This document shows positions 1 through 64,000 of a stretch of DNA of 64,000 bases, one piece after another. The DNA lies in the NCBI RefSeq assembly GCF_000013405.1, contig NC_007759.1, positions 1,055,001 through 1,119,000 of the forward strand, in the 5' to 3' direction. The notes beneath the pieces were generated by a model, which was not told the origin of the DNA, did not search any database, and saw nothing but the letters and a program-made list of their open reading frames with translations. A program made the translations under genes and the position numbers. The first letter of the stretch is position 1. Each line of letters starts with the position of its first letter. The DNA is from Syntrophus aciditrophicus SB. Lineage in GTDB: Bacteria; Desulfobacterota; Syntrophia; Syntrophales; Syntrophaceae.

Positions 1-102
1 TTCTATGTTAATTTTTTATAGGTTTATATTTGAACATTTCACTTCTGGAGTATCATTATTTGACTGTGACGAGAAAACCAGCCGACTTGGAACAAAGAAC
101 TA

Positions 103-1325
103 GTACCACGTAACTTCTATAAATTCGGATAAAGACGTTTCAGCTTGATCCGAGCGTCTGAGGTAGTAAATTGCCAATCAATTATTTTGGAGCTGTTGTT
201 TCGGTCTCTTTCCCATGCATCCACTTCGGCCTGCATGGTTTCCATGTCGGCGATCCGTCGATCAAGGCATTGACCATTCAGAACGCTGAGTTCAATTTCT
301 GCCATGTTGAGCCAGCTTCCATGCTTCGGCGTATAATGGATGTCAAGCCGTTCCGCCAGGCGTCTGGCCTCCTTGGGCTCAAATGTTTCATAGAGTGAGG
401 CGATATTGTGCGTATTCAAATTGTCCATAACCAGTCGCACTTTGATTGCGTCAGGATAGCGTTCATCAAGCATCTGTTTGATCTGCAACGCCCAATCCTT
501 CCTGGTGCGGCGTTCCGTCACCGCCACATGTCTTTTGCCCGCCAACGGTTCCACTTCCATGAATATTTCTGCGACGCCGTTTCTGACGTATTCGTCGTCA
601 ACGCGCACCGGTTGTCCCGGTTTGCACGGTATCGGCTCACGGACTTCTCCGATCATTTGCTTGCAAGACTCGTCCATGCATACCACCGGATAATCAGCAT
701 CATATGGCAGATGGTAGACTTCCAAAAGATCCTCCATCGCGGCTACAAATGCTGCGCTTCCTTTCGGCGGGATTTTCCAGTACTTGCTGAGGTGAGGTCT
801 AAGTTCGTTTTTTTTAAAATCCGCTGCACAGTCATATGCGATATGGATGGAGCGATGTTCAGCTCGACAACCTTATCGGCAAGAAGTCTGACTGTCCATC
901 GTTGGTGTCCCTCGGGAGCCTCTGAGCAAGCCAAGGCGATCAGCCTTGCTTCAAATGCACCGTCAAACAAGATTTCTCTTGGCGGTTTTTCCCGTGGTTT
1001 GCGCTCCATCGCAGATTCAAGGCCATCCGTTACAAACCGCTTTTTTAAATGTTCAATCGTGCGGCTTGTTATTCCAAGCGCCTTTGCAATGTCGGCAACA
1101 TTCCATGCCGGCCCATCAATTCCGGCGTCACAAAGCAATAAAGCCCGGGCATGTATAACTCTTCTCGCGTGTGTTTTTCCACGTCGTGTTAATGCCTCCA
1201 ATTCTTTACGATCATCCTGGGTCAATGTTACTCGATATCTTGGTGACATGGCGACCTCCTTTATCATGGTGTCACCAGTGTATCACACTTTATACAAAAG
1301 CGAACTATAATATGTTACGTGGTAC
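103..1325 (-). mobile_element. IS630-family insertion sequence, copy 1
   Basis: The 1223-bp element has perfect terminal inverted repeats that begin gtaccacgtaac on the left and end with the complement on the right. It is bordered by TA on both sides (101-102 and 1326-1327). With the outer bases C and G this restores a CTAG target, the known preference of IS630. It carries one transposase split over two frames. A second copy lies at 59052-60274 in the same orientation. I see only two base differences between them, at 1211 and 1242. The flanks of the two copies differ, so they are separate insertions. Confidence 0.95.
117..1249 (-). CDS. IS630 family transposase, made by -1 frameshift
   Basis: This is the DDE transposase of the element. 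The N-terminal part (HTH, with LTQDDRKELEALTRRG near the start and a second helix-turn-helix around IAKALGITSRTIEHLKKRF) is in one frame and runs to a stop at 743. The catalytic part is in the -1 frame, with D of CMDES, D of LVMDNLNTHN and E of MAEIELSVL. The two frames join cleanly at a run of eight A (808-815 on the minus strand): the -1 frame continues NELRPHLSKYWKIPPKGSAA and then the region before MEDLLEVY, as in single-ORF relatives. The same A8 is present in the other copy, so I infer programmed frameshifting or transcript slippage, not mutation. The start at 1249 has AAAGGAGG 5 bases upstream; an ATG 18 bases earlier overlaps that ribosome site. Confidence 0.88.
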
Positions 1326-1580
1326 TAGAGAACTGGAAGAAGACAATTGTTACCTTTCTTAATGCATGAAGGTGTTTTTTTAATTAAACATTTGGAGGAT
1401 ATGCATTCTTTCTAACTTGTCTACAACTTTGGGTTATATCTTCTTCCCCATATTTGTTTTATGGATGATATCAGACCGATCTTTAACCTGGTACCATCAT
1501 GCCATCAAACCCAACCGCTTTCCACGTTCGTGACGCTCATCAATTTAATGATCAGCACTTGGAAATGCATCAAGTTTCAA

Positions 1581-2609
1581 TCAGAAAGGCCAGACCACCT
1601 TCAGCACTAGCGGGTTGAACACCGTCGTGCTCATGCAGTACGCCCCGAAAGGCATGTACGGGTTGATGAGGCAGCCTTTCGAGAAATTGAGCATCACGTG
1701 GGAACACCCACGCCATCTTGCTTGCCCCTCCACGGAGACGACCACCCAGTGTGGTTGACTGACATAGTTTGGGTTCGGTGAAAGCGGGCCCAGATCGTTG
1801 TCCCAACATCCTCCTGCAACAGCTATATCGATATTCTGCCCAGAATAATCGAACACCGTCTTCTCCGTTTCTTGGTACCCCACCCCCCAGCCGAACATGG
1901 GCCGTACCGAGAGCCTGCTATACAAGAAAATCCGCGCATAGAGGCTCTCGTACCATGCGTCATTGGCCCAGCAGTGGATACTTCCCTCGAAATGCATCTG
2001 TGAGGAACAACTCCAGAGAGATGAGGAGGGAGGGTCGTATTGAAAGACCCAGTAGACCTCAACCCAATCGGAATTATCGTATGCGGGGAAAAAGCCGACT
2101 AGGCCGTTGCCTTCCCCCCAATGATCGATAAAAAAGCTCTTACACTGGCTCCAATTGTTTTGAAGTTCATACCAAAAAAGTGAATGGTGCAGTTCAACAC
2201 CATCCGGAATTTCGCCTAACAGGGTCTCGTCGCTCGCTATAAACAGCATCGCATAGGGGATCGGGTGATCGATGCGGGGGTCGGATGACCCCAGGTCATC
2301 CCTGAAGGGAAGATGTTTATGGCTCTGCGTCTCTGTAAGTCTGGGCTCCACGACTTCGGCGTAATGCTTCCGGTAGGCTTCGCCCTTCTCCTTAGACCAG
2401 AAGTCTATCTGTTCGCGGTCGAGCGCCAGCGTGCGCAACAAATACTCCTGTCCTGTCGAAGGGCAATTCTTGCGCCACTCGTTAGCTTGCTCAGACTCTT
2501 GAATTGCAGCATGGCGCTTCTCGGCTTCCACGATCAGACTATTGCGCAAGCTGATGTAAGACTCCGCGTAGCCTTCGGCACCGAGCGGGCGAATATCCTT
2601 TGCTTTCAT
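1581..2609 (-). CDS. hypothetical protein, 342 aa
   Basis: I do not recognise a family. It is a long open frame with a good ribosome site (AGGAGG 7 bases before the ATG). The product is unusually rich in Trp, Tyr and His in its middle and has many Cys (for example WSCSSQMHFEGSIHCWAND). The N-terminal 100 residues are charged and probably helical, the rest mixed. No signal peptide or membrane segment is evident. It sits alone between the IS630 copy and a long gene-poor stretch, so context gives no hint of role. Its base composition is less AT-rich than its surroundings, which favours a real gene acquired by transfer. Confidence 0.6.
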   Translation of the reverse strand: MKAKDIRPLGAEGYAESYISLRNSLIVEAEKRHAAIQESEQANEWRKNCPSTGQEYLLRTLALDREQIDFWSKEKGEAYRKHYAEVVEPRLTETQSHKHLPFRDDLGSSDPRIDHPIPYAMLFIASDETLLGEIPDGVELHHSLFWYELQNNWSQCKSFFIDHWGEGNGLVGFFPAYDNSDWVEVYWVFQYDPPSSSLWSCSSQMHFEGSIHCWANDAWYESLYARIFLYSRLSVRPMFGWGVGYQETEKTVFDYSGQNIDIAVAGGCWDNDLGPLSPNPNYVSQPHWVVVSVEGQARWRGCSHVMLNFSKGCLINPYMPFGAYCMSTTVFNPLVLKVVWPF

Positions 2610-3503
2610 TTTGAACCTCCTTTTTAAGGAACGCGAAGCTATTCCTGTTTACCTCTATCGGTGGTTGTTTCGATATGGACCCAATGAAGGGTAAACGATA
2701 CGATTAACATGACAGCATCCTTTGCTCCGGTTCTTTACCACCAATTCTGTTAACGGATGTTCTGGGACGCCCTAAACGCTTGACCGCGTTTCTCATGCGT
2801 TAGTGTATATTGTCCAATTGTCGAGATGTTCCCAGCCTCTAGTGGGACTGGAGCTAACAAACAGTTTACTTGATCCTCCCTCTAAATCGGACGAGAATAT
2901 CGGGTTTTTCTAAGTTCACCCCCCCCCCCCTGGACATGCCTGATGGCTGTATGATCCACACTGTGTTGTATTGAAGTGGTGTGGCAGTAGAAAAGTGAGA
3001 ACGAGAAAATGAGAACAGCAAATATGTTATTACAAATACAGCATAGTGCATACTCACACAATCAGCCCCAGTATGAATTGTTACGAGCAAAACCCTGATT
3101 ATAAGATAAGAATATAGCTTGTGAATAAGGGTAAGGATAGGTCTTTATTCACTTTAGGATCATTAATTTCCGATTAAAATATTGCATGTGAAAGAGAAGG
3201 CCTGGTTGATCCCTTACAGGAAGAAATTTTCGCAAATGACAAAGACAATCTTGCTAAACAGTTTAGAAACATCAATTTTCTTGCCTCTAAGTTGACACCT
3301 TTCTTTCCGTAATTTTCTGCTTGCCAATGTCGTTTCCACGGTCTAATCAGCTTTGATTAAAGTATTGACATGATGATTTCATATACATCCGAATCATTGG
3401 GCCTTTCTCATCCATTTCTCTTTATTTCGTTGACATGACAGCCTATATTTCTTAGTATTTAGCTATATTTTGTTAAACTCTTTAAAGGAAAGGAGGCCAT
3501 TAA
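2610..3503. other. gene-poor stretch, 894 bp
   Basis: I see no convincing gene. It contains a homopolymer of twelve C at 2919-2930 and, at about 3263-3363, a sequence that recurs in diverged form at 11395-11509. Short open frames here lack coding character. Confidence 0.5.
3263..3363. repeat. diverged dispersed repeat, copy A
   Basis: About 90 bases align by eye with 11395-11509, sharing blocks such as cctcta-a-ttga-acc, ttgcc-atg and the end cttgatta..aaagt, with several small gaps. It may be the remnant of a mobile element end. Neither copy contains an intact gene. Confidence 0.4.
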
Positions 3504-3851
3504 ATGGCATTGGAATCGTTTGCTATCGATAATTATGAGGTTCACTTGGTTGCGCCTAATAATCCAGAATTTCCCGATGTCTATGGGTTTATCCATCTTT
3601 ACTGGCAGGAGAAGCGACGGGCAACGCTTTGGTTTTATCGAGATGGCGTCGCCACAATTCCTGCCAACACCTTGTCCAGTTCCAGCGGTGATTTGATCTA
3701 TAATGCTTATTTTGGACAAGCAGCTCTTCACGACAGCATCGATCTTTTAAGGAACGAGTCTGTATTTTTCCAATGGGATGAAGCTTCAAGGGCCGTACTT
3801 ATTACCACAGGACAAGAACCAGTCGGCGAAGCGGAGTTGTCTTATAAATAA
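3504..3851 (+). CDS. hypothetical protein, 115 aa
   Basis: Not recognised. The ATG follows a strong ribosome site (AAAGGAGG). The product is soluble, acidic and aromatic-rich (VYGFIHLYWQEKRRATLWFYRDG) and reads like a compact beta-rich domain. No signal peptide, membrane segment or metal motif is visible. It stands alone, followed by about 270 bases before the dinB remnant on the other strand. Confidence 0.6.
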   Translation: MALESFAIDNYEVHLVAPNNPEFPDVYGFIHLYWQEKRRATLWFYRDGVATIPANTLSSSSGDLIYNAYFGQAALHDSIDLLRNESVFFQWDEASRAVLITTGQEPVGEAELSYK

Positions 3852-4123
3852 AAGGAGTTAAACACGTAAGTTCCTGCAGAGGATTTTTGAGAATTCTAAT
3901 GGCTGCAGCGGAATAAAAAGGCTCCGGTTTTATGTTAGATGTTAATTCTTCTGCCTTCCTTCCACATGTCCTGATTGGATTGACAGGCATAAGGAAAAGG
4001 TTCATGAAGTATGATTATTTATGAAAGGAAATTAGGGTAGGATCAGGAATGGTTCTACCCTTTTTGTTTTGTAGACGTTCACCATTACCACTTCAAATAT
4101 TGGATGGAAAAGGCAAGGCGAAT

Positions 4124-4524
4124 TCACTCTCTTTCAGGAAGCAATAAACAGAGGCCTATGCGCAATCCAGTAATATCGCAGAATGCTTCGTCAATGGAAT
4201 ACTCTTCCACATCCGGTGTAAAACGCCTCATGATGTTGAACATCCGTCTGGAAAAGAGGCTGTAGGTCTCGTAATCTGAAGGCAGGATAATGAGATCAGG
4301 ACAGATGATTTTTGCCTGATTCAGAGGAAAGCCTCGGGAAATTCCCATTTTCTTGGCGGAATAACTGGCGCAGGCCACAATGCCCCTTTCTCTGCCTGTT
4401 ATCACGGCTTTCCCTTTCAACTCGGGATGAATCAACTCTTCGCAGGAGGTAAAGAAGGCGTCACCGTGTCAATATGCACAATGGCTCTTGGCCAGGAAGA
4501 AAGGCTGAAAATGATGTCGCTCAC
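4124..4524 (-). pseudogene. dinB: dinB (DNA polymerase IV) remnant
   Basis: This is a broken Y-family DNA polymerase (translesion synthesis, SOS response). Reading starts at GTG 4524 behind AGGAG. The first 20 residues end in AIVHID; a 2-base tandem duplication (AC) then breaks the frame before GDAFFTSCEE. The longer frame that follows holds LIHPELKGKAVITGRERG, SYSAKKMGISRGFP and the catalytic VEEYSIDEAFCDITG. After GLR the similarity stops and the thumb and little-finger domains are missing, so only about one third remains. A LexA-type box lies 15 bases upstream of the start (4539-4550). Confidence 0.85.
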
Positions 4525-4538
4525 GACTCCTGTTTATA

Positions 4539-4550
4539 GAACATTTGTTC
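4539..4550. promoter_or_regulatory. LexA (SOS) box, GAAC-N4-GTTC type
   Basis: GAACATTTGTTC is a perfect 12-bp palindrome. It matches the GAACNNNNGTTC operator known from Gram-positive LexA rather than the E. coli CTGT-N8-ACAG box. It sits just upstream of the dinB remnant in its promoter position, which supports function before the gene decayed. Confidence 0.65.
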
Positions 4551-4984
4551 TTCTGCCAAGATGACAAAAAACTTATTGCCAGTGATTCAGTTAGATTATC
4601 TTGACATTTTTATCATAAAGTGTATTATTTAATTAAAAGAGATGAGCTGCAGTGATCGCATGAGTTACGTATCTGGAGCCGAACAGAAAAATAATCACAG
4701 GGTCTTCGTGGCGATGATCGCCCTAAATAGACCAAGATTTTGAAAGCGTGACTCCCAGAACAAGACAATACGGCACAGGCAGCTCTCTCCAACTGCCTTT
4801 TTAAAGATATTCCTCAAAATAGAAGAAAGGCCATCAATTCTGGTGAAACTGCTCGCTGAAATTGATCCTGCCATGGAGGTGCAAGCAACTCCAGCCTCCG
4901 ACCATTTAAACCTCCACGGCGGCCTTTCTTCTTTTTTTGTTTAACCCCCCACCTATTAACCTAGACATCTCTATAGGTGATCGT
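4551..4984. other. intergenic, 434 bp
   Basis: No gene seen. It is AT-rich. The 3' end supplies a weak ribosome site (ATAGGTGAT) for the small membrane protein at 4985. Confidence 0.4.
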
Positions 4985-5182
4985 ATGAAAAAAACAGGAT
5001 TGACGATACCGGAAATTGCTATGATTGCCGGAACCCGAGTAATCGCTGGCGCTGGAGTTGCACTTTTACTCGCTGATAAGCTGGATATGAAAAGACGTAA
5101 GAAGCTGGGATGGGCGATGTTTTTGGTGGGGGCTATCAGTACAATTCCCTTAGCAATCGATGTATTCAGCAAGAGGAAGTAA
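4985..5182 (+). CDS. small membrane protein, 65 aa
   Basis: Family not recognised. Two hydrophobic stretches (IAMIAGTRVIAGAGVALLLA at about residues 9-28 and LGWAMFLVGAISTIPLAIDVF at about 39-59), separated by a basic loop (DKLDMKRRKK), predict a two-helix inner-membrane hairpin. I chose ATG 4985 because the upstream in-frame TTG at 4937 would add an unlikely N-terminus and has no ribosome site. The stop is 9 bases before the SRAP gene, so the two are probably co-transcribed. Confidence 0.65.
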   Translation: MKKTGLTIPEIAMIAGTRVIAGAGVALLLADKLDMKRRKKLGWAMFLVGAISTIPLAIDVFSKRK

Positions 5183-5191
5183 AGTGAAGAA

Positions 5192-5815
5192 ATGTGCGGT
5201 CGTTTTGTCCTCCTAACGGATTTGTCCGTAATCACAGAGCACTTCGATATTCAGGAGATTGCCTGCGAGTATAAAACAGGCAAGAATATCTCACCCGGTC
5301 AGTTGGTTTCTGCTGTTATTCGTGACGAGAAAAACCGCCTTGTCAATTTCCGGTGGGGGCTGATTCCATCATGGGCTAAAGATCCATCCATCGGAAGCAA
5401 GATGTTCAATGCCCGAGCGAAAACCGTATCAGAGAAGCCAAGTTTCCGAAGCGCCTTCAAAAGACGTCGCTGTTTGATTATTGCCGATGGATTCTATGAA
5501 TGGCAAAAACTGGAGAAGTGGAATGTGCCGTTCTGCTTCAGCCTTAAATCAGGAAATCCTTTCGGATTTGCCGGTCTCTATGAAAGCTGGACATCACCCG
5601 AACAAAAGCAGATTCAAACCTGTACGATAATAACGACGGATTCGAATGAACTGATCATGCCGGTTCATGACCGGATGCCGGTGATTTTCTCAAAAGAGAG
5701 CGCATCGCTCTGGATTAACCCAGAAAATCAAAATAAAGAGGAACTGCTATCCCTGTTGAAGCCCTATCCGGCAGAAGAAATGAAGATGGAGGAAGTGATC
5801 ACAAAGTTGGGATGA
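5192..5815 (+). CDS. yedK: SRAP family abasic-site crosslinking protein (YedK/HMCES)
   Basis: SOS-response-associated peptidase family. The enzyme shields abasic sites in single-stranded DNA by forming a covalent thiazolidine link through Cys2. The start MCGRF gives the required Cys2 after Met removal. Other family marks are visible: NFRWGLIPSWA, SKMFNARAKTVSEKPSFR (active-site Asn and Arg), CLIIADGFYEWQ (active-site Glu) and MPVHDRMPVI (active-site His). The length of 207 aa is slightly short of the usual 220. It lies near a dinB remnant with a LexA box, a fitting DNA-damage setting, though no LexA box of its own is seen. It is followed 12 bases later by a small unknown gene. Confidence 0.95.
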   Translation: MCGRFVLLTDLSVITEHFDIQEIACEYKTGKNISPGQLVSAVIRDEKNRLVNFRWGLIPSWAKDPSIGSKMFNARAKTVSEKPSFRSAFKRRRCLIIADGFYEWQKLEKWNVPFCFSLKSGNPFGFAGLYESWTSPEQKQIQTCTIITTDSNELIMPVHDRMPVIFSKESASLWINPENQNKEELLSLLKPYPAEEMKMEEVITKLG

Positions 5816-5827
5816 TAAGGATCAACA

Positions 5828-6193
5828 ATGAAAGAATACAGCTTTGAAGAAATGATAGAATATGACACGAAGATGGAAGGAAAACCGATAGCGATAGGTC
5901 AAAGAGTATTCGTGATGACTAACGAAGGCTACAAATTCGGGATTATCTTCCGAATAAAAGGCGAACAAAAGCCGGAAACAGTTAAAAGGATGGACTTTTC
6001 AGCCGATGGCAAATTTGAAGTTATTTTGACGGGAGGAAATGCTCTTTTTGACATTGTGTGGGACGACGGAACCATATCGCCCAGGATACCGGAAAGGCAC
6101 ATACGTGGGGAGGAGAAAAATGTTTGTTGTCTTGTGCCTGAAGTAGCAACTGCAGATGAGATAAGACGTCGTCTGGGGATTTTCTGGGAATGA
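5828..6193 (+). CDS. hypothetical protein, 121 aa
   Basis: Not recognised. It follows the SRAP gene by 12 bases and is probably in the same operon. The product is soluble. The middle (GQRVFVMTNEGYKFGIIFRIKG, then FDIVWDDGTISPRIPERHIRG) reads like a small SH3/tudor-like beta barrel, common in small DNA-associated or stress proteins; this is inference from the pattern of strands. No metal site or membrane segment is seen. The ATG has a modest ribosome site (AAGGATCAACA). Confidence 0.6.
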   Translation: MKEYSFEEMIEYDTKMEGKPIAIGQRVFVMTNEGYKFGIIFRIKGEQKPETVKRMDFSADGKFEVILTGGNALFDIVWDDGTISPRIPERHIRGEEKNVCCLVPEVATADEIRRRLGIFWE

Positions 6194-6439
6194 TCGAGCC
6201 AAAGATTTCCCGAGATTCAGGGCATCCTCTGCCGAAATAATTGCCCTTGAAGCCATTGGCGACGGCACAGAAGCAAAGAACCCATCAACGTGAAAGGCCC
6301 TTGCTGTAAACTCGATGCGCTGTCCGCTTGTCCTCCCCTGTAAATGCGATAATGCCGGTTATTTTCTACGCAAAACGATTTATTTTTCAGTCGCGAAGTC
6401 TTAAGCGCCCTACAGTGCTCTCTTGAATTCCATGCTCTT

Positions 6440-6643
6440 CTATATTGCGGCTTCCAACGTCTCTCTGAAGGTTTCCATATCTATATCCAATACATTGCAT
6501 ACGCCTACAACGAAAGGGTTGTCATCGAATAGGAAGGACCTTGCCAGTTTTTACCGACCTCCACAGCATTCAGAGTGATGGTTACCCCCTGGCTTGTAAG
6601 CCCCAGACTCATGCACATGATCAAGGTACGTTAATGTTTGCAT
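6440..6643 (-). pseudogene. small gene interrupted by in-frame TAA
   Basis: From an ATG behind AGGAAAGGAG the frame reads 30 residues (MQTLTYLDHVHESGAYKPGG, ending SECCGGR), meets TAA at 6551-6553, then continues in the same frame for 36 coding-like residues (for example LFDDNPFVVGVCNVLDIDME) to a stop at 6440. The uniform character on both sides suggests one ancestral protein of about 67 aa carrying a nonsense mutation. TAA rules out selenocysteine or pyrrolysine. Family not recognised. Confidence 0.4.
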
Positions 6644-7466
6644 TTTTATTCTCCTTTCCTTTGCATGCCGCACGTGTGGGTGAGTTGTAATTCTGTATGT
6701 TTCCTGGATCGCTTCTCTTGATTAAATCCTATTCTCGTAACCCATCAAATTCAATTGGAGTGACGTGATTAATTTCACTGATATTCGATAGCTATGCCGT
6801 AATATTTTTCATTTAGGGGCTGTTCTGGGGAATCAAAAATAAAATTTAATGGAATCAGCACTCCCGGGAAGTAGATCCCTTTTTTTCTCTTGATCGGACA
6901 GCTCCCGACCATCTCTCAACACAATTATGAAAAGTTAGTTTTTAATGAATTGGAATCATTGAGAAATAATCGCTGAATTTCATGGTTCCGGGTATTTATT
7001 AGGAATGAGAAGGGTGATAGTTAAGAAATTAGAATCATCGGTTTATTTGTCTGGATCGTTCTAAGTGTCGCAAGGCATTATTGAAAAAGAAATTTGCTTC
7101 AATTTTTCTTGCACAGTTACTTCCGTCCCGGGATCTGCAGCCTGCATTACCTCAAATTTGAGTTCTGTTGATAATCGGCTTCATCTACAAAGCTTTGAGT
7201 AACGATTTCCGTAGATCCATTGATTTCGGATCGAAATAAAATAAGATTAACAAGGTTCTTGTACGCGGCTTCAGCAAATAAAACTTAACAGTTTAACCGT
7301 CTCCTCCCAGGCAATGCAAGGAAATCAACGGAATGGACGGTCTTTCGAATACAGCAGTCGGCATCGTCTGTAATCGCCTCTTTCCCCGGTTGAGTATGTG
7401 TGAACAAATGGCCGCCAGCCATTTCATAAAGCTGGTTCGCTTATAGTGAAGCTTCAACGATGCTTA
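6644..7466. other. gene-poor stretch, 823 bp
   Basis: No gene seen on either strand. It is AT-rich and without repeats that I can detect. It lies between two minus-strand features, the small broken gene at 6440-6643 and the secreted protein ending at 7467. Confidence 0.45.
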
Positions 7467-8264
7467 TCACTGGATCACGGGTACGGTCTTTGTTGTCACC
7501 ACCGTATCGGTGGCAAGATTTCTAATATCGCACTTGATAAAATTCGTTCCGGTTTTCCAGCCTGCGGACGGATGACCATTCGAGACGATTGTTGAACTGC
7601 CCGGCAGCTTTATCGGTACACCGTCCAGCCCTCCGGTCGTCGGCCCGGTCTGCTCTGCCATCTTATAACATTGTCTGCCCAGGAAGCACTGCGCTGCCGT
7701 ACCCTTGTTTGTGATATGTACTCTATACCCTGTATCGGTGATAGCGATTTCTGTGATCTCGACATTCGGCGAGGGCAAAGCGGGAAGGGTTATCTCACGC
7801 TCCTTGTAGACCGTATAAGCGCGCTTTACGGACAATTTTAACTTCTGGGCGTGCATCCTCCTCTCCCATTGGCCTCTAAGGGGCTTCTGCTCGTTCTGCG
7901 TCAACTGCACTGATTGTGCCGGCCCTACTGTATGCCACTGTCCCGACTTCGTGTCGAATTGGTAAACCTCAACAGCGAATGTTAGGTCGGCATTGTTCGG
8001 GTTGACTATGACTGCATTCCACTCCCCAATACAGTTCAGTTGAGGATCCTGTACCGAGAGGTTCGTGATCTTGATATTCTCAAGCATCTTCCCCGTTAAT
8101 ACGGAACGGGTTGCGGCCGGAGCCGTCTTGGTCTGCGGAATATCTTTTTTCAAGATCTTCCCAGCCGGCTGCTGTGCGAGTAACGTCTGTGTCAAACCAA
8201 ACAGAAGAAACATAATTAAAACTGTAACTGCCATTACTTTTGTAAAAGAGCGAATATACACCAC
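7467..8264 (-). CDS. secreted or membrane-anchored protein, 266 aa, unknown
   Basis: I place the start at GTG 8264 because GGAGG stands 7 bases upstream and the next residues form a signal sequence (basic YIRSFTK, hydrophobic VMAVTVLIMFLLFGLTQTLL, then AQQ). The longer frame from 8339 adds a Cys-rich N-terminus that does not fit an exported protein. The mature part is beta-rich with two repeats of the type IKITNLSVQDPQ and VEITEIAITDTGYRVHITNKG, resembling CARDB/immunoglobulin-like adhesive modules (inference). Four Cys lie near the C-terminus. It stands alone, transcribed away from the phosphate genes. Confidence 0.7.
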   Translation of the reverse strand: MVYIRSFTKVMAVTVLIMFLLFGLTQTLLAQQPAGKILKKDIPQTKTAPAATRSVLTGKMLENIKITNLSVQDPQLNCIGEWNAVIVNPNNADLTFAVEVYQFDTKSGQWHTVGPAQSVQLTQNEQKPLRGQWERRMHAQKLKLSVKRAYTVYKEREITLPALPSPNVEITEIAITDTGYRVHITNKGTAAQCFLGRQCYKMAEQTGPTTGGLDGVPIKLPGSSTIVSNGHPSAGWKTGTNFIKCDIRNLATDTVVTTKTVPVIQ

Positions 8265-8724
8265 CCTGATTCCTCCGTCTTCTTTCAATATGTATTTACT
8301 ATCGCATTCACAAAATTTTATTTTATTTCCAAAACACAATGCAACAAATTCCTGTATAACAACTTCTTTTTTACGGAATGAAATATAGAAAGGACGGTCT
8401 TGCGTGTCAAGGGAATCTTGGATACAAAAATTGAATTATAGATTGTATTGATTACGGATTGATAATGACACTTACGGTTAATACGCTCGAGTAGCATGTT
8501 TCGTTTGGTAATGATGAAAATACGTTTCTTTTCTCCGACTTTATTTTTTTCCTACCTACTTTCAGGTCCACGTCATTAAAAATTTAACAAAAAATTCATC
8601 ATTCTGTCATCAAATTGAAACAATTATCCTGTAAGCACTGTGCTATTTTCATTCATTTCATTGGAAACAGTTTTGATGACACTTTATTATTTTCAAAGTT
8701 GCGGTCATAAGGAGGAAGCACCAG
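8265..8724. other. intergenic between divergent genes, 460 bp
   Basis: Promoter region of both the secreted protein (leftward) and the phosphate genes (rightward). It is AT-rich. The only motif I note is a possible PhoB half-site at 8604-8610. Confidence 0.4.
8604..8625 (+). promoter_or_regulatory. possible Pho box
   Basis: CTGTCAT matches the PhoB half-site. The second half 11 bases on (TTGAAAC) is poor. It lies 115 bases before the DUF47-Pit operon, where a Pho box would make sense. Weak evidence. Confidence 0.25.
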
Positions 8725-9345
8725 ATGGGATTTTTCCCCAAAGAGGAACAATTTTTCGATCTATTCGAAGAGCTGGCTGTCAAAATCGGAGAGGGAGGCC
8801 TTCTGTTCCTGGACATTGTGGAACACTACGAACAGGCTGAGCCCAAGATTGCCCGGCTCAAGGAAATCGAACACGAGGCTGATGTAATCACCCACAGGAC
8901 TTATGAGAGGATGCACAGAACCTTTTTGACCCCTCTGGACAGGGAGGACATCTACGCTCTCGTCAACAGGATGGACAGTATTCTGGATATAACCGAAGCC
9001 TGTGCTGTCCGAATGTTCCTCTATAGGATCAAGGAGCCTGCACCGGAGTTGATAGAGCAGGCGTTTATTCTCAATAAGGCAATCTCCAGGATAAAAGAAG
9101 TCATCCATGCCTTGAGGAATATGAAAGATGCCCGGACAATCATCGATGCCTGCGTTGATATCAACACAGCTGAAAATGAAGGTGACAAAGTTTTAAGAAG
9201 AGCGATGACTCGCCTGTTCGAACATGAAAAGGACATGGTCGAACTCATCAAGTGGAAGGAAATTTTTGAGCGGATCGAAGAGGCTATTGATGTCTGCGAA
9301 GATGTATCCAATATTGTCGAGGGGATCGTTCTGAAAAATGCTTGA
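8725..9345 (+). CDS. DUF47 / PhoU-like regulator of Pit transporter
   Basis: 206-aa all-helical protein of the DUF47 (TIGR00153, Pit accessory protein) family, related to PhoU. Family marks are the early EEQFFDLFEELA, the metal-binding type motif ARLKEIEHEADVITHRTYERM and the end IKWKEIFERIEEAIDVCEDVSNIVEGIVLK. These proteins sit in the cytoplasm and are thought to gate or regulate the PiT permease. The ATG has a strong ribosome site (AAGGAGG). The gene overlaps pit by 8 bases, so the two are translationally coupled. Confidence 0.93.
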   Translation: MGFFPKEEQFFDLFEELAVKIGEGGLLFLDIVEHYEQAEPKIARLKEIEHEADVITHRTYERMHRTFLTPLDREDIYALVNRMDSILDITEACAVRMFLYRIKEPAPELIEQAFILNKAISRIKEVIHALRNMKDARTIIDACVDINTAENEGDKVLRRAMTRLFEHEKDMVELIKWKEIFERIEEAIDVCEDVSNIVEGIVLKNA

Positions 9346-10339
9346 TTCTCTTTTCTTTGTTATCTTTTTGGTCGGAGTGGCTCTGATTTTTGACTTCATC
9401 AACGGCTTTCACGATTCTGCAAACTCCATTGCCACCGTGGTCTCCACCCGAGTACTCTCACCGAAATATGCAGTCCTCTGGGCGGCATTTTTCAATTTTA
9501 TAGCCTTTCTTTTTATCGGTGTCCCGGTTGCCAAAACAATCGGAACCGGCATCATCGACCCGCGCATTATTGATAATCTGCTCATCTTCGCCACACTGAG
9601 TGCGGCAATTATCTGGAATCTCATCACCTGGTATTTTGGATTGCCGAGTAGTTCATCCCACGCACTGATCGGAGGGCTGATTGGCGCCGGGATCGTAAAA
9701 GGGGGAACAGAAGTCCTTGTCTGGAAGGGCATCACCAAAACAACCATCTTCATTGTTGTTTCGCCGGTCATCGGCATGATGATTGGATTCGTGCTTATGC
9801 TACTTGTTCTGCACCTGTTCCGCAGGGCTCATCCTACTAAAATGGATCATGTATTCCGAAAAATGCAGCTTTTTTCGGCCGCTGTTTACAGTTTGGGGCA
9901 CGGCATGAATGACGCACAAAAAACCATGGGTATTATTGCCATGGTCCTTTTCAGCAGTGGACTATTGGGGCCGACTTTCCACATCCCCTTCTGGATCATC
10001 ATTACGTGCCATGCAGCCATTGCACTGGGAACGGTTTCGGGAGGGTGGAGAATTGTAAAAACGATGGGTACCCGCATCACAAAGCTTCGACCGATAGGCG
10101 GGTTTTGTGCGGAGACAGCAGCTGCCATGTCTATCATTGGAGCCTCTCTGGCGGGCATTCCGGTCAGCACAACCCACACCATCACGGGAGCGATATTGGG
10201 AGTCGGTTCCACAATTCGATTTAGTGCCGTCCGTTGGGGGATCGCCGGAACGATAATCTGGGCCTGGGTTCTCACCATTCCGATTTCGGCACTCATTTCC
10301 GCCCTGATTTACTGTGTCGCGCGGTCCTTGTCCCAGTAG
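9338..10339 (+). CDS. pit: inorganic phosphate transporter, PiT family
   Basis: 333-aa inner-membrane carrier that imports phosphate (as metal phosphate) with protons or sodium. It has about ten hydrophobic segments and both copies of the PiT signature: DFINGFHDSANSIATVVSTR near residue 20 and the second, GHGMNDAQKTMGIIAMVL, near residue 190. GLPSSSSHALIGGLIGAG and GIPVSTTHTITGAILGVG are the paired re-entrant motifs. The length is typical of the short bacterial class. It follows the DUF47 gene with an 8-base overlap and ends 56 bases before the convergent DUF502 gene. Confidence 0.96.
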   Translation: MLDSLFFVIFLVGVALIFDFINGFHDSANSIATVVSTRVLSPKYAVLWAAFFNFIAFLFIGVPVAKTIGTGIIDPRIIDNLLIFATLSAAIIWNLITWYFGLPSSSSHALIGGLIGAGIVKGGTEVLVWKGITKTTIFIVVSPVIGMMIGFVLMLLVLHLFRRAHPTKMDHVFRKMQLFSAAVYSLGHGMNDAQKTMGIIAMVLFSSGLLGPTFHIPFWIIITCHAAIALGTVSGGWRIVKTMGTRITKLRPIGGFCAETAAAMSIIGASLAGIPVSTTHTITGAILGVGSTIRFSAVRWGIAGTIIWAWVLTIPISALISALIYCVARSLSQ

Positions 10340-10395
10340 AATCCCTCTCTGATTTAAAAGATGCCGCCGATTTAAAAGAGCTCTGTTGGAGCTTG

Positions 10396-10947
10396 TCACT
10401 TCATTCGCTGCTTTCCCAAAACCCCGCCGGAAACAATAAAAGCCATCGCTTTAGAGCTTTCTATATTCAGAGGGCTAACCCTGTCCGACGGAAATATCAA
10501 TACCTGACCGGCAAAATTATACGACTGCGGCAGGTAAACCGCGACGTGTTCTGACAGGGACAACATACTCAGGTCTTCCCTTGTAATAAATCCCACTACT
10601 TTAGGTCCACCTGATATAATTTCTACGATGGCCGGCTTATCAAAACTTTTCTTCTCGCCGGCTAATGCATGTGCAAAGTCTTTAATGGCTGCGTACAACA
10701 ATTTGACCACGGGCAATCTGATAAAAATCCGGTCTATGAGGGCAAACAATTTATTCCCAAAATAATTTGAAGCCAAAAAACCGATCAGTGTAATAAATGC
10801 AACTGTCATAGCAGAACCCAGGCCGGGAATTGGAAGATTCAATAGACCATCGAACGTTCTGACAGCCCAAACAATTATCGTAACGGTCAAAGCTGCCGGC
10901 ACAAAAACCAATAGACCTTTTATAAAATAACCTAATAAATTCTTCAC
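10396..10947 (-). CDS. DUF502 family membrane protein
   Basis: 183 aa. The family has two N-terminal membrane helices (YFIKGLLVFVPAALTVTIIV and GLGSAMTVAFITLIGFLAS) followed by a conserved cytoplasmic part (RIPVVKLLYAAIKDFAHAL-like and VVGFITREDL), as in plant LAZ1/COV-like and bacterial DUF502 proteins of unknown function. The start is GTG, placed directly after the stop of the upstream selenoprotein candidate (zero spacing), with GGAGAG inside that gene as ribosome site, so the two genes are translationally coupled. The role is unknown; the pairing suggests a membrane-redox function (inference). Confidence 0.85.
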   Translation of the reverse strand: MKNLLGYFIKGLLVFVPAALTVTIIVWAVRTFDGLLNLPIPGLGSAMTVAFITLIGFLASNYFGNKLFALIDRIFIRLPVVKLLYAAIKDFAHALAGEKKSFDKPAIVEIISGGPKVVGFITREDLSMLSLSEHVAVYLPQSYNFAGQVLIFPSDRVSPLNIESSKAMAFIVSGGVLGKQRMK

Positions 10948-11217
10948 TTACCGCTCTCCGTTTAATATGACGAAAATACGACTTTCTTCCGCTTTGTCCT
11001 TATCAGTTACGATGCCAACTGGCACAAGCTCTTTTTCAAACAAAAAATTCGTTGAGCTTCTAACAAAATGATAGGGCTCCGCTTCTTTCGAATCTGTCGT
11101 GAAGATTTGCAGTTCCAGCCTGTCATCGTACTTTTCCTTCATCTCCTCAGCTACGCCTATAGCCTTTCTGCAGGTCGGTCAAGGATTCCCACCATGAAAT
11201 ACAAGTAACTCTGCCAT
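10948..11217 (-). CDS. candidate selenoprotein, thioredoxin-like, 89 aa (Sec13)
   Basis: An in-frame TGA at 11179-11181 lies between an ATG with a strong ribosome site (AAGGAGGTT, 11217) and a 76-codon continuation. Read through, the N-terminus is MAELLVFHGGNPUPTCRKAI, that is a beta strand then U-x-x-C at the position where thioredoxin-fold proteins carry CxxC, followed by an amphipathic helix and a second strand (LELQIFTTDS). The C-terminal half (VPVGIVTDKDKAEESRIFVIL) completes a small alpha/beta domain. A hairpin suited to a bacterial SECIS follows the TGA. The host has selD and a Sec-type FdhA in this same window, so UGA can be decoded. A nonsense mutation is the alternative, but a strong start site, a perfect UxxC and the coupled DUF502 gene argue against it. 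No other thioredoxin gene is near. Confidence 0.75.
11145..11181 (-). promoter_or_regulatory. putative SECIS hairpin of the Trx-like selenoprotein
   Basis: Starting at the TGA, CCT-G-CAG pairs with CTG-AGG (one bulged G), leaving a 17-base loop that contains further G-rich sequence. The distance from the TGA (4 bases to the stem) is short but in the range seen for bacterial SECIS elements. Structure judged by eye only. Confidence 0.45.
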
Positions 11218-11394
11218 GTTAACCTCCTTACGGTTTCATATTCATTATTGTTTCAATAGAAAACACTCATTTTTTCATATAATAATTACTTTGAAAGCAC
11301 AATAATGATAACGCATAGTAATTCTGACTCTTTATGATAATGAGAATTTGTGAACTACAGGCAGCAATACTCAAAGTTAATCAATACCATCCTT

Positions 11395-11509
11395 AAAAAC
11401 ATCTCAGAAGCAGTAATTTTCTCACCTCTAAATTGATACCGTTTCCCCCTCAATCTTAACCATTGCCGATGACTTTTCTGTTGTCTGATCAACTTGATTA
11501 CCGCAAAGT
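11395..11509. repeat. diverged dispersed repeat, copy B
   Basis: It aligns by eye with 3263-3363 over about 90 bases with several indels. Adjacent sequence differs, so the unit is short. Its nature is unknown. Confidence 0.4.
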
Positions 11510-12621
11510 CCTGCCAACAAAAGCCAGAGCGTCTTCTCAATGTCGGAAGCGGCCGGCCTATAGCCGGATAACAATGACAAAGGATAGCAAATATCATAAC
11601 GACATGCCGACAGGATTGATGACTGGCCGGGTAGAGGCTGGGTGATTGCCGCCATGAAGACCGTATTTAAGCGATCTGTGAGAAGAACTGATCGTTTGGT
11701 CAAAACGGCATCATTTTGAGGGGGTGTGGATAAGGCAGCATGAAAGACATCGTGAGAATGAAAGGTTTGATGCGCTGGCGCGTGCTATTGGCGAGTTGGA
11801 TAGACTTGATTTTTTCGGCTGTGAAGCTGTGAAGAAAAAGTCCGGGATGTTATGGTGTGGTTGAAGGCGGAGAGGATGCATTAAGATTGGTTATAAAAAA
11901 CCAACCCAAATTATTTTTGCACTTCGTTTTCCGCGCCAACCTCCCGGCATGACTGAATATTGGCTGGGGTTTTTCGCCTTTGCATTAAAAGGTGCAGCCG
12001 TGAGGTACGCAGAGAAAGTTAATCTGTCACGAAGGGCAAATTAGGGTTCTCACCCACGGCTGCATCACAGCTATACCGTGTCGGACAGTATTTTTCAACA
12101 AATAAGTTACATATACAGGAAAAGATGTGATGTTCTGGCGCGGGCAGCTATATGGCGAAAAAAGTATGCTTGAGAGCGCTGTACAGGGGGTAAAGTCGGG
12201 GTTACTGTCAATTCGGGTCTTGTTCACGATAATTTGTTGAGCAACGCTGATTTGATTACAATTTCGTAAATGCGCTGCGCTCCTTTCACCGGGGAAAGGG
12301 TTCACTGGGTGTATGTTCTCAAGTTCCTGCGCATACCCCCGGATATAAACCAACACGTACTTTTTCTTCTTCGAGTTTAACCATTGGCCTACAATCGACC
12401 GGATCGGCAGTTGCCACAGCATATCCAGTCGGTTCAATAAGCGGTTTCTTAGAAGATACGATAAGAATCGGGCCGAGAAAAGATGTTTTCCACGTCCTGT
12501 TCAGATAAACAGCTCAATTCCGCTTAATCCCATATCTGCCTATGCCAGTTTGCAGATGGAATATTTCCCGTAACTAATCAGGGTTGCTTTACTCTTTAAA
12601 TGCGGCATTATATAGGATTGA

Positions 12622-12644
12622 GATTGCCTGTTATATAGGCAATC
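12622..12644. repeat. perfect 8-bp inverted repeat
   Basis: GATTGCCT, a 7-base loop, then AGGCAATC. There is no T tract, so it is not a classic terminator. It lies in an otherwise empty AT-rich region and its role is unknown. Confidence 0.4.
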
Positions 12645-12949
12645 AGGTAAATCTCTATTAATTTTTCCTGTTTCGTCATTCCTCTCCACAGAAATCAGTG
12701 AAGTTATAAACAAGACCTGTTGATATAGTTCCCTAATATATTGAATTCTTATAATGTTCTTTATCAACACTCTCTTCGTGGCAGTTATCAAAATGTTTTT
12801 TCCTAAGCTCAGAATCCGACTTGAGAAATATGTACGGATAATTCATGTTGACTCAGAAAGTTTGGCAGAGAGGAAATTTGCCGCATGAGAGGCGAGTTCG
12901 TGTATGAACTATTTCATCTTGTGTTCTTATGGGTCAATGAATGTTATGA

Positions 12950-13160
12950 ATTACTCCCCAGTGTGCTGGGGTAAAATGGGAGGAGGGAATCTGTGTTTCA
13001 TCTAATGCCCATGAGCATGGTTTGTAGAGTAGATCCTCCTCCCACCTGCTTTGTTCTGTAACTCGAACGGTACCAGAAACCTTCTCAAATGGGAATGAGT
13101 TTGCACTTACAAGATTGATTCGAACGAAGCGCTTTTACTGAAGATCATATTCATTGTTTA
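12950..13160 (+). ncRNA. possible IS110 bridge RNA in the left end
   Basis: The non-coding stretch just before the IS110 transposase is rich in hairpins: CCCCAG-TGTG-CTGGGG at 12956-12971, then a perfect 10-bp stem TGGGAGGAGG (12977-12986) with CCTCCTCCCA (13035-13044) enclosing a 48-base internal loop. IS110-group elements are known to encode a structured bridge RNA in this position, with loops that pair to target and donor DNA. I cannot assign the pairing loops without the element ends. Confidence 0.4.
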
Positions 13161-13176
13161 AGAGATGTGGCTTATT

Positions 13177-14148
13177 ATGTCTTTATCCGCTGTTCTTGGG
13201 ATAGTGCTGGCGAAGCAGAAATTTGATGCTGCCCTTCTTGTCGATGGGAAGACCAAGCATAAGACCTGCAAAAATTCAGTGGAAGGATTTGAGGCATTGA
13301 CCCTTTGGCTTACGAAGCAGGAGGTTGAGAAGGTACATGCCTATCTGGAAGCAACTGGTAGTTACGGGGAGGATTTAGCGGTCTATCTTCATGATGCGGG
13401 TCACATCGTCAGTATCATCAATCCTGCCAGGATCAAAGGTTTTGCTCAGAGTGAGATGATTCGTACCAAGACGGACAAGATGGATGCTGCCCTGATTGCC
13501 CGGTTCTGTCTGGCCATGAAGCCCAAGGAATGGACTCCACCTTTACCAGAGATGAGATCCTTGGAAGCTCTGGTCAGACGGGTTGATAGCCTGATCGACA
13601 TGCGCAGTCAGGAGAAAAACCGGCTCAGCACATCGCACGAATCTGTTACTTCGATGATCAAAGAGCATATTGCTTATCTGGATCGGGAAATTGAAAAACT
13701 CAGGAAACAAATTGACGAATTAATAAGGAAAAATCCACAGCTCAAAGAGAAAGAGGAATTGCTGGAATCTATTCCCGTTTTGGGCAAAGCCACCATTCCA
13801 CGACTCATGGCAGAGCTGGACGATCTGGATAAATTCAATCACGTTCGTGAAATGGTGGCTTTCATAGGACTTGCACCGCGAGAAAAGTTGTCAGGATCGT
13901 CGATTAAGGGAAAGCCCAGATTATCAAAAATCGGACATGCCAAGCTCAGAAAAGCGTTGTATACGCCGGCCCTGGTGTCCATTCAATGTAATCCCGTGAT
14001 GATTGATTTTTATAAACGCCTGAAAAATAAGGGCAAAAATGAGAAGGTTATTGTTTGCGCAATTATGCGCAAATTGGTTCATGTGATTTTTGGTGTTCTG
14101 AAATCCGGGAAAAAATATGACCCTAACTTCAAGCCAATTTTGGCTTGA
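13177..14148 (+). CDS. IS110 family transposase, probably catalytically dead
   Basis: RuvC-like DEDD recombinase, 323 aa. Visible are YLEATGSYGEDLAVYL (the Glu), IRTKTDKMDAALIARFC (the two later Asp), a coiled central helix (about residues 155-190) and the C-terminal Tnp20 domain with SIPVLGKATIPRLMAEL, FIGLAPREKLSGSSIKGKPRLSKIG and the catalytic-type Ser. The first catalytic Asp, in the usual G-I-D-V-A-K, is missing: the sequence reads LGIVLAKQKFD. That should destroy metal binding. I place the start at 13177 (MSLSAVLG), which fits the family N-terminus; ATG 13165 is an alternative. No second copy is seen in the window. Confidence 0.88.
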   Translation: MSLSAVLGIVLAKQKFDAALLVDGKTKHKTCKNSVEGFEALTLWLTKQEVEKVHAYLEATGSYGEDLAVYLHDAGHIVSIINPARIKGFAQSEMIRTKTDKMDAALIARFCLAMKPKEWTPPLPEMRSLEALVRRVDSLIDMRSQEKNRLSTSHESVTSMIKEHIAYLDREIEKLRKQIDELIRKNPQLKEKEELLESIPVLGKATIPRLMAELDDLDKFNHVREMVAFIGLAPREKLSGSSIKGKPRLSKIGHAKLRKALYTPALVSIQCNPVMIDFYKRLKNKGKNEKVIVCAIMRKLVHVIFGVLKSGKKYDPNFKPILA

Positions 14149-14572
14149 CAAGAACGGTATCTACAAATCGTTTTGATCAGTTGAAGACCAAAGTTAAAGA
14201 TTTACAATTGAAAGTACGCAAATTCGCCAATTTATCAAATGCCTGGCTGATGTATAAAAGGAAAAAATTTGCATGCAAACAGCTTTGCTCATTTTTGCTA
14301 TATAGAAAATTCTCCTACCAGTTCACTCCATTTAAGGTTTCAATCATATCTCATGAGCTTATGGCAAAAACAGACCCATCTTTATTCTTATGCATCTAAG
14401 CATATTTTTATCCTAAAGTAATGGTTTTACAGGAAATAATTCATAATAGGACCGATTGTTTGTGTCTTTATAATCCTGTATTGTTAATCTGAGAACTTGG
14501 AAGATCGGCAATAAAAGAAGGGGTTCAAGTCCGAATAAATTACACACAGCTCAAATGGAAGGAGAGAAGATC
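14149..14572. other. intergenic after IS110, 424 bp
   Basis: No gene seen. It must contain the right end of the IS110 element, which I cannot place because IS110 ends lack inverted repeats. Confidence 0.4.
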
Positions 14573-15553
14573 ATGAAAAGGCTTTTGAATTTATTGTCTG
14601 TCTTTATCCTCTTATTTGGACTATATGGACTGGTTAACGCTGACGATATTAAAAGAAAGGAGATAACCAGATCAATGACTCTCAAAAAGGACCTACGCTT
14701 TGTAATAATCCCTAAAGTAGTTCACCCTTGGTTTGATGAAGTAAATAAGGGTGCTCTATATCAAGCTGAATTACTTGAAAAACAACTGGGTATCAAAGTT
14801 ACTGTCGATTATATGGCGCCGAAATCGGCTGACGTAGCTGAGCAGAACTCAATTCTTGAAAAGGCCGCATCAACTGGTCCCGATGGCATTGCCATCGATC
14901 CTCTTGTTGCCATCGGCAATATGCCAGTTATAGACAAAATCAGAAAACAAGGTATTACGGTTATTGTATTCGACTCTCCGTCTCCGAAAGCCGGGATTTT
15001 AAGTGTCGGGAACGACTTTACTCAGCAGGGAGTTATTGCTGCTGAACGTCTGGTTGGGTTGATCGGAGGAACTGGAAAGGTTGCTGTAATGCAAGGTTTT
15101 CCGACGGCACCAAACCATAAAGAACGTTATGAGGCACAAATCGCCGTATTGAAAAAATATCCCAGCATAACAATTGTTGATGGAGGCATTGACAATGACG
15201 ATATTCAAACTGCAAAGCAACAGGCAAAATCTGTTCTTGCATCGAATCCTGACCTGAAAGGTTACTTGTGCTGTGACGCATCAGGTCCGATAGGCATTGC
15301 CGCAGCGATAAAGGAAGCCGGCAGGGTTGGTAAAGTAAAAGCTGTCGGTATGGATGGAATTAAACCGATACTTGAAGCAATAAAGCAAGGGGCACTAGAA
15401 TCATCATCGTCAACCATTCCGAGAATGCAGGGCTCAATGTCGATTTTGATGTTATGGCAAGCTTCAATCGGTGTTCCAATTCCACAAAGAATTGATACGG
15501 GCATTGATGTGATAACCAGTGATAATGTTGATTATTATTTAGGTTTGAACTGA
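14573..15553 (+). CDS. periplasmic sugar-binding protein (type I, RbsB-like), orphan
   Basis: 327-aa substrate-binding protein of the ribose/galactose type (peripla_BP_4). It has a signal peptide (KRLLNLLSVFILLFGLYGLVNAD), then the alternating strand-helix fold: FVIIPKVVHPWFDEVNKGA, GPDGIAIDPLVAIGNMPVID, ITVIVFDSPSPKAG, GTGKVAVMQGFPTAPNHKERYEA region, LKGYLCCDASGPIGIAAAIKEAG and VKAVGMDGIKPILEAIKQGA. ATG 14573 is chosen because GGAAGGAG precedes it and the earlier in-frame ATG overlaps that site. No ATPase or permease lies nearby, so it either serves a distant ABC transporter or acts as a sensor. The ligand cannot be told; a pentose or an autoinducer-2-like sugar is possible. Confidence 0.9.
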   Translation: MKRLLNLLSVFILLFGLYGLVNADDIKRKEITRSMTLKKDLRFVIIPKVVHPWFDEVNKGALYQAELLEKQLGIKVTVDYMAPKSADVAEQNSILEKAASTGPDGIAIDPLVAIGNMPVIDKIRKQGITVIVFDSPSPKAGILSVGNDFTQQGVIAAERLVGLIGGTGKVAVMQGFPTAPNHKERYEAQIAVLKKYPSITIVDGGIDNDDIQTAKQQAKSVLASNPDLKGYLCCDASGPIGIAAAIKEAGRVGKVKAVGMDGIKPILEAIKQGALESSSSTIPRMQGSMSILMLWQASIGVPIPQRIDTGIDVITSDNVDYYLGLN

Positions 15554-15622
15554 TGCTCTTTTCTGTTCAATATTTCATTTAAATTTCCTTTGGATAAAAA
15601 AGTTGAATAATATATCACTGCA

Positions 15623-16144
15623 ATGAAAAAAACATCATCATTACGGGATTATCAGGAATAGGAAAGACGACCTTGATCAAGGGTCATCTAACTGAGATAC
15701 GAGATCTTAACTCTATCGGGTTTTATACGGAAGAAATCCGGGAGAATGGTATTCGAGATTTTCCCTGATCAGCGTTAGTGTCGAGAAAAGCATTCTATCT
15801 CAGGAGGATACCCGAAGCCGATCCAAGGTGGGAAAATATGACGTTGATCTTTCCAGCTTTGAGAATTTTATCGGCGACATTCCGTTTCGTCATCCAGCTA
15901 AAAGACTTGTTATTATTGATGAGATCGGTGAGATGGAGTACTTTTCAACGGTGTTCACTGACTTGAGCAGTGAACTGCTCTCTTCAGACAAATTGGTTGT
16001 TGCCACGGCAGCATCTAAGGGACGGGTTTGATTGCCCATGTCAAAAGCCGGCCGGATATTGAATTGATTGAAATAACCCAGGACAACCGAAACTATCTCC
16101 TGCCAGATATTCTGAACCATGTCACCACGAATCGACAATCATGA
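15623..16144 (+). pseudogene. THEP1-type nucleoside-triphosphatase, frameshifted
   Basis: A decayed NTPase of the THEP1/YP family (P-loop, archaeal and thermophile type). Three single-base deletions split it. The first is in the A run after the ATG; the frame then resumes NIIITGLSGIGKTTLIKGHL (Walker A) through SIGFYTEEIRENGIR. The second is near 15754, followed by GFSLISVSVEKSIL and KVGKYDVDLSSFENF. The third is near 16029, after KRLVIIDEIGEMEYF (Walker B) and KLVVATAASKGR, followed by LIAHVKSRPDIELIEIT to the stop. Each break restores the family sequence when one base is added, so decay is recent or the breaks are base-call errors. Confidence 0.8.
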
Positions 16145-16166
16145 ACAATGATTACACGTATACTCC

Positions 16167-16405
16167 ATGAATTCTGAAGATCGGGAAGTTCATTCTGATA
16201 AGAACGTCCTCTTGGAATTGGCGAAAATAAAAATACCGTTCGGGAAGTATGATGGCTTTCATCTTGTGAATCTCCCGGGCACTATATCCTCTTGTTCTCC
16301 CCCGAAGGTTTCCCCAGGGGTGAACTCGGAGACCTTCTTAAAATGGTTCATGAGATCAAAGTCAATGGACTGGAATACCTATTTAAGCCGTTTAAGGATA
16401 AATAG
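16167..16405 (+). pseudogene. DUF3820 family protein, frameshifted
   Basis: Small putative quorum-sensing-regulated family protein (DUF3820). The first frame has LLELAKIKIPFGKYDGFHLVNLP, then one missing base near 16278 (inside CCCGGG) shifts the frame. The family sequence continues as HYILLFSPEGFPRGELGDLL and MVHEIKVNGLEYLFKPFKDK to TAG at 16405. Intact relatives are about 75-80 aa. The break is of the same kind as in the neighbouring THEP1 gene. Confidence 0.75.
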
Positions 16406-16415
16406 AGGCAATTTC

Positions 16416-16679
16416 TTACATCCTTTCAGGGTTTTGTTTTATTAACTGCAACTTCTCCGCACGAGACATCTTTTTGATCTGTGCCTCTCGCTTCAAGACC
16501 CCCGACAAACTATCGACCATTTCAAGATGGACCAATTTAACGGGTCGCCGTGATTTGGTATACTTTGCCCCGTATTTGCCGCTGTTATGTTCCTGAAGCC
16601 GTTTTTCTATGTTAACGGTCCATCCTGTGTACAGGGTTTTATCGGAACATTCCAGGATGTAGACGTAGTTTTTGCTCAT
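16416..16679 (-). CDS. GIY-YIG nuclease family protein
   Basis: 87-aa single-domain GIY-YIG protein of the YhbQ/UPF0213 type. It has YVYILECSDKTLYTGWTVN (the GIY-YIG motif, here VYI and YTG), the helix EKRLQEHNSGKYGAKYTKSRRPVKLV with catalytic Arg and Tyr, and the Glu in LKREAQIKKMSRAEKLQLI. The family cuts structured or nicked DNA; its cellular role is unclear. It has the full family length and is intact, unlike its upstream neighbours. Confidence 0.93.
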   Translation of the reverse strand: MSKNYVYILECSDKTLYTGWTVNIEKRLQEHNSGKYGAKYTKSRRPVKLVHLEMVDSLSGVLKREAQIKKMSRAEKLQLIKQNPERM

Positions 16680-16736
16680 TTTTTATCGTTACAATCTTTA
16701 TAAAAGAGGCACCACAATTCGTTTTTTTATTGATGA

Positions 16737-17096
16737 TTACTTTCCACCCTTGCCGGTCAAACTCGGAGGCTGTTTCTGTGCATCGATCAAATGTCTTACT
16801 GCAAGAATCGGATGGGAGTAGATCATCTTTGGTCCGGAAAATCGCATGACTGTTTTGATCTTTTCCCTCATATCCGGTTTATAGCAATGGATCGGACATT
16901 TGGCGCACACCGGTTTGCCCTTCCTGAAGGGGCACCGGAGAACCCTCTGCATGGCATATTCAAGTAATCCCCGGCAGGATTCGCAAGGTTTATCGGTACC
17001 ATGATGATGCCGGCAGTATAGATCAATCATAATTCTGACTGTTTTGAGTTCCCGTTCTATTCTCTTCACCATTCTTGAAAAACTATGCTTTCCCAT
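16737..17096 (-). CDS. nitrous oxide-stimulated promoter family protein (YgbA-like)
   Basis: 119-aa Cys-rich protein of the PF11756 family, often under nitric-oxide control in other bacteria. It contains RIERELKTVRIMIDLYCRHHHG, CESCRGLLEYAMQRVLRCPFR, KPVCAKCPIHCYKPDMREKIK and the ending MRFSGPKMIYSHPILAVRHLID. The Cys set (CxxC, C, CxxC, C) suggests an Fe-S or zinc site. ATG 17096 is taken as start; the region before it overlaps the end of the upstream gene by 14 bases. It lies just downstream of the 160-aa unknown gene on the same strand. Confidence 0.88.
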   Translation of the reverse strand: MGKHSFSRMVKRIERELKTVRIMIDLYCRHHHGTDKPCESCRGLLEYAMQRVLRCPFRKGKPVCAKCPIHCYKPDMREKIKTVMRFSGPKMIYSHPILAVRHLIDAQKQPPSLTGKGGK

Positions 17097-17565
17097 CCAC
17101 AAACAGCAGTTTCAGGAACTCATCTTTCGGACTCTTGTAGCTCAGATAAGACATCGAGGATTCATTCAGTCGAAATGGGGCCTCAAGTGACGATTTCCGG
17201 TCGTGAAGGAGATGGAATTTTGTCTGAAATATCAGATTATTAATTGAACCCGTTACTCGCCGGTCAGTCATTTTGGACAACAGGACGTTTTTATCTTCTA
17301 ACTCATTAATCATATTAAAGAACATCTCATTCCCATCCAAGGTTATAAACTCTTTCATAGTGGACAAGGTTTCTTGAACAAACTGTTTCTCGTTGGTAAT
17401 TCCTCGTCCATACATAACCATGGAGTATAGAGATGCTGTGTTTCGCAGGATCATATATTGGGTGTGCTTGGCTTTGAATAGATTAGCACTCCAGTATATC
17501 AAGGCATTTTTCTCCTTGTCGGATGGAAGAGCAAGTGAAGGTGTGACTCCAATTTTCCTGGCCAA
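17083..17565 (-). CDS. hypothetical protein, possibly DUF6933-like, 5' end uncertain
   Basis: 160 aa from a TTG. Coding-like residues (DLSDYFKLARKIGV) extend in frame upstream to about 17589 but no start codon fits there, so the gene may have lost its true start by a small indel. The core (YWSANLFKAKHTQYMILRNT, LSTMKEFITLDG, MTDRRVTGSINNLIFQTKF, SYKSPKDEFLKLL) resembles DUF6933-type proteins, which I recall only loosely. It is soluble, with no catalytic motif. It overlaps the YgbA-like gene by 14 bases, so the two are coupled. Confidence 0.6.
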   Translation of the reverse strand: MARKIGVTPSLALPSDKEKNALIYWSANLFKAKHTQYMILRNTASLYSMVMYGRGITNEKQFVQETLSTMKEFITLDGNEMFFNMINELEDKNVLLSKMTDRRVTGSINNLIFQTKFHLLHDRKSSLEAPFRLNESSMSYLSYKSPKDEFLKLLFVDGKA

Positions 17566-17610
17566 TTTAAAGTAATCCGAAAGATCATTATGGTGTCCTC
17601 ATCATTATTA

Positions 17611-18024
17611 TTATGCTTTGATAATTTCCTGCCAGTATCGAATCAGGCCAAGATCATGACGGAATGCGATTTCATACCGTTTCAGTTCTGAAGGTCCGAT
17701 ACAGGCATAATCACACGATTCCTCATTTAATAGAATCTCTCCCTTCACGGCGCATTCCAAATACAGATTGAGACAATGCATTTTTCCTTCTGCGAACGGC
17801 AGGCTATCCTGGTAAAAAAGGAATTTCATTGACGTGCAAGTCAAGGCAGTTTCTTCGTGAAGTTCTTTTACAGCTGTTTCTTCTACGGTGCTGCCATAAT
17901 CCACTTTTCCACCCGGAAGACACCATTGTCCAGCCGCATATTCACTTTGGTATCGTTTCAGGATCAATACCTTTCCTTCTGAATCCGGTATGATCAATCG
18001 AACGATAGGTATAGGGTATTTCAT
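17611..18024 (-). CDS. Nudix hydrolase
   Basis: 137-aa Nudix enzyme that hydrolyses a nucleoside diphosphate linked to another group; the substrate is not predictable. The Nudix box is GGKVDYGSTVEETAVKELHE followed by ET, close to G-x5-E-x7-R-E-U-x-E-E-x-G-U, but with Lys in place of the usual Arg. Other marks are IPIVRLIIPDSEGKVLILKR and the WCLPGG just before the box. ATG 18024 (MKYPIPIVRL) is preferred over TTG 18042. Separated by 180 bases from the divergent ABM-domain gene. Confidence 0.9.
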   Translation of the reverse strand: MKYPIPIVRLIIPDSEGKVLILKRYQSEYAAGQWCLPGGKVDYGSTVEETAVKELHEETALTCTSMKFLFYQDSLPFAEGKMHCLNLYLECAVKGEILLNEESCDYACIGPSELKRYEIAFRHDLGLIRYWQEIIKA

Positions 18025-18204
18025 GGCTTTCTCTTCAATCAACGAATTTTGCTGAGGTTATGTCACAGAAACGATCATGACACCGGTCACGACTTTTTAT
18101 CAATTGGAGCACGATATTTACAAGCTTTTGTTGATTGATCTTTTTTCCGTTTAATAATAATCCTCTGAACAACACCTTATCAATACTAAAAAGGAGACAG
18201 CCAC

Positions 18205-18498
18205 ATGATTACGGTTATTGCCAAACTGCCAATTATGGAAGGAAAAAGGGAGGAAGCCTTGGGAGAATTTAAAACATTGATGGCGAAGGTGGCCAAGGAA
18301 GAGGGAACCGTTCTGTATTGCCTGAACCGAGAGAAGAACAATCCGAACATTTTAGTTATGGTGGAACAATACAGAGATGAGGATGCTTTTAATTTTCATT
18401 CATCCACTCCGTATTTTAAAGAATTTTTCCCAAGACTTGAATCGTGGGTCTCAGGAGAGCCGGAAGTCCTCATATTGGAAGAGATAAGCAGGACCTGA
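18205..18498 (+). CDS. antibiotic biosynthesis monooxygenase (ABM) domain protein
   Basis: 97-aa ferredoxin-like ABM-fold protein of the YgiN type (quinol or small-aromatic monooxygenase relatives, many without known substrate). Marks are MITVIAKLPIMEGKREEALG, KEEGTVLYCLNREKNNPNIL and MVEQYRDEDAFNFHSSTPYF with the usual His and Phe. It has a strong ribosome site (AAAGGAGAC). It stands alone, divergent from the Nudix gene. Confidence 0.88.
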   Translation: MITVIAKLPIMEGKREEALGEFKTLMAKVAKEEGTVLYCLNREKNNPNILVMVEQYRDEDAFNFHSSTPYFKEFFPRLESWVSGEPEVLILEEISRT

Positions 18499-18830
18499 GA
18501 TTTTAACGTGTAATCGATTTTGACAGAAAGTTCTGTCCAAGTTTTTTTCTTTCCGGCTGAGCTCTCTGGTTTTTTAAAGTGCAGCCGGTTCATCTCCTTT
18601 GACTCGACCGGACATTATCTGCTCAACAAAACAAACGGGATAAGAAAACGAGCGATAATATGAAATACATAAAGGCTGCGCAATCCGATTTTTCTGGACA
18701 GTCATTCCGGTTTTGACTGAAAAGTGATTCCGATTTGAACTGGACAGCATTTTTTCTCAGATCTTCCTGCTGTTGTTTCAGTTTGAGGGTGTCCAGTTCA
18801 TTTGTTCTTTGATAGCAGTTTTCTCATCGA

Positions 18831-19538
18831 TTATCCTTTCATGGTGATGATGTGTGCATTGTGGATCAGCCTGTCCAGTACTGCGTCGGCAATGGTCGGG
18901 TCTCCAATGATGTTATGCCATTTCTCCGTTGGAATCTGACTGGAGACGAGGGTGGACGTGAAGCCGTGGCGATCTTCAAGAACCTCCAGGAGATCTCTTC
19001 GTTCCTTGTCATTGAGTTTTGCCAACCCCCAGTCATCGATGATCAGCAGGGCATATCGAGCGAGACGGGCAAGGAGTTTTCCGTAACTGCCGTCACCGCG
19101 GGCAATATTAAGTTCCTGAAGCAACCTGGGCAACCGGATGTAATGGGCGCTGTGACCGTTTCGGCAGGCACTGTTGGCAAGGGTACAGGCAATGAAGGTC
19201 TTGCCGCTGCCGGTAGGACCCGTGATGATCACGTTCTGTTTTTCCGTTATCCAGTCGTTTTGTATCAGGGAAAGGATGACTTCTCTGGAAAGCCCCCGCG
19301 GCGTCCGGAAGTTGATTTCTTCGGGGCAGGCATGGGAATAACGCAGCCTTGCGCTCTTCAGGAGTTTTGTAAGACGACGGTTGTCCCGGACTGTCATCTC
19401 CCGGTCGACGAGGAGCCCGATTCGCTCCTCGAAGGAAAGTCCGGAGTACTGTGTGCTCTTACTCTGCTCGGTGAGTGCCTCGGCCATGCCGGAGAGTTTC
19501 ATCCGGTGAAGTTTCGTCAACGTGGGCTCCATCATCAT
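18831..19538 (-). CDS. istB: IS21 helper ATPase IstB
   Basis: 235-aa AAA+ protein that assists IstA in target capture. It has the N-terminal PTLTKLHRMKLSGMAEAL, Walker A GPTGSGKTF, Walker B LLIIDDWG, and the end DRLIHNAHIITMKG. The start MMMEPTL overlaps the istA stop, the usual arrangement. The frame stops at TAA after MKG, where relatives continue with about ten more residues (S-M-R-K- is still readable after the stop), so the C-terminus is slightly shortened. Confidence 0.9.
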   Translation of the reverse strand: MMMEPTLTKLHRMKLSGMAEALTEQSKSTQYSGLSFEERIGLLVDREMTVRDNRRLTKLLKSARLRYSHACPEEINFRTPRGLSREVILSLIQNDWITEKQNVIITGPTGSGKTFIACTLANSACRNGHSAHYIRLPRLLQELNIARGDGSYGKLLARLARYALLIIDDWGLAKLNDKERRDLLEVLEDRHGFTSTLVSSQIPTEKWHNIIGDPTIADAVLDRLIHNAHIITMKG

Positions 19539-19800
19539 TGGGCGCCTCCCGCATAGTAGTCGCTCCCTCGGATATTCTGGTGAATCGGCAGAGCTCATCG
19601 CTGTGCTCCGTGATGTCGGCTGCCTCGATATATTTATCCAGGATGTTTCTGAGACTGCGATATCCGATGGCCTTCAGCTTGAGCGCTCTGTCACAGGCCA
19701 GTTCCAGGCGGTCATTGCCGCAACTCCTGTCCAGCCGGAGCAATCCAAGGCATTTCGTCGTGAAGAGCGACAAAGTCGGGAAGCGGCTTCCGGAAAATTT
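19536..19800 (-). pseudogene. istA: istA transposase C-terminal remnant
   Basis: Only the end of the IS21 transposase survives: CLGLLRLDRSCGNDRLELAC and ALKLKAIGYRSLRNILDKYI in one frame, then after a frameshift LPIHQNIRGSDYYAGGAQ to a TGA that overlaps the istB start. Before about 19800 the similarity stops. The DDE catalytic domain is absent. Confidence 0.8.
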
Positions 19801-19929
19801 CGCTAAAGAAAATCCCGAAAAATGGTCTTTTTTCTTCCCAATAGTTCATAAATTCTCTTAGGTGAATATTCAGTGATATTAAACTATTGGAATGATATTG
19901 CTTGGTTGCGGAAAATGTCAGGGGCATAA

Positions 19930-19972
19930 TCTGACTCCGTGAATATAGGTTCAAATCCTGTTTCCCCAGCCA
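19930..19972 (+). other. tRNA-Gln(CTG) 3' half, likely attachment-site scar
   Basis: From T33 of the anticodon loop to the CCA end the sequence is a perfect tRNA half: CTG anticodon, TCCGT stem strand, 4-base variable loop, T arm ATAGG-TTCAAAT-CCTGT, acceptor strand TTCCCCA, discriminator G and CCA. A 4-base variable loop and the acceptor with G73 fit bacterial tRNA-Gln. The 5' half is absent: upstream bases do not pair. Tyrosine integrases that use tRNA genes leave exactly such a 3' fragment, starting at the anticodon loop, at one end of the island. Confidence 0.7.
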
Positions 19973-19982
19973 ATTGAAATTA

Positions 19983-20022
19983 AAAAGGAAATCCATATTT
20001 AGTAGTTCCCTTTTGTTTTTTT
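19983..20022 (+). terminator. terminator after the tRNA-Gln fragment
   Basis: AAAAAGGAA pairs imperfectly with TTCCCTTTT, followed by seven T. It is probably the original terminator of the tRNA gene. Confidence 0.5.
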
Positions 20023-20409
20023 GGGCAAAGAAAAAGCCATCAAGAAAAAATCAGTAGCTTCGATGTATATCATTCACCTTCCCCCAAAGTCTATTTCTAT
20101 GATTGACAATACATAACAGATTAGAATTACATCTATTATTTCTTTAATTTAGTTTTATGCCAGTTTATTTTCAAGAAGTAAGATGATCATTTTTTCATCT
20201 ATAGGATTATTTGACTTGCATTTAATTAAATAGTTAGTTAATTTGCCTTAAAGTTAATTAATTAGTTAATTAGTTGATGATGAGGTGCTTCAACCGTGTA
20301 TTTCAATGCTTAATGTATCTTTTGAGCTTTATTATGTACAGAGTACGATAAAGTTGCTTAACAGGATCGTTTGAGCGCACAAGGCCGTGTTAAGAAAGAA
20401 GGGGAAACC
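20023..20409. other. AT-rich intergenic with iterated motif, 387 bp
   Basis: No gene seen. At 20221-20277 short AGTTAATTA-type units recur several times on both strands. It is the likely promoter region of the small genes at 20410 and, through them, of the TetR gene. Confidence 0.35.
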
Positions 20410-20478
20410 ATGAAACAATTGCTGTTCTTAGCCATGGTGTTGTTCTTGTTTCTCTACATCGCTATAGACGTAGCATGA
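20410..20478 (+). CDS. 22-aa membrane peptide (putative)
   Basis: The frame MKQLLFLAMVLFLFLYIAID plus VA has one membrane helix and nothing else. It has a ribosome site (AAGGGGAAACC). Its stop overlaps the next ATG (ATGA). Such single-helix peptides often sit on membrane complexes, but I do not recognise this one. Confidence 0.4.
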   Translation: MKQLLFLAMVLFLFLYIAIDVA

Positions 20479-20624
20479 AGGCTGTGGTGGCGATGAGTAC
20501 CATTGGATGGGCTGGTGTCATAAAGCTTTCTAAAATTACGATTGGAGAAACCATGAACATCGTACGAATCAGGATGAAAGACGCAATCACGCCAGTTGCT
20601 ATGGCATTTGAAGTGGTATGGTAA
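20475..20624 (+). CDS. 49-aa small protein (putative)
   Basis: It starts in an ATGA overlap with the membrane peptide, so translation would be coupled. The product (MKAVVAMSTIGWAGVIKLSK, ending VAMAFEVVW) has a weakly hydrophobic N-terminus. Not recognised. An internal ATG at 20553 with GGAG before it could give a shorter form. Confidence 0.35.
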   Translation: MKAVVAMSTIGWAGVIKLSKITIGETMNIVRIRMKDAITPVAMAFEVVW

Positions 20625-20800
20625 CTAAAATAATTCCTATAAAAGAGAAGCATTTAGGGGGTCATTTCAAATGAGCTTAGATCAAGATTATCTTGAGTAT
20701 ATGCGTGATTCCGGACCTTACAGGCTGTGGTTAGCCGTCATTTTCTCAGCCATGGAGGCATTGAGGAAAAGCAGCGGAAAAGACGAACGGGCACGGGAGT

Positions 20801-22218
20801 GAGATATAACCCAAAGTTGTGGACAGGATAGAAAGAAGGCGTATCCTCCAAACGTTTAATCCAAAAAACGAAGCCCCTTTAGCAAGAAGGGGAGGAAAGG
20901 ATACGCCCGTGGAGAATAATGACCGCGATTATTGGGAAAAGCAAGTTAAAGAAGAAGCAAAGAACGTCCTGGAACTGATTATCCGAGAAGGAGCCTGCCG
21001 GATGTTGCAGGCGGCGATTGAGAACGAAGTAAGCGAGTACATTGACCGCTTTAAGAATGAAAAAGACTCCAGGAACAGGCGGTTAGTTGTGAGAAACGGT
21101 TCCTTGCCTGAAAGAGAGATCGTAACAGGTATCGGCCCCTTAAAGCTAAAACAGCCCAGGATTCATGACAAAAGAGAAGATCAGCTTTTTACGAGCAATA
21201 TTCTGCCGAGATATATGCGCCGGATTCCCTCGGTTGATGCCTTAATCCCAGCACTGTATCTTAAAGGAATCTCCACGGGAGATTTCAGCAAGGTGCTGGA
21301 ATCCATATTGGGGAAGAATGCATCGGGGCTTTCCGCGACCAATATCGTCCGGCTGAAGAGGCTCTGGGAGCAGGATTATAAAGACTGGGCCAGACGAGAT
21401 CTTTCCTCCAAACGATATGTTTATTTCTGGGCAGACGGCATTTACTTCAATGTTCGTTTGGAAGATGCCGAGAATAAGCGGCAATGCATCCTGATCATTA
21501 TGGGAACATTGGAAAACGGGAAGAAAGAACTCGTCTCCATTCTCGATGGCTATCGGGAAAGCAAACAAGCCTGGCAGGAGATGCTGGGCGATCTCAAGCA
21601 CAGGGGTCTTAAAGAAGGTCCCAAGTTGGCAGTGGGCGATGGAGGTCTGGGATTCTGGGCAGCCCTGCGGGAGGAATTTCCGGAAACAATAGAGCAACGT
21701 TGCTGGGTTCATAAGACTGCTAATATTCTGGATAAGATGCCCAAGAGTATTCAGCCGAGAGCCAAGGTGCATATCCGGGACATGTACATGGCGCCAACAA
21801 AAGAGGAAGCCCTCAAGGCCTTTCATCATTTTCTGTCACAGTATCAGGCGAAATATGAAAGGGCTTGCAACTGCTTAGAGAAGGATACGAACAGTCTTTT
21901 CGCGTTTTATGATTTCCCCGCAGAGCACTGGCGTCATATCCGGTCTACCAATCCTATTGAATCCACTTTTGCCACGGTCAGGCTGCGCACAAATCGGACA
22001 AAAGGCTGTGGATCACGGTTAGCAACGCTGACCATGGTTTTCAAGCTGGCAATGGAAGCGGAAAAAACCTGGCAGAGAATCAAAGGGCATCAACTTATCG
22101 GAAAGGTCATTGAAGGAATCCGGTTTGTTGACGGCCTCATCATGCAAGAAGCGGCTTAATTTTGGCTGAGAAGGATACGCTGAGAAAAGATATCATCCAC
22201 AACATTTGACAATATCTC
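20801..22218 (+). mobile_element. IS256-family (Mutator) insertion sequence
   Basis: 1418 bp. Imperfect inverted repeats begin GAGATAT at 20801 and end with its complement at 22218, and share GTTGTGGA and GCGTATCCT further in. A 9-bp direct duplication CACGGGAGT flanks the element (20792-20800 and 22219-22227), in the usual 8-9 bp range for IS256. The insertion interrupts a small gene in frame-preserving context, so the pre-insertion sequence can be rebuilt exactly. Confidence 0.93.
20909..22159 (+). CDS. IS256 family transposase
   Basis: 416-aa Mutator-type DDE transposase. Marks are EREIVTGIGPLKLKQPRIHD near the N-terminus, the first Asp in YVYFWADGIYFNVR, the second in LAVGDGGLGFWAAL, the signature EQRCWVHKTANILDKMPKSI (W-V-H-K) and the Glu in HIRSTNPIESTFATVRLRT. 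GTG 20909 is chosen as start because an AAAGG site precedes it; the frame is open from GTG 20819 inside the terminal repeat. The gene is intact and probably active. Confidence 0.95.
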   Translation: MENNDRDYWEKQVKEEAKNVLELIIREGACRMLQAAIENEVSEYIDRFKNEKDSRNRRLVVRNGSLPEREIVTGIGPLKLKQPRIHDKREDQLFTSNILPRYMRRIPSVDALIPALYLKGISTGDFSKVLESILGKNASGLSATNIVRLKRLWEQDYKDWARRDLSSKRYVYFWADGIYFNVRLEDAENKRQCILIIMGTLENGKKELVSILDGYRESKQAWQEMLGDLKHRGLKEGPKLAVGDGGLGFWAALREEFPETIEQRCWVHKTANILDKMPKSIQPRAKVHIRDMYMAPTKEEALKAFHHFLSQYQAKYERACNCLEKDTNSLFAFYDFPAEHWRHIRSTNPIESTFATVRLRTNRTKGCGSRLATLTMVFKLAMEAEKTWQRIKGHQLIGKVIEGIRFVDGLIMQEAA

Positions 22219-22352
22219 CACGGGAGTTCTTATTTGATAAGAACAATCCGTTCGTGGAAGTTGTCTTTCATCAACTTGATATCGATCCTGATGTTATGAG
22301 AAAAAAGGTCAGAGACAAAATCACGTCCTAATATTAAGGAGTGCAAGCTACA

Positions 22353-22988
22353 ATGACTGATAAGAATACACGAGAGCTACTTCTTGATGCAGCTACTACC
22401 CTCTTTGCAGAGCAGGGTATCGCAGCGACGACAATGGCAGAAATTGCAGCAAGTGTCGGTGTCAACCCGGCAATGATCCATTATTACTTTAAAACTCGTG
22501 ATTCTCTGCTGGATACGATCATCGAAGAAAGAATAGGTCGTATCATTGACATGATCTGGGAGCCGGTTACCGGAGAAGAAGATGATCCTCTTATTATGGT
22601 AAGGGATCTGGTAAACAGAATCGTCAACACCTGCGAAACGATGCTTTGGCTTCCTTCTTTATGGATTAGAGAAATTGTCAACGAAGGAGGAGCTCTTCGA
22701 GAAAAGATGCTAAATAACATTCCCATAGATAAGATGAATAAATTTAGTGCGAAAATAGCTGAAGGTCAGAAGCAGGGAGTCATAAATTCCGGTATCGATT
22801 CGCGACTGCTTATCGGGTCAATCATCGGATTGACTATGCTTCCGTTGGCAACAGCAAAACTTCGGGATCAGATTCCCACAATGAAGGGACTTAGCAGTGA
22901 GGACATCGTTTGCCATGTTACCGCATTGCTTTTTACTGGACTCACAAATCCTTCAAACAGTGATGATATAAAAAAGCAGAGGACATGA
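22353..22988 (+). CDS. TetR/AcrR family transcriptional regulator
   Basis: 211 aa. The N-terminal HTH is complete (ELLLDAATTLFAEQGIAATTMAEIAASVG, then NPAMIHYYFKTRDSLLDTII). The C-terminal ligand domain is of the TetR_C type seen in regulators of efflux pumps (LPSLWIREIVNEGGALREKM). ATG 22353 is used, with AAGGAG 11 bases upstream. It follows the IS256-split gene by 21 bases. Its targets may be its own operon or the envelope genes downstream. No efflux genes are near. Confidence 0.92.
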   Translation: MTDKNTRELLLDAATTLFAEQGIAATTMAEIAASVGVNPAMIHYYFKTRDSLLDTIIEERIGRIIDMIWEPVTGEEDDPLIMVRDLVNRIVNTCETMLWLPSLWIREIVNEGGALREKMLNNIPIDKMNKFSAKIAEGQKQGVINSGIDSRLLIGSIIGLTMLPLATAKLRDQIPTMKGLSSEDIVCHVTALLFTGLTNPSNSDDIKKQRT

Positions 22989-23201
22989 AAACTGGATATT
23001 TTATCTCCATGTGGAACTGCATTTGGGTACTTTATAACCAGAAACGCCACGCTGATTTAGAGGCATGGATTCCATATCCTGATAAATATAAACATGTTTT
23101 TTAGAAGAATGTTCGAGTGGTATGAGGTTGGCTATAATGTGCAGTAAAAGTATGGATGAATATTTAAACAATAAAGAAACAATGAACAAGGAGGCAGATT
23201 T

Positions 23202-23513
23202 ATGAAATTCGTCAAATTGATGATTATTGTAGCGATGTTTGGGTTAGCGACAGGTTTTTTACCAAAGACCAGTTCGGCTGCTGACGTATCAGTTGGATTA
23301 TCTTTTGGCATACCTTTTCCCGCTGTAGTGGTATATCCGGCAGCGCCTCCCCCTCCACCAGTGGTAGTCTATTCTCCCCCGCCTCCTCCTGCGGCAGCAT
23401 ACTATCCGGCTTATTATCAGCGTCGCCCATATCATCGCCACGCATATGCTAATGGGCCTTATAGTAAACACTATAGAGGCCATGGATACAGAGTTAAAGG
23501 ACATGGATACTAA
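23202..23513 (+). CDS. secreted proline- and tyrosine-rich protein
   Basis: 103 aa with a clear signal peptide (KFVKLMIIVAMFGLATGFLP, cut after SSA). The mature part has a short beta segment (VSVGLSFGIPFPAVVVYP), then runs of Pro (PPPPPVVVY, PPPPPAAAYYP) and a His/Tyr/Gly-rich basic tail. This layout is common in small deltaproteobacterial surface proteins of unknown function. Strong ribosome site (AAGGAGG). It begins a set of three exported proteins. Confidence 0.8.
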   Translation: MKFVKLMIIVAMFGLATGFLPKTSSAADVSVGLSFGIPFPAVVVYPAAPPPPPVVVYSPPPPPAAAYYPAYYQRRPYHRHAYANGPYSKHYRGHGYRVKGHGY

Positions 23514-23678
23514 AAACGACACCATCATGACGATGATGATTGAATAGCCCAGCGACATAATCTCTGTGACGGGATGGTTTTATAATAAAGATGATCAAAC
23601 GCTTAAGGGCTGTCACTTTTTGAGAGGGAAAATTCAAATTCGCCCATCTTGAGAATTGATCATTTTAGGAAGATCAAG

Positions 23679-24382
23679 ATGAAACAGTTAGCAACGATGG
23701 TCGTATTGATTTTACTGTCTCTCCAAGGTTGCTACGTCGAGCCAGGTTATGACGTCTATGACGGTGGAGGCGTTGGCTGCGAACCACCGCCCATAGTACT
23801 TGAGGCGGCTCCAGAACAGGTGGTGTTGCAGCAGGAGCGTTGCTCGGACAGGTTATCGGTCACAGTACGAAGAGCACACTGATCGGTACGGCCATCGGCG
23901 CGGCAGTGGGTGGACTTGGAGGCGCTGGAGTCGGCAGAATGATGGACAATCAGGAAAAGGACATGCGTAACGCTTTGGGCGCCTCAGATGCCGCAGCCGT
24001 TACCAGGGAAGGCAACCTTCTGGCAGTTACCTTCAAAGGCGATGTCACCTTTGATACGAACTCGGCAGAGATCAGGCCTGATCTTTACTTTGAAATAGAC
24101 CGCGTTGCAGGCGTTCTTAAGCAATACCCCGACACTTTCATCAGGGTGGAGGGTTATACCGACAGCAAAGGTTCCGATACATATAACATGGACCTTTCAA
24201 AACGACGTGCCAACGCAGTAAAGAATTTACTGGTTCAGCGTGGCGTAGCAGAAAACCGCATTGAGGTGGTTGGTTTTGGAGAAACTATGCCTGTTGCAAC
24301 CAATGATACAGAGGCAGGACGCCAGAAGAACAGAAGAGTAGAAATTAAGATTGCACAGCAAACACAGGCTAAGCCTCAATAG
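23679..24382 (+). pseudogene. lipoprotein / OmpA-domain gene, frameshifted or chimeric
   Basis: Two parts in two frames. The first encodes a lipoprotein signal (KQLATMVVLILLSLQGC, lipobox LQGC) and a short YVEPGYDVYDGGG segment, then runs out of frame at 23881. The second, overlapping from about 23818, encodes a glycine-zipper region (TGGVAAGALLGQVIGHSTKS) and a complete OmpA-like peptidoglycan-binding domain (GDVTFDTNSAEIRPDL, VEGYTDSKGSDTYNMDLSKR, GFGETMPVATNDTEAGRQKN). The second frame has a stop just upstream (TGA in front of GGSRTGG), so no start. The YVEP segment resembles a different proline-rich lipoprotein family, so a deletion that fused two genes is as likely as a point frameshift. 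Confidence 0.7.
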
Positions 24383-24454
24383 ACTACTATAGATATTGTA
24401 ACATGATAAGAAGATCGAGGTTAAAAATAGAAAAGAGAAGGAGGAAAAAGACTA

Positions 24455-24907
24455 ATGAAGTTGTGTAGGATTATGCTCGTGGCCGCTGTTTTATTTTTTC
24501 TATCTTCATCAATCTCTGTGGCAGGAGATTTTGACTGGATGCATGATTTCAACATCCAGGCCCAAGCTGATCCCTCGGGATTCAAGGCCAGGCTTGCCAC
24601 GCGCTTTCAGATCGGTTCTGCTCAGATTGATGCCATTATTGGCAACGTTTCCAACCCAGTCGATGCTTATATGGTTATGCGCCTCGGGGAAATGTCAAAT
24701 CATCAGCCGGAATATGTCATGAAGAAATATAAGGCGGGGAAGAAAAAAGGGTGGGGAGCCTTGGCGAAGAGCTTGGGTATTAAACCAGGATCGCCTGAGT
24801 TTCATGCACTGAAAAGAGGCGAGGATCTATATGGCTGTGGCGGAGGAAAGTATTCGGGAGAAAAAGGCCGCGGGAATGGTCGGGGAAAAAGTAAGAACAA
24901 GGGTTAA
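24455..24907 (+). CDS. secreted protein, 150 aa, unknown
   Basis: It has a signal peptide (KLCRIMLVAAVLFFLSSSIS, cut after VAG). The mature part is helical (FKARLATRFQIGSAQIDAII, VMRLGEMSNHQPEYVMKKYK) with the motif KKKGWGALAKSLGIKPGSPEFHALKRGE and a Gly/Lys-rich tail with one Cys. I recall similar exported proteins in Geobacter-like bacteria without known role. It has a good ribosome site (AGAAGGAGGAAAAAG) and is followed by a terminator at 24991. Confidence 0.75.
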   Translation: MKLCRIMLVAAVLFFLSSSISVAGDFDWMHDFNIQAQADPSGFKARLATRFQIGSAQIDAIIGNVSNPVDAYMVMRLGEMSNHQPEYVMKKYKAGKKKGWGALAKSLGIKPGSPEFHALKRGEDLYGCGGGKYSGEKGRGNGRGKSKNKG

Positions 24908-24990
24908 GAAGGATAGAAAAGCGTGACGCCGATCTCCGGTAGATGGCCGCATGTATGCCCCTATCGAATGACGGTCTGCTTGGGGGAAGG

Positions 24991-25023
24991 ATGGCGGAGG
25001 TTAAAATCCTGCCGCCATTTTTT
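24991..25023 (+). terminator. rho-independent terminator
   Basis: ATGGCGG-AGG pairs with CCT-G-CCGCCAT (one bulged G), 7-base loop, followed by TTTTTT. It ends the envelope-protein transcription unit. Confidence 0.85.
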
Positions 25024-25537
25024 GATTTAATATAAAGAAGGGGCTACAGAGTAAAGCCTTGGAACCCCTTCAGCTTTGAATTTCACTTAAAAATTTTTCG
25101 ACCGGGTTTGTGACCGAAACTTCAAAAACCAGTGCCGAAAATGGTCAAACAGCACAAAAAAGCTATGGTGAAATCCTTCATATTTCTTTCAGTGGTATCT
25201 AGAATCTATATTTCCCTCCAATAATTGAAAATCATTGACATTATTTTTTGAGGGTTGTATGCATAATTTCTCTCAGCTATAAAAGTACTCATCAACTGTA
25301 TTAATCATTTAAAAGGCAGCAGGGTAATCGTTTCACATGATCTGCACCCCAGACGTTAGACAGAACAGGCTGGGGTAGTTGGCAGGACCTCACACACCGC
25401 AATTCAAATAAATCAAGAAAACAGCAGAAAAGTACAAGCAACAAAAAAGTGAGTCAGTCAAGGGGCAGGGATCTCGGAGAATCTCAAAGAGGTTAAAAAC
25501 GGATCTTGAACTTATGTGAAAGGAGGAGGAATCTGAA
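25024..25537. other. leader region of the acyl-CoA synthetase gene
   Basis: No gene seen in these 514 bases. It contains a possible sigma-70 promoter (25235-25263) and a 7-bp stem, ACCCCAG at 25346 with CTGGGGT at 25370, in the presumed 5' leader. Confidence 0.4.
25235..25263 (+). promoter_or_regulatory. possible sigma-70 promoter
   Basis: TTGACA, 17-base spacer, TATGCA. It would give a leader of about 270 bases before the ADP-forming acyl-CoA synthetase gene. Confidence 0.35.
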
Positions 25538-27631
25538 ATGAAATATTTTTTGGAGCCGGAATCTGTAGCCATGATCGGAACACCCAGACAAACGGGCCCG
25601 GACACGTACAATGGAGTAGAAATGATGCTCCGCTACGGCTACCAGGGACGCATCTATCCGATCAACCCGAAAGCCGATGAAATCTGTGGTCTCAGGGCAT
25701 TTCCCTCCATAACCGAAGTGCCGGAGACGGTAAACCTGGTGATTATCTCCATGGGTCGGGACCAGGTGGTTGCTGCTTTTAAAGAGTGCATTCAATCCGG
25801 TGTGAAGCGGGTGATGATCGTCAGCCAGGGTTTTGCCGATGCCGATCCGCATGGGGAGAAGCTCCAGAACGAGATCGTTCGGCTGGCTCGCGAGAGCGGC
25901 ATACGGGTTGTCGGCCCCAACACACTGGGAATTCTGAACAATTTCCGTAATTTCTCGACCAGCTTTGTCGATCTCATCAAACCGAAGAAGATTCCGCCGG
26001 TGTCGTTGATCGCCCAGACGGGTATGATCCAGGTGGCCTCGCACAACCTCGCCTATCATGACTGGGGAAAGGCACTCGATATTGGGAATGCCTGTGATGT
26101 GGATTTTGTCGACGCGTTGGAATATTTCGGAGCCGATCCGGAAACCCGGGTTATCGTGGTGCACATGGAAGGCATCATCCGGGGAAGGGAATTCCTGAAA
26201 GCAGCCTCCCGGATATCCCCTGACAAACCGATCATCATTTTCAAAACCGGAAGGACTACGGCCGGTGCCAAGGCCGCCCTCTCCCATACGGCTTCTCTTA
26301 CCGGGGAGGACGAAATCGCTGAGGCTGCCTTCAACCGCGCCGGCCTCATTCGCGTGAAAAATGGTTCCGAACTGAAAGATGCCATCCGTTCTTTTATACA
26401 GTTTGAAGATATGGAGGGGCCACGACTGGGAGTCCTGACCCCCACCGGAGCGGGAGGGATCATGGCAACGGATGCCTGTGAAGATTTCGGATTGAAGATT
26501 GCGGAATTGCCTGAGGGCCTTCCCGATAAGCTGAAAAAGGGGATACCGGACTGGGTTCACATCGGCAATCCTATCGACATCTGGCCTGTGGGCATGCTCG
26601 GGGGCGGTTACTCTCAGGCTTACAGAACCGCCCTGATGGAATTGCTGAAATCGCCGAAGGTCGATGGTGTTTTGGGGGTGACGGTAAGCGTGGATTCCCC
26701 CCTTCACAAAAATATTGACATTGTCGAGGCGGTTGCAGCCGCCCGGCGGGAAAGCGGCAGTCGGAAACCAATTGCCATGTGGGTCTATGGTTCGGGAACC
26801 GACGACACTGTGGAGCGCCTTGAACCCGCCACCGACAATGTCGCCTGCTTCGAATCCGTCGAGCGGGCTGCGCAGGGCCTGTCGTTTTGTTACCGCTACC
26901 ATCAGCTCAGAAAACGGGAAATCTCCTCCCAGCGGAGTTTCCCTTATGACCACGAGCAGGCCGAATCGCTGTTGCAGAAGGGAAGAGGGCGTAAGATCCT
27001 GCTTGGAGAGGATGCCCTTGCCCTGCTGGCCGCTTTCGGGATTCACGTATCGCGGGGAAAGATCGCACGAAACTGGAAAGAAATCAAAGAAGCGGCCGAC
27101 GAACTGTCTTATCCACTTGTCCTGAAGTTGTCAGGCGAAGCCTTTCTTCACAAAAGCGACTGGGGGGGGGTAATGACCGGGATTCGCAATAAAAAGGAGC
27201 TTCGTGAGGCCTTTCAGGGGATGAAAGAAAAGGTAAATGATCGCAATCCAGCGGTGAAAATCGGTTTCCATGTGCAGGAACAGGTCGGGGGAAAGGAACT
27301 CCTCGTTGGTCTCAAACTTGACGCACAGTTCGGCCATATCCTTGCCTGCGGATACGGAGGCATATACACGGAGGTCTTCAAGGACGTCAGCCGCGAACTC
27401 GTACCTGTTGGAAGGCCGGAGGCCGAAAAAATGATTTCGTCTCTGAAGATCTATCCTTTGCTGAAGGGCGTGCGTGGTGAAGCCTGTGTGGATTGGGAAG
27501 GGCTTCTGGAAACCCTGGAAAGGGTTTCTTTCCTGGCCACGGAGGTCCCGGACATCAAGGAACTGGACATCAATCCTCTGATGGCCGATGCCTCAGGCTG
27601 CGTGGCTGTCGATGCGCGGATTGTCTGGTAA
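25538..27631 (+). CDS. acyl-CoA synthetase (ADP-forming), fused alpha-beta
   Basis: 697-aa NDP-forming enzyme: acyl-CoA + ADP + Pi = acid + CoA + ATP. Order of domains: CoA-binding (about 1-130, VAMIGTPRQTG, RIYPINPKADEICG), two ligase-CoA flavodoxin-like domains (about 140-450) with the phospho-accepting His250 in KAALSHTASLTG, then an ATP-grasp domain (about 480-697; LALLAAFGIHVSRGK, LSYPLVLKLSGEAFLHKSDW, VQEQVGGKELLVGLKLDAQF, IKELDINPLMADASGCVAVD). In syntrophs and fermenters it conserves energy by making ATP at the end of acyl-CoA oxidation. The substrate (acetyl, propionyl or aryl) cannot be told. It is a single gene; the ribosome site is AAGGAGGAGG. Confidence 0.93.
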   Translation: MKYFLEPESVAMIGTPRQTGPDTYNGVEMMLRYGYQGRIYPINPKADEICGLRAFPSITEVPETVNLVIISMGRDQVVAAFKECIQSGVKRVMIVSQGFADADPHGEKLQNEIVRLARESGIRVVGPNTLGILNNFRNFSTSFVDLIKPKKIPPVSLIAQTGMIQVASHNLAYHDWGKALDIGNACDVDFVDALEYFGADPETRVIVVHMEGIIRGREFLKAASRISPDKPIIIFKTGRTTAGAKAALSHTASLTGEDEIAEAAFNRAGLIRVKNGSELKDAIRSFIQFEDMEGPRLGVLTPTGAGGIMATDACEDFGLKIAELPEGLPDKLKKGIPDWVHIGNPIDIWPVGMLGGGYSQAYRTALMELLKSPKVDGVLGVTVSVDSPLHKNIDIVEAVAAARRESGSRKPIAMWVYGSGTDDTVERLEPATDNVACFESVERAAQGLSFCYRYHQLRKREISSQRSFPYDHEQAESLLQKGRGRKILLGEDALALLAAFGIHVSRGKIARNWKEIKEAADELSYPLVLKLSGEAFLHKSDWGGVMTGIRNKKELREAFQGMKEKVNDRNPAVKIGFHVQEQVGGKELLVGLKLDAQFGHILACGYGGIYTEVFKDVSRELVPVGRPEAEKMISSLKIYPLLKGVRGEACVDWEGLLETLERVSFLATEVPDIKELDINPLMADASGCVAVDARIVW

Positions 27632-27988
27632 TTCAAATCTCAGTCATGGATGAATTGAGAAGATGTTGCTTTTCGTAATGCGAGTATATGCGGAGGGGTT
27701 TTTGTGTCATGAGGGTTGAAACACTGCAACAGAATGAATAAAACAAGAACGTGTCGGCTTTGGCGATGACTGGCCCCTCCGCGTACTTTATCCCTTTTTT
27801 TAAAGGAACTGCGACAATCTATCGCTGGTTGCTGGATTAATATCCCATCTGGTAAGAAGTTCCAAGGCGACTTCATTGTACGGTTATGTTGTAATGATAA
27901 ATTTTCATTACGCTGATATAATTTAGCCTGTTAAGATAAAATCTTTTTTGTTTATTTACTAAAATGAACTTCTCGAGGAGATTTGTCC
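27632..27988. other. intergenic, 357 bp
   Basis: No gene seen. It becomes AT-rich towards the right end. Confidence 0.4.
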
Positions 27989-28496
27989 ATGATTGCTGCT
28001 TTGAAACATGACAGTTTGTCCGAGGTTGCGGCAACAGATTGTGACAGGCCATTTATGGTCACCCTCTCTTTTTTCAACGGTAAAGTTCTGCCGGGATTAT
28101 TCAGTAAAGAAAATTATTAAGGGCGGCAGCAAAGGAAACAGTTACAGTCACCCGCATCTCTTTCTCGAAACAACTCACTGTCTCCGCTATGGCATTACCG
28201 TAACGCACCGGATTTTTTCCTTTAATGACAGCCGCCCATATCTTCAGTCGATGCCGACAACTTCCTCTCTTGACAATAATATTGCCGCCACAATAAGAAT
28301 TTACACTGCCGATCATGTGATCCACGACGCCATGGTGATGACCGGAGTCCGTCTTCCTGGCAAACAGGAAGTCAAGAACGAACTGGCGCGGCACTTTCCA
28401 GAAAGCTTCAGCCCTGTTGCCCGAATGTTTAACGTCATGTGTAACATTCAGCGTGACGTGGATCGACGAATGAAAGGTAATGATGTCAATCTGTGA
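27989..28496 (+). pseudogene. unknown gene, probably frameshifted
   Basis: The first frame (ATG 27989, GAGGAG before it) reads MIAALKHDSLSEVAATDCDR, then PFMVTLSFFNGKVLPGLFSK and stops at 28118. The coding character then moves to another frame from about 28110 (SKGNSYSHPHLFLETTHCLR, YTADHVIHDAMVMTGVRLPG, ending NIQRDVDRRMKGNDVNL). One indel near 28110 would join them into about 168 aa. Family not recognised. Confidence 0.4.
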
Positions 28497-28681
28497 AGAC
28501 CATGCCGAGGCATTCAGAATTAACTGACAACTGTTTGACTTTCGAGCGATTCAATGCAATATAGGGTGCAACATGAAAAGAGTTTTCTCTTCCGCAAAAT
28601 GGATGTTGAACTCGTGAAAATCTTTGGAACGAACCTGTGTCAAATCACTTATTATGGCTTAAGAAATAAAGGAGGTAGACT

Positions 28682-29062
28682 ATGGAAGGGTTGATCGGCG
28701 GACAAATGGGACTGCTATCCATGCAGGAACTGGTGGACAACATCAGGAAGGAATACGCGCCACTCCTCGTAGATGGCGAGGACGTCACTAAGGTCTTCAG
28801 GCTGCATAACGAAATGATCGTCTTCACGAACAAGCGGCTTATCCTTGTAGACCAGGCAGTAACGGGGAAAAAGGCCGCATACATAACAGTTCCCTATTCC
28901 CAGATTTCTGCCTTTGCTAAGGTGAGTACCGGTCTTCTCGACCTCGAAGCGAAACTGAAGATCTGGATCCACGGAAATCCAAAACCCATCGTCAAGGAAT
29001 TCAAGAAAGACAGCAATGTCAATGAGGTTTATCAACTGCTGAGTCAGGTCACCTTAGGTTGA
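28682..29062 (+). CDS. bacterial PH-domain protein (PF08000 type)
   Basis: 126 aa with an N-terminal helix (LSMQELVDNIRKEYAPLLVD) then a pleckstrin-homology-like beta barrel: VFRLHNEMIVFTNKRLILVD, KKAAYITVPYSQISAFAKVS and LEAKLKIWIHGNPKPIVKEF. The I-V-F-T-N-K-R-L-I-L motif is diagnostic. These cytoplasmic proteins form oligomers and are of unknown role, often stress-linked. The ribosome site is AAAGGAGG. The gene is alone and convergent with glnS. Confidence 0.9.
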   Translation: MEGLIGGQMGLLSMQELVDNIRKEYAPLLVDGEDVTKVFRLHNEMIVFTNKRLILVDQAVTGKKAAYITVPYSQISAFAKVSTGLLDLEAKLKIWIHGNPKPIVKEFKKDSNVNEVYQLLSQVTLG

Positions 29063-29122
29063 CCAGATCCATCTGTTGAGAATTGGTCGGTAAAAAACAG
29101 GACAGATGATGCATACGTGGCA

Positions 29123-29158
29123 AAGCTGCTCGATGATGTTTCCAATCATGAGCAGCTT
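29123..29158. terminator. hairpin between convergent genes
   Basis: AAGCTGCTC with GAGCAGCTT, plus an inner ATGAT/ATCAT, gives a 14-bp interrupted stem. There is no T tract on either strand. Its position between convergent genes suggests a bidirectional stop. Confidence 0.4.
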
Positions 29159-29270
29159 CCACTTATGAATTGAAAAAAATGAACTTGCGTTAACAGCGGC
29201 TTTCGGCTCGTTGATCTGGATATAAATCGGGCTGCCGCTCTTCGGGTGCGCATCCTTTGTCAAAGATCTG

Positions 29271-30959
29271 CTAATCCTTCTTTACACCGGCTGTCTTGGT
29301 CCATGAATCCCTCAGCGGAACGATGCGGTTAAAAACAGGCTTGCCGGCTGAGGCCTCCGGATCAACACAAAAATACCCCAGTCTTTCAAACTGATATTTG
29401 TTCCCCGCTTCCGCATTTTTCAGGCTCGATTCTGCATAGCAGGTTGTCAGGATCTCCAGAGAGCCGGGATTCAGGAATTTCATAAAATCTTCTTCGTTTC
29501 CCGGATCCTCGATGCTAAACAGCCGGTCGTACAATCTTACCTGGGCAGGTACAGCGTGCCGTGCCGAAACCCAGTGAATGACTCCTTGAACCTTGTGTCC
29601 GTCCGCTGGCGGCGCGTTGCGGGTCTCTGGATCATAGGTGCAGTGGAGCTCGCTGACTTCGCCGGTTTTCTCGTCTTTCACCATGCTTTCATATTTGATG
29701 ATGTAAGCATTTCTGAGACGGACTTCCCGTCCCGGTCCAAGACGGTGATATTTTTTCGGTGGATCTTCCATAAAGTCGTCTCGTTCGATATAAAGCTCCC
29801 TGGAAAAGGGAAGCATCCGCGTTCCCATCCCGGGATTTTGCGGATGGTTGGCGCACTCAATCTCTTCGACCTGATCTTCAGGATAATTATCGATCACAAC
29901 CCGCAGAGGCCGCAGGACGCATAATGCCCTTGGCGCATGGGCATTGAGATCCTCGCGGACGCAGTGTTCCAGCAGGGATATATCAATCAGATTATCGTTT
30001 TTGGCCACGCCGATATCGGCACAGAATGTCCGGATGGCTTCAGGTGTGTAGCCCCTGCGACGCATGCCTGCAACCGTCGGCATGCGGGGATCATCCCAGC
30101 CCTGAACATGCTTTTGGGTTACCAGTTCAATGAGCCGCCGCTTGCTGAGCACAGTATAGCTCAGATTAAGGCGGGCGAATTCGATCTGCCGCGGGCGCGA
30201 GCCTTCGATCAGTCTCTCTACGAACCAGTCGTACAGGGGACGGTTGTTTTCGAATTCAAGGGTGCAAATTGAATAGGTGATTCCTTCCAAAGCGTCGGAG
30301 AGGCAGTGGGCGAAGTCGTACATGGGATAAATGACCCAGTTTGATCCAGTCCTGTAGTGAGGCTCCCGTTTAATGCGATAGATGATCGGATCCCGCATGA
30401 CTATATTCGAAGAAGCCATATCGATTTTTGCCCGCAGGACATGGGCGCCGTCGGCGAACTCGCCGGCCCGCATCCGTGAAAAGAGGTCCAGATTCTCTTC
30501 TACGGAACGGTTTCGATAGGGGCTTTCCTTGCCCGGTTCCGTGAATGTTCCTCGATGTTCCCGAATCTCGTCAGGACTCAGACTGCAGACATAGGCGCTG
30601 CCGCTTTTGATGAGCTCAACAGCGAAGGAATAAAGCTGCTCGAAATAATCGGAGGCATAAAAGAGACGGTCCTGCCAGTGAAATCCCAGCCAGTGCACAT
30701 CGTGGATGATCGATTCCACGAATTCCATGGATTCGCCCATCGGGTCTGTATCGTCCATCCGGAGATTGCAGGTTCCCTGGTATTGCGAGGCAATCCCGAA
30801 GTTGAGGCATACCGACTTGGCGTGACCGATATGGATGTAGCCGTTCGGCTCCGGCGGGAAACGGGTGGCAACACGGCCGCCGTGTTTGTTTGTCCGCAGG
30901 TCTTCATCGATGATGTCCCGGATAAAATCACTGGGGTTTGAGGTCGTCGGTTGCATCAT
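29271..30959 (-). CDS. glnS: glutamine--tRNA ligase
   Basis: 562-aa class I aminoacyl-tRNA synthetase that charges tRNA-Gln. The HIGH motif is HIGH at residues 43-46 ([16 protein letters not shown]), the KMSKS-type motif is VLSKRRLIE, and other GlnRS marks are [20 protein letters not shown] and [20 protein letters not shown]. The C-terminal two-barrel anticodon domain is complete (from about residue 345; [14 protein letters not shown]). Presence of GlnRS means Gln-tRNA can be made directly, not only by the GatCAB route. The ribosome site AAGGAG lies 7 bases before the ATG. It stands alone. Confidence 0.97.
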
Positions 30960-31521
30960 ATTGTAACTCCTTCACTTTTCCTTTCGTTCAGATGTCAGGG
31001 ATTCCGGGCGGAAGCCCTCCCTTTTTTGAAAATCCTTCCTGTTGAATGTCAGTTTGGGATAACCGCACGCTATCGGCTTGGAGGCAGTAATCAGACAGCA
31101 GCGACCATCCTTTTCCGCCGTGCAGCTCCTGAATTCCGCTTATTTTCTCTTCTGCTGTATCGCAGTTAAAAACAATGTCTCTTTCAGGCAGGTTTTCAAC
31201 AAACACAAGCCTGCCTGTCCGGCCCCTCCGTATGGGTGAATGAGGGCCGCCGCCTTTATGAAACCCGCTGCTTATCAGGCAGATGCCGGTTGGATATCTA
31301 TTATATTCATGGAAATATATCAAGGGTATAAACTTTGAGATGATGGTTATCTTTTGACTCGGGGAACGCTTTATTGCGGGATATCGGTAAACATTTTTTT
31401 AGCCGGAGCAATGACTTGAGGAAGGAGCGGCACAGGAAAATGACCATGCTTAAACCGATCCTGCCCCGGGATGACCAGATCCGGCACGATAAAACAAACC
31501 TCAGAATTTCCCTTTTTGTTC
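30960..31521. other. intergenic between glnS and selD, 562 bp
   Basis: No gene I can support. The minus-strand frame at 30988-31323 (111 aa) has some coding character (RTGRLVFVENLPERDIVFNC) but no recognisable family. Just after selD a short frame reads IVPDLVIPGQDRFKHGHFPV on the minus strand without a good start. Confidence 0.35.
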
Positions 31522-32574
31522 CTATTCCACGATAATCCGGCCGGCCGGAGAGGAAAGGACTTCGCCGACAATGGACGCTTCCCGCACGCCGGCTGCGTGC
31601 AGTCTGCCCAGGCAGGGTTCCGCCTGGTCGGCGGCCAGCGCAAAGAGCAGTCCTCCGGAAGTCTGAGGATCGAAAAGAATATCAAAACGCCATTCGGGAC
31701 AGTCGGGATGGACATCGATCAAAGGCATGCGGAAGTCCCGATTCCGATAAAGTCCCGCGGGCAGAATTCCCATTTCCGCCAGTTCCCGGATTCCCGGGAA
31801 GCAGGGGACCCGGTCGGAGAAGAACCGGATGCCGATTTCCTGTCCTTCGATCATTTCCGCGGCGTGTCCGAGCAGCCCGAAGCCGGTGATATCCGTGCAG
31901 GCATGAACGTCCGGGGTCGTCTGAACAATGTCTCCTGCAATCTTGTTCAGGGTGTTCATGGAACTTATCGAACAGGCGATCAGGGCTTCATCGGCGATCC
32001 CGGCCTTGATGGCCGTGCCGGCAATGCCTGTTCCCAGGGCTTTCGTCAGGATAAGCCGGTCTCCCGGGCGGGCGCCGGAATTGAGCAGGACCTTTTCGGG
32101 ATGGACGGTTCCGGTTACGGAAAGCCCATACTTCAGTTCCGGATCTTCCACACTATGGCCGCCGATCAGCAGTACGCCCGCCTCACGCATCTTGTTCAGC
32201 CCGCCGAGAAGAATCTGCCGAAGAATGGAGATGTTCATTTTCTTGATGGGAAAGCAGACGATGTTCATGGCCGTCAGCGGCGTACCGCCCATGGCGTAGA
32301 CGTCGCTCAGGGCATTGACCACGGCAATCTGGCCGAAGGTATAGGGATCATCCACAATGGGCGTGAAAAAATCCACCGTCTGGATGATGGCGAGATCTTC
32401 CCGGAGTTTGTAAACTCCCGCGTCTTCCCCATGCTCCATCCCAACGATCAGATTGGGGTCAGAGATCAGGGGGAAATCGCATAAGGCTTCTTTCAGGTCT
32501 CCCGGACCGATCTTGCAGGCTCACCCGGCTCCGGAAACGGTTTCAGTCAGGCGTGGTTTCGGGGAATCTTCCAT
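31522..32574 (-). CDS. selD: selenide, water dikinase, itself a selenoprotein (Sec18)
   Basis: 350 aa. It makes selenophosphate from selenide and ATP, the selenium donor for Sec-tRNA. Read through the TGA at 32521-32523, the N-terminus becomes VSGAGUACKIGPGDLKEAL, the known active-site motif of SelD with Sec in place of Cys. The rest is a full enzyme: LIVGMEHGEDAGVYKL, QTVDFFTPIVDDPYTFGQIA, NALSDVYAMGG, LLIGGHSVEDPELKYGLSVT and ACTDITGFGLLGHAAEM. ATG 32574 is used (AGGAG 8 bases upstream). It is divergent from the LysR gene, with 178 bases between them. Confidence 0.95.
32496..32523 (-). promoter_or_regulatory. SECIS element of selD
   Basis: Thirteen bases... after the TGA, GGTC (32508-32505) pairs with GACC (32499-32496) around a CGGGA loop. 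The position, 12 bases from the TGA, and the GGUC type sequence suit a bacterial SECIS. The stem is short and was judged by eye. Confidence 0.55.
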
Positions 32575-32752
32575 TGGAAAAGCTCCTGTACTGCTTTTAT
32601 TTTCATGTGTCTCTTTCATCCCGGCTGCCTGCAGCCGCAGAGGGAAAAAGAGGATAGCGGCATGATCATGAGAATGCAAGACTATAAGAGAAAGAAGAAA
32701 GGATGTCAAATTCATCTGAGTGCTTCAAACGGATTGATTATTCCTTTCGGTT

Positions 32753-33712
32753 ATGATAGCAGTCGCAGTCATGGCATACGACGGTTTTCGGAACATTACC
32801 ATTCAGCAGCTTGAAACCCTGGTCGCTCTCGTCGAAGAACGGAGCTTCAGCCGGGCTTCCCGGCGGGTTTGTCTCACCCAGCCTTCCCTGACCAAACATG
32901 TAAAAAACATGGAAGAGGTCCTGAATGTCCGACTGGTCAATCGGGAGCGCATGGGTATTTCCCTGACTCCGGAGGGAAAGGTTCTTTACGATTATGCACG
33001 GAAACTGCTTCATCTGAGGGAAGAGGCCGGGGAACGGCTGGTCCGGACTCAGGATCATACGGGTGGTGTTATCGACATGCACGCCAGTACGATCCCCGCA
33101 ACCTATATTCTCCCTTATGTCCTCAGTGATTTCCGTAAGATCCATCCGGATATCCGGGTGAATGTCCAGATGGCGGACAGCGAGGAGTCCATGGACGCGA
33201 TCCTGAACCAGCAGTCGGAGATCGGCATCATCGGGAAGAAGCCGTTGAATCAGAAACTGAACGTAGAGCCTCTCTGGGAAGACCGACTGATTCTTGCAGT
33301 TCCCCGAGGGCATCGTATGGCTGGCAGGGGAATGGTCACCTGGGCGGAGCTGGCGGGGGAACCCTTTGTCGTTCGGGAAAAAGGGTCTGCCACGCGTGAG
33401 GTCTTCGAGCGATATCTCCGGGATGCGTTAAACTGGACACTTTCGAGATTGCATATCGCTGTTGAACTCGGGAGTTCCGAGGCAGTAAAGGAAGCGGTGA
33501 TTGCGGGACTTGGAATTTCCATGATTTCCATCCATGCAGTTGAGCGGGAGCTTCTTTCCGGTCTTCTGTACGAAGTGCCCGTTGAGGACTGCCGCATCGA
33601 ACGCTCTTTTTATCTGATTTATCGTCGGCAGCTCGCTTTGATGCGTCACCACCAGATTTTTCTGGATTTTGTCCGAAGTCATAAAATTCATCGGGAACAG
33701 CTCCCTGCTTAG
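32753..33712 (+). CDS. LysR-type regulator, selenium-metabolism-associated type
   Basis: 319 aa. N-terminal winged HTH (ITIQQLETLVALVEERSFSR, ASRRVCLTQPSLTKHVKNME) and a periplasmic-binding-like effector domain (STIPATYILPYVLSDFRKIH, IGIIGKKPLNQKLNVEPLWE, VKEAVIAGLGISMISIHAVE). It is divergent from selD, the location that gave one LysR subgroup its name of selenium-metabolism-associated regulator; relatives include CysB/CysL-like activators that sense sulfur compounds. It probably controls selD or its own gene. ATG 32753 is the first start; ATG 32771 is also possible, neither has a strong ribosome site. Confidence 0.88.
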   Translation: MIAVAVMAYDGFRNITIQQLETLVALVEERSFSRASRRVCLTQPSLTKHVKNMEEVLNVRLVNRERMGISLTPEGKVLYDYARKLLHLREEAGERLVRTQDHTGGVIDMHASTIPATYILPYVLSDFRKIHPDIRVNVQMADSEESMDAILNQQSEIGIIGKKPLNQKLNVEPLWEDRLILAVPRGHRMAGRGMVTWAELAGEPFVVREKGSATREVFERYLRDALNWTLSRLHIAVELGSSEAVKEAVIAGLGISMISIHAVERELLSGLLYEVPVEDCRIERSFYLIYRRQLALMRHHQIFLDFVRSHKIHREQLPA

Positions 33713-33834
33713 AAGGTTCAACGTTCCAAATTCTATGTCTCTCATCGGGAAATGCTATCCTGGAACTTCGAACTTTGAAGGTGGAATTCAGCGTTCCACG
33801 CCGTCGGGAAAAGTTGCACCGTATGGGGGAATTC

Positions 33835-35226
33835 ATGAGAGAGAGAATCCTGTATTACAGCACGAATTGTTACCTCGATAATGTTGAAGGAATGGAGCCG
33901 TTCAAGGATCGAGTTTCCTTCCGGGAAGCCCTGCTTCTGGGGCAGGCTCCGGATGAAGGACTGTTCATGCCCGAGAGCATTCCCCAACTGTCCCTCGACG
34001 AGATCCTGAATCTGAAAGGCAGGCCCTATACGGCGGCCGCTCTGCTGGTGGCGGAGGCTTATCTCGGGGCGGATCTGCCTCTGGAAACTCTGAAGGCGGT
34101 GATTGAATCTTCCTATAATTATGAAGTTCCCCTGGAACGCGTTGTGGACCGTCGGTATGTTCTCCGACTCGACCGGGGACCGACGGCTTCCTTCAAGGAT
34201 TTCGCGGCCCGGATGATGGCCCGCCTGATGAGTCATTTTCGCGATCCGGGAAAGCGCCTCAATGTCCTGGTGGCCACTTCGGGGGATACAGGCAGTGCCG
34301 TGGGGGAAGCCTTTAAGGGCGTTGCCGGAATTGACGTCTATATCCTGTATCCCCGGGAAGAGGTGAGTGGCCGGCAGAAAAAGCAGTTGGACACCATCGG
34401 CGGCAATGTCCGGACCCTGTCCGTGGAAGGAAAGTTCGATGACTGCCAGGATCTCGTCAAACAGGCCTTTGCCGATCCCGCCCTGGCGGGATTGAATCTG
34501 ACCTCCGCCAATTCCATCAATTTCGGCCGGATTCTACCCCAGATGATTTATTATGTTTATGCCTATGCCCAGCTTGCCGAAAGGGGGGAAGAGATCGTCT
34601 TTTCCGTGCCGTCTGGAAACTTCGGAGACGCCCTGGGATGTGAATACGCACGGCGCATGGGCCTGCCCGTCGCCCAACTGGTGATGCCCACCAACGAGAA
34701 CGACGAGTTTCCCCGTTTTCTGAAAACCGGCCGTTACGAAAAGATATCGCCTTCTCTTGCCTGTCTGTCGAATGCCATGAACGTCGGCCATCCGAGCAAT
34801 CTGGCCCGGTTTTTTGACTTATACGGGGGGACAGTGGACCGGACAGGTCGTGTGCACAAGATGCCGGATCTGGAAGAGATGAGGAACAATATCTTCTCCG
34901 TTTCTGTCTCCGATGAGGAAACCCGGCGGACGATCCGAAGGGCTTACGATTCGTACGGACTGATTCTGGAACCACATGGAGCTGTGGGCTGGCGGGGTCT
35001 TGAACTCTATCTGGAACAGACCGGGAGGAAAGTGCTCTGTGTATCCCTGGAAACGGCTCATCCGGCAAAATTCCCCGAAGAAATCGTTTCGCTGCTGGGC
35101 ATCAGTCCCGAGTTGCCGGCAAGCATGCGGGATATCGACTCGCGAACCGGCGAACCCCTGCCGATGACAGGCGATTACAATGTATTTCGTAAATTTTTGG
35201 AAAAAACGTTAAAGGCCATGGATTGA
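33835..35226 (+). CDS. thrC: threonine synthase
   Basis: 463-aa PLP enzyme: O-phosphohomoserine to threonine. Marks are VSFREALLLGQAPDEGLFMP, the PLP lysine Lys121 in RGPTASFKDFAARMMARLM, VATSGDTGSAVGEAFKG, SVEGKFDDCQDLVKQAFADP, LTSANSINFGRILPQMIYYV and FSVPSGNFGDALGCEYARRM. It belongs to the E. coli/yeast-like class with the N-terminal extension. ATG 33835 is preferred over 33823 because GGGGGA stands before it. Not obviously part of an operon; other thr genes are absent. Confidence 0.95.
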   Translation: MRERILYYSTNCYLDNVEGMEPFKDRVSFREALLLGQAPDEGLFMPESIPQLSLDEILNLKGRPYTAAALLVAEAYLGADLPLETLKAVIESSYNYEVPLERVVDRRYVLRLDRGPTASFKDFAARMMARLMSHFRDPGKRLNVLVATSGDTGSAVGEAFKGVAGIDVYILYPREEVSGRQKKQLDTIGGNVRTLSVEGKFDDCQDLVKQAFADPALAGLNLTSANSINFGRILPQMIYYVYAYAQLAERGEEIVFSVPSGNFGDALGCEYARRMGLPVAQLVMPTNENDEFPRFLKTGRYEKISPSLACLSNAMNVGHPSNLARFFDLYGGTVDRTGRVHKMPDLEEMRNNIFSVSVSDEETRRTIRRAYDSYGLILEPHGAVGWRGLELYLEQTGRKVLCVSLETAHPAKFPEEIVSLLGISPELPASMRDIDSRTGEPLPMTGDYNVFRKFLEKTLKAMD

Positions 35227-35250
35227 AATGGCCATTCCCTGGGCTGAAAT

Positions 35251-35280
35251 CAAGCCTGTCCAAGGCGATGAACAGGCTTG
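35251..35280. terminator. hairpin between convergent thrC and hrb
   Basis: CAAGCCTGT pairs perfectly with ACAGGCTTG (9 bp, 12-base loop). No T tract is seen. Likely transcription stop for both strands. Confidence 0.4.
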
Positions 35281-35299
35281 CTGAAAATCCCGTTTTGCC

Positions 35300-36004
35300 C
35301 TATCCGCCCTTTTCAAACTGGGATTTGTCCGCGCCGCAGATCGGGCAGGTCCAGTCATCGGGGAGATCTTCAAACGCTGTTCCGGGAGCGATGCCCGATT
35401 CGGGATCACCTTGCTCCGGGTCATAAACATACCCGCAGATTGTGCAAGTGTATTTCTCCATTTTCCCTCCTGTTTGCGGGGCCGCTGTCGGCTCCTTTTT
35501 TTCTTCCCTGTATGTCGGAGCGTTTTTGGGAGACTTTCCGCCTTTGACTTCATGATAGTAGGCGTAGGTCATGGGTTCTTCGTCGCTGACGATTTCGCAG
35601 TCGACAATTTTTCCGATAAAAAGGGTGTGGGTGCCGCAGTCCTTTTCGTCGATCACTTCCGCCTCCATGTAAGCCACCGTATGATCCAGAACAATCGGGA
35701 CCTCCAGAACGCCCATTTTGAAGGAAACATCCGCGAACTTGTTGACTGTGCGGCCTGACTTGAATCCGAACAGGCCGATCAGGTTCATCGGGGCTGCTTT
35801 TGCGAGAACAGAGACGGTAAACTTCCTGCTGGCTTGAATGAACTCATGGGTGAGATTGTTTTTATTGATGCTTGCCACAACCGTGGGCGGGTCAGATGTT
35901 GCCTGAAAAACCGAATTTGCGACCTGACCGTTGAATTGACCGTCCTTACGGGAAGAAACGATATAGACGCCGTAACTCATCTTGAAAAATGCGGCGCTGT
36001 TCAT
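35300..36004 (-). CDS. hrb: flavin reductase-rubredoxin fusion (high molecular weight rubredoxin)
   Basis: 234 aa. Residues about 1-165 form a flavin reductase-like FMN domain ([60 protein letters not shown], the tail [20 protein letters not shown]). After a Pro/Lys linker comes a complete rubredoxin ([20 protein letters not shown] and [14 protein letters not shown]) with four Cys for one iron. In Moorella the fusion passes electrons from NADH to flavodiiron proteins that remove O2 or NO, so an oxidative-stress role is likely. ATG 36004 has AAGGAG before it. Confidence 0.93.
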
Positions 36005-36464
36005 GGGCAACTCCTTATACCGAAAATTTGGTGAAGCCGTTAAAGAATTTCCCGGGCTGTTTGCGTCCGGTTGTCCAGATGCCGGGTTCTTGAAGGAAAT
36101 GCGTGGATTGACTCAAAAACAGATTATTTGTATTGGTGTCAATATAACGTAAACCCTCTATTTAATCCAATAATTCTTTGCCTGTCTTCAAAGGGTCGTC
36201 AAAATCGCTCTTGAGAAGATCATTAAGGTTCACACTTCCAGAAAACTTCCCAGAACCTGATTTTCAAACAGCCATTTCCCAAAAAGCCGGATTCCTTGAT
36301 TAGGTTGCAGTAAGATATTTGTGTTCCGCTCGTATCTTCTCCAAATGATATCTTGCAATCCCCCGAAAGATTATGGCAAAAAGACGGGAAACATTGCGTA
36401 AAAAAGAAAAATTTTCAGACGCCTTTTGACGGCGTTGCATCATCTCTGGAGAGGGGGAAGCTGC
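36005..36464. other. intergenic between divergent hrb and nifU, 460 bp
   Basis: No gene seen. It must contain both promoters; I recognise no clear motif and no Rrf2/IscR-type site. Confidence 0.4.
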
Positions 36465-37289
36465 ATGTGGGAATATACGGATAAGGTCAAGGAACATTTT
36501 TTGAAGCCCCGGAATGTTGGGGAAGTGGAGAATCCGGACGGGGTGGCGGAGGTCGGCTCAATGGCCTGTGGCGATGCGCTCCGGCTGACTTTCAAACTGG
36601 ATGAAAACAAGCGGATCAAGGAGGCGAAATTCAAGACCTTCGGCTGTGCCAGTGCCATTGCCGCGGCCTCGGCGATGACGGAGATGATCAAGGGCCTCAC
36701 CGTGGAAGAGGCTGAAAAGATAACCAATCAGGACATTGCCGCTTTCCTTGGAGGGCTTCCTCAGGAAAAGATGCACTGTTCGGTTCTCGGGCAGCAGGCT
36801 CTGGAAAAGGCGATTGCCTATTACCGGGGAGCGCCGATGGAAAAGAAAGAGGGGCAGATCGTCTGCGAATGCTTCGGTGTGACGGACCTGGAAATCGAAA
36901 AAGCCGTGAGGGAAAACAACCTGACTACCGTGGAGGATGTGACCAACTATACCAAGGCGGGAGGCGGCTGTGGGAGCTGCCACGAAAAGATTCAGGAGAT
37001 CATTGACCGGGTTCGGGCAGAAGTTCGCGAACCCGTCCGTCCGAAACTGACGAACATCCAGAAAATCCGCATGATAGAGGATGTCCTTGAAAAGGAAATC
37101 CGACCATCCCTGAAAAACGACGGCGGTGATGTGGAACTCATCGATGTGGTGGGAAACCGGGTGCTGGTGGCGACCCGGGGGGCCTGTGCCGTTTGCCGGG
37201 CCTCCCAGCAGACCCTGAAGGGTTTTGTGGAGTTCAAACTCCGTGAACTGGTAACACCAGAGCTCATCGTTGAGGAGGTGAAGGCATGA
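36465..37289 (+). CDS. nifU: Fe-S cluster scaffold NifU
   Basis: 274-aa full-length, three-domain NifU. The IscU-like scaffold domain (about 1-125) has its three Cys in SMACGDALRL, FKTFGCASAIAAASAMTEMI and KMHCSVLGQQAL. The central 2Fe-2S (BFD-like) domain has VCECFGVTDLEIEKAV and GGGCGSCHEKI. The C-terminal Nfu domain has LKNDGGDVELIDVVGN and RGACAVCRASQQTLKGFVE. It assembles clusters with sulfur from NifS. The start follows GGGGGAAGCTGC, and it overlaps nifS by 4 bases. No nitrogenase genes are near, so it likely serves general anaerobic Fe-S supply. Confidence 0.97.
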   Translation: MWEYTDKVKEHFLKPRNVGEVENPDGVAEVGSMACGDALRLTFKLDENKRIKEAKFKTFGCASAIAAASAMTEMIKGLTVEEAEKITNQDIAAFLGGLPQEKMHCSVLGQQALEKAIAYYRGAPMEKKEGQIVCECFGVTDLEIEKAVRENNLTTVEDVTNYTKAGGGCGSCHEKIQEIIDRVRAEVREPVRPKLTNIQKIRMIEDVLEKEIRPSLKNDGGDVELIDVVGNRVLVATRGACAVCRASQQTLKGFVEFKLRELVTPELIVEEVKA

Positions 37290-38470
37290 CGACGGTTTAT
37301 CTGGATAACAATGCAACAACCCGTGTTGTGCCGGAGGTGCTGGAGGTGATGCTCCCCTATTTCAGCGAGCTCTACGGCAATCCGTCAAGCATGCATACCT
37401 TTGGCGGGCAGGTGGGCATCAAAATCCGGGAGGCCCGGGAACAGGTTGCCGCCTTGCTTGGCGCGTCTCCCGACGAGATCATTTTTACCAGCTGTGGTAC
37501 GGAAAGCGACAATACGGCCATTCGATCGGCACTGGCCGCCCATCCGGATCGCAAGCATATCGTGACCAGTCGGGTGGAGCATCCAGCCATCAAAGCGCTC
37601 TGCGCCCATCTGGCCGAATCGGGCTATCGTGTGACGGAACTGCCGGTCGACAGTGAGGGCCGTCTCAATATGGAAGCCTTTGAACAATGCCTGACGCCGG
37701 ACACGGCCATCGTAAGCCTCATGTGGGCCAACAATGAAACAGGCGTTGTCTTTCCTGTGGAGAGGGTCGCGGAGATCGCTCACAGCCACGGTATCCTGTT
37801 TCACACCGATGCCGTCCAGGCCGTCGGGAAAATTCCGATCGACATGCGGCAAAATACGATAGACATGCTGTCCCTTTCCGGTCACAAGCTCCATGCCCCC
37901 AAGGGGATCGGCGTCTTCTATCTCCGGCGGGGAACGCGTTTTTCTCCCTTCATGATCGGCGGTCACCAGGAAAGGGAACGCCGAGGAGGGACGGAGAACA
38001 CACCAAGCATCATCGGTCTTGGAAAGGCCTGTGAACTGGCAGCCCGGCATATGGAAGAGGAGGACAGCAGGGTAAGGCAATTGCGGGACAAACTGGAAAA
38101 CGAACTTCTGGCGAGAATTCCCCGGGCCCGTGTTAACGGCGACCGGGTCAATCGTCTTCCCAACACCACCAACATCAGTTTTGAATTTGTGGAAGGGGAG
38201 GCCATCCTGCTTATGCTGGATCGATATGGCATTTGTGCCTCATCCGGCTCGGCATGCACATCGGGATCTCTGCAACCGTCACACGTGCTGCGGGCCATGG
38301 GCGTTCCCTTCACTATGGCCCACGGATCGATTCGATTCAGTCTCAGCATCGAAAACACGGAAGCGGACGTCGATCTGGTCATTGAGACCCTGCCGGGAAT
38401 CATCGCGCAGCTGAGGGAAATGTCGCCGTTCTGGCAGACGGAAGGCCAATCGTGTGCCGCCAGTTCATGA
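37286..38470 (+). CDS. nifS: cysteine desulfurase NifS
   Basis: 394-aa PLP enzyme that removes sulfur from cysteine and passes it to NifU. The PLP lysine is Lys201 in [20 protein letters not shown], the catalytic Cys324 is in [20 protein letters not shown], and the N-terminus [20 protein letters not shown] is typical. The short Cys-loop is of the IscS/NifS type. ATG overlaps the nifU stop (ATGA). A NifS-like enzyme could also deliver selenium to SelD; this is inference. Confidence 0.97.
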
Positions 38471-38498
38471 CCATCTCGAAGTTCGCGGAGTAAAAATT

Positions 38499-39233
38499 AT
38501 GGATAAGGATAAACGCCGTACAGCCCTGGTCACGGGCGCGAGCCGGGGGATCGGGCGCGCTGTGGCCCTTGAACTGTCCCGAGCCGGATATCATGTGGCG
38601 GTTAATTACCGCTCTGATGACGCGAGAGCCGAGGAAACCGTTTTCCTGATCGAGGCTGAGGGCGGCACCGCGGAGAAACTGCGCTTTGACGTCGTTGATC
38701 CCATTGAGAGTCGGCGTTGTCTCGATGAGCTGCTGGCCAGCCGTCCATCGCTGGATGTTCTGGTGAACAATGCGGGAATCACGGCAGATAATCTTTTCCT
38801 GATGATGCCGGAAGCTGACTGGAACTCGGTCATCCAGACGACCCTCAACGGGTTTTACAATGTCACGCAACCCGTGATCAAGGCGATGATGAAAGCCCGC
38901 CGGGGTTCAGTGGTTTCCATGTCTTCGATCTCAGCTCTGGTGGGAAATCGGGGACAGACCAATTACGCCGCGGCCAAGGCGGGGCTGATCGCGGCGAGCC
39001 GCTCGCTCGCCGCCGAGGTGGCCAGACTGGGGATACGGGTCAATGTGGTTGCACCGGGGTTGATCCGGACGGACATGACACAGGATCTTTCCCAGGAGCG
39101 GATTAGGGAGATGATCCCCATGAGGCGGGCGGGAGAGCCGGAAGAAGTAGCCAAGGTTGTCCGTTTTCTCTGCTCACCCGATGCGTCCTACATCACCGGT
39201 CAGGTGATCTGTGTGAACGGCGGCATGGTCTGA
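38499..39233 (+). CDS. fabG: 3-oxoacyl-[ACP] reductase / SDR family (FabG-like)
   Basis: 244-aa short-chain dehydrogenase. It has the NADP-binding [18 protein letters not shown], the NNAGI motif ([20 protein letters not shown]), the catalytic Ser in [20 protein letters not shown], then Y-A-A-A-K, and the end [16 protein letters not shown]. FabG reduces 3-oxoacyl-ACP in fatty acid synthesis; here, next to nifS and an acyl-CoA dehydrogenase, a 3-hydroxyacyl-CoA or ACP substrate is equally possible. ATG 38499 has GGAG 10 bases upstream; it starts 28 bases after nifS. Confidence 0.88.
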
Positions 39234-39584
39234 AATCACAGGAGAAGGCTGCGTTTGAAAGGAAATGGCAATCGCCGGACAATCCGTAAGGGATGGATGA
39301 CGTCCCAATAGTCTCACGAGCCTTTCTGAGATCATTCACTTTTTACAATCACTTGCCTTGCCTGTTTTCTGTGCCCGACCATCCCTGCTTTGCCGTCTGG
39401 AAATTCCATGGATAATGTATTGCTTTATGTTGTAATCCCTGTTCGGACAAAACCCGGGCAACCATCCTGCCTGGGAACGTGAAAGGGGTGCAAGGCACAG
39501 GAAACATGACTTAAATTCTACACTTGAACTGATTCCCCCGGTCTGCGGGGTTATTTCATGGAATTCTTCTTCAGGAGTGTGCTT
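39234..39584. other. intergenic, 351 bp
   Basis: No gene seen. It separates fabG from the acyl-CoA dehydrogenase gene and probably contains its promoter. Confidence 0.4.
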
Positions 39585-40727
39585 ATGGAAATTCTCCAGT
39601 ATATGCAGGAACATCGTATCTTCCGGGAAACATTCAAGAAGTTTTTAGCCAAAGAGATCGTTCCCCACATCGAGGAGTGGGAAGAGGCAGGAATTGTCCC
39701 AAGGTGGGCCTGGAAAAAGATGGGGGAGCAGGGCTTCCTCGGAATGAGCGTCCCGGAAGCCTATGGAGGACCCGCCGTCGATTTTCTCTATGAGGTGGTC
39801 GTCATCGAGGAACTGGCCAGGACCAATTTTACGGGGCTCGCGGCCCGCCTGCACAATACCGTCGTGCTGCCCTATCTGATCGAGTACGGTTCGGAAGAGC
39901 AGAAAAAACGTTATCTCCCTGGCTGTGTCTCCGGGGATATCATCACGGCCATCGGCATGACGGAGCCCAATACCGGCAGTGACCTGGCGGCGATCCGCAC
40001 CACCGCCGTAGCAGACAGGGACGAAATCGTCCTCAACGGCCAGAAGACCTTCATCAGCAACGGAATCAACTGCGACCTCATCGTCCTGGTGGCGAGAGAT
40101 CCGGCGGTGGAGGACCCGCACAAGGCGATCGATCTCTACCTTGTGGAGGCGGGAACGCCGGGCTTCGAAAAAGGCCGCAATCTTAAGAAAATCGGCTGGC
40201 ACAGCCAGGACACGGCGGAACTTTTCTTCGCGGAATGCCGGATTCCCGTGACGAACCGTCTGGGCGGTAAAGGGACGGGATTCCGGAAAATGATGGAAAT
40301 GCTTCAGCAGGAGCGGCTGGTGGTGGCCATCGGGGCGCAGGTGATGGCGGAGTTCATGCTGGAGAACACCATCGCCTACTGCCGGGAACGGAAGGTCTTC
40401 GGACGGCCCATTTCCCGTTTTCAGAATTCCCAGTTCGAGTTCGCGGAAATGGCTACAGAGATCGAGATCGGGCGGACCTTTTTAGATAAGATGATTGTCG
40501 AGCATATGGAAGGCCGGGATCTCACCCGGGAGATGTCCATGGCGAAATACTGGATCACCGACATGGCGGGGCGGGTTGCGGATCGCTGCCTGCAGCTTCA
40601 CGGCGGGTACGGGTACTGTGAGGAATACCCCATCGCCCGGGCCTGGCGGGACATCCGGATCATGCGGATCTACGCCGGGTCGAACGAAATCATGAAGGTC
40701 ATCATCGCCCGGACGCTGGGGTTGTAA
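39585..40727 (+). CDS. acyl-CoA dehydrogenase
   Basis: 380-aa FAD enzyme that oxidises acyl-CoA to enoyl-CoA. Marks are ITAIGMTEPNTGSDLAAIRT and KTFISNGINCDLIVLVARD (FAD and substrate), RKVFGRPISRFQNSQFEFAE, and LQLHGGYGYCEEYPIARAWR then YAGSNEI. The base in most members is a Glu in the Y-E-G-T position, here Ala (YAGSNEI). A Glu in EFMLENTIAYCRERKVFG matches the alternative position used by long-chain and isovaleryl-CoA dehydrogenases, so the enzyme should be active. ATG 39585 has AGGAG before it; no etfAB is near. Fits syntrophic acyl-CoA oxidation. Confidence 0.94.
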   Translation: MEILQYMQEHRIFRETFKKFLAKEIVPHIEEWEEAGIVPRWAWKKMGEQGFLGMSVPEAYGGPAVDFLYEVVVIEELARTNFTGLAARLHNTVVLPYLIEYGSEEQKKRYLPGCVSGDIITAIGMTEPNTGSDLAAIRTTAVADRDEIVLNGQKTFISNGINCDLIVLVARDPAVEDPHKAIDLYLVEAGTPGFEKGRNLKKIGWHSQDTAELFFAECRIPVTNRLGGKGTGFRKMMEMLQQERLVVAIGAQVMAEFMLENTIAYCRERKVFGRPISRFQNSQFEFAEMATEIEIGRTFLDKMIVEHMEGRDLTREMSMAKYWITDMAGRVADRCLQLHGGYGYCEEYPIARAWRDIRIMRIYAGSNEIMKVIIARTLGL

Positions 40728-40831
40728 CTGAGATCGTACCTATTGCGGCAATCGGTCGGAGAAATGTGGATTCGCTCACAGTCTTGATTGAAAATATGGA
40801 AGTAGGCATGAACATAATTCAAAACCGCAAC

Positions 40832-40843
40832 TTGACATGTCAA
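40832..40843. promoter_or_regulatory. 12-bp palindrome, possible operator
   Basis: TTGACATGTCAA is a perfect palindrome, followed by six T and then GTGACATCAGTGAC with a direct GTGAC repeat. It lies 84 bases before the methyltransferase gene and may bind a dimeric regulator. Confidence 0.35.
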
Positions 40844-40926
40844 TTTTTTGTGACATCAGTGACTCCGGTGTTGTTGAGCGTATATTGCGCGCATGGGTCA
40901 CTTTGTATTAATGAAGAGGATCGGAA

Positions 40927-41730
40927 ATGAAAGAGGTTGACTGGTTGGAATTATGGCGTGAGCTGGTGACAAGAAACAAACGGCCCAAAACGGACAAAAG
41001 ACTGGTCGAGCGATATAGGGCGCATTCACGAAAGCGGACAGAAAGACCAGACCCTCTTCTGGAAGTCGTCCTTAAAGAGATGGATGAGCTGGATGCCGTG
41101 ATTGAGATCGGCCCCGGCACAGGACGTTGGACGATTCCGGTGGCGAAAAGGGTCAGGAGTGTGACGGCGATTGAACCTTCTGCCGGCATGGTCGATATTC
41201 TGAGAGAAAATCTTAATCATGCCGGTTTTCATAACGTCGAAATTCTTTCGCAAACCTGGGAAGATGCTTCTCCTTCAATTCACGACGCCGTTATGTGTTC
41301 CCACGGCATGTATGGCAGTCCGGATCTGGCGGCCTTTGTGCGTAAAATGGAACGCTTTGCACGCAAAAGCTGCTGGCTGGCTCTGAGGCTGCCGCCGGGA
41401 AACGGCATCATGGCGGAACTGTCCTTGAAGATTCATGGTTGTCGTCATGACAGCCCCGACGCGGTGATTGCGTGGAACGCCCTCTATGCGCTGGGCATTC
41501 ATGCGAATGTACTGGTTGAAGAAGGCATGGAAAACTGGGTCAATGATACTTTGGATGACGCCTTCAGCAGGGCGAAGAGACATTTACGTCTTGAAACAGA
41601 CGAGACGAAATATGATGATCTGATCTATTCCACATTGAGACGCCGGCTGAGCTTCAGCAATGGTGTTTATATCTGGCCGGACGGTATGCGCTCGGCACTT
41701 CTCCGGTGGAGTTCCCATCGCAAAGACTGA
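40927..41730 (+). CDS. class I SAM-dependent methyltransferase
   Basis: 267 aa. The AdoMet motif I is VIEIGPGTGRWTIPVAKRVR at about residue 58, motif II VTAIEPSAGMVDILRENL follows, then HDAVMCSHGMYGSPDLAAFV. The C-terminal half (NALYALGIHANVLVEEGMEN, YSTLRRRLSFSNGVYIWPDG) is typical of an unclassified family in anaerobes; the substrate is unknown. The ribosome site is AGAGGATCGGAA. It precedes zupT by 70 bases on the same strand, so it may be linked with metal uptake, but this is weak. Confidence 0.88.
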   Translation: MKEVDWLELWRELVTRNKRPKTDKRLVERYRAHSRKRTERPDPLLEVVLKEMDELDAVIEIGPGTGRWTIPVAKRVRSVTAIEPSAGMVDILRENLNHAGFHNVEILSQTWEDASPSIHDAVMCSHGMYGSPDLAAFVRKMERFARKSCWLALRLPPGNGIMAELSLKIHGCRHDSPDAVIAWNALYALGIHANVLVEEGMENWVNDTLDDAFSRAKRHLRLETDETKYDDLIYSTLRRRLSFSNGVYIWPDGMRSALLRWSSHRKD

Positions 41731-41800
41731 AGCAGATTATCCTGTCTGTCCCGTGCATGTCGCCGCTTGTTTCAACCATTAATCCACATGGAGATGCCGT

Positions 41801-42706
41801 ATGCAGGAAGTATGGATCGCCTTTGGACTGACCGTGTTTGCGGGTATGGCCACCGGCATCGGGAGTGTGATCGCCTTTACTGCGAAGAGGACCGACTACC
41901 GTTTTCTTTCGATTGCTACCGGCTTTTCCGCGGGTGTCATGCTTTACGTCTCTTTCGTTGAAATCTTTGCGAAGGGACTGGACGCTCTGACCGCCGCGTA
42001 TGGTGATTACTGGGGACACTGGGCGAATGCCGCCGCGTTTTTCTGCGGGGTGTTCCTGATTGGTCTGATCGACAGCCTGATCCCGGCGGAGGAGAATCCT
42101 CACGAGACGCACTCCGAAGAGGAAACGGCGCCCCTTCATGATCCGACTGCCCCGATTTCCGATTGCCATGCAATCGCGGGTGAGGACAGGGCCAATTCAT
42201 CGTCAAATTTGCAAGATAATCGCATCCGGCACCAGAAACTCATGAGGATGGGGCTGTTTACGGCGCTGGCAATTACAATCCACAATTTTCCAGAAGGCTT
42301 TGCGACGTTTCTTGCCGCCCTTCATGATCCTGCCGTCGGCCTGGCCATCGCCGCAGCCCTTGCACTGCACAACATCCCTGAAGGAATAAGCGTTTCTGTA
42401 CCGATATTTTACGCTACCGGAAACCGGAAGAAGGCATTTGTGTATTCGTCGCTCAGCGGTCTGGCCGAGCCTGTTGGCGCCGGGATCGCCTATCTTGCGA
42501 TTCGTTTTTTTCTTGGCGATAACGTTGGAGGAATCCCTTCCCAAATCATGGGATTGCTCTTTGGTGGCGTGGCCGGCATCATGGTTTACATCAGCCTTGA
42601 CGAGCTGCTGCCGACAAGCCGGGCTTATGGCAAGGGGCACGACAGCCTGATCGGCCTCGTGGCCGGGATGCTTGTGATGGCCCTGAGCCTGTTGCTGATG
42701 AAGTGA
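41801..42706 (+). CDS. zupT: zinc transporter ZupT (ZIP family)
   Basis: 301-aa inner-membrane ZIP permease that imports Zn2+ and other divalent metals. About eight helices are visible. The metal-binding helices IV and V are present as [16 protein letters not shown] and [20 protein letters not shown]. Between helices III and IV lies a variable acidic/His-rich loop ([20 protein letters not shown]) of the sort that binds metal in the cytoplasm. No Zur box is obvious upstream. Confidence 0.95.
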
Positions 42707-43141
42707 TGGTAATGCGGGCGGCCAAATGCTTTTTCAGAAATGCGGTAAATTGCGGCAAAATCCGCTTGACAGGCCGGATCGCCCTCCGTATCCTCAACGT
42801 GCGCATGCGCTTGGCCATAAGCTTTCACACCCCCGGGCGGCGCGTCCTGTAACCTTGCTGCGAATAGCGCAACCGTCTCTAAAAGTTTTGTCGATGTGAA
42901 GCAATGGAAACAGGGATGGGACCTGCTGAAAATTGTCGTCTTCGGTGAGAACAACACGGTTCTCGCCGAAAAGGTATTTCCGATTGAATAAAGTATTTCA
43001 GCCGATTCGGTTGAAGCCGGAAGTATTCTTCCGACGATATGTTCGTGAACATTATCCCATCACCCGCGCAGGGCGAATAAAAAGCATCACGGTCGCCGGA
43101 AGTGGCATTTCTGCGAACAAATAAAAGAAGGAGGCAGGACG
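42707..43141. other. intergenic, 435 bp
   Basis: No gene I can support. On the minus strand the frame to 42957 reads GGVKAYGQAHAHVEDTEGD, which looks coding, but no start or family is recognised; a gene remnant is possible. Confidence 0.35.
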
Positions 43142-43825
43142 ATGAAAGTATTGGGTATCAATGCCAGCCCCAGGGGATCGGAAAGCTCGACGCTCAGGCT
43201 GGTCAAATCCGCTCTTGATGGTGCGCAATCCAGCGGGGCGGATGTGGAATTTGTGGATCTCTGCCGGTTTAACATCGAATACTGCAACGCGTGCGGGGTG
43301 TGCTACAAAACCGGAAGGTGCCCGAAAAAGGATGACTTTCAGAGCATCTATGAGAAGATGCTGGCCGCCGATGGTCTCGTAATGGGGTCCCCCAACTACA
43401 TCCGCTCGGTTACCGCCCAGATGAAGACTCTGCTCGACCGCATGGCCGACGCGATACACTGTCAACTCTTTGCTGGAAAGTACAGCGTTACGGTCGCAAC
43501 CTCCGGGAGTCTCGGTCATGATCAGCATGTTCTTGAATACATGAACGAAGTCATGCTCACGCTCGGTTCCTACGTTACAGGGAACGCGGGGGCATCCATG
43601 GCGGCGGGACCGGAAGCACTGGCCGATGCCGGCAAGCGGGCCTTCCAGCTTGGAGAAAGCCTGACGGAAGATATAAGAACGAAGAAAAATTATTATAAAC
43701 AGGAACCTATCCTGATTGAGAACAGAAAATACTTCCAGAATCTGGTCGAGATGTACAAGGATGAATGGGTCCACCAGTATGAATACTGGAAAACGTGGAG
43801 TGAATGTCCCGATAAAAAGTGTTGA
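43142..43825 (+). CDS. iron-sulfur flavoprotein / NADPH-dependent FMN reductase family
   Basis: 227-aa flavodoxin-fold protein. The N-terminus KVLGINASPRGSESSTLRLV binds the FMN phosphate. Cys spacing in IEYCNACGVCYKTGRCPKKD is the compact 4Fe-4S motif of Isf-type proteins. LVMGSPNYIRSVTAQMKTLL and VATSGSLGHDQHVLEYMNEV complete the flavin site. The C-terminus is extended (KKNYYKQEPILIENRKYFQN and a tail with two Cys). Such proteins transfer electrons between ferredoxin and small acceptors and help against O2 in anaerobes. The ribosome site is AGAAGGAGG. Confidence 0.92.
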   Translation: MKVLGINASPRGSESSTLRLVKSALDGAQSSGADVEFVDLCRFNIEYCNACGVCYKTGRCPKKDDFQSIYEKMLAADGLVMGSPNYIRSVTAQMKTLLDRMADAIHCQLFAGKYSVTVATSGSLGHDQHVLEYMNEVMLTLGSYVTGNAGASMAAGPEALADAGKRAFQLGESLTEDIRTKKNYYKQEPILIENRKYFQNLVEMYKDEWVHQYEYWKTWSECPDKKC

Positions 43826-44047
43826 CATAATTGATCGGCTGAAGGATAAACGTTCCGCTTTCAGTGAACTTTAAACAGGTTTTAATACATTTTTTGACTT
43901 TGAATCCTGACAGGGAGGAAGAAAATTCTGACTTGGAGGGGAGTTGAATGTCTTCGGGGGGGAAGGATCTGAAACCTTTCGATTCCGGGCGGATGGATTT
44001 TCCGGGAGAGGGAAGGAGAGGACGAATTCCTAAAATGCTTATCTGGA
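43826..44047 (+). other. leader region before the hyd maturation genes
   Basis: 222 bases with no gene. It ends in the terminator-like hairpin next to the TM1266 start. A weak TTGACA (43823-43828) with AAGGATAAA 17 bases on could be the promoter; if so, the transcript begins with a leader of about 240 bases. Confidence 0.35.
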
Positions 44048-44086
44048 GAGGTTTGATTCCCATTGGGAGTCAAACCTCTTTTTTTT
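44048..44086 (+). terminator. strong intrinsic terminator/attenuator before TM1266-hydG
   Basis: GAGGTTTGATTCCC pairs with GGGAGTCAAACCTC over 14 bp (one G-T pair) with a 3-base loop, followed by eight T. The T run ends one base before the GAGGGA ribosome site of the next gene, leaving no room for a promoter between them. So it should control, not only end, transcription. Confidence 0.8.
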
Positions 44087-44099
44087 GAGGGAAAATCAT

Positions 44100-44351
44100 A
44101 TGAACAGAAGAATCGGCACCGTCAGCATCATCATAACCAGTCGTTCGGAACAGGCTGCGCGGGTCAACAGCATTCTGTCGGAGCATGGCGATATTGTCAT
44201 CGGCCGGATGGGCCTTCCCTATCCTCCGGCAGCTCTGCATATCCTGTCCCTGATTGTTCACGGCACGACGGATGAAATCGGCGCCATGACGGGGAAGCTT
44301 GGCTCCCTGGATGGTGTCAAAGTCAAATCGGCACTTCAGAAAGTTGCGTAA
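44100..44351 (+). CDS. TM1266-type iron-only hydrogenase system regulator
   Basis: 83-aa ACT-like/CopG-like small protein of the TM1266 family, which occurs with [FeFe]-hydrogenase maturation genes. Sequence marks are RIGTVSIIITSRSEQAARVN, ILSEHGDIVIGRMGLPYPPA and LSLIVHGTTDEIGAMTGKLG, ending SLDGVKVKSALQKV. It is proposed to sense metabolites and regulate hydrogenase synthesis. ATG 44100 has GAGGGA 8 bases before it. It is followed 20 bases later by hydG. Confidence 0.93.
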   Translation: MNRRIGTVSIIITSRSEQAARVNSILSEHGDIVIGRMGLPYPPAALHILSLIVHGTTDEIGAMTGKLGSLDGVKVKSALQKVA

Positions 44352-44371
44352 TTTCAGGAAAGGGCGAATTC

Positions 44372-45766
44372 ATGAAGGATTTTATCAGAGACACGGAGAT
44401 TGAAGAACTGCTTCGAAAGGCAGGCTCTCCCGACAGAAAACAGGTTCTGGAGATCATTGCGAAGTCCCGGGAATTAAAAGGTCTGGCGCCGGAAGAAACG
44501 GCCGTCCTTCTGCAGACGGACGATCCGGAGCTGATTCTGGCGATTTACGAAACGGCCAGAGAAATCAAACAGAGCATCTACGGCAACCGGCTTGTCCTTT
44601 TCGCTCCCCTGTATATCGCCAATTACTGTTCGAATAACTGCCTTTACTGTGGTTTCCGGAGAGACAACAAGGAGCTCAACCGGGTTGCCCTTTCCATGGA
44701 GCAGGTCGCAGAGGAAGTTCGGGCCATCGAAAGAGAGGGGCATAAACGACTGCTGATGCTCTGCGGCGAACATCCCAGTCGCTCCAGCCTGGATTATTTC
44801 ATCGAGGCGATCGAAACGGCCTATGCCACCCATACCGAAGAAGGCGGCGAAATCCGGCGGATCAACGTTGAAATCGCTCCGATGAACGTTCCCGACTTTA
44901 AACGCCTCAAGGCGGCCAATATCGGAACCTATGTTCTTTTCCAGGAAACCTACCATCATGAAACCTACAGGGCCATGCATCCCCACGGTCCCAAGGCCGA
45001 TTTCGCCTGGCGGCTCACGGCCATGCATCGGGCGCAGGAAGCCGGGATTGACGATGTCGGGCTGGGCGCCCTTTTCGGGCTGTACGATTACCGTTATGAA
45101 GTTCTCGGCCTTCTGATCCATGCCCGGACTCTGGAGGCCGACTGCGGTGTAGGGCCCCACACCATTTCCATTCCCCGGCTGGAACCGGCATTCAATGCCC
45201 CAGCGGCCTCATCACCGCCCCGTCCGGTGAGCGATGAGGAATTCAAGAAGCTGGTGGCCATCATCCGGATGGCGGTTCCCTATACGGGCATGATCTTAAG
45301 CACCCGTGAATCGCCGGAAATCCGCACCGCCGTCTTTGAACTGGGTATCTCGCAGATCAGCGCGGGGTCGAGAACGAATCCCGGGGGGTACGCGAAAGAT
45401 TCAAGCGAAGGATTCCGCGCCGCTCAGTTCAACCTCGGGGATACGAGAACTGCTGATGAGGTTATCCACGATATTACAACCAGGGGGCACATCCCCAGTT
45501 TCTGTACCGCCTGCTACCGCCTCGGAAGGACGGGCAGGGATTTCATGGATCTGGCGAAACCCGGTCTGATCCAGCATTTTTGCCGAAGCAACGCCATGAT
45601 GACCTTCAAGGAATATCTCATGGATTACGCTTCTCCCAGGACTAAGGAAGTGGGAGAGCAACTTCTGGCCGGGCTTGTCGAGAGAACGGAAAAACTGGAA
45701 ACCCGACAGATTCTGATAGAGCGCCTCGGGCGAATCGAAAGAGGCGAACGGGATCTCTTTATCTGA
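44372..45766 (+). CDS. hydG: [FeFe] hydrogenase H-cluster maturase HydG
   Basis: 464-aa radical-SAM tyrosine lyase that makes CO, CN and an Fe(CO)2CN unit for the H-cluster. The radical-SAM site is C86-x3-C90-x2-C93 in YIANYCSNNCLYCGFRR. The C-terminal ThiH-like domain has CTACYRLGRTGRDFMDLAKP and HFCRSNAM, the Cys set for the second cluster with the dangler iron, which separates HydG from ThiH. The ribosome site is AAAGGGCGAATTC. It lies between the TM1266 gene and hydE. The hydrogenase itself and hydF are not in the window. Confidence 0.96.
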   Translation: MKDFIRDTEIEELLRKAGSPDRKQVLEIIAKSRELKGLAPEETAVLLQTDDPELILAIYETAREIKQSIYGNRLVLFAPLYIANYCSNNCLYCGFRRDNKELNRVALSMEQVAEEVRAIEREGHKRLLMLCGEHPSRSSLDYFIEAIETAYATHTEEGGEIRRINVEIAPMNVPDFKRLKAANIGTYVLFQETYHHETYRAMHPHGPKADFAWRLTAMHRAQEAGIDDVGLGALFGLYDYRYEVLGLLIHARTLEADCGVGPHTISIPRLEPAFNAPAASSPPRPVSDEEFKKLVAIIRMAVPYTGMILSTRESPEIRTAVFELGISQISAGSRTNPGGYAKDSSEGFRAAQFNLGDTRTADEVIHDITTRGHIPSFCTACYRLGRTGRDFMDLAKPGLIQHFCRSNAMMTFKEYLMDYASPRTKEVGEQLLAGLVERTEKLETRQILIERLGRIERGERDLFI

Positions 45767-45908
45767 TGAGATTTACCCTCTTTGAGGCATTTCAATGGAT
45801 GATCAGGGACGGCGGAAAGGTCGAAGCGACGCGGGCATGCGAACCTCGACTGCCGAAAAACCGTCAATAAAGCCGGTAAAGGGGCAACAGTGATATGGAA
45901 TTGGAAGA

Positions 45909-46964
45909 ATGCCGCGACAGGCGGCGCCGATGACGGCACCGGGGAAGATTACAGATTGTCTGGAGCGGCTTAAGGGATCGGGTCTACCTCAGCGGGATGA
46001 CCTGATCGCCCTTCTTTCATGCGCTGATGAGAAAGAACTGAAGCCGTTGTTTCTGGCGGCCGACGCCCGGAGAAAAGCAGCTGTCGGAGATGTCGTTCAT
46101 CTTCGCGGCATCGTTGAATTTTCAAATTATTGTGAGCGGAACTGCCTCTACTGTGGACTTCGGCGGGTAAACCGACAGTTGAAACGCTACCGGATGTCGA
46201 ACCGGGAGATCCTGGAGGCGGCCTTTGCCGTCAAAGCGGCTAAGATCCCCACGCTGGTCCTTCAATCCGGCGAAGATTCATTTTACACGACAGAGAAGCT
46301 CTGCAGTCTGATTCAATCCATCAAAGCGGAAACCGGTCTGGTCGTTACCCTGTCCCTGGGGGAGCGCCCCCGGAATGATTATCATGCGTTCCGGGAAGCC
46401 GGCGCAGACCGTTATCTGCTGAAACATGAAACAGCCAGTCCCTCTCTTTACGGACGACTCCACCCGGATTCCCGACAGGAAAACCGTCTGCAGTGCCTGA
46501 AATGGCTGAAGGAATTGCGCTATGAGACGGGCGCGGGTATCATGGTGGGACTGCCCGGCCAGGATGCCGCCGTTCTGGCTGATGACATTCTCCTGATTTC
46601 TTCTCTGAAAGCCGATATGGCCGGTATCGGGCCATTCCTGCCTCATCCGCAGACGCCTCTGGCGGCCTGTCCTTCAGGCATGGTTCTGCCCGTTCTCACC
46701 GTTCTGGCCCTCGTCCGTCTTGCATGTCCCACCATCAATCTTCCCGCCACCACCGCCCTGTCCGTCCTCCATCCGGAGGGAAGGAAAAAGGCGCTCGCTG
46801 TCGGAGCCAATGTTGTCATGCCGGATTTTACCCCGCCGGCTTACCGGCGACTTTATGATCTTTATCCCGGCCGAACGGCAGGTTCCGAAGATACTGAATT
46901 AATCATGGAAACCCTGAAGAAGGAAATAATCTGTTGCGGAAGGACCCTCCAGGTGACAACTTGA
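45909..46964 (+). CDS. hydE: [FeFe] hydrogenase H-cluster maturase HydE
   Basis: 351-aa radical-SAM enzyme that works with HydG and HydF to build the 2Fe subcluster. The site is C-x3-C-x2-C in VEFSNYCERNCLYCGLRRVN. Further marks are GADRYLLKHETASPSLYGRL, YETGAGIMVGLPGQD, GIGPFLPHPQTPLA and LPATTALSVLHPEGRKKALA. The second optional cluster site is not clear. The start is uncertain: ATG 45909 or 45930. It is 143 bases after hydG, with a gap that has no terminator, so the two are likely one transcript. Confidence 0.95.
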   Translation: MPRQAAPMTAPGKITDCLERLKGSGLPQRDDLIALLSCADEKELKPLFLAADARRKAAVGDVVHLRGIVEFSNYCERNCLYCGLRRVNRQLKRYRMSNREILEAAFAVKAAKIPTLVLQSGEDSFYTTEKLCSLIQSIKAETGLVVTLSLGERPRNDYHAFREAGADRYLLKHETASPSLYGRLHPDSRQENRLQCLKWLKELRYETGAGIMVGLPGQDAAVLADDILLISSLKADMAGIGPFLPHPQTPLAACPSGMVLPVLTVLALVRLACPTINLPATTALSVLHPEGRKKALAVGANVVMPDFTPPAYRRLYDLYPGRTAGSEDTELIMETLKKEIICCGRTLQVTT

Positions 46965-47747
46965 TTCAACTCAGTCTCTACATCGTCTGTAATGATTTCC
47001 ACGAAGAAAAAAGTACAAAAAAGATCCGGGAACGCTCATCACTTATCAAATACACGGCCGCCTCGACATGGAGACCGATCAACTTGAAATGATTGGAATT
47101 CCAATTAAAAAGAATGTTCCCTTTCTGGTCTGCGTCATTTCTGCAAATCTTTTATCATGTAACTGAATCAGAGAGTTTTTTTGTTCAATCATCGAAATGA
47201 AATCAATAGATGCTCCAACTTTAATCTATATAATTATCATATAGTTATAATGTATTTACGTATTATTTTTTTATTGACTTTTAAATCCCTTATGAATAAG
47301 AGTGTCTCACTCAATAATATAATTAAAATTTTTGCACTGTATTGATGAACATAGTTAAATTACAGGGAATGGTCCTTATAATATCTTTCCATCTCGGACA
47401 ATATCTCAAATTCACCTAAATCTCCGGTTGGCAGAAGTTCCCGGAGATTTCATGCCCGGGGTTGCATTCAATTCACGAAATAAAAAAGCAGCGGAAAGGA
47501 GGCGATACTGTCCTGCAGGTTACAGGTAAAATGCTGGTTGCAAGGAGACGAAGTTGCCGAAGAAAGACGATTCATCACAGAGTAAAACAGCCCTGATTCA
47601 TGATCAGGCGACCGGTTGCTCAATGATCGACTGAATTCAGAACTTCCGGAAAAATGAGGGATGTGTCCAATTGCAAACGGATAACCATCCGGTACACTTA
47701 TAACAGGCGCTTAAAGGAAACGCCATAATTCACGAAGGAGTTACCTT
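46965..47747. promoter_or_regulatory. long leader/promoter region before fdhA, 783 bp
   Basis: No gene seen. The first part is very AT-rich (47100-47350). From 47418 the sequence looks structured: a perfect 10-bp inverted repeat AAATCTCCGG (47418-47427) with CCGGAGATTT (47441-47450), and GGTTG-type elements repeated several times down to 47630. Mo/W cofactor riboswitches occur before formate dehydrogenase genes in other bacteria, but I cannot match the consensus by eye. Confidence 0.35.
47418..47450 (+). repeat. 10-bp perfect inverted repeat in the fdhA leader
   Basis: Arms AAATCTCCGG and CCGGAGATTT with a 13-base loop. It is about 300 bases before the fdhA ATG. It may be an RNA hairpin or a protein-binding site. 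Confidence 0.5.
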
Positions 47748-50447
47748 ATGCAACAGATCAAGCTCAGTATCGACGGGAAGGAGGTTACCGGGACAGCGGG
47801 CCAGACCATACTGGAAATTGCGCTTGCCAGCGGCATTGACATTCCCACCCTGTGTTATCATCCCAAGATCAGCAAGACCGGTGCGTGCCGTCTCTGTCTG
47901 GTTCGGGTCAACAACGGCATGCTGAAGACATCCTGCACCGAACCGGCTATGGAAGGCATGTCGATTATTACGGAAGATGAGGAAATCCGGGGAATCCGCA
48001 AGGGAATCCTGGAACTGCTCCTCTCCGAAGGCGATCACAACTGCCTTTACTGCGACGCCAACGGCGCCTGTGAACTGCAAACCCTGGTAAACCGCTACGG
48101 CATTGAGCCGGTGAGCAGCGATTTTCCCCGTAATGTTCGGGTCATCGATTACGAGTCCAGCGAAGGGCTGAAGCGGAACGAAAACCGCTGTGTCCTCTGT
48201 GGGCGGTGCGTCAAGGCCTGCGGCGAGATTCAGATGTCCAATGTCTGGCAGTTCACGGATCGGGGGAGCCATGCCCATCTGACCTCCGGGATGTTCCAGA
48301 CCATCGGCGATTCCAGTTGCGTGAAATGCGGGACCTGCGTGCAGCTTTGTCCCACCGGCGCCCTGACCTTTCAGACGGTGCTCGGCAGGGGGCAGAACTG
48401 GGAGCTGGAAAAGGAATCAAGCATCTGCATTTACTGCGGCGTGGGTTGCAAGATCGATTTCTGCAAGAACAAGGCCGGTCAGCTTGTCAAGGCCCTCGGC
48501 CATGACGACGGTCCCAACAACGGCCATCTCTGCGTCAAGGGACGGTTCGGGTTCGATTTCGTCCAGAGCCCCAAGAGACTGTCCAAACCCCTCATCCGGA
48601 AGAACGGGCAGCTCGAGGAAGCGAGCTGGGATGAAGCCCTGGACCTGGTTGCCTCCAGATTCAAGGAAATCAAGGAGAAAAGCGGGCCGGACGCCCTGGC
48701 GGCCCTTTCTTCCGCTAAATGCACCAACGAAGATAATTACCTCATGCAGAAATTCATGCGCGCGGCGATCGGCACCAACAATGTGGATCACTGCGCCCGG
48801 CTCTGACACAGCTCCACCGTCGCCGGTCTGGCGGCAGTGTTCGGCTCCGGAGCCATGACGAATTCCATTCGGGAAGTTCCCGTCAGTGAAGGCTATCTCC
48901 TGATCGGAACCAATACGACGGACAATCATCCCGTGATCGGGTCCATGATCAAGGCCCAGGTCGTCAACAAAGGAAAGAAACTGATCGTGGCGGATCCCCG
49001 CAGGATCGAACTGGCCAAATACGCGGACTATTTCTTCCAGATCAAGCCGGGGACAAACATCGCCATTCTCAACGGATTCATGCATGTCCTTGTTAAGGAA
49101 GGTCTTTACGACAGGAAATACGTTGCTGAGCGGTGCGAAGGATTCGATGAACTCGCAAAGACCCTGGAAAAATACACGCCTGAATATGTCGCGGAAATCT
49201 GCGGTCTGGAAAACGGGGAAGACATTCCCAAAGCCGCCCGCCTGATGGCCGCCTGCAAGCCCTTCGCGCTCTACTATGCCATGGGGATCACCCAGTTCAT
49301 TTCCGGCGTGAACGGCGTCAAATCCACAGCCAACCTGCAGATGCTCATGGGCAACCTGGGGATACCCGGCGGCGGCGTCAATCCGCTGCGCGGTCAGAAC
49401 AATGTCCAGGGCGCCTGCGACATGGGGGCGCTCAATGCCGTTTATCCCGCTTACCAGACTGTTGCCAGCGAAGAGAACAAGGCGAAGTTCGAGAAGGCCT
49501 GGGGCGCCTCCGGCCTCTCGATGAAACCGGGACTGACCGTGGTGGAAATGTTCAACGCGGCCATCGCCGGCCAGTTGAAGGCCGCTTATGTGATGGGGGA
49601 AAATCCTGTTGTTTCCGATCCCAATCAGCATCATATCATTGAAGGCCTGAATGCCTTGGAGTTTCTGGTCGTTCAGGACATCGTTCTCACGGAAACGGCT
49701 CAGTATGCCGATGTGGTCCTCCCTGCCTATGCCTTCCTGGAAAAAGAAGGAACGGCAACGAATACCGAACGACGCGTCCAGCCCATGCACAAGGTGGTTG
49801 CCCCGTGGGGCGAAGCCAGGGACGACTGGTGGATTATCATGCAGATTGCCAATCGGATGGGCATGAACTGGAATTACGGGAAAGCAGAGGATATCTTCGA
49901 AGAAATTCGAACGGTCACACCCTCTTATGCGGGAATCACTTACGACCGCATCGAGAAGGAACTGATTCAGTGGCCCTGCCCCACGGAAGACCATCCGGGC
50001 ACGCAGGTCCTCCACAAGGATAAATTCAGCCGGGGACTCGGCCTGCTAACGGCCATAGACTATACCCCCCCGGCGGAGGAAACGGATTCGGAATATCCGC
50101 TCATTCTGACAACCGGCCGTCTGCTGGAGCATTTCCATACGGGAACCATGTCCCGGAACTCCCGGATTCTCGATGAGATCGTTCCGGAAGGGTACGTTGA
50201 ACTGAATCCGAACGAGGCTTCAAACTACAATATCGCCGATGGCGAGGTCATCTCCGTATCCACGAGGCGCGGCAGCATCCGCATCAAGGCGAAAATATCG
50301 GAAAAGCCGAAAGCCGGCGTGGTCTTTATGCCCTTCCATTTCTTTGAGACCTGCGCGAATGTCCTGACGATTGACGCGCTGGATCCGGTCTGCAAGATCC
50401 CCGAATATAAGGTCTGTTCTTGCAAAATCGAAAAAATTTACCTGTAA
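47748..50447 (+). CDS. fdhA: formate dehydrogenase alpha subunit, selenoprotein (Sec353), NuoG-like N-terminus
   Basis: 899 aa with an in-frame TGA (48804-48806) read as Sec. Domain order: NuoG-type 2Fe-2S (about 1-78; TLCYHPKISKTGACRLCLVR), His/Cys 4Fe-4S (GDHNCLYCDANGACELQTL), two ferredoxin 4Fe-4S (ENRCVLCGRCVKACGEIQ and SSCVKCGTCVQLCPTGALTF), then the molybdo/tungsto-bis-pterin part with its own 4Fe-4S (SICIYCGVGCKIDFCKNKAG) and the Sec in NVDHCARLUHSSTVAGLA, and the Moldco-binding C-terminal barrel (EYPLILTTGRLLEHFHTGTM). It oxidises formate or reduces CO2. Cytoplasmic; no Tat signal. nuoEF follows 13 bases later. The TGA lies in a position where relatives have Sec or Cys, so it is not a nonsense mutation. 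Confidence 0.97.
48804..48837 (+). promoter_or_regulatory. SECIS element of fdhA
   Basis: Twelve bases after the TGA, a 6-bp stem GTCGCC/GGCGGC (48819-48835) carries the loop GGTCT. The E. coli fdhF SECIS has the same GGUCU loop that SelB binds. This is the clearest SECIS of the three. Confidence 0.85.
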
Positions 50448-50460
50448 GGAGGGGATAGCG

Positions 50461-52287
50461 ATGATTACGACGGAAAATATCCAAGAGGTGATTAATAACC
50501 GGGGAAAGGCCAGGGAACACCTGATGGCCATTCTGCGGGATCTGGAAAATCTGTCCGGCAACCAGCAGTTGAGCCCGGAAACCCTGAACGCCGTCGCGGA
50601 GGCCATGAACCTCCCGCAGAGTACGGTGGCGGGCTTTGTCGGCTTTTATACGATGTTCAGCACCAGGCCCCGGGCGAAATTCCTGATCCGGGTCTGCAAG
50701 TCCGGCCCCTGCCATGTCATGGGGGCGAGGACGATCTTCGATTATGTAGAAAAGCACCTGGGGATCTCGCCCGGCCAGACAACGGCGGACGGACTGTTCC
50801 ACCTGGAGGCTTGTGAATGCCTGGGCATCTGTTCCGTGGCTCCGGCGATGATGATCAACTACGATCTCCACGGCAACCTGACGGAAGAGCGGATTGCGAC
50901 GATTCTGGACGGGTACCGGAGCAGGGAGCCCTTCTTCGGCGAGGCCTGTGGCCCCGAGGTGGAAGGAAGAGTCTGCATGCTGGATGAACCCGGACAGACC
51001 CAGAGACTGACGGAGAAAATCGGCTCGATCGATCCCCTGAGCGTGGACAGCTATCTGGAAAAGGGTGGTTATGCAGCAATAAAGAAAGCCCTGGCGGAAT
51101 ATCAGCCCGATGACGTGATCGCCATCGTCAAGGATTCCGGATTGCGTGGCCGCGGCGGTGCAGGATTCCCCGCAGGCGTGAAATGGTCCTTCCTGCCCAA
51201 GGGGGACATGCAGAAGTACGTCATCTGCAATGCCGACGAAGGGGAGCCGGGCACTTACAAGGACCGGATTCTCATGGAGGAAAATCCCCATGGACTCCTC
51301 GAAGGCATGATGCTCTGCGGCTATGCCACGGGCGCCACGGTCGGGTATATCTACATCCGGGGTGAATACCGCCGCTCCATCGAGCGGCTCCAGCGGGCCA
51401 TCGATCAGGCCCGGGAAAAGGGCATCCTGGGGGATAACATTTTCGGGTCTTCCTTCCGCTTCGACATCTTCATCAAAGAAGGGGGCGGGGCTTATGTCTG
51501 CGGCGAGGAATCATCGCTCATGAATTCCATGGAAGGAAAACGGGGCTACCCTCGCTTCCGGCCGCCTTTCCCGGCAGGGGCCGGCTTCCTGGCGAAGCCC
51601 TCGAACGTCAACAACGTGGAAACCTATGCCTCCGTGCCGATGATTATCGAGAAGGGTGCGGCCTGGTACAAATCCGTCGGCCTGGAAACATGTACGGGAA
51701 CCAAACTGTACTGTCTCTCCGGCAAGCTGAACCGGACGGGGCTGGTGGAAATGCCCATGGGAACAACCCTGCGGGAAATCATCGAAACGTTCGGGAAGGG
51801 CATCAAGAACGGAAAGACCTTCAAGTTCGCCCAGGTGGGCGGTTCCGCCGGCGGTATCCTGGGGCCGGAACTGATGGATCTGCCGCTGGACATCGATTCA
51901 ACGATCAAGGCGGGGGTGACGCTGGGTTCCGGCGTGGTACTGGTCTGTGACGAAGACACCTGTCCGGTGGATTTTCTCCTCGATGTCCTCAACTTCTTCG
52001 AACATGAATCCTGCGGTCAGTGCGTCCCCTGCCGCGTGGGAACCCGCCAGCTTCATCATCTGGCCCGGAAGTTCGCCACTGGAACCGCGGTTCCGGGCGA
52101 TCTGGACCTCATGGTGGAGAAGGCGAAACTGATGAAAAACTCCCTTTGTGCACTCGGGCAGTCACCCATTCTTCCCATCACGACGATGCTGAAATATTTC
52201 CGGGAAGATTTCCTCCGACACTGCGATCCCTCCTTATGCTGTCCGGAATGTGCCAACTCGCTGGCCCACTACTATCGGGGTCACTGA
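50461..52287 (+). CDS. NuoE-NuoF fusion, NADH-oxidising partner of formate dehydrogenase
   Basis: 608 aa. The N-terminal 150 residues are a NuoE-like thioredoxin fold with its 2Fe-2S Cys (FLIRVCKSGPCHVMGARTIF, LEACECLGICSVAPAMMI). The rest is NuoF: KDSGLRGRGGAGFPAGVKWS and CNADEGEPGTYKDRILMEEN (NAD and FMN), SLMNSMEGKRGYPRFRPPFP, and the 4Fe-4S motif ESCGQCVPCRVGTRQLHHLA with the later LCALGQSP. The end has extra Cys (DPSLCCPECANSL). FdhA supplies the NuoG-like part, so together they form an NAD(+)-linked or ferredoxin-bifurcating formate dehydrogenase. ATG 50461 follows AAGGAGGGG. Confidence 0.95.
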   Translation: MITTENIQEVINNRGKAREHLMAILRDLENLSGNQQLSPETLNAVAEAMNLPQSTVAGFVGFYTMFSTRPRAKFLIRVCKSGPCHVMGARTIFDYVEKHLGISPGQTTADGLFHLEACECLGICSVAPAMMINYDLHGNLTEERIATILDGYRSREPFFGEACGPEVEGRVCMLDEPGQTQRLTEKIGSIDPLSVDSYLEKGGYAAIKKALAEYQPDDVIAIVKDSGLRGRGGAGFPAGVKWSFLPKGDMQKYVICNADEGEPGTYKDRILMEENPHGLLEGMMLCGYATGATVGYIYIRGEYRRSIERLQRAIDQAREKGILGDNIFGSSFRFDIFIKEGGGAYVCGEESSLMNSMEGKRGYPRFRPPFPAGAGFLAKPSNVNNVETYASVPMIIEKGAAWYKSVGLETCTGTKLYCLSGKLNRTGLVEMPMGTTLREIIETFGKGIKNGKTFKFAQVGGSAGGILGPELMDLPLDIDSTIKAGVTLGSGVVLVCDEDTCPVDFLLDVLNFFEHESCGQCVPCRVGTRQLHHLARKFATGTAVPGDLDLMVEKAKLMKNSLCALGQSPILPITTMLKYFREDFLRHCDPSLCCPECANSLAHYYRGH

Positions 52288-52404
52288 GATCAGGTCATAG
52301 GCAAAGGGAAAGAATTTTTTTCTTGAATTAATTTCCCTTTGCCTATAAATGGGGAAAACCTATTTTACGATGGGAATTTTATATTTTAAAGGGAGGAATA
52401 AAAT

Positions 52405-53640
52405 TTGAGTAATGAGAATTTAGAAAGCAAGCGATGGATTATCGCTGGCGCTGCCATTGTCATGCAGCTCTGCCTGGGTACCGTCTATGCCTGGTCGGTA
52501 TTCAAGAAACCCCTGATGACCGTCCATGGCTGGAGTGAGCCCAGCACCCAGGCAACCATGATGATCCTCATGGCGGTCATCGGCATTTCGGCCGCCTTCG
52601 GCGGCATGCTGGTCGACAAGAAGGGACCGAAATTCGTCGCTTCGATCGGCGGCATCCTTTTCGGCGTTGGAACCCTGATAGCAGGCTTTGCCGATCAGGT
52701 GGGGAGTCTCCCCCTGCTCTGGCTCGGCTTCGGCGTTATCGCCGGTCTGGGTAACGGGTTCGGCTACGTCACCCCCATCGCCACCCTCATCCGCTGGTTC
52801 CCTGACAAGAGAGGTCTGGTGACAGGTCTGGCCGTCATGGGATTCGGTGCCGGCGCGTTTTTCATGGGAAAAATCGCCCCCGGTATGATCCTTTCCATGG
52901 GGATGGCCAAAACCTTTTATATATGGGGAGTCATCTTCCTGATTGCGGTCACCGGTGCGGCCCAGTTCTACAAGAACCCGCCGGCGGGCTGGCTGCCCAA
53001 AGGTTATTCCCCCGCTGCTTCCGGTGGTGTTTCCGCCGCGGATTCCTTCACCTTTAATCAGGCGCTTAAAAGCCCCCAGTGGTATATGCTCTGGGCCATG
53101 CTGTTCCTGAATGTTTCCGCCGGACTGGGACTGATTTCTCAATTGTCTCCCATGGCGCAGGATGTGATTAAAAAAGCGACACCCGGAATTACTCCCGAAG
53201 CCCTGGCGGTTGCCGGTGGTTCCATTGTGGCCATTTCCGCCATCTTCAATGGATTGGGGCGCCTCTTCTGGGCCAGTATTTCCGACCTGATCGGAAGGAA
53301 AGGCGTCTTCATGATCATGTTTGCCACCCAGGCAGCCCTTTATGTCTATCTGCCGCAGGTTGCCAATGTGACGCTGTATACTGTGGCCGCCTGCTATCTT
53401 CTTGCGTGCTACGGCGGCGGTTTCGCCACTATGCCTGCTTTTGCCGCGGATTCCTTCGGACCGGCCAATATCGGCAGGATCTATGGGATGATGCTGACGG
53501 CCTGGGGTTGTGCCGGCGTGGCCGGGCCTCTCGTTTTCTCCAGCCCCGCGATTAAGCCGATCGCCCTGTATGTGGCTGCGGGACTTCTGATTGCCGGCTT
53601 TGTGATCGCCCTCAGCTACAAGAAGCCTTCGAAGGCATAA
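52405..53640 (+). CDS. OFA family MFS transporter (oxalate/formate antiporter type)
   Basis: 411-aa twelve-helix major facilitator. Family marks are WIIAGAAIVMQLCLGTVYAW (helix 1 with the OFA G-x-x-Y-A-W), MILMAVIGISAAFGGMLVDK, RGLVTGLAVMGFGAGAFFMG and GNGFGYVTPIATLIRWFPDK. The second half has WASISDLIGRKGVFMIMFAT. Directly behind fdhA-nuoEF it probably moves formate (or oxalate/formate) across the inner membrane. The start is TTG with GGGAGG 8 bases upstream. A terminator follows at 53677. Confidence 0.93.
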   Translation: MSNENLESKRWIIAGAAIVMQLCLGTVYAWSVFKKPLMTVHGWSEPSTQATMMILMAVIGISAAFGGMLVDKKGPKFVASIGGILFGVGTLIAGFADQVGSLPLLWLGFGVIAGLGNGFGYVTPIATLIRWFPDKRGLVTGLAVMGFGAGAFFMGKIAPGMILSMGMAKTFYIWGVIFLIAVTGAAQFYKNPPAGWLPKGYSPAASGGVSAADSFTFNQALKSPQWYMLWAMLFLNVSAGLGLISQLSPMAQDVIKKATPGITPEALAVAGGSIVAISAIFNGLGRLFWASISDLIGRKGVFMIMFATQAALYVYLPQVANVTLYTVAACYLLACYGGGFATMPAFAADSFGPANIGRIYGMMLTAWGCAGVAGPLVFSSPAIKPIALYVAAGLLIAGFVIALSYKKPSKA

Positions 53641-53676
53641 TTGTAATTTTATTTTATTTTAAGGAATGTTTTGATG

Positions 53677-53707
53677 GAGCGCCGTTGATTACAACGGCGC
53701 TCTTTTT
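53677..53707 (+). terminator. rho-independent terminator
   Basis: GAGCGCCGTTG pairs with CAACGGCGCTC (11 bp), 4-base loop, then TTTTT. It ends the fdhA-nuoEF-OFA unit. Confidence 0.92.
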
Positions 53708-53819
53708 GATCCTGAAGGAATTTACCGGATCAGCCCATCACATCGGAAACGCCCCCTGTTTCTTTGGCAGGCTGACGCACAGGATATTTTATTTCCGGTG
53801 TCGATGGCGATTTCGGATG

Positions 53820-54206
53820 TTACTCCCCTTCACCGATGAGAGGCAGTTCCTTATCCAGCTTGAAGTAAACGAGAAATTTCCTGATCTCCTTATACTTTTC
53901 TACATCCGAAGGTTTTCTTCTTCTCATCAGGGACTGAATCTTTTCCAAATCCGTTTCCTCTTTCGTTCTGCTCAGGTAAAGGCGCTTTCCCTTCCATCGT
54001 TTATCTTCTTCCATAAAAAGATAAACGGCATTGGGGTTGGATTGGAGATTTGCATGGGTCAAGCGATCCGTCATGATAAAGGCAAGTTGCCCGTCCTCCA
54101 TGACATGGGGCCTGCTGTATACGGCTGCATCGATTTTCCCGGCTGAGTCCGCTGTAGCCAGGATGCCGGCTCCCTTTGTTTCATCGAAATAAGTTTTTAA
54201 GTCCAT
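53820..54206 (-). CDS. pyridoxamine 5'-phosphate oxidase family protein
   Basis: 128-aa split-barrel flavin-binding protein of the general-stress/PPOX type. Marks are GAGILATADSAGKIDAAVYS, RPHVMEDGQLAFIMTDRLTH, NLQSNPNAVYLFMEEDKRWK and GKRLYLSRTKEETDLEKIQ. Such proteins bind FMN or F420 and reduce small molecules; the substrate is unknown. It is convergent with the OFA gene. The ribosome site is GAAAGGATGG. Confidence 0.88.
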   Translation of the reverse strand: MDLKTYFDETKGAGILATADSAGKIDAAVYSRPHVMEDGQLAFIMTDRLTHANLQSNPNAVYLFMEEDKRWKGKRLYLSRTKEETDLEKIQSLMRRRKPSDVEKYKEIRKFLVYFKLDKELPLIGEGE

Positions 54207-54696
54207 AGCGTTCCATCCTTTCTTTCCTTATGAATCATTTGAATGGTTATGGATTTTGAAAGAATTCTTTCGCATGCATTCCTTTCCTAAATTTCATGAA
54301 CGTTCATCCTGTTTCGTCACCATACTGCCGGATCAGACGCCACAAGCTGAAAGCGCTTCTCGATTTCAAAAAAATTCTTAACTCACTTTAAGCTGTTTCA
54401 TCAAAAAGTAAAACCGTAAAATCTCTTATTTTGAATGGAGTGTTTACTTATGCATTTTCGCGGTATCCTTACCCGCCGTCATGGTATGATCAATAAGAGA
54501 ACCGGTTAATCCGTTCGGATACTTTGGAGAAGACGGAGAAATAACAGGATATCCAAACCCTGCGAAGCGATTTTCGAAATGGAAGCAAGCCCTGGCCAGA
54601 ACAAAGAAGCTCTGGGGCCGAACTGAAGAGATAAAATTCTTGACAGTCGCAGGCGGATGCCGTAGCAGAAAAAAAGAACAGGGAAGGGGAATGAAA
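54207..54696. other. intergenic, 490 bp
   Basis: No gene seen. It separates two divergent genes and should contain their promoters. Confidence 0.4.
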
Positions 54697-55221
54697 ATGG
54701 CCGAGATTAAAAGCACGCTGGATTTAATCATGGAAAAGACCCGGAATTTGACCATGACGGATGAAGAAAAAAAGGCCCTTCATTCACAGGAGCTCAGAGG
54801 CAGGGTCAAAGGATGGGTGCAGAAGTGCGTCGATGGGGCTATGGATATTTCGCGACTTCAGGCCGATATTGAGAGGGAAAAGGCAAAAGAGCCGGAGTTG
54901 ATGTCCGATCTTATCCAGGAACTCCTTGGAAGAATCGACCCGGATGGAGAAAACGAAATCCATTTTCAGATTCTTGAAAAGGTTCTGCATCGCGATACTG
55001 CTTCGCTTCGGGACATGATAAACCGGTTCCAGGCTGAGCTTAAGGAAAAGTCCACGGAAAAGACAGCAGAGGCGAAACGCAATCTGAAACAACGGCAGAT
55101 TTCCGGTTCCGCGGTGACCCCGAATCTGGAGCGTGATCCGCAGTGGAACGAGGAGCGCGGGCAGTTGAAAAACTTCTATCTCAAGCAGATACATTCCGCG
55201 TCATTTCTTAAAGATAGTTAA
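54697..55221 (+). CDS. hypothetical helical protein, 174 aa
   Basis: Not recognised. It is charged, soluble and almost entirely helical, with coiled-coil-like stretches (IKSTLDLIMEKTRNLTMTDE, MINRFQAELKEKSTEKTAEA). No Cys cluster except one Cys in KGWVQKCVDG. ATG 54697 is used because AAGGGGAATGAAA precedes it; the ATG 6 bases before is too close to that site. Its last 14 bases overlap the end of the convergent MBL gene. Confidence 0.7.
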   Translation: MAEIKSTLDLIMEKTRNLTMTDEEKKALHSQELRGRVKGWVQKCVDGAMDISRLQADIEREKAKEPELMSDLIQELLGRIDPDGENEIHFQILEKVLHRDTASLRDMINRFQAELKEKSTEKTAEAKRNLKQRQISGSAVTPNLERDPQWNEERGQLKNFYLKQIHSASFLKDS

Positions 55222-55855
55222 ACCAGCAGGATTCAATCATCCGGAAATTGGCCTGGACCGCCTCCCTGCCTGCGATTACGTTGCCATGACCCGGCAGAAG
55301 ATATTCCACGTCCAGTTGAGCGATTCTTCTCAGACTTTCCTTCAGCAGTTTACCGTTGCCGCCGGGAAGATCGGAACGGCCGATGCCTTGATCAAAAGCC
55401 ACATCACCGGAAAAGAGCACCTTTCGTTCCGGCCAGTACAGGCAGAGCGAACCTGGAGAATGCCCCGGCGTTGAAATGACCTGAAATCTCACAGTGCCGA
55501 TATCCAATTCTCCCTCCTGCAGCAGGATGTCCGGCTCAGGGATCGGGAAAGAAGGACTGGCCAGTCTGCTGAAATACCGGTATTCTTCCTGCCCCATCAT
55601 GAACAAGGTTTGCCGACTGAAATCCACCGCGGCATCCAGATGATCGGAATGACCATGGGTTGCAATGACTGCGTCGATCTGTTCCGGTGAAAGATTCAGA
55701 GTCGCAAGTCCCCGTTCCACATGATTAAACAGGTGGCGATATCCCGGATCAACGAGGATTGTCTTTTCTTCATGAATCAGAAACGTGTTGCAGTTATTTT
55801 CTCTGTTGCTTTGCCAGAGAAAGGCGTACAAACCATCCTGAATCTTTATCATCAT
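55208..55855 (-). CDS. metallo-beta-lactamase fold hydrolase (glyoxalase II-like)
   Basis: 215 aa. The metal site is complete: ATHGHSDHLDAAVDF (H-x-H-x-D-H), STPGHSPGSLCLYWP, VLFSGDVAFDQGIGRSDLPG and YLLPGHGNVIAG. The order and short length suit a glyoxalase II-like or general thioesterase hydrolase; the substrate is unknown. Start ATG 55855 (a second ATG follows). It overlaps the convergent 174-aa gene by 14 bases and comes 20 bases after the secreted-protein gene on the same strand. Confidence 0.92.
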   Translation of the reverse strand: MMIKIQDGLYAFLWQSNRENNCNTFLIHEEKTILVDPGYRHLFNHVERGLATLNLSPEQIDAVIATHGHSDHLDAAVDFSRQTLFMMGQEEYRYFSRLASPSFPIPEPDILLQEGELDIGTVRFQVISTPGHSPGSLCLYWPERKVLFSGDVAFDQGIGRSDLPGGNGKLLKESLRRIAQLDVEYLLPGHGNVIAGREAVQANFRMIESCWFNYL

Positions 55856-55875
55856 AAGCGCTGATGCTTATCCTT

Positions 55876-56382
55876 TCAGAACTCAATCCCCAGTTTCAGT
55901 TCGGGTTCAAAAATTTCACCGATAGATTGAAATCTTTCCCGTGAAGACAGATCGGAAAAGTCCGAAGTTAATGAGCGCATTACCTCAAAGCGGCTTTTCT
56001 CACTCATCATGGGGCCACTGATATCGTGTTCCATTATCCGATTGCGCAGAGTGGACAGGTAAAGAGCAAAAATACCCAAGTCATAAGTGGCCCAGTAATC
56101 CTCTTTTTCCTGCTTATCATGTTTTCCTTCCGGCAGGACTCGTGGCTCAAAATCTGTAGTCATTCTATCCGGGGCGAGTAGATCGGTCGGCTTGCGGAAA
56201 TTGTTTTTCGGAACAGGAGCCGCAGCCGCAGGGGCCGGCGGTGTCAGTTTCGTTTGTGTTTTAAAAGGTTCTCCGTTATAAAAAATGTCCTGAGCAGAAA
56301 CGGTGAAGGCCGGCAGATGCAGGCCGACTGAAATAACGACTATCGGTAGAATTCGCCGGTTCCATGCCGATATTCTCATCAT
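55876..56382 (-). CDS. exported protein, 168 aa, unknown
   Basis: It has a signal peptide (RILPIVVISVGLHLPAFTVS, cut after SAQ), a Pro/Ala linker (LTPPAPAAAAPVPKNNFRKP) and a C-terminal part (YDLGIFALYLSTLRNRIMEH, MRSLTSDFSDLSSRERFQSI). Family not recognised. It is 22 bases after the amidase gene on the same strand, which suggests a cell-envelope role in one operon. Confidence 0.7.
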   Translation of the reverse strand: MMRISAWNRRILPIVVISVGLHLPAFTVSAQDIFYNGEPFKTQTKLTPPAPAAAAPVPKNNFRKPTDLLAPDRMTTDFEPRVLPEGKHDKQEKEDYWATYDLGIFALYLSTLRNRIMEHDISGPMMSEKSRFEVMRSLTSDFSDLSSRERFQSIGEIFEPELKLGIEF

Positions 56383-56404
56383 GTCCCTCTTGTTTCTTCA
56401 CCTC

Positions 56405-58567
56405 TTAGAAAAAGGATGAATCCCCGGGAAGCTTCAAGGGCTGATTGGCATACAAAGGATCGGTCAGCTTCATGTTATTCAGTGAGAGCAGGACATCGAT
56501 CCGCGTTTTATACTTGCGGGCGATCGTATCCAGGGTATCGCCCCGTTTCACTTTGTAGGTAATCAGTTCGCCTTTCTTCTTTCCGGCGACGGGTCTTGCC
56601 ACGGACGATAGAGTTTTCGTCTCTTTTAATTCTTTGCTCGACGCTGATTCGGGAAGCCTGATTTTCGTTCCCGCGAGCAACTTGTCGGTTCTCTTCATGG
56701 AATTGAGCTCCATAAGAGCGGACAGAGTCGTATTATGCTCCCGGGCGATGGAATCGAGGCTGTCGCCTTTTTTGACTTCATAAGAGGACACAGAGGCAAC
56801 CCGTGACGATGACCTGACAGCCTGAGAATTTTTTGCGATTCTCCTTGTGATGTTGCCGGCTCCATCCTCCCCGCCACGATTGACGGTCTCGTCACCCTTC
56901 ACTTTTATCGCAGCGCCTGCGAAGAGAGGATCTTTCATCGTCATTCCATTTATTTTGAGAAGATTTGCAAGCGAAGTCCCATATTGACGCGCTATGGCAT
57001 CCAGGGTTTCTCCCCGCCGCACTTTATGGAAGGAAGGCCGGTCCTTTTCCTTTTCCGGTATCCGGGGTGAGACAGGATTTCTATTCGCTGCCGTCCTTTC
57101 ATTCTCAGAAGTTTCGGCGTTGGCTAATTTTGCGATCTTCAGCTTCTTTCCCGCCAGAAGAGGGTCCTGAATCCGGATGGTGTTTAATCGGGCCAGATCG
57201 GCAAGGGGGATATCATATCGGAGGGCTATTTTCTGCAGGGTTTCTCCTCTTTTTACCTTATGAAAAAGGATGGTGGGGGGATTTTCATCCTTTGATTCAT
57301 GGAGGGATACTTTTTTGCTCACCGGTGCTAGCGGACTTTGAAAGGGTTCAGCCTTTTTTGTATCGCGTTCATTGCGGACCAGAACGGCTGGTGTTATGGA
57401 TGGCGTCAGCGGGATGGAGGGTTCGAAATTGCAGATGGCTTTTCCCATGGCCTCTGCAATTCTCAACTGAAAAGCATAATCTTTTAACAATTCCTCTTCT
57501 TCCGAATTGGATATGTATGCTGTTTCTACAAGAACGGATGGAATTTCAGGAAGTTTCAAAACCCGGAAATCAGCTTCCTGGACTGCCCTGAATTTCACAT
57601 GGCCCACCCCTCCCAGACTATCCAACAGGACCGTTCCAAAATTCCTGGATAAATTCAATGTGTTCGTCTGGCACATGTTGAGAATGATAGGGTCGGATGC
57701 TTCACTGGATTCCCCATTGGGAGAACCGCCGATGAGGTCGGCGAGGTTTTCCTTGCTCGCTATAATCCTTGCAGCCACACTGCTGGCCCCGCCCAGGGAG
57801 AGACAATAAACCGAACTGCCCCTTGCCTCCCGGTTCGGTGCGGCATCGGCGTGCACACTGATAAACATGGCCGCGCCGTATTCTCTTGCAATCTGCATCC
57901 TTTTCTTGAATGGGACGTAATAGTCTCCTTCCCGCGTCAGAAAAGCACGATATCCCTGTTGCTGATTCAAGAAAGCCTTGAGCTTCCTGCTGATTTCCAG
58001 AACAACGTCTTTTTCGTAAGTTCCCCCATTGCCAACAGCCCCAGGATCGTCACCGCCATGTCCGGGATCGATAACGATTATTCTATGCCTCTGCTGCACC
58101 CTGGCCTGAGCTCTCTCCTCGACTTCCTTTTTTTCGACATCTGGAAATTTAATATCGATAACGATACGATAAGGCTTGTCTTCCACCTTTTTTAAATTGA
58201 AAACCGTGGTTTCCACTTTCTCATCAAGGAAAAAATCCACTTTGTATCTGCGGCTGCCGACGGGCTCATGCAGAATTTTCTCAATACCTCTTTTTTTCAG
58301 GAGCATCGCATTGGGAATGGATTCCTGCATGTCGCAGTTTCTGAAATAAAGGGACAGCACCTGGCCTTCCTTTACAACCTGATAGCGGGCTGCCTCACGA
58401 GTATCGATGACTATTCGGGTATGATCCGGCGCGACCCAATGACGGATATTCAGGATTCTGTTGGCGGCCAGGGAATTGGACGGCAGACAGAAAATACATA
58501 TCAGCCCCAGCCAGACCATTAAAACCATTAACTTATGTGTAGTGAAAATTTTTACTGGACTCGTCAT
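56405..58567 (-). CDS. amiC: N-acetylmuramoyl-L-alanine amidase with AMIN and four LysM domains
   Basis: 720-aa exported zinc amidase that cuts peptidoglycan side chains, usually at division. Order: signal peptide (MVLMVWLGLICIFCLPSNSL), AMIN domain (about 35-150; ILNIRHWVAPDHTRIVIDTR), Amidase_3 catalytic domain (about 170-390; VIDPGHGGDDPGAVGNGG, FISVHADAAPNREARGSSVY, IPSVLVETAYISNSEEEELL) and four LysM repeats (YKVKRGDTLDTIARKYKTRI is the last). Most AmiC-type enzymes have fewer or no LysM. ATG 58567 follows GGGGGTGTG. The order with the small exported protein suggests one operon. Confidence 0.95.
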   Translation of the reverse strand: MTSPVKIFTTHKLMVLMVWLGLICIFCLPSNSLAANRILNIRHWVAPDHTRIVIDTREAARYQVVKEGQVLSLYFRNCDMQESIPNAMLLKKRGIEKILHEPVGSRRYKVDFFLDEKVETTVFNLKKVEDKPYRIVIDIKFPDVEKKEVEERAQARVQQRHRIIVIDPGHGGDDPGAVGNGGTYEKDVVLEISRKLKAFLNQQQGYRAFLTREGDYYVPFKKRMQIAREYGAAMFISVHADAAPNREARGSSVYCLSLGGASSVAARIIASKENLADLIGGSPNGESSEASDPIILNMCQTNTLNLSRNFGTVLLDSLGGVGHVKFRAVQEADFRVLKLPEIPSVLVETAYISNSEEEELLKDYAFQLRIAEAMGKAICNFEPSIPLTPSITPAVLVRNERDTKKAEPFQSPLAPVSKKVSLHESKDENPPTILFHKVKRGETLQKIALRYDIPLADLARLNTIRIQDPLLAGKKLKIAKLANAETSENERTAANRNPVSPRIPEKEKDRPSFHKVRRGETLDAIARQYGTSLANLLKINGMTMKDPLFAGAAIKVKGDETVNRGGEDGAGNITRRIAKNSQAVRSSSRVASVSSYEVKKGDSLDSIAREHNTTLSALMELNSMKRTDKLLAGTKIRLPESASSKELKETKTLSSVARPVAGKKKGELITYKVKRGDTLDTIARKYKTRIDVLLSLNNMKLTDPLYANQPLKLPGDSSFF

Positions 58568-58925
58568 CACACCCCCAATCAATTCAGCAAACTGTTCAAA
58601 TACCGAAACAGGATTCAGGATTCCTGAATGAAAATAGTTTGTTATTAAATAGATACGCTTCCGGGCACTTCTTGTACATATAATGGATAAGTCACCAATA
58701 ATCGGTGAATCTAACAGAATTGATCCTTGACTTCAACCATTACCTAAAAGAGTCTTCATATTTACTTCTTTTACCTGTGATCTTACCGCGTGTTACCCGA
58801 TGAGGAACCCGTCCCTGATAAAATATGACCTTGACAGATTACAGGAAAAATGCCAAAAAGTGCCCTTCCAAATTGCCCATCTTTATCAGATGGCAGATTT
58901 TCTGTTTCAAATAACCAACCCACAG
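58568..58925. other. intergenic before tRNA-Arg, 358 bp
   Basis: No gene seen. It contains the divergent promoters of amiC and tRNA-Arg. TTGACA at 58831-58836 has no good -10 box at the usual distance. Confidence 0.4.
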
Positions 58926-59002
58926 GGGCGATTAGCTCAGTAGGATAGAGCGTTGGTCTCCGGAACCAAAGGCCGCGCGTTCGAATCGCGCATCGCCCAC
59001 CA
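58926..59002 (+). tRNA. tRNA-Arg (anticodon CCG)
   Basis: 77 bases with a full cloverleaf: acceptor GGGCGAT/ATCGCCC, D arm GCTC/GAGC, anticodon arm TTGGT-CTCCGGA-ACCAA, variable AGGCC, T arm GCGCG-TTCGAAT-CGCGC, discriminator A and encoded CCA. It is intact although IS630 copy 2 lies 50 bases downstream. Confidence 0.97.
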
Positions 59003-59013
59003 ATAAAAACAAG

Positions 59014-59046
59014 GGGTTAGGCAAATTGCTTAGCCCATCGTTTTTT
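59014..59046 (+). terminator. tRNA-Arg terminator
   Basis: GGGTTAGGC pairs with GCTTAGCCC (9 bp, two wobble pairs), 5-base loop, then ATCG and TTTTTT. The IS630 insertion begins 5 bases beyond. Confidence 0.88.
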
Positions 59047-59051
59047 GTCTA

Positions 59052-60274
59052 GTACCACGTAACTTCTATAAATTCGGATAAAGACGTTTCAGCTTGATCC
59101 GAGCGTCTGAGGTAGTAAATTGCCAATCAATTATTTTGGAGCTGTTGTTTCGGTCTCTTTCCCATGCATCCACTTCGGCCTGCATGGTTTCCATGTCGGC
59201 GATCCGTCGATCAAGGCATTGACCATTCAGAACGCTGAGTTCAATTTCTGCCATGTTGAGCCAGCTTCCATGCTTCGGCGTATAATGGATGTCAAGCCGT
59301 TCCGCCAGGCGTCTGGCCTCCTTGGGCTCAAATGTTTCATAGAGTGAGGCGATATTGTGCGTATTCAAATTGTCCATAACCAGTCGCACTTTGATTGCGT
59401 CAGGATAGCGTTCATCAAGCATCTGTTTGATCTGCAACGCCCAATCCTTCCTGGTGCGGCGTTCCGTCACCGCCACATGTCTTTTGCCCGCCAACGGTTC
59501 CACTTCCATGAATATTTCTGCGACGCCGTTTCTGACGTATTCGTCGTCAACGCGCACCGGTTGTCCCGGTTTGCACGGTATCGGCTCACGGACTTCTCCG
59601 ATCATTTGCTTGCAAGACTCGTCCATGCATACCACCGGATAATCAGCATCATATGGCAGATGGTAGACTTCCAAAAGATCCTCCATCGCGGCTACAAATG
59701 CTGCGCTTCCTTTCGGCGGGATTTTCCAGTACTTGCTGAGGTGAGGTCTAAGTTCGTTTTTTTTAAAATCCGCTGCACAGTCATATGCGATATGGATGGA
59801 GCGATGTTCAGCTCGACAACCTTATCGGCAAGAAGTCTGACTGTCCATCGTTGGTGTCCCTCGGGAGCCTCTGAGCAAGCCAAGGCGATCAGCCTTGCTT
59901 CAAATGCACCGTCAAACAAGATTTCTCTTGGCGGTTTTTCCCGTGGTTTGCGCTCCATCGCAGATTCAAGGCCATCCGTTACAAACCGCTTTTTTAAATG
60001 TTCAATCGTGCGGCTTGTTATTCCAAGCGCCTTTGCAATGTCGGCAACATTCCATGCCGGCCCATCAATTCCGGCGTCACAAAGCAATAAAGCCCGGGCA
60101 TGTATAACTCTTCTCGCGTGTGTTTTTCCACGTCGTGTTAATGCCTCCAATTCTTTACGCTCATCCTGGGTCAATGTTACTCGATATCTTAGTGACATGG
60201 CGACCTCCTTTATCATGGTGTCACCAGTGTATCACACTTTATACAAAAGCGAACTATAATATGTTACGTGGTAC
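59052..60274 (-). mobile_element. IS630-family insertion sequence, copy 2
   Basis: Same 1223-bp element as copy 1, same orientation, TA at both borders (59050-59051 and 60275-60276) and CTAG as rebuilt target. It sits directly behind the T tract of the tRNA-Arg terminator. It differs from copy 1 at 60160 and 60191 only, as far as I can see. Confidence 0.95.
59066..60198 (-). CDS. IS630 family transposase, copy 2 (-1 frameshift product)
   Basis: As in copy 1: N-terminal frame from ATG 60198, eight-A run at 59757-59764, and catalytic -1 frame to 59066. The catalytic frame is identical to copy 1. Two amino-acid differences in the first frame (Pro/Leu at the second residue after the Ser and Asp/Glu in TQDERKE) distinguish it. 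Both copies should be functional. Confidence 0.88.
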
Positions 60275-60394
60275 TAGGTTTGTCCCCGCTTTGATTAAGA
60301 ATTCCAGCGTCCTTGGATTGACTTATAGAGGTTATTAAGGCAAAATCAGTGAACTGCCTTGACACTATCCTATCGTGATTAATTTTGTTGAATT

Positions 60395-60751
60395 ATGAAA
60401 ATATTTATCAAACGCGTTTATGATCAGCCAAATCCGAAAGATGGTTTGAGGATATTGGTAGATAGGCTTTGGCCGAGAGGGATCTCGAAAGAGGAAGCAA
60501 AGATCGATGTCTGGCTCAAATCTACAGCGCCTTCCAATGAGCTTCGTAAATGGTTTCAGCATGATGTTAAAAAGTGGCCGGAGTTCAAGAAAAGGTATTT
60601 CGCTGAACTTGAGGCTGACACGGAAGCCGTAAATGAGCTGCTGAGTTATGTCAAAAAGAGCGAAGTAACTCTTCTATTTGCGGCCAAAGAATCAGATCAT
60701 AATAATGCAGTGGCTTTGAAAGAATATATAAACTCAATTTTGTCGAAGTAG
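60395..60751 (+). CDS. DUF488 family protein (YeaO-like)
   Basis: 118 aa. The family signature is [20 protein letters not shown] and [20 protein letters not shown]; later [20 protein letters not shown] and [20 protein letters not shown]. The fold is small alpha/beta; the role is unknown, and some members carry regulatory links to heavy metal or oxidative stress. It lies alone 120 bases after IS630 copy 2, whose insertion may have replaced its promoter region. Confidence 0.93.
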
Positions 60752-61333
60752 GTTGGACAGCCCATATAACAAGTCGTTCAAGCGGCTGGCGTTATACGCC
60801 GAAGCTTATTGTCACGGCACTGAAATATGGCAGTTTGAGATTCAGGACGCAAGTTATTCGTCTTCGCAGACAGAGGATAAGGAACAAGGTCTTGGCGGAA
60901 GGACTGGCATAAGCATCGGCCGAGCCGGTAAAATTCGGTAAAGCGACTTCAGGGGGAGAGGGGCAGCAAAGCTATCATGCTTGGAGGCGAGGCCGATGAC
61001 CGGGAGATAAACGAACACGTGCGACAGAGGAGGAGAATCAGCTTAAGCGGTCTTTGATCGATAAAATCCCGGCTTGGATGAAGCTTCCTTTTGCCCTGGG
61101 GATGCGAGATGCGTTTAAAATGTTGATCAAACAAAGTCTTGCCATGGATATGTTCATCCGGACAGTTGAGGAATAGCTGAACAGGTGGGGTTTTACCCCG
61201 GAGGGTTTTAATCAGGGAGCGACGGGAGAAGGGGATTGAAAGGCAGGCAAAGCAGAATTGTCCCTGAACATCAAAGCGCTGATTCTGCAGAAAAATCAGC
61301 ATATGTGGTACCGCCGGAGTCATGCGTTTGAAA
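60752..61333. other. gene-poor stretch, 582 bp
   Basis: No intact gene. It contains the possible remnant at 60977-61176. Confidence 0.4.
60977..61176 (+). pseudogene. small gene remnant, frameshifted (low confidence)
   Basis: The first frame reads MLGGEADDREINEHVRQRRR, then a shift near 61035 moves coding character to LKRSLIDKIPAWMKLPFALG and ends IKQSLAMDMFIRTVEE before TAG. Family not recognised. The second part reads as a convincing amphipathic C-terminus. Confidence 0.3.
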
Positions 61334-62920
61334 TTAATATCCTTCCAGGGGGAGGCGAATATGGAACGTGGTTCCCTTTCCGACCTGTGATTCAAAATAG
61401 ATCCGGCCGCCGTGTTTGCGCACGATGATATTACGGGCGATGGCCAGCCCCTGTCCCGTACCCTTTCCCACCTCCTTGGTCGTAAAAAACGGGTCGAAGA
61501 TTTTCGACTGGATCTCAGGGGGAATCCCTGTCCCCGTGTCGCGGATGCAGACCTCCACTTTATCGCCGGTTCTGTGCGTTGACACTTCGATTTCACCTTT
61601 TACGTCCGGCTCATTCTGCAATCTGGCCTGGATGGCGTGAGCCGCATTGATGAGCAGGTTCAGGATTACCTGATTCAAGTCTGCGGGATATCCTCTTACC
61701 GGGGGCAGATCCTGGGCGAGCGAAGTCGTCAGTTCCGTGGTATATTTCCATTCGTTTCGAGTTAAAATGATCGTGGATTCGATAGCCTTGTTGAGGTCAA
61801 AATTCGTCTTTTCCGCTCCTCCGGGATGGGAGAACTCTCGCATAGCCTGGACGATATGGCTCATCCGCTGAATCCCGTCGAGTGCCTGTTCAATGGCATG
61901 GGGGATTTCCTCCCGGAGATAATCCAGATCCATGGCATCCGCTTTTTCAAGAATCCGGTTTCGCAGGGCGGCACACTCGGCAGGATTCGCCGTATCCAGG
62001 CTTTTAAAATCATCATGCAGTGCAAGGAGGGGGAAAATATCCTGGAAGGCGTCGTTCATAAAATGAATGTTGTCGCCGACAAACTGAATGGGGGTATTGA
62101 TCTCGTGGGCGATTCCCGCCGCCAGCAGACCCACCGATTCCAGCTTCTGGGATTGAAAATCATGCATCTCCCTCTGTCGCTTTTCCGTGATATCCATGGA
62201 ATTTCCCAGGATTGCCGGCTTTCCTTCATATGTGATAGAGGTGACGGTTTCCATAATCCACCGTATCTCACCATCCTTGGTCACGATCCTGAACTCGTAA
62301 GGGGTCGTTCTCTTGCCTTTCAGCATGTCCCCGGCATTTTTATTTTCCTCTTCCTTGTCCCGGGGATGAACCAGTATGTCCGTGCTCCGGCCCAGCAGCT
62401 CTGTCCGGGTGTAGCCCCCATAGGATGCGGCGTTGCTGTTGATGAAACGAAATCTGCCGTCCTGAACCACATAAACCCCGGCGTAGGAATGTTCGGCAAG
62501 GATACGATAGATCGATTCCCGTTCCCTGACCATCTCTTCCGCTCTTTTCCTCTCGGTGATATCCATCATAACGTGGACCATTCCCTGGGGGAGCAAGCCT
62601 CCGCCGATGGGATTGCTGGTGATGAGAAAATCTCCAGAAATTCCAGGGATGTGGACTTCACGGACACCTTCGGCAAAAGGATCGACTTCAGGGAGTTCGC
62701 TGCCGAAGAAAAGGACATTAATGGGTTGCCCGATAATCTTCCGATAGGACATGCCCAGCCGGACGATGACGGCACGGTTGCAGCGAACCACTCTTTTTCC
62801 GGCATCCGTGACTAAAGTCAGCTCCGAGAGGGTGTCAAATATCGTTTCCCATCCCCTGGAATTCTGCATGAAGAGTTCCGCTTCCAGTTCAAAGGAAGGC
62901 TTGTTCGGAATATCAGACAT
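61334..62920 (-). CDS. PAS-domain sensor histidine kinase
   Basis: 528 aa, cytoplasmic (no membrane segments). Two PAS domains: about 18-130 ([20 protein letters not shown]) and about 135-250 ([20 protein letters not shown]) with the PAC ends [12 protein letters not shown] and [11 protein letters not shown]. Then HisKA with [20 protein letters not shown] (phospho-His) and HATPase_c with the N box [16 protein letters not shown]1 [20 protein letters not shown] and G2 [18 protein letters not shown]. It is encoded directly after the response regulator gene with no gap, so the two form one system. The signal could be redox or a small ligand; no haem or flavin motif is seen. Confidence 0.95.
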
Positions 62921-64000
62921 TTATTGACTCTCTTCTTCTGCGTAAACGGGCATCAGGACACGGACGGTTTCCGCTCCCGTCTGGCGGATAAGAAAATTCT
63001 TGAGACGCTGGCATGTAGATTCGTTGACTTCATATCCTTTAGGGACAACCAATATCCCATGTGTATTCCGAATGTCCGCATCGATGATCATGCCCTCGCG
63101 GAGGTCATCGATCCGGATGTTGCGGACTCCCTGATCTCTCCGGGGTAAATCCAGAATGGCAAGCATATTCAGCAGGGTGCGATCATAAAGGCCGATCCGT
63201 TCTGACATGATCCTGATGGCTTCTTCCGGCTCATAATTTCGGATCAGGAGGATGTCAAAGTCCGTAAGCACCTTGAGAAGATTTGCCCCGATGCGAACAG
63301 CTTCGTGGAAATCGCCGTTTTTGAAAGCCGTGGGCTCGGAACAGGGGGTGTTCTGCCGGTTGATCATCAATGCGACCGCAGACAGGCGGGGGATGTTGGC
63401 CAGCAGCATTCCCGCCGTTTCAGGTACGGCGTCGATCATTTCCTGTTCACGACCCGTCAGCTTCTCCCCGATAAGATGTTTCGTGATTGTTTCGGGCGGG
63501 ATATTGACAAATCCGATGGAAGACAGCAACGCGGCGATTTCGTACTGCCACGAGTCGGGAAACTCCAGCCTGGCGACGATCTGGGCTGCGTATTTCCTCA
63601 GGCGCGTGGCTTGGCTGAAAGCGGCGGGGGCGGACAGGGACAGAATGTCTACAAGGACCTTGATGCTGCCTTTGAGTGTTTTTTCAAGCAGTTCCTTTTC
63701 TGCCGTAATCAGACGATACTGATCCAGTGCCGCGTCGAGAGCAACCGTTAAATTTTCCAGGGAGCAGGGTTTAGTGAGGAAGCGGAAAATTGCCCCCTCG
63801 TTGATGGCATTGATGGCGGTCTTCTGGTCCGCGTACCCGGTAAGCATGATGCGGATGCTATCCGGAGCGACACGGCGGACCTGGGTCAGAAATTCAATTC
63901 CATTCATTTCCGGCATGCGCATGTCTGATACAACCACAGCAAAGGGACCGTCCGACTGAATCAGCTGCAGACCCTTTTCCCCACCGTCCGCCGTGTGGAT
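62921..64000 (-). CDS. response regulator with degenerate HD-type domain (partial, 5' end outside)
   Basis: The reading frame continues past the right edge; 360 codons are visible with the 5' end missing. N-terminal receiver domain: FAVVVSDMRMPEMNGIEFLT (phospho-Asp), RIMLTGYADQKTAINAINEG and IFRFLTKPCSLENLTVALDA. Then a helical linker and a domain like HD-GYP, but the metal-binding H-D pair is replaced (AALLSSIGFVNIPPETITKH instead of a-L-L-H-D-I-G) and no GYP motif is present. The end has a PilZ/HDOD-like beta part (REGMIIDADIRNTHGILVVP). So it is probably a signalling protein without phosphodiesterase activity. It lies directly before the histidine kinase gene. Confidence 0.88.
   Translation of the reverse strand: MHTADGGEKGLQLIQSDGPFAVVVSDMRMPEMNGIEFLTQVRRVAPDSIRIMLTGYADQKTAINAINEGAIFRFLTKPCSLENLTVALDAALDQYRLITAEKELLEKTLKGSIKVLVDILSLSAPAAFSQATRLRKYAAQIVARLEFPDSWQYEIAALLSSIGFVNIPPETITKHLIGEKLTGREQEMIDAVPETAGMLLANIPRLSAVALMINRQNTPCSEPTAFKNGDFHEAVRIGANLLKVLTDFDILLIRNYEPEEAIRIMSERIGLYDRTLLNMLAILDLPRRDQGVRNIRIDDLREGMIIDADIRNTHGILVVPKGYEVNESTCQRLKNFLIRQTGAETVRVLMPVYAEEESQ

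Follow-up and report, generated by a model that had tools for sequence, protein, structure and literature searches.

The tsoX locus

The window analysed here, a stretch of 64,000 nucleotides from Syntrophus aciditrophicus SB, carries on its minus strand a gene of 89 codons, tsoX (10948..11217), whose 13th codon is an in-frame TGA (11179..11181). Read through TGA 11181-11179 as selenocysteine (Sec, U), the frame (11217-10951) begins MAELLVFHGGNP-U-PTC and stays open for 76 further codons up to a TAA stop at 10950-10948, so that the interrupted frame of the original prediction, which had left the coding strand unstated, is borne out by the read-through translation. The product of 89 residues is MAELLVFHGGNPUPTCRKAIGVAEEMKEKYDDRLELQIFTTDSKEAEPYHFVRSSTNFLFEKELVPVGIVTDKDKAEESRIFVILNGER. 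Its ATG (11217-11215) is preceded by AAGGAGGTTAAC (11229-11218), in which the Shine-Dalgarno-like AAGGAGGTT (11221..11229) places AAGGAGG five bases 5' of the start, at the ribosome site that had been claimed; GGAG also lies at most 16 nt 5' of the start in 18 of 22 homologous tsoX loci. A program-made list of open reading frames gives just 64 residues from ATG 11142 at tsoX, which is an annotation lesson: because of a single TGA, only a 64-residue ORF is seen where there is a gene for 89 residues. The TAA is followed directly by the GTG start of a gene for a DUF502 membrane protein of 183 residues (10396..10947, minus strand; PF04367, 96.6 bits).

In the genome searched (G000; one contig of 3,179,300 bases), tRNA-Sec (77.4 bits), SelB (373.6 bits) and SelA (615.3 bits) were each found above cut-off, as they were in 5/14, 2/14 and 1/14 controls, respectively. 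The window itself holds selD and fdhA, as claimed, each with its own in-frame TGA. The part of selD after its TGA (31522..32439, minus strand; TGA in AGUACK) matches TIGR00476 with 344.9 bits, and that of fdhA (48837..50447, plus strand; TGA in CARLUHSS) matches TIGR01591 with 657.9 bits, just under the cut-off of 666.25 for a scanned part that begins at model position 141. Rfam at gathering scores found just one tRNA in the whole window. Syntrophus aciditrophicus is credited with 19 selenoproteins in a 2006 table (PMC1794560), two entries of which have names from thiol redox chemistry ('Prx-like thiol:disulfide oxidoreductase' and 'thiol:disulfide interchange protein'); a match of either to tsoX is not evident.

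Assignment to the TsoX family

The product matches the NCBIfam model NF045809, "HSGNPxU motif (seleno)protein TsoX", with 101.5 bits (E 2.3e-29; cut-off 52), aligning residues 3-77 to model positions 2-76 of 82, and the next-best model reaches 18.5 bits. Even without the residues before the TGA the match is above cut-off, at 84.5 bits, and the model matched none of the 14 control genomes; no tsoX match was found in plasmids. Judged by this post-TGA match and by homologues with a TGA at the same place, the tsoX frame is not open by chance. A 2026 review (PMC13188914) includes TsoX among UxxC selenoproteins, with credit to Haft and Tolstoy 2025, and gives Tso as 'three selenoprotein operon'. The family is known because of the NF045809 match and this naming, and the claim of a new selenoprotein family is unsupported. 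The literature searches on TsoX yielded nothing relevant beyond that review, and a term search within PMC12013277 gave no match.

The literal signature HSGNPxU, a label from the family name rather than a curated criterion, is absent from the window copy, which reads HGGNPU, one residue short; Sec followed by xxC after an H-x-G-N-P block is present (HGGNP-U-PTC). Other members above cut-off also deviate from the label (HTGSKGU in L025, HTGNPAU in L018 and HSGDPNU in L027), and hence its literal letters are not required. The model is of type 'equivalog_domain', a hint that NCBI may already be aware of fused TsoX forms. Taken as a whole, the window gene very probably encodes a genuine member of the TsoX family, a thioredoxin-like protein with selenium that is easy to overlook.

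Conservation of the in-frame TGA

NF045809 scores above cut-off in 21 of 395 genomes of the phylum, 20 of which have exactly one in-frame TGA in tsoX, and in 12 of 155 genomes of the window's order, all 12 with the TGA; a class-level search gave a tally identical to that of the order-level search. With three genomes common to both sets, 29 of the 30 distinct genomes retain the in-frame TGA. It is also present in all 22 tsoX loci taken from genome contigs (partly the same contigs as in the phylum and order sets), one of which, L050, has an additional second stop that is not TGA. The homologues do not begin downstream of the TGA, the outcome that was to refute the original prediction: the HxGNP block before it is conserved.

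No Cys form of TsoX was seen among the above-cut-off genomes of phylum and order, where the sole non-TGA form has Leu. This copy, in G345 (L024/L048, G345:C179), has TTA at the Sec position and a hairpin that can still pair; it may have lost Sec recently, or the assembly may be wrong there. Cys at the TsoX Sec site, by position, was met in 12 of the 13 matches below cut-off, all 12 being CxxC thioredoxin-family proteins. The 13th (L090, G039:C11:45083-45199) is a stop-free piece like a broken tsoX, lying ~1.1 kb upstream of an intact one.

The SECIS-like hairpin

A hairpin resembling a bacterial SECIS element (bSECIS), GGCUAU-AGGC-GUAGCU (11149..11164, minus strand), follows the TGA. Many homologues have the loop AGGU; the hairpin in general reads GGCUAU-loop-GUAGCC, the last base being U in the window. 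The bacterial SECIS model, as set out in PMC13188914, has an upper stem of 4-16 bp, a loop of 3-9 nt with G in its first two positions, 16-37 nt from UGA to loop, and a minimum free energy (MFE) at or below -7.5 kcal/mol. With 6 pairs, the loop AGGC and a spacing of 20 nt, the window hairpin has this geometry.

Conservation was assessed in 43 loci, reduced to 38 by dropping five repeats (37 with UGA and the Leu copy). All six pairs are possible in 33 of the 38, against a mean of 4.5 and a maximum of 12 in 2000 trials of a null that replaces codons synonymously, weighted by each locus's codon usage, and that overstates significance because the loci are related. Counted over all loci, 221 pairs were observed vs 177.2 (sd 4.1) under the same null. 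The hairpin codons are strongly skewed, with Ile as ATA in 29 of 30 loci (background 0.16), Val as GTA in 28 of 36 (0.14) and Ala as GCT in 29 of 37 (0.15), and the codons 3' of the hairpin are less uniform. In a covariation test on 20 hand-chosen sequences, none of 500 shuffles reached the observed pairing (97.5% of cells), the 9 cells with two-sided changes or the covariation score (0.318 vs 0.165). By contrast, only 2 pairs show a two-sided change, a number that chance also gives (170/500 shuffles reach it), two of the six pairs never vary, and shifting the partner strand lowers pairing to 20-51%. On this comparative evidence the hairpin 3' of the tsoX TGA, put forward originally as a possible SECIS, is real.

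In the window copy it is weaker. The foot pair is G-U, and the best 48-nt fold containing the hairpin has an MFE of -8.6 kcal/mol vs -9.6 for a competing alternative fold. The hairpin has a probability of 0.01-0.27 in stretches of 33-48 nt and of 0.84-0.99 in an isolated 22 nt; four homologues folded likewise give 0.83 or more. Given the G-U foot and the competing fold, read-through in the window copy could therefore be inefficient.

Predicted fold and proposed redox cycle

An AlphaFold2 model from 22 sequences (pLDDT 81.6, pTM 0.70) runs strand, helix 14-29, strand, helix, two strands, helices, and includes the beta-alpha-beta-alpha-beta-beta-alpha core of the thioredoxin fold with the redox dyad before the first helix. 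The 50 entries listed by VIA-align are mostly thioredoxins, with fold-switched KaiB among them, and a Thermus thioredoxin aligns best (Z 10.8; 83 residues at 2.1 A). Foldseek returned no match at E 0.001 or better (best E 1.8e-3), none of the Pfam thioredoxin models matched the product significantly, and a sequence profile matched a solved thioredoxin with no better than E 0.0028. Sec13 stands directly before helix 1 in the model, in line with the claim that UxxC sits at the thioredoxin active-site position. Among homologues Cys16 is invariant and Pro66 nearly so, the latter plausibly being the cis-proline of the thioredoxin fold.

A natural in-frame fusion of TsoX with thioredoxin reductase (TrxR) is encoded in G198 (L047:6597-7811, G198:C195), with one in-frame TGA, NF045809 matching at 1-80 and TIGR01292 at 99-397 (384 bits; cut-off 343.45). 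Separate thioredoxin reductase genes lie near tsoX in L065 and L052. The fusion points to TrxR as electron donor. Based on the fold, the motif, the fusion and the nearby TrxR genes, we therefore propose the following cycle. The hairpin that immediately follows the UGA would direct SelB to insert Sec at codon 13, as conservation suggests. At the beginning of helix 1, the selenolate of Sec13 would attack an oxidised substrate to give a mixed selenenylsulfide, which Cys16 would resolve; an NADPH thioredoxin reductase would most likely re-reduce the Sec-Cys pair left oxidised.

Genomic neighbourhood

Neighbour proteins were searched by tblastn (E 1e-6) in 45 loci representing 42 distinct contigs, with flanks of 155 bp to 10 kb, many of them short; L041, L042 and L010 duplicate L069, L062 and L058. 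TsoR matches occur in 13 tsoX loci, of which the one 2.9 kb downstream in L059 could be a different ArsR; TsoA matches occur in 12, TsoC in 4 and TsoB in 3. A methyltransferase lies near tsoX in 8 distinct loci, among them L062, L044, L045 and L098 of the window's order, a CoA-disulfide-reductase-like protein in 7 (in L062 over 9 kb off), thioredoxin reductase in 5 (one the fusion, two partial) and a hybrid cluster protein in 2. The same search found the phosphate transporter and DUF47 of the window near tsoX in 0 loci. Elsewhere in the phylum, tsoX is often part of a Tso neighbourhood with an ArsR/SmtB-type regulator.

By whole-genome search 8 of 27 genomes have a TsoA match, which is above cut-off in 6, and TsoA was found in none of the six tsoX genomes of the window's order tested (G000 included); tblastn found none in the flanks of the other six tsoX genomes of the order. 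TsoB exceeds its cut-off in 1 of 24 genomes, the best score in G000 being 138.9 bits vs a cut-off of 805. With no TsoA in the order's tested genomes or flanks, and TsoB in 1/24, tsoX of this order therefore appears to lie outside the Tso operon, and the window copy is, as far as these profile scores indicate, a TsoX without that operon (TsoA absent and TsoB below cut-off in G000). In the ~1.9 kb upstream of tsoX (window 11218-13164) there is no recognisable ORF, and tblastn of the neighbour proteins found no TsoR or TsoA remnant.

Weak TsoB matches, seen in all 24 genomes and in 13/14 controls, were left uncounted, as by their matched positions they seem to be background from DsbD, rhodanese and thioredoxin. 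In G198, a truncated TsoB-like piece that contains two TGA (274.3 bits) was also set aside as under cut-off. In two genomes of the window's order, those of L055 (424-2067) and L044 (found there solely by tblastn), the hybrid cluster (Prismane) gene lies upstream of tsoX, a hint of nitrosative or thiol stress.

The junction with DUF502

The touching stop and start codons of the original prediction were found as described, with TAA directly followed by GTG and adjacent without overlap; the functional partnership read into them is unsupported. DUF502 was found near tsoX in 0 of 42 distinct other contigs (tblastn, E 1e-6, in the fetched flanks). The junction was found only in this genome. DUF502 is encoded in 13 of 23 other tsoX genomes searched, on other contigs in 12 and 1.3 Mb away in G339. 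The papers retrieved for DUF502 were, judged by title, on other subjects.

A genome of the same genus, G001, has a DUF502 gene that is 88.5% identical, with the same GTG start, a similar GGAGAG leader and no tsoX match, and the DNA similarity to the window stops about nine bases before the GTG. Starting at about residue 76, the window tsoX has a tail that matches nothing in the alignment of the family, and the touching stop lies within it. A simple single-base frameshift was considered as the cause, and a hypothetical tail in the +1 frame was scored against a model of the other 22 members; the near-equal scores, 108.5 vs 108.3 bits, favour neither tail. From the unmatched tail and the loss of similarity at the DUF502 leader, we infer that the touching stop is best read as a rearrangement junction; tsoX would here be an orphan whose 3' end came to abut the DUF502 leader through an apparent local rearrangement.

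An IS110-type transposase lies 2 kb away. Near-identical two-ORF units, transposase-like by eye, stand at 117-1267 and 59066-60216 of the window. Downstream of the G001 DUF502 gene there are small pieces similar to the phosphate transporter of the window (L040:3651-3771, G001:C46), as if that transporter had been lost there.

Discussion

Here, we propose that tsoX encodes a thioredoxin-fold selenoprotein working through a Sec13/Cys16 cycle, an orphan that abuts DUF502 by rearrangement, and we hold this explanation as a whole to be highly probable. The core of the original prediction, a small selenoprotein in a Sec-decoding host, is well supported at the level of sequence by the conserved TGA, the hairpin and the presence of tRNA-Sec, SelA, SelB and SelD.

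What if the TGA were an ordinary stop, ending a 12-residue peptide, with the protein beginning at ATG 11142? The 64-residue ORF in the program-made list would suit such an arrangement, yet it would leave the conservation in homologues of the region before the TGA, of the TGA and of the following Cys without a reason, as well as the synonymous constraint around the hairpin; moreover, GAGGAG abuts ATG 11142 without spacing, whereas AAGGAGG stands five bases before ATG 11217. We regard this as extremely unlikely. The state of the window copy makes a better case for decay, in which an ancestral selenoprotein gene is now an early pseudogene whose UGA mostly stops translation. The residue between NP and Sec, present in the other 22 aligned sequences, is deleted (CCT TCC TGA in the Smithella record L055 vs CCT TGA in the window), the conserved S9 is G, an extra residue (FV) has been gained, the C-terminal tail is unlike the family, and a competing RNA fold opposes the hairpin. 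In addition, tsoX is absent from 3/3 other genomes of the genus, and the terminal branch of the window copy (0.327) is among the six longest of 38. Against this, the copy differs at 2 of 26 conserved columns, which puts it in the mid-range of the 38 sequences (a leave-one-out count that is blind to indels and the tail), its comparison with L055 gives dN 0.13 vs dS 0.91 (dN/dS about 0.15), and frame, start site, UGA and hairpin spacing are all intact. Decay is thus unlikely, and we take the window tsoX to be a gene that is divergent but apparently working.

A further reading makes TsoX and DUF502 a functional pair, translationally coupled, in which the redox protein serves the membrane protein. 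It draws on the TAA that runs directly into the GTG, and is very improbable in view of the 42 contigs whose fetched flanks have no DUF502, the 13 of 23 tsoX genomes that encode DUF502 always elsewhere, and the same-genus DUF502 gene that keeps its GTG and a similar leader without any tsoX. Preferring the orphan selenoprotein at a rearrangement junction, we also considered a bolder view of its history, which we think quite unlikely: TsoX would be a portable selenol thioredoxin beyond the Tso operon, using TrxR, freed from TsoA in this order and relinked to hybrid cluster protein, methyltransferase and CoA-disulfide-reductase-like flavoproteins, and in this species the new junction would let tsoX govern the translation of DUF502, an incipient redox pair.

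In light of these findings, the surprise of a new Sec-protein/DUF502 system falls away, and what is gained is support for a further selenoprotein of this genome, whose SECIS is backed by codon choice and covariation. The TsoX-TrxR fusion also opens a way to test what a little-studied selenoprotein family does. As far as our literature search goes (Haft and Tolstoy 2025 being outside its scope), three things are new here: evidence for the SECIS at the level of codons, the clue that the fusion gives to the electron donor, and the finding that tsoX is an orphan in the order.

Several known systems offer a comparison. The predicted fold resembles thioredoxin of Thermus thermophilus (PDB 1v98; Z 10.8), with the dyad at the N-terminus of the model's first helix, and differs from it in having Sec for the attacking Cys, an identity of 18% and a Pfam thioredoxin match that is not significant. 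AhpF-like flavoproteins have an N-terminal redox domain followed by the flavoprotein part. The G198 fusion shares this domain order, but scores 257.5 bits vs an AhpF cut-off of 502.9, and the window gene is unfused. SaoT (NF040730) and the HUIPC motif thioredoxin-like (seleno)protein (NF047660), also named as thioredoxin-like (seleno)proteins, are only weakly similar to the window product (16.3 bits vs a cut-off of 65, and 16.7 vs 105, respectively). The closest system is TsoX of NF045809 itself, with which the window gene shares a score well above cut-off, a UxxC motif with UGA-encoded Sec and a small single domain, and from which it departs in HGGNP-U vs HSGNPxU, in its altered tail and in a genome without TsoA and a full TsoB.
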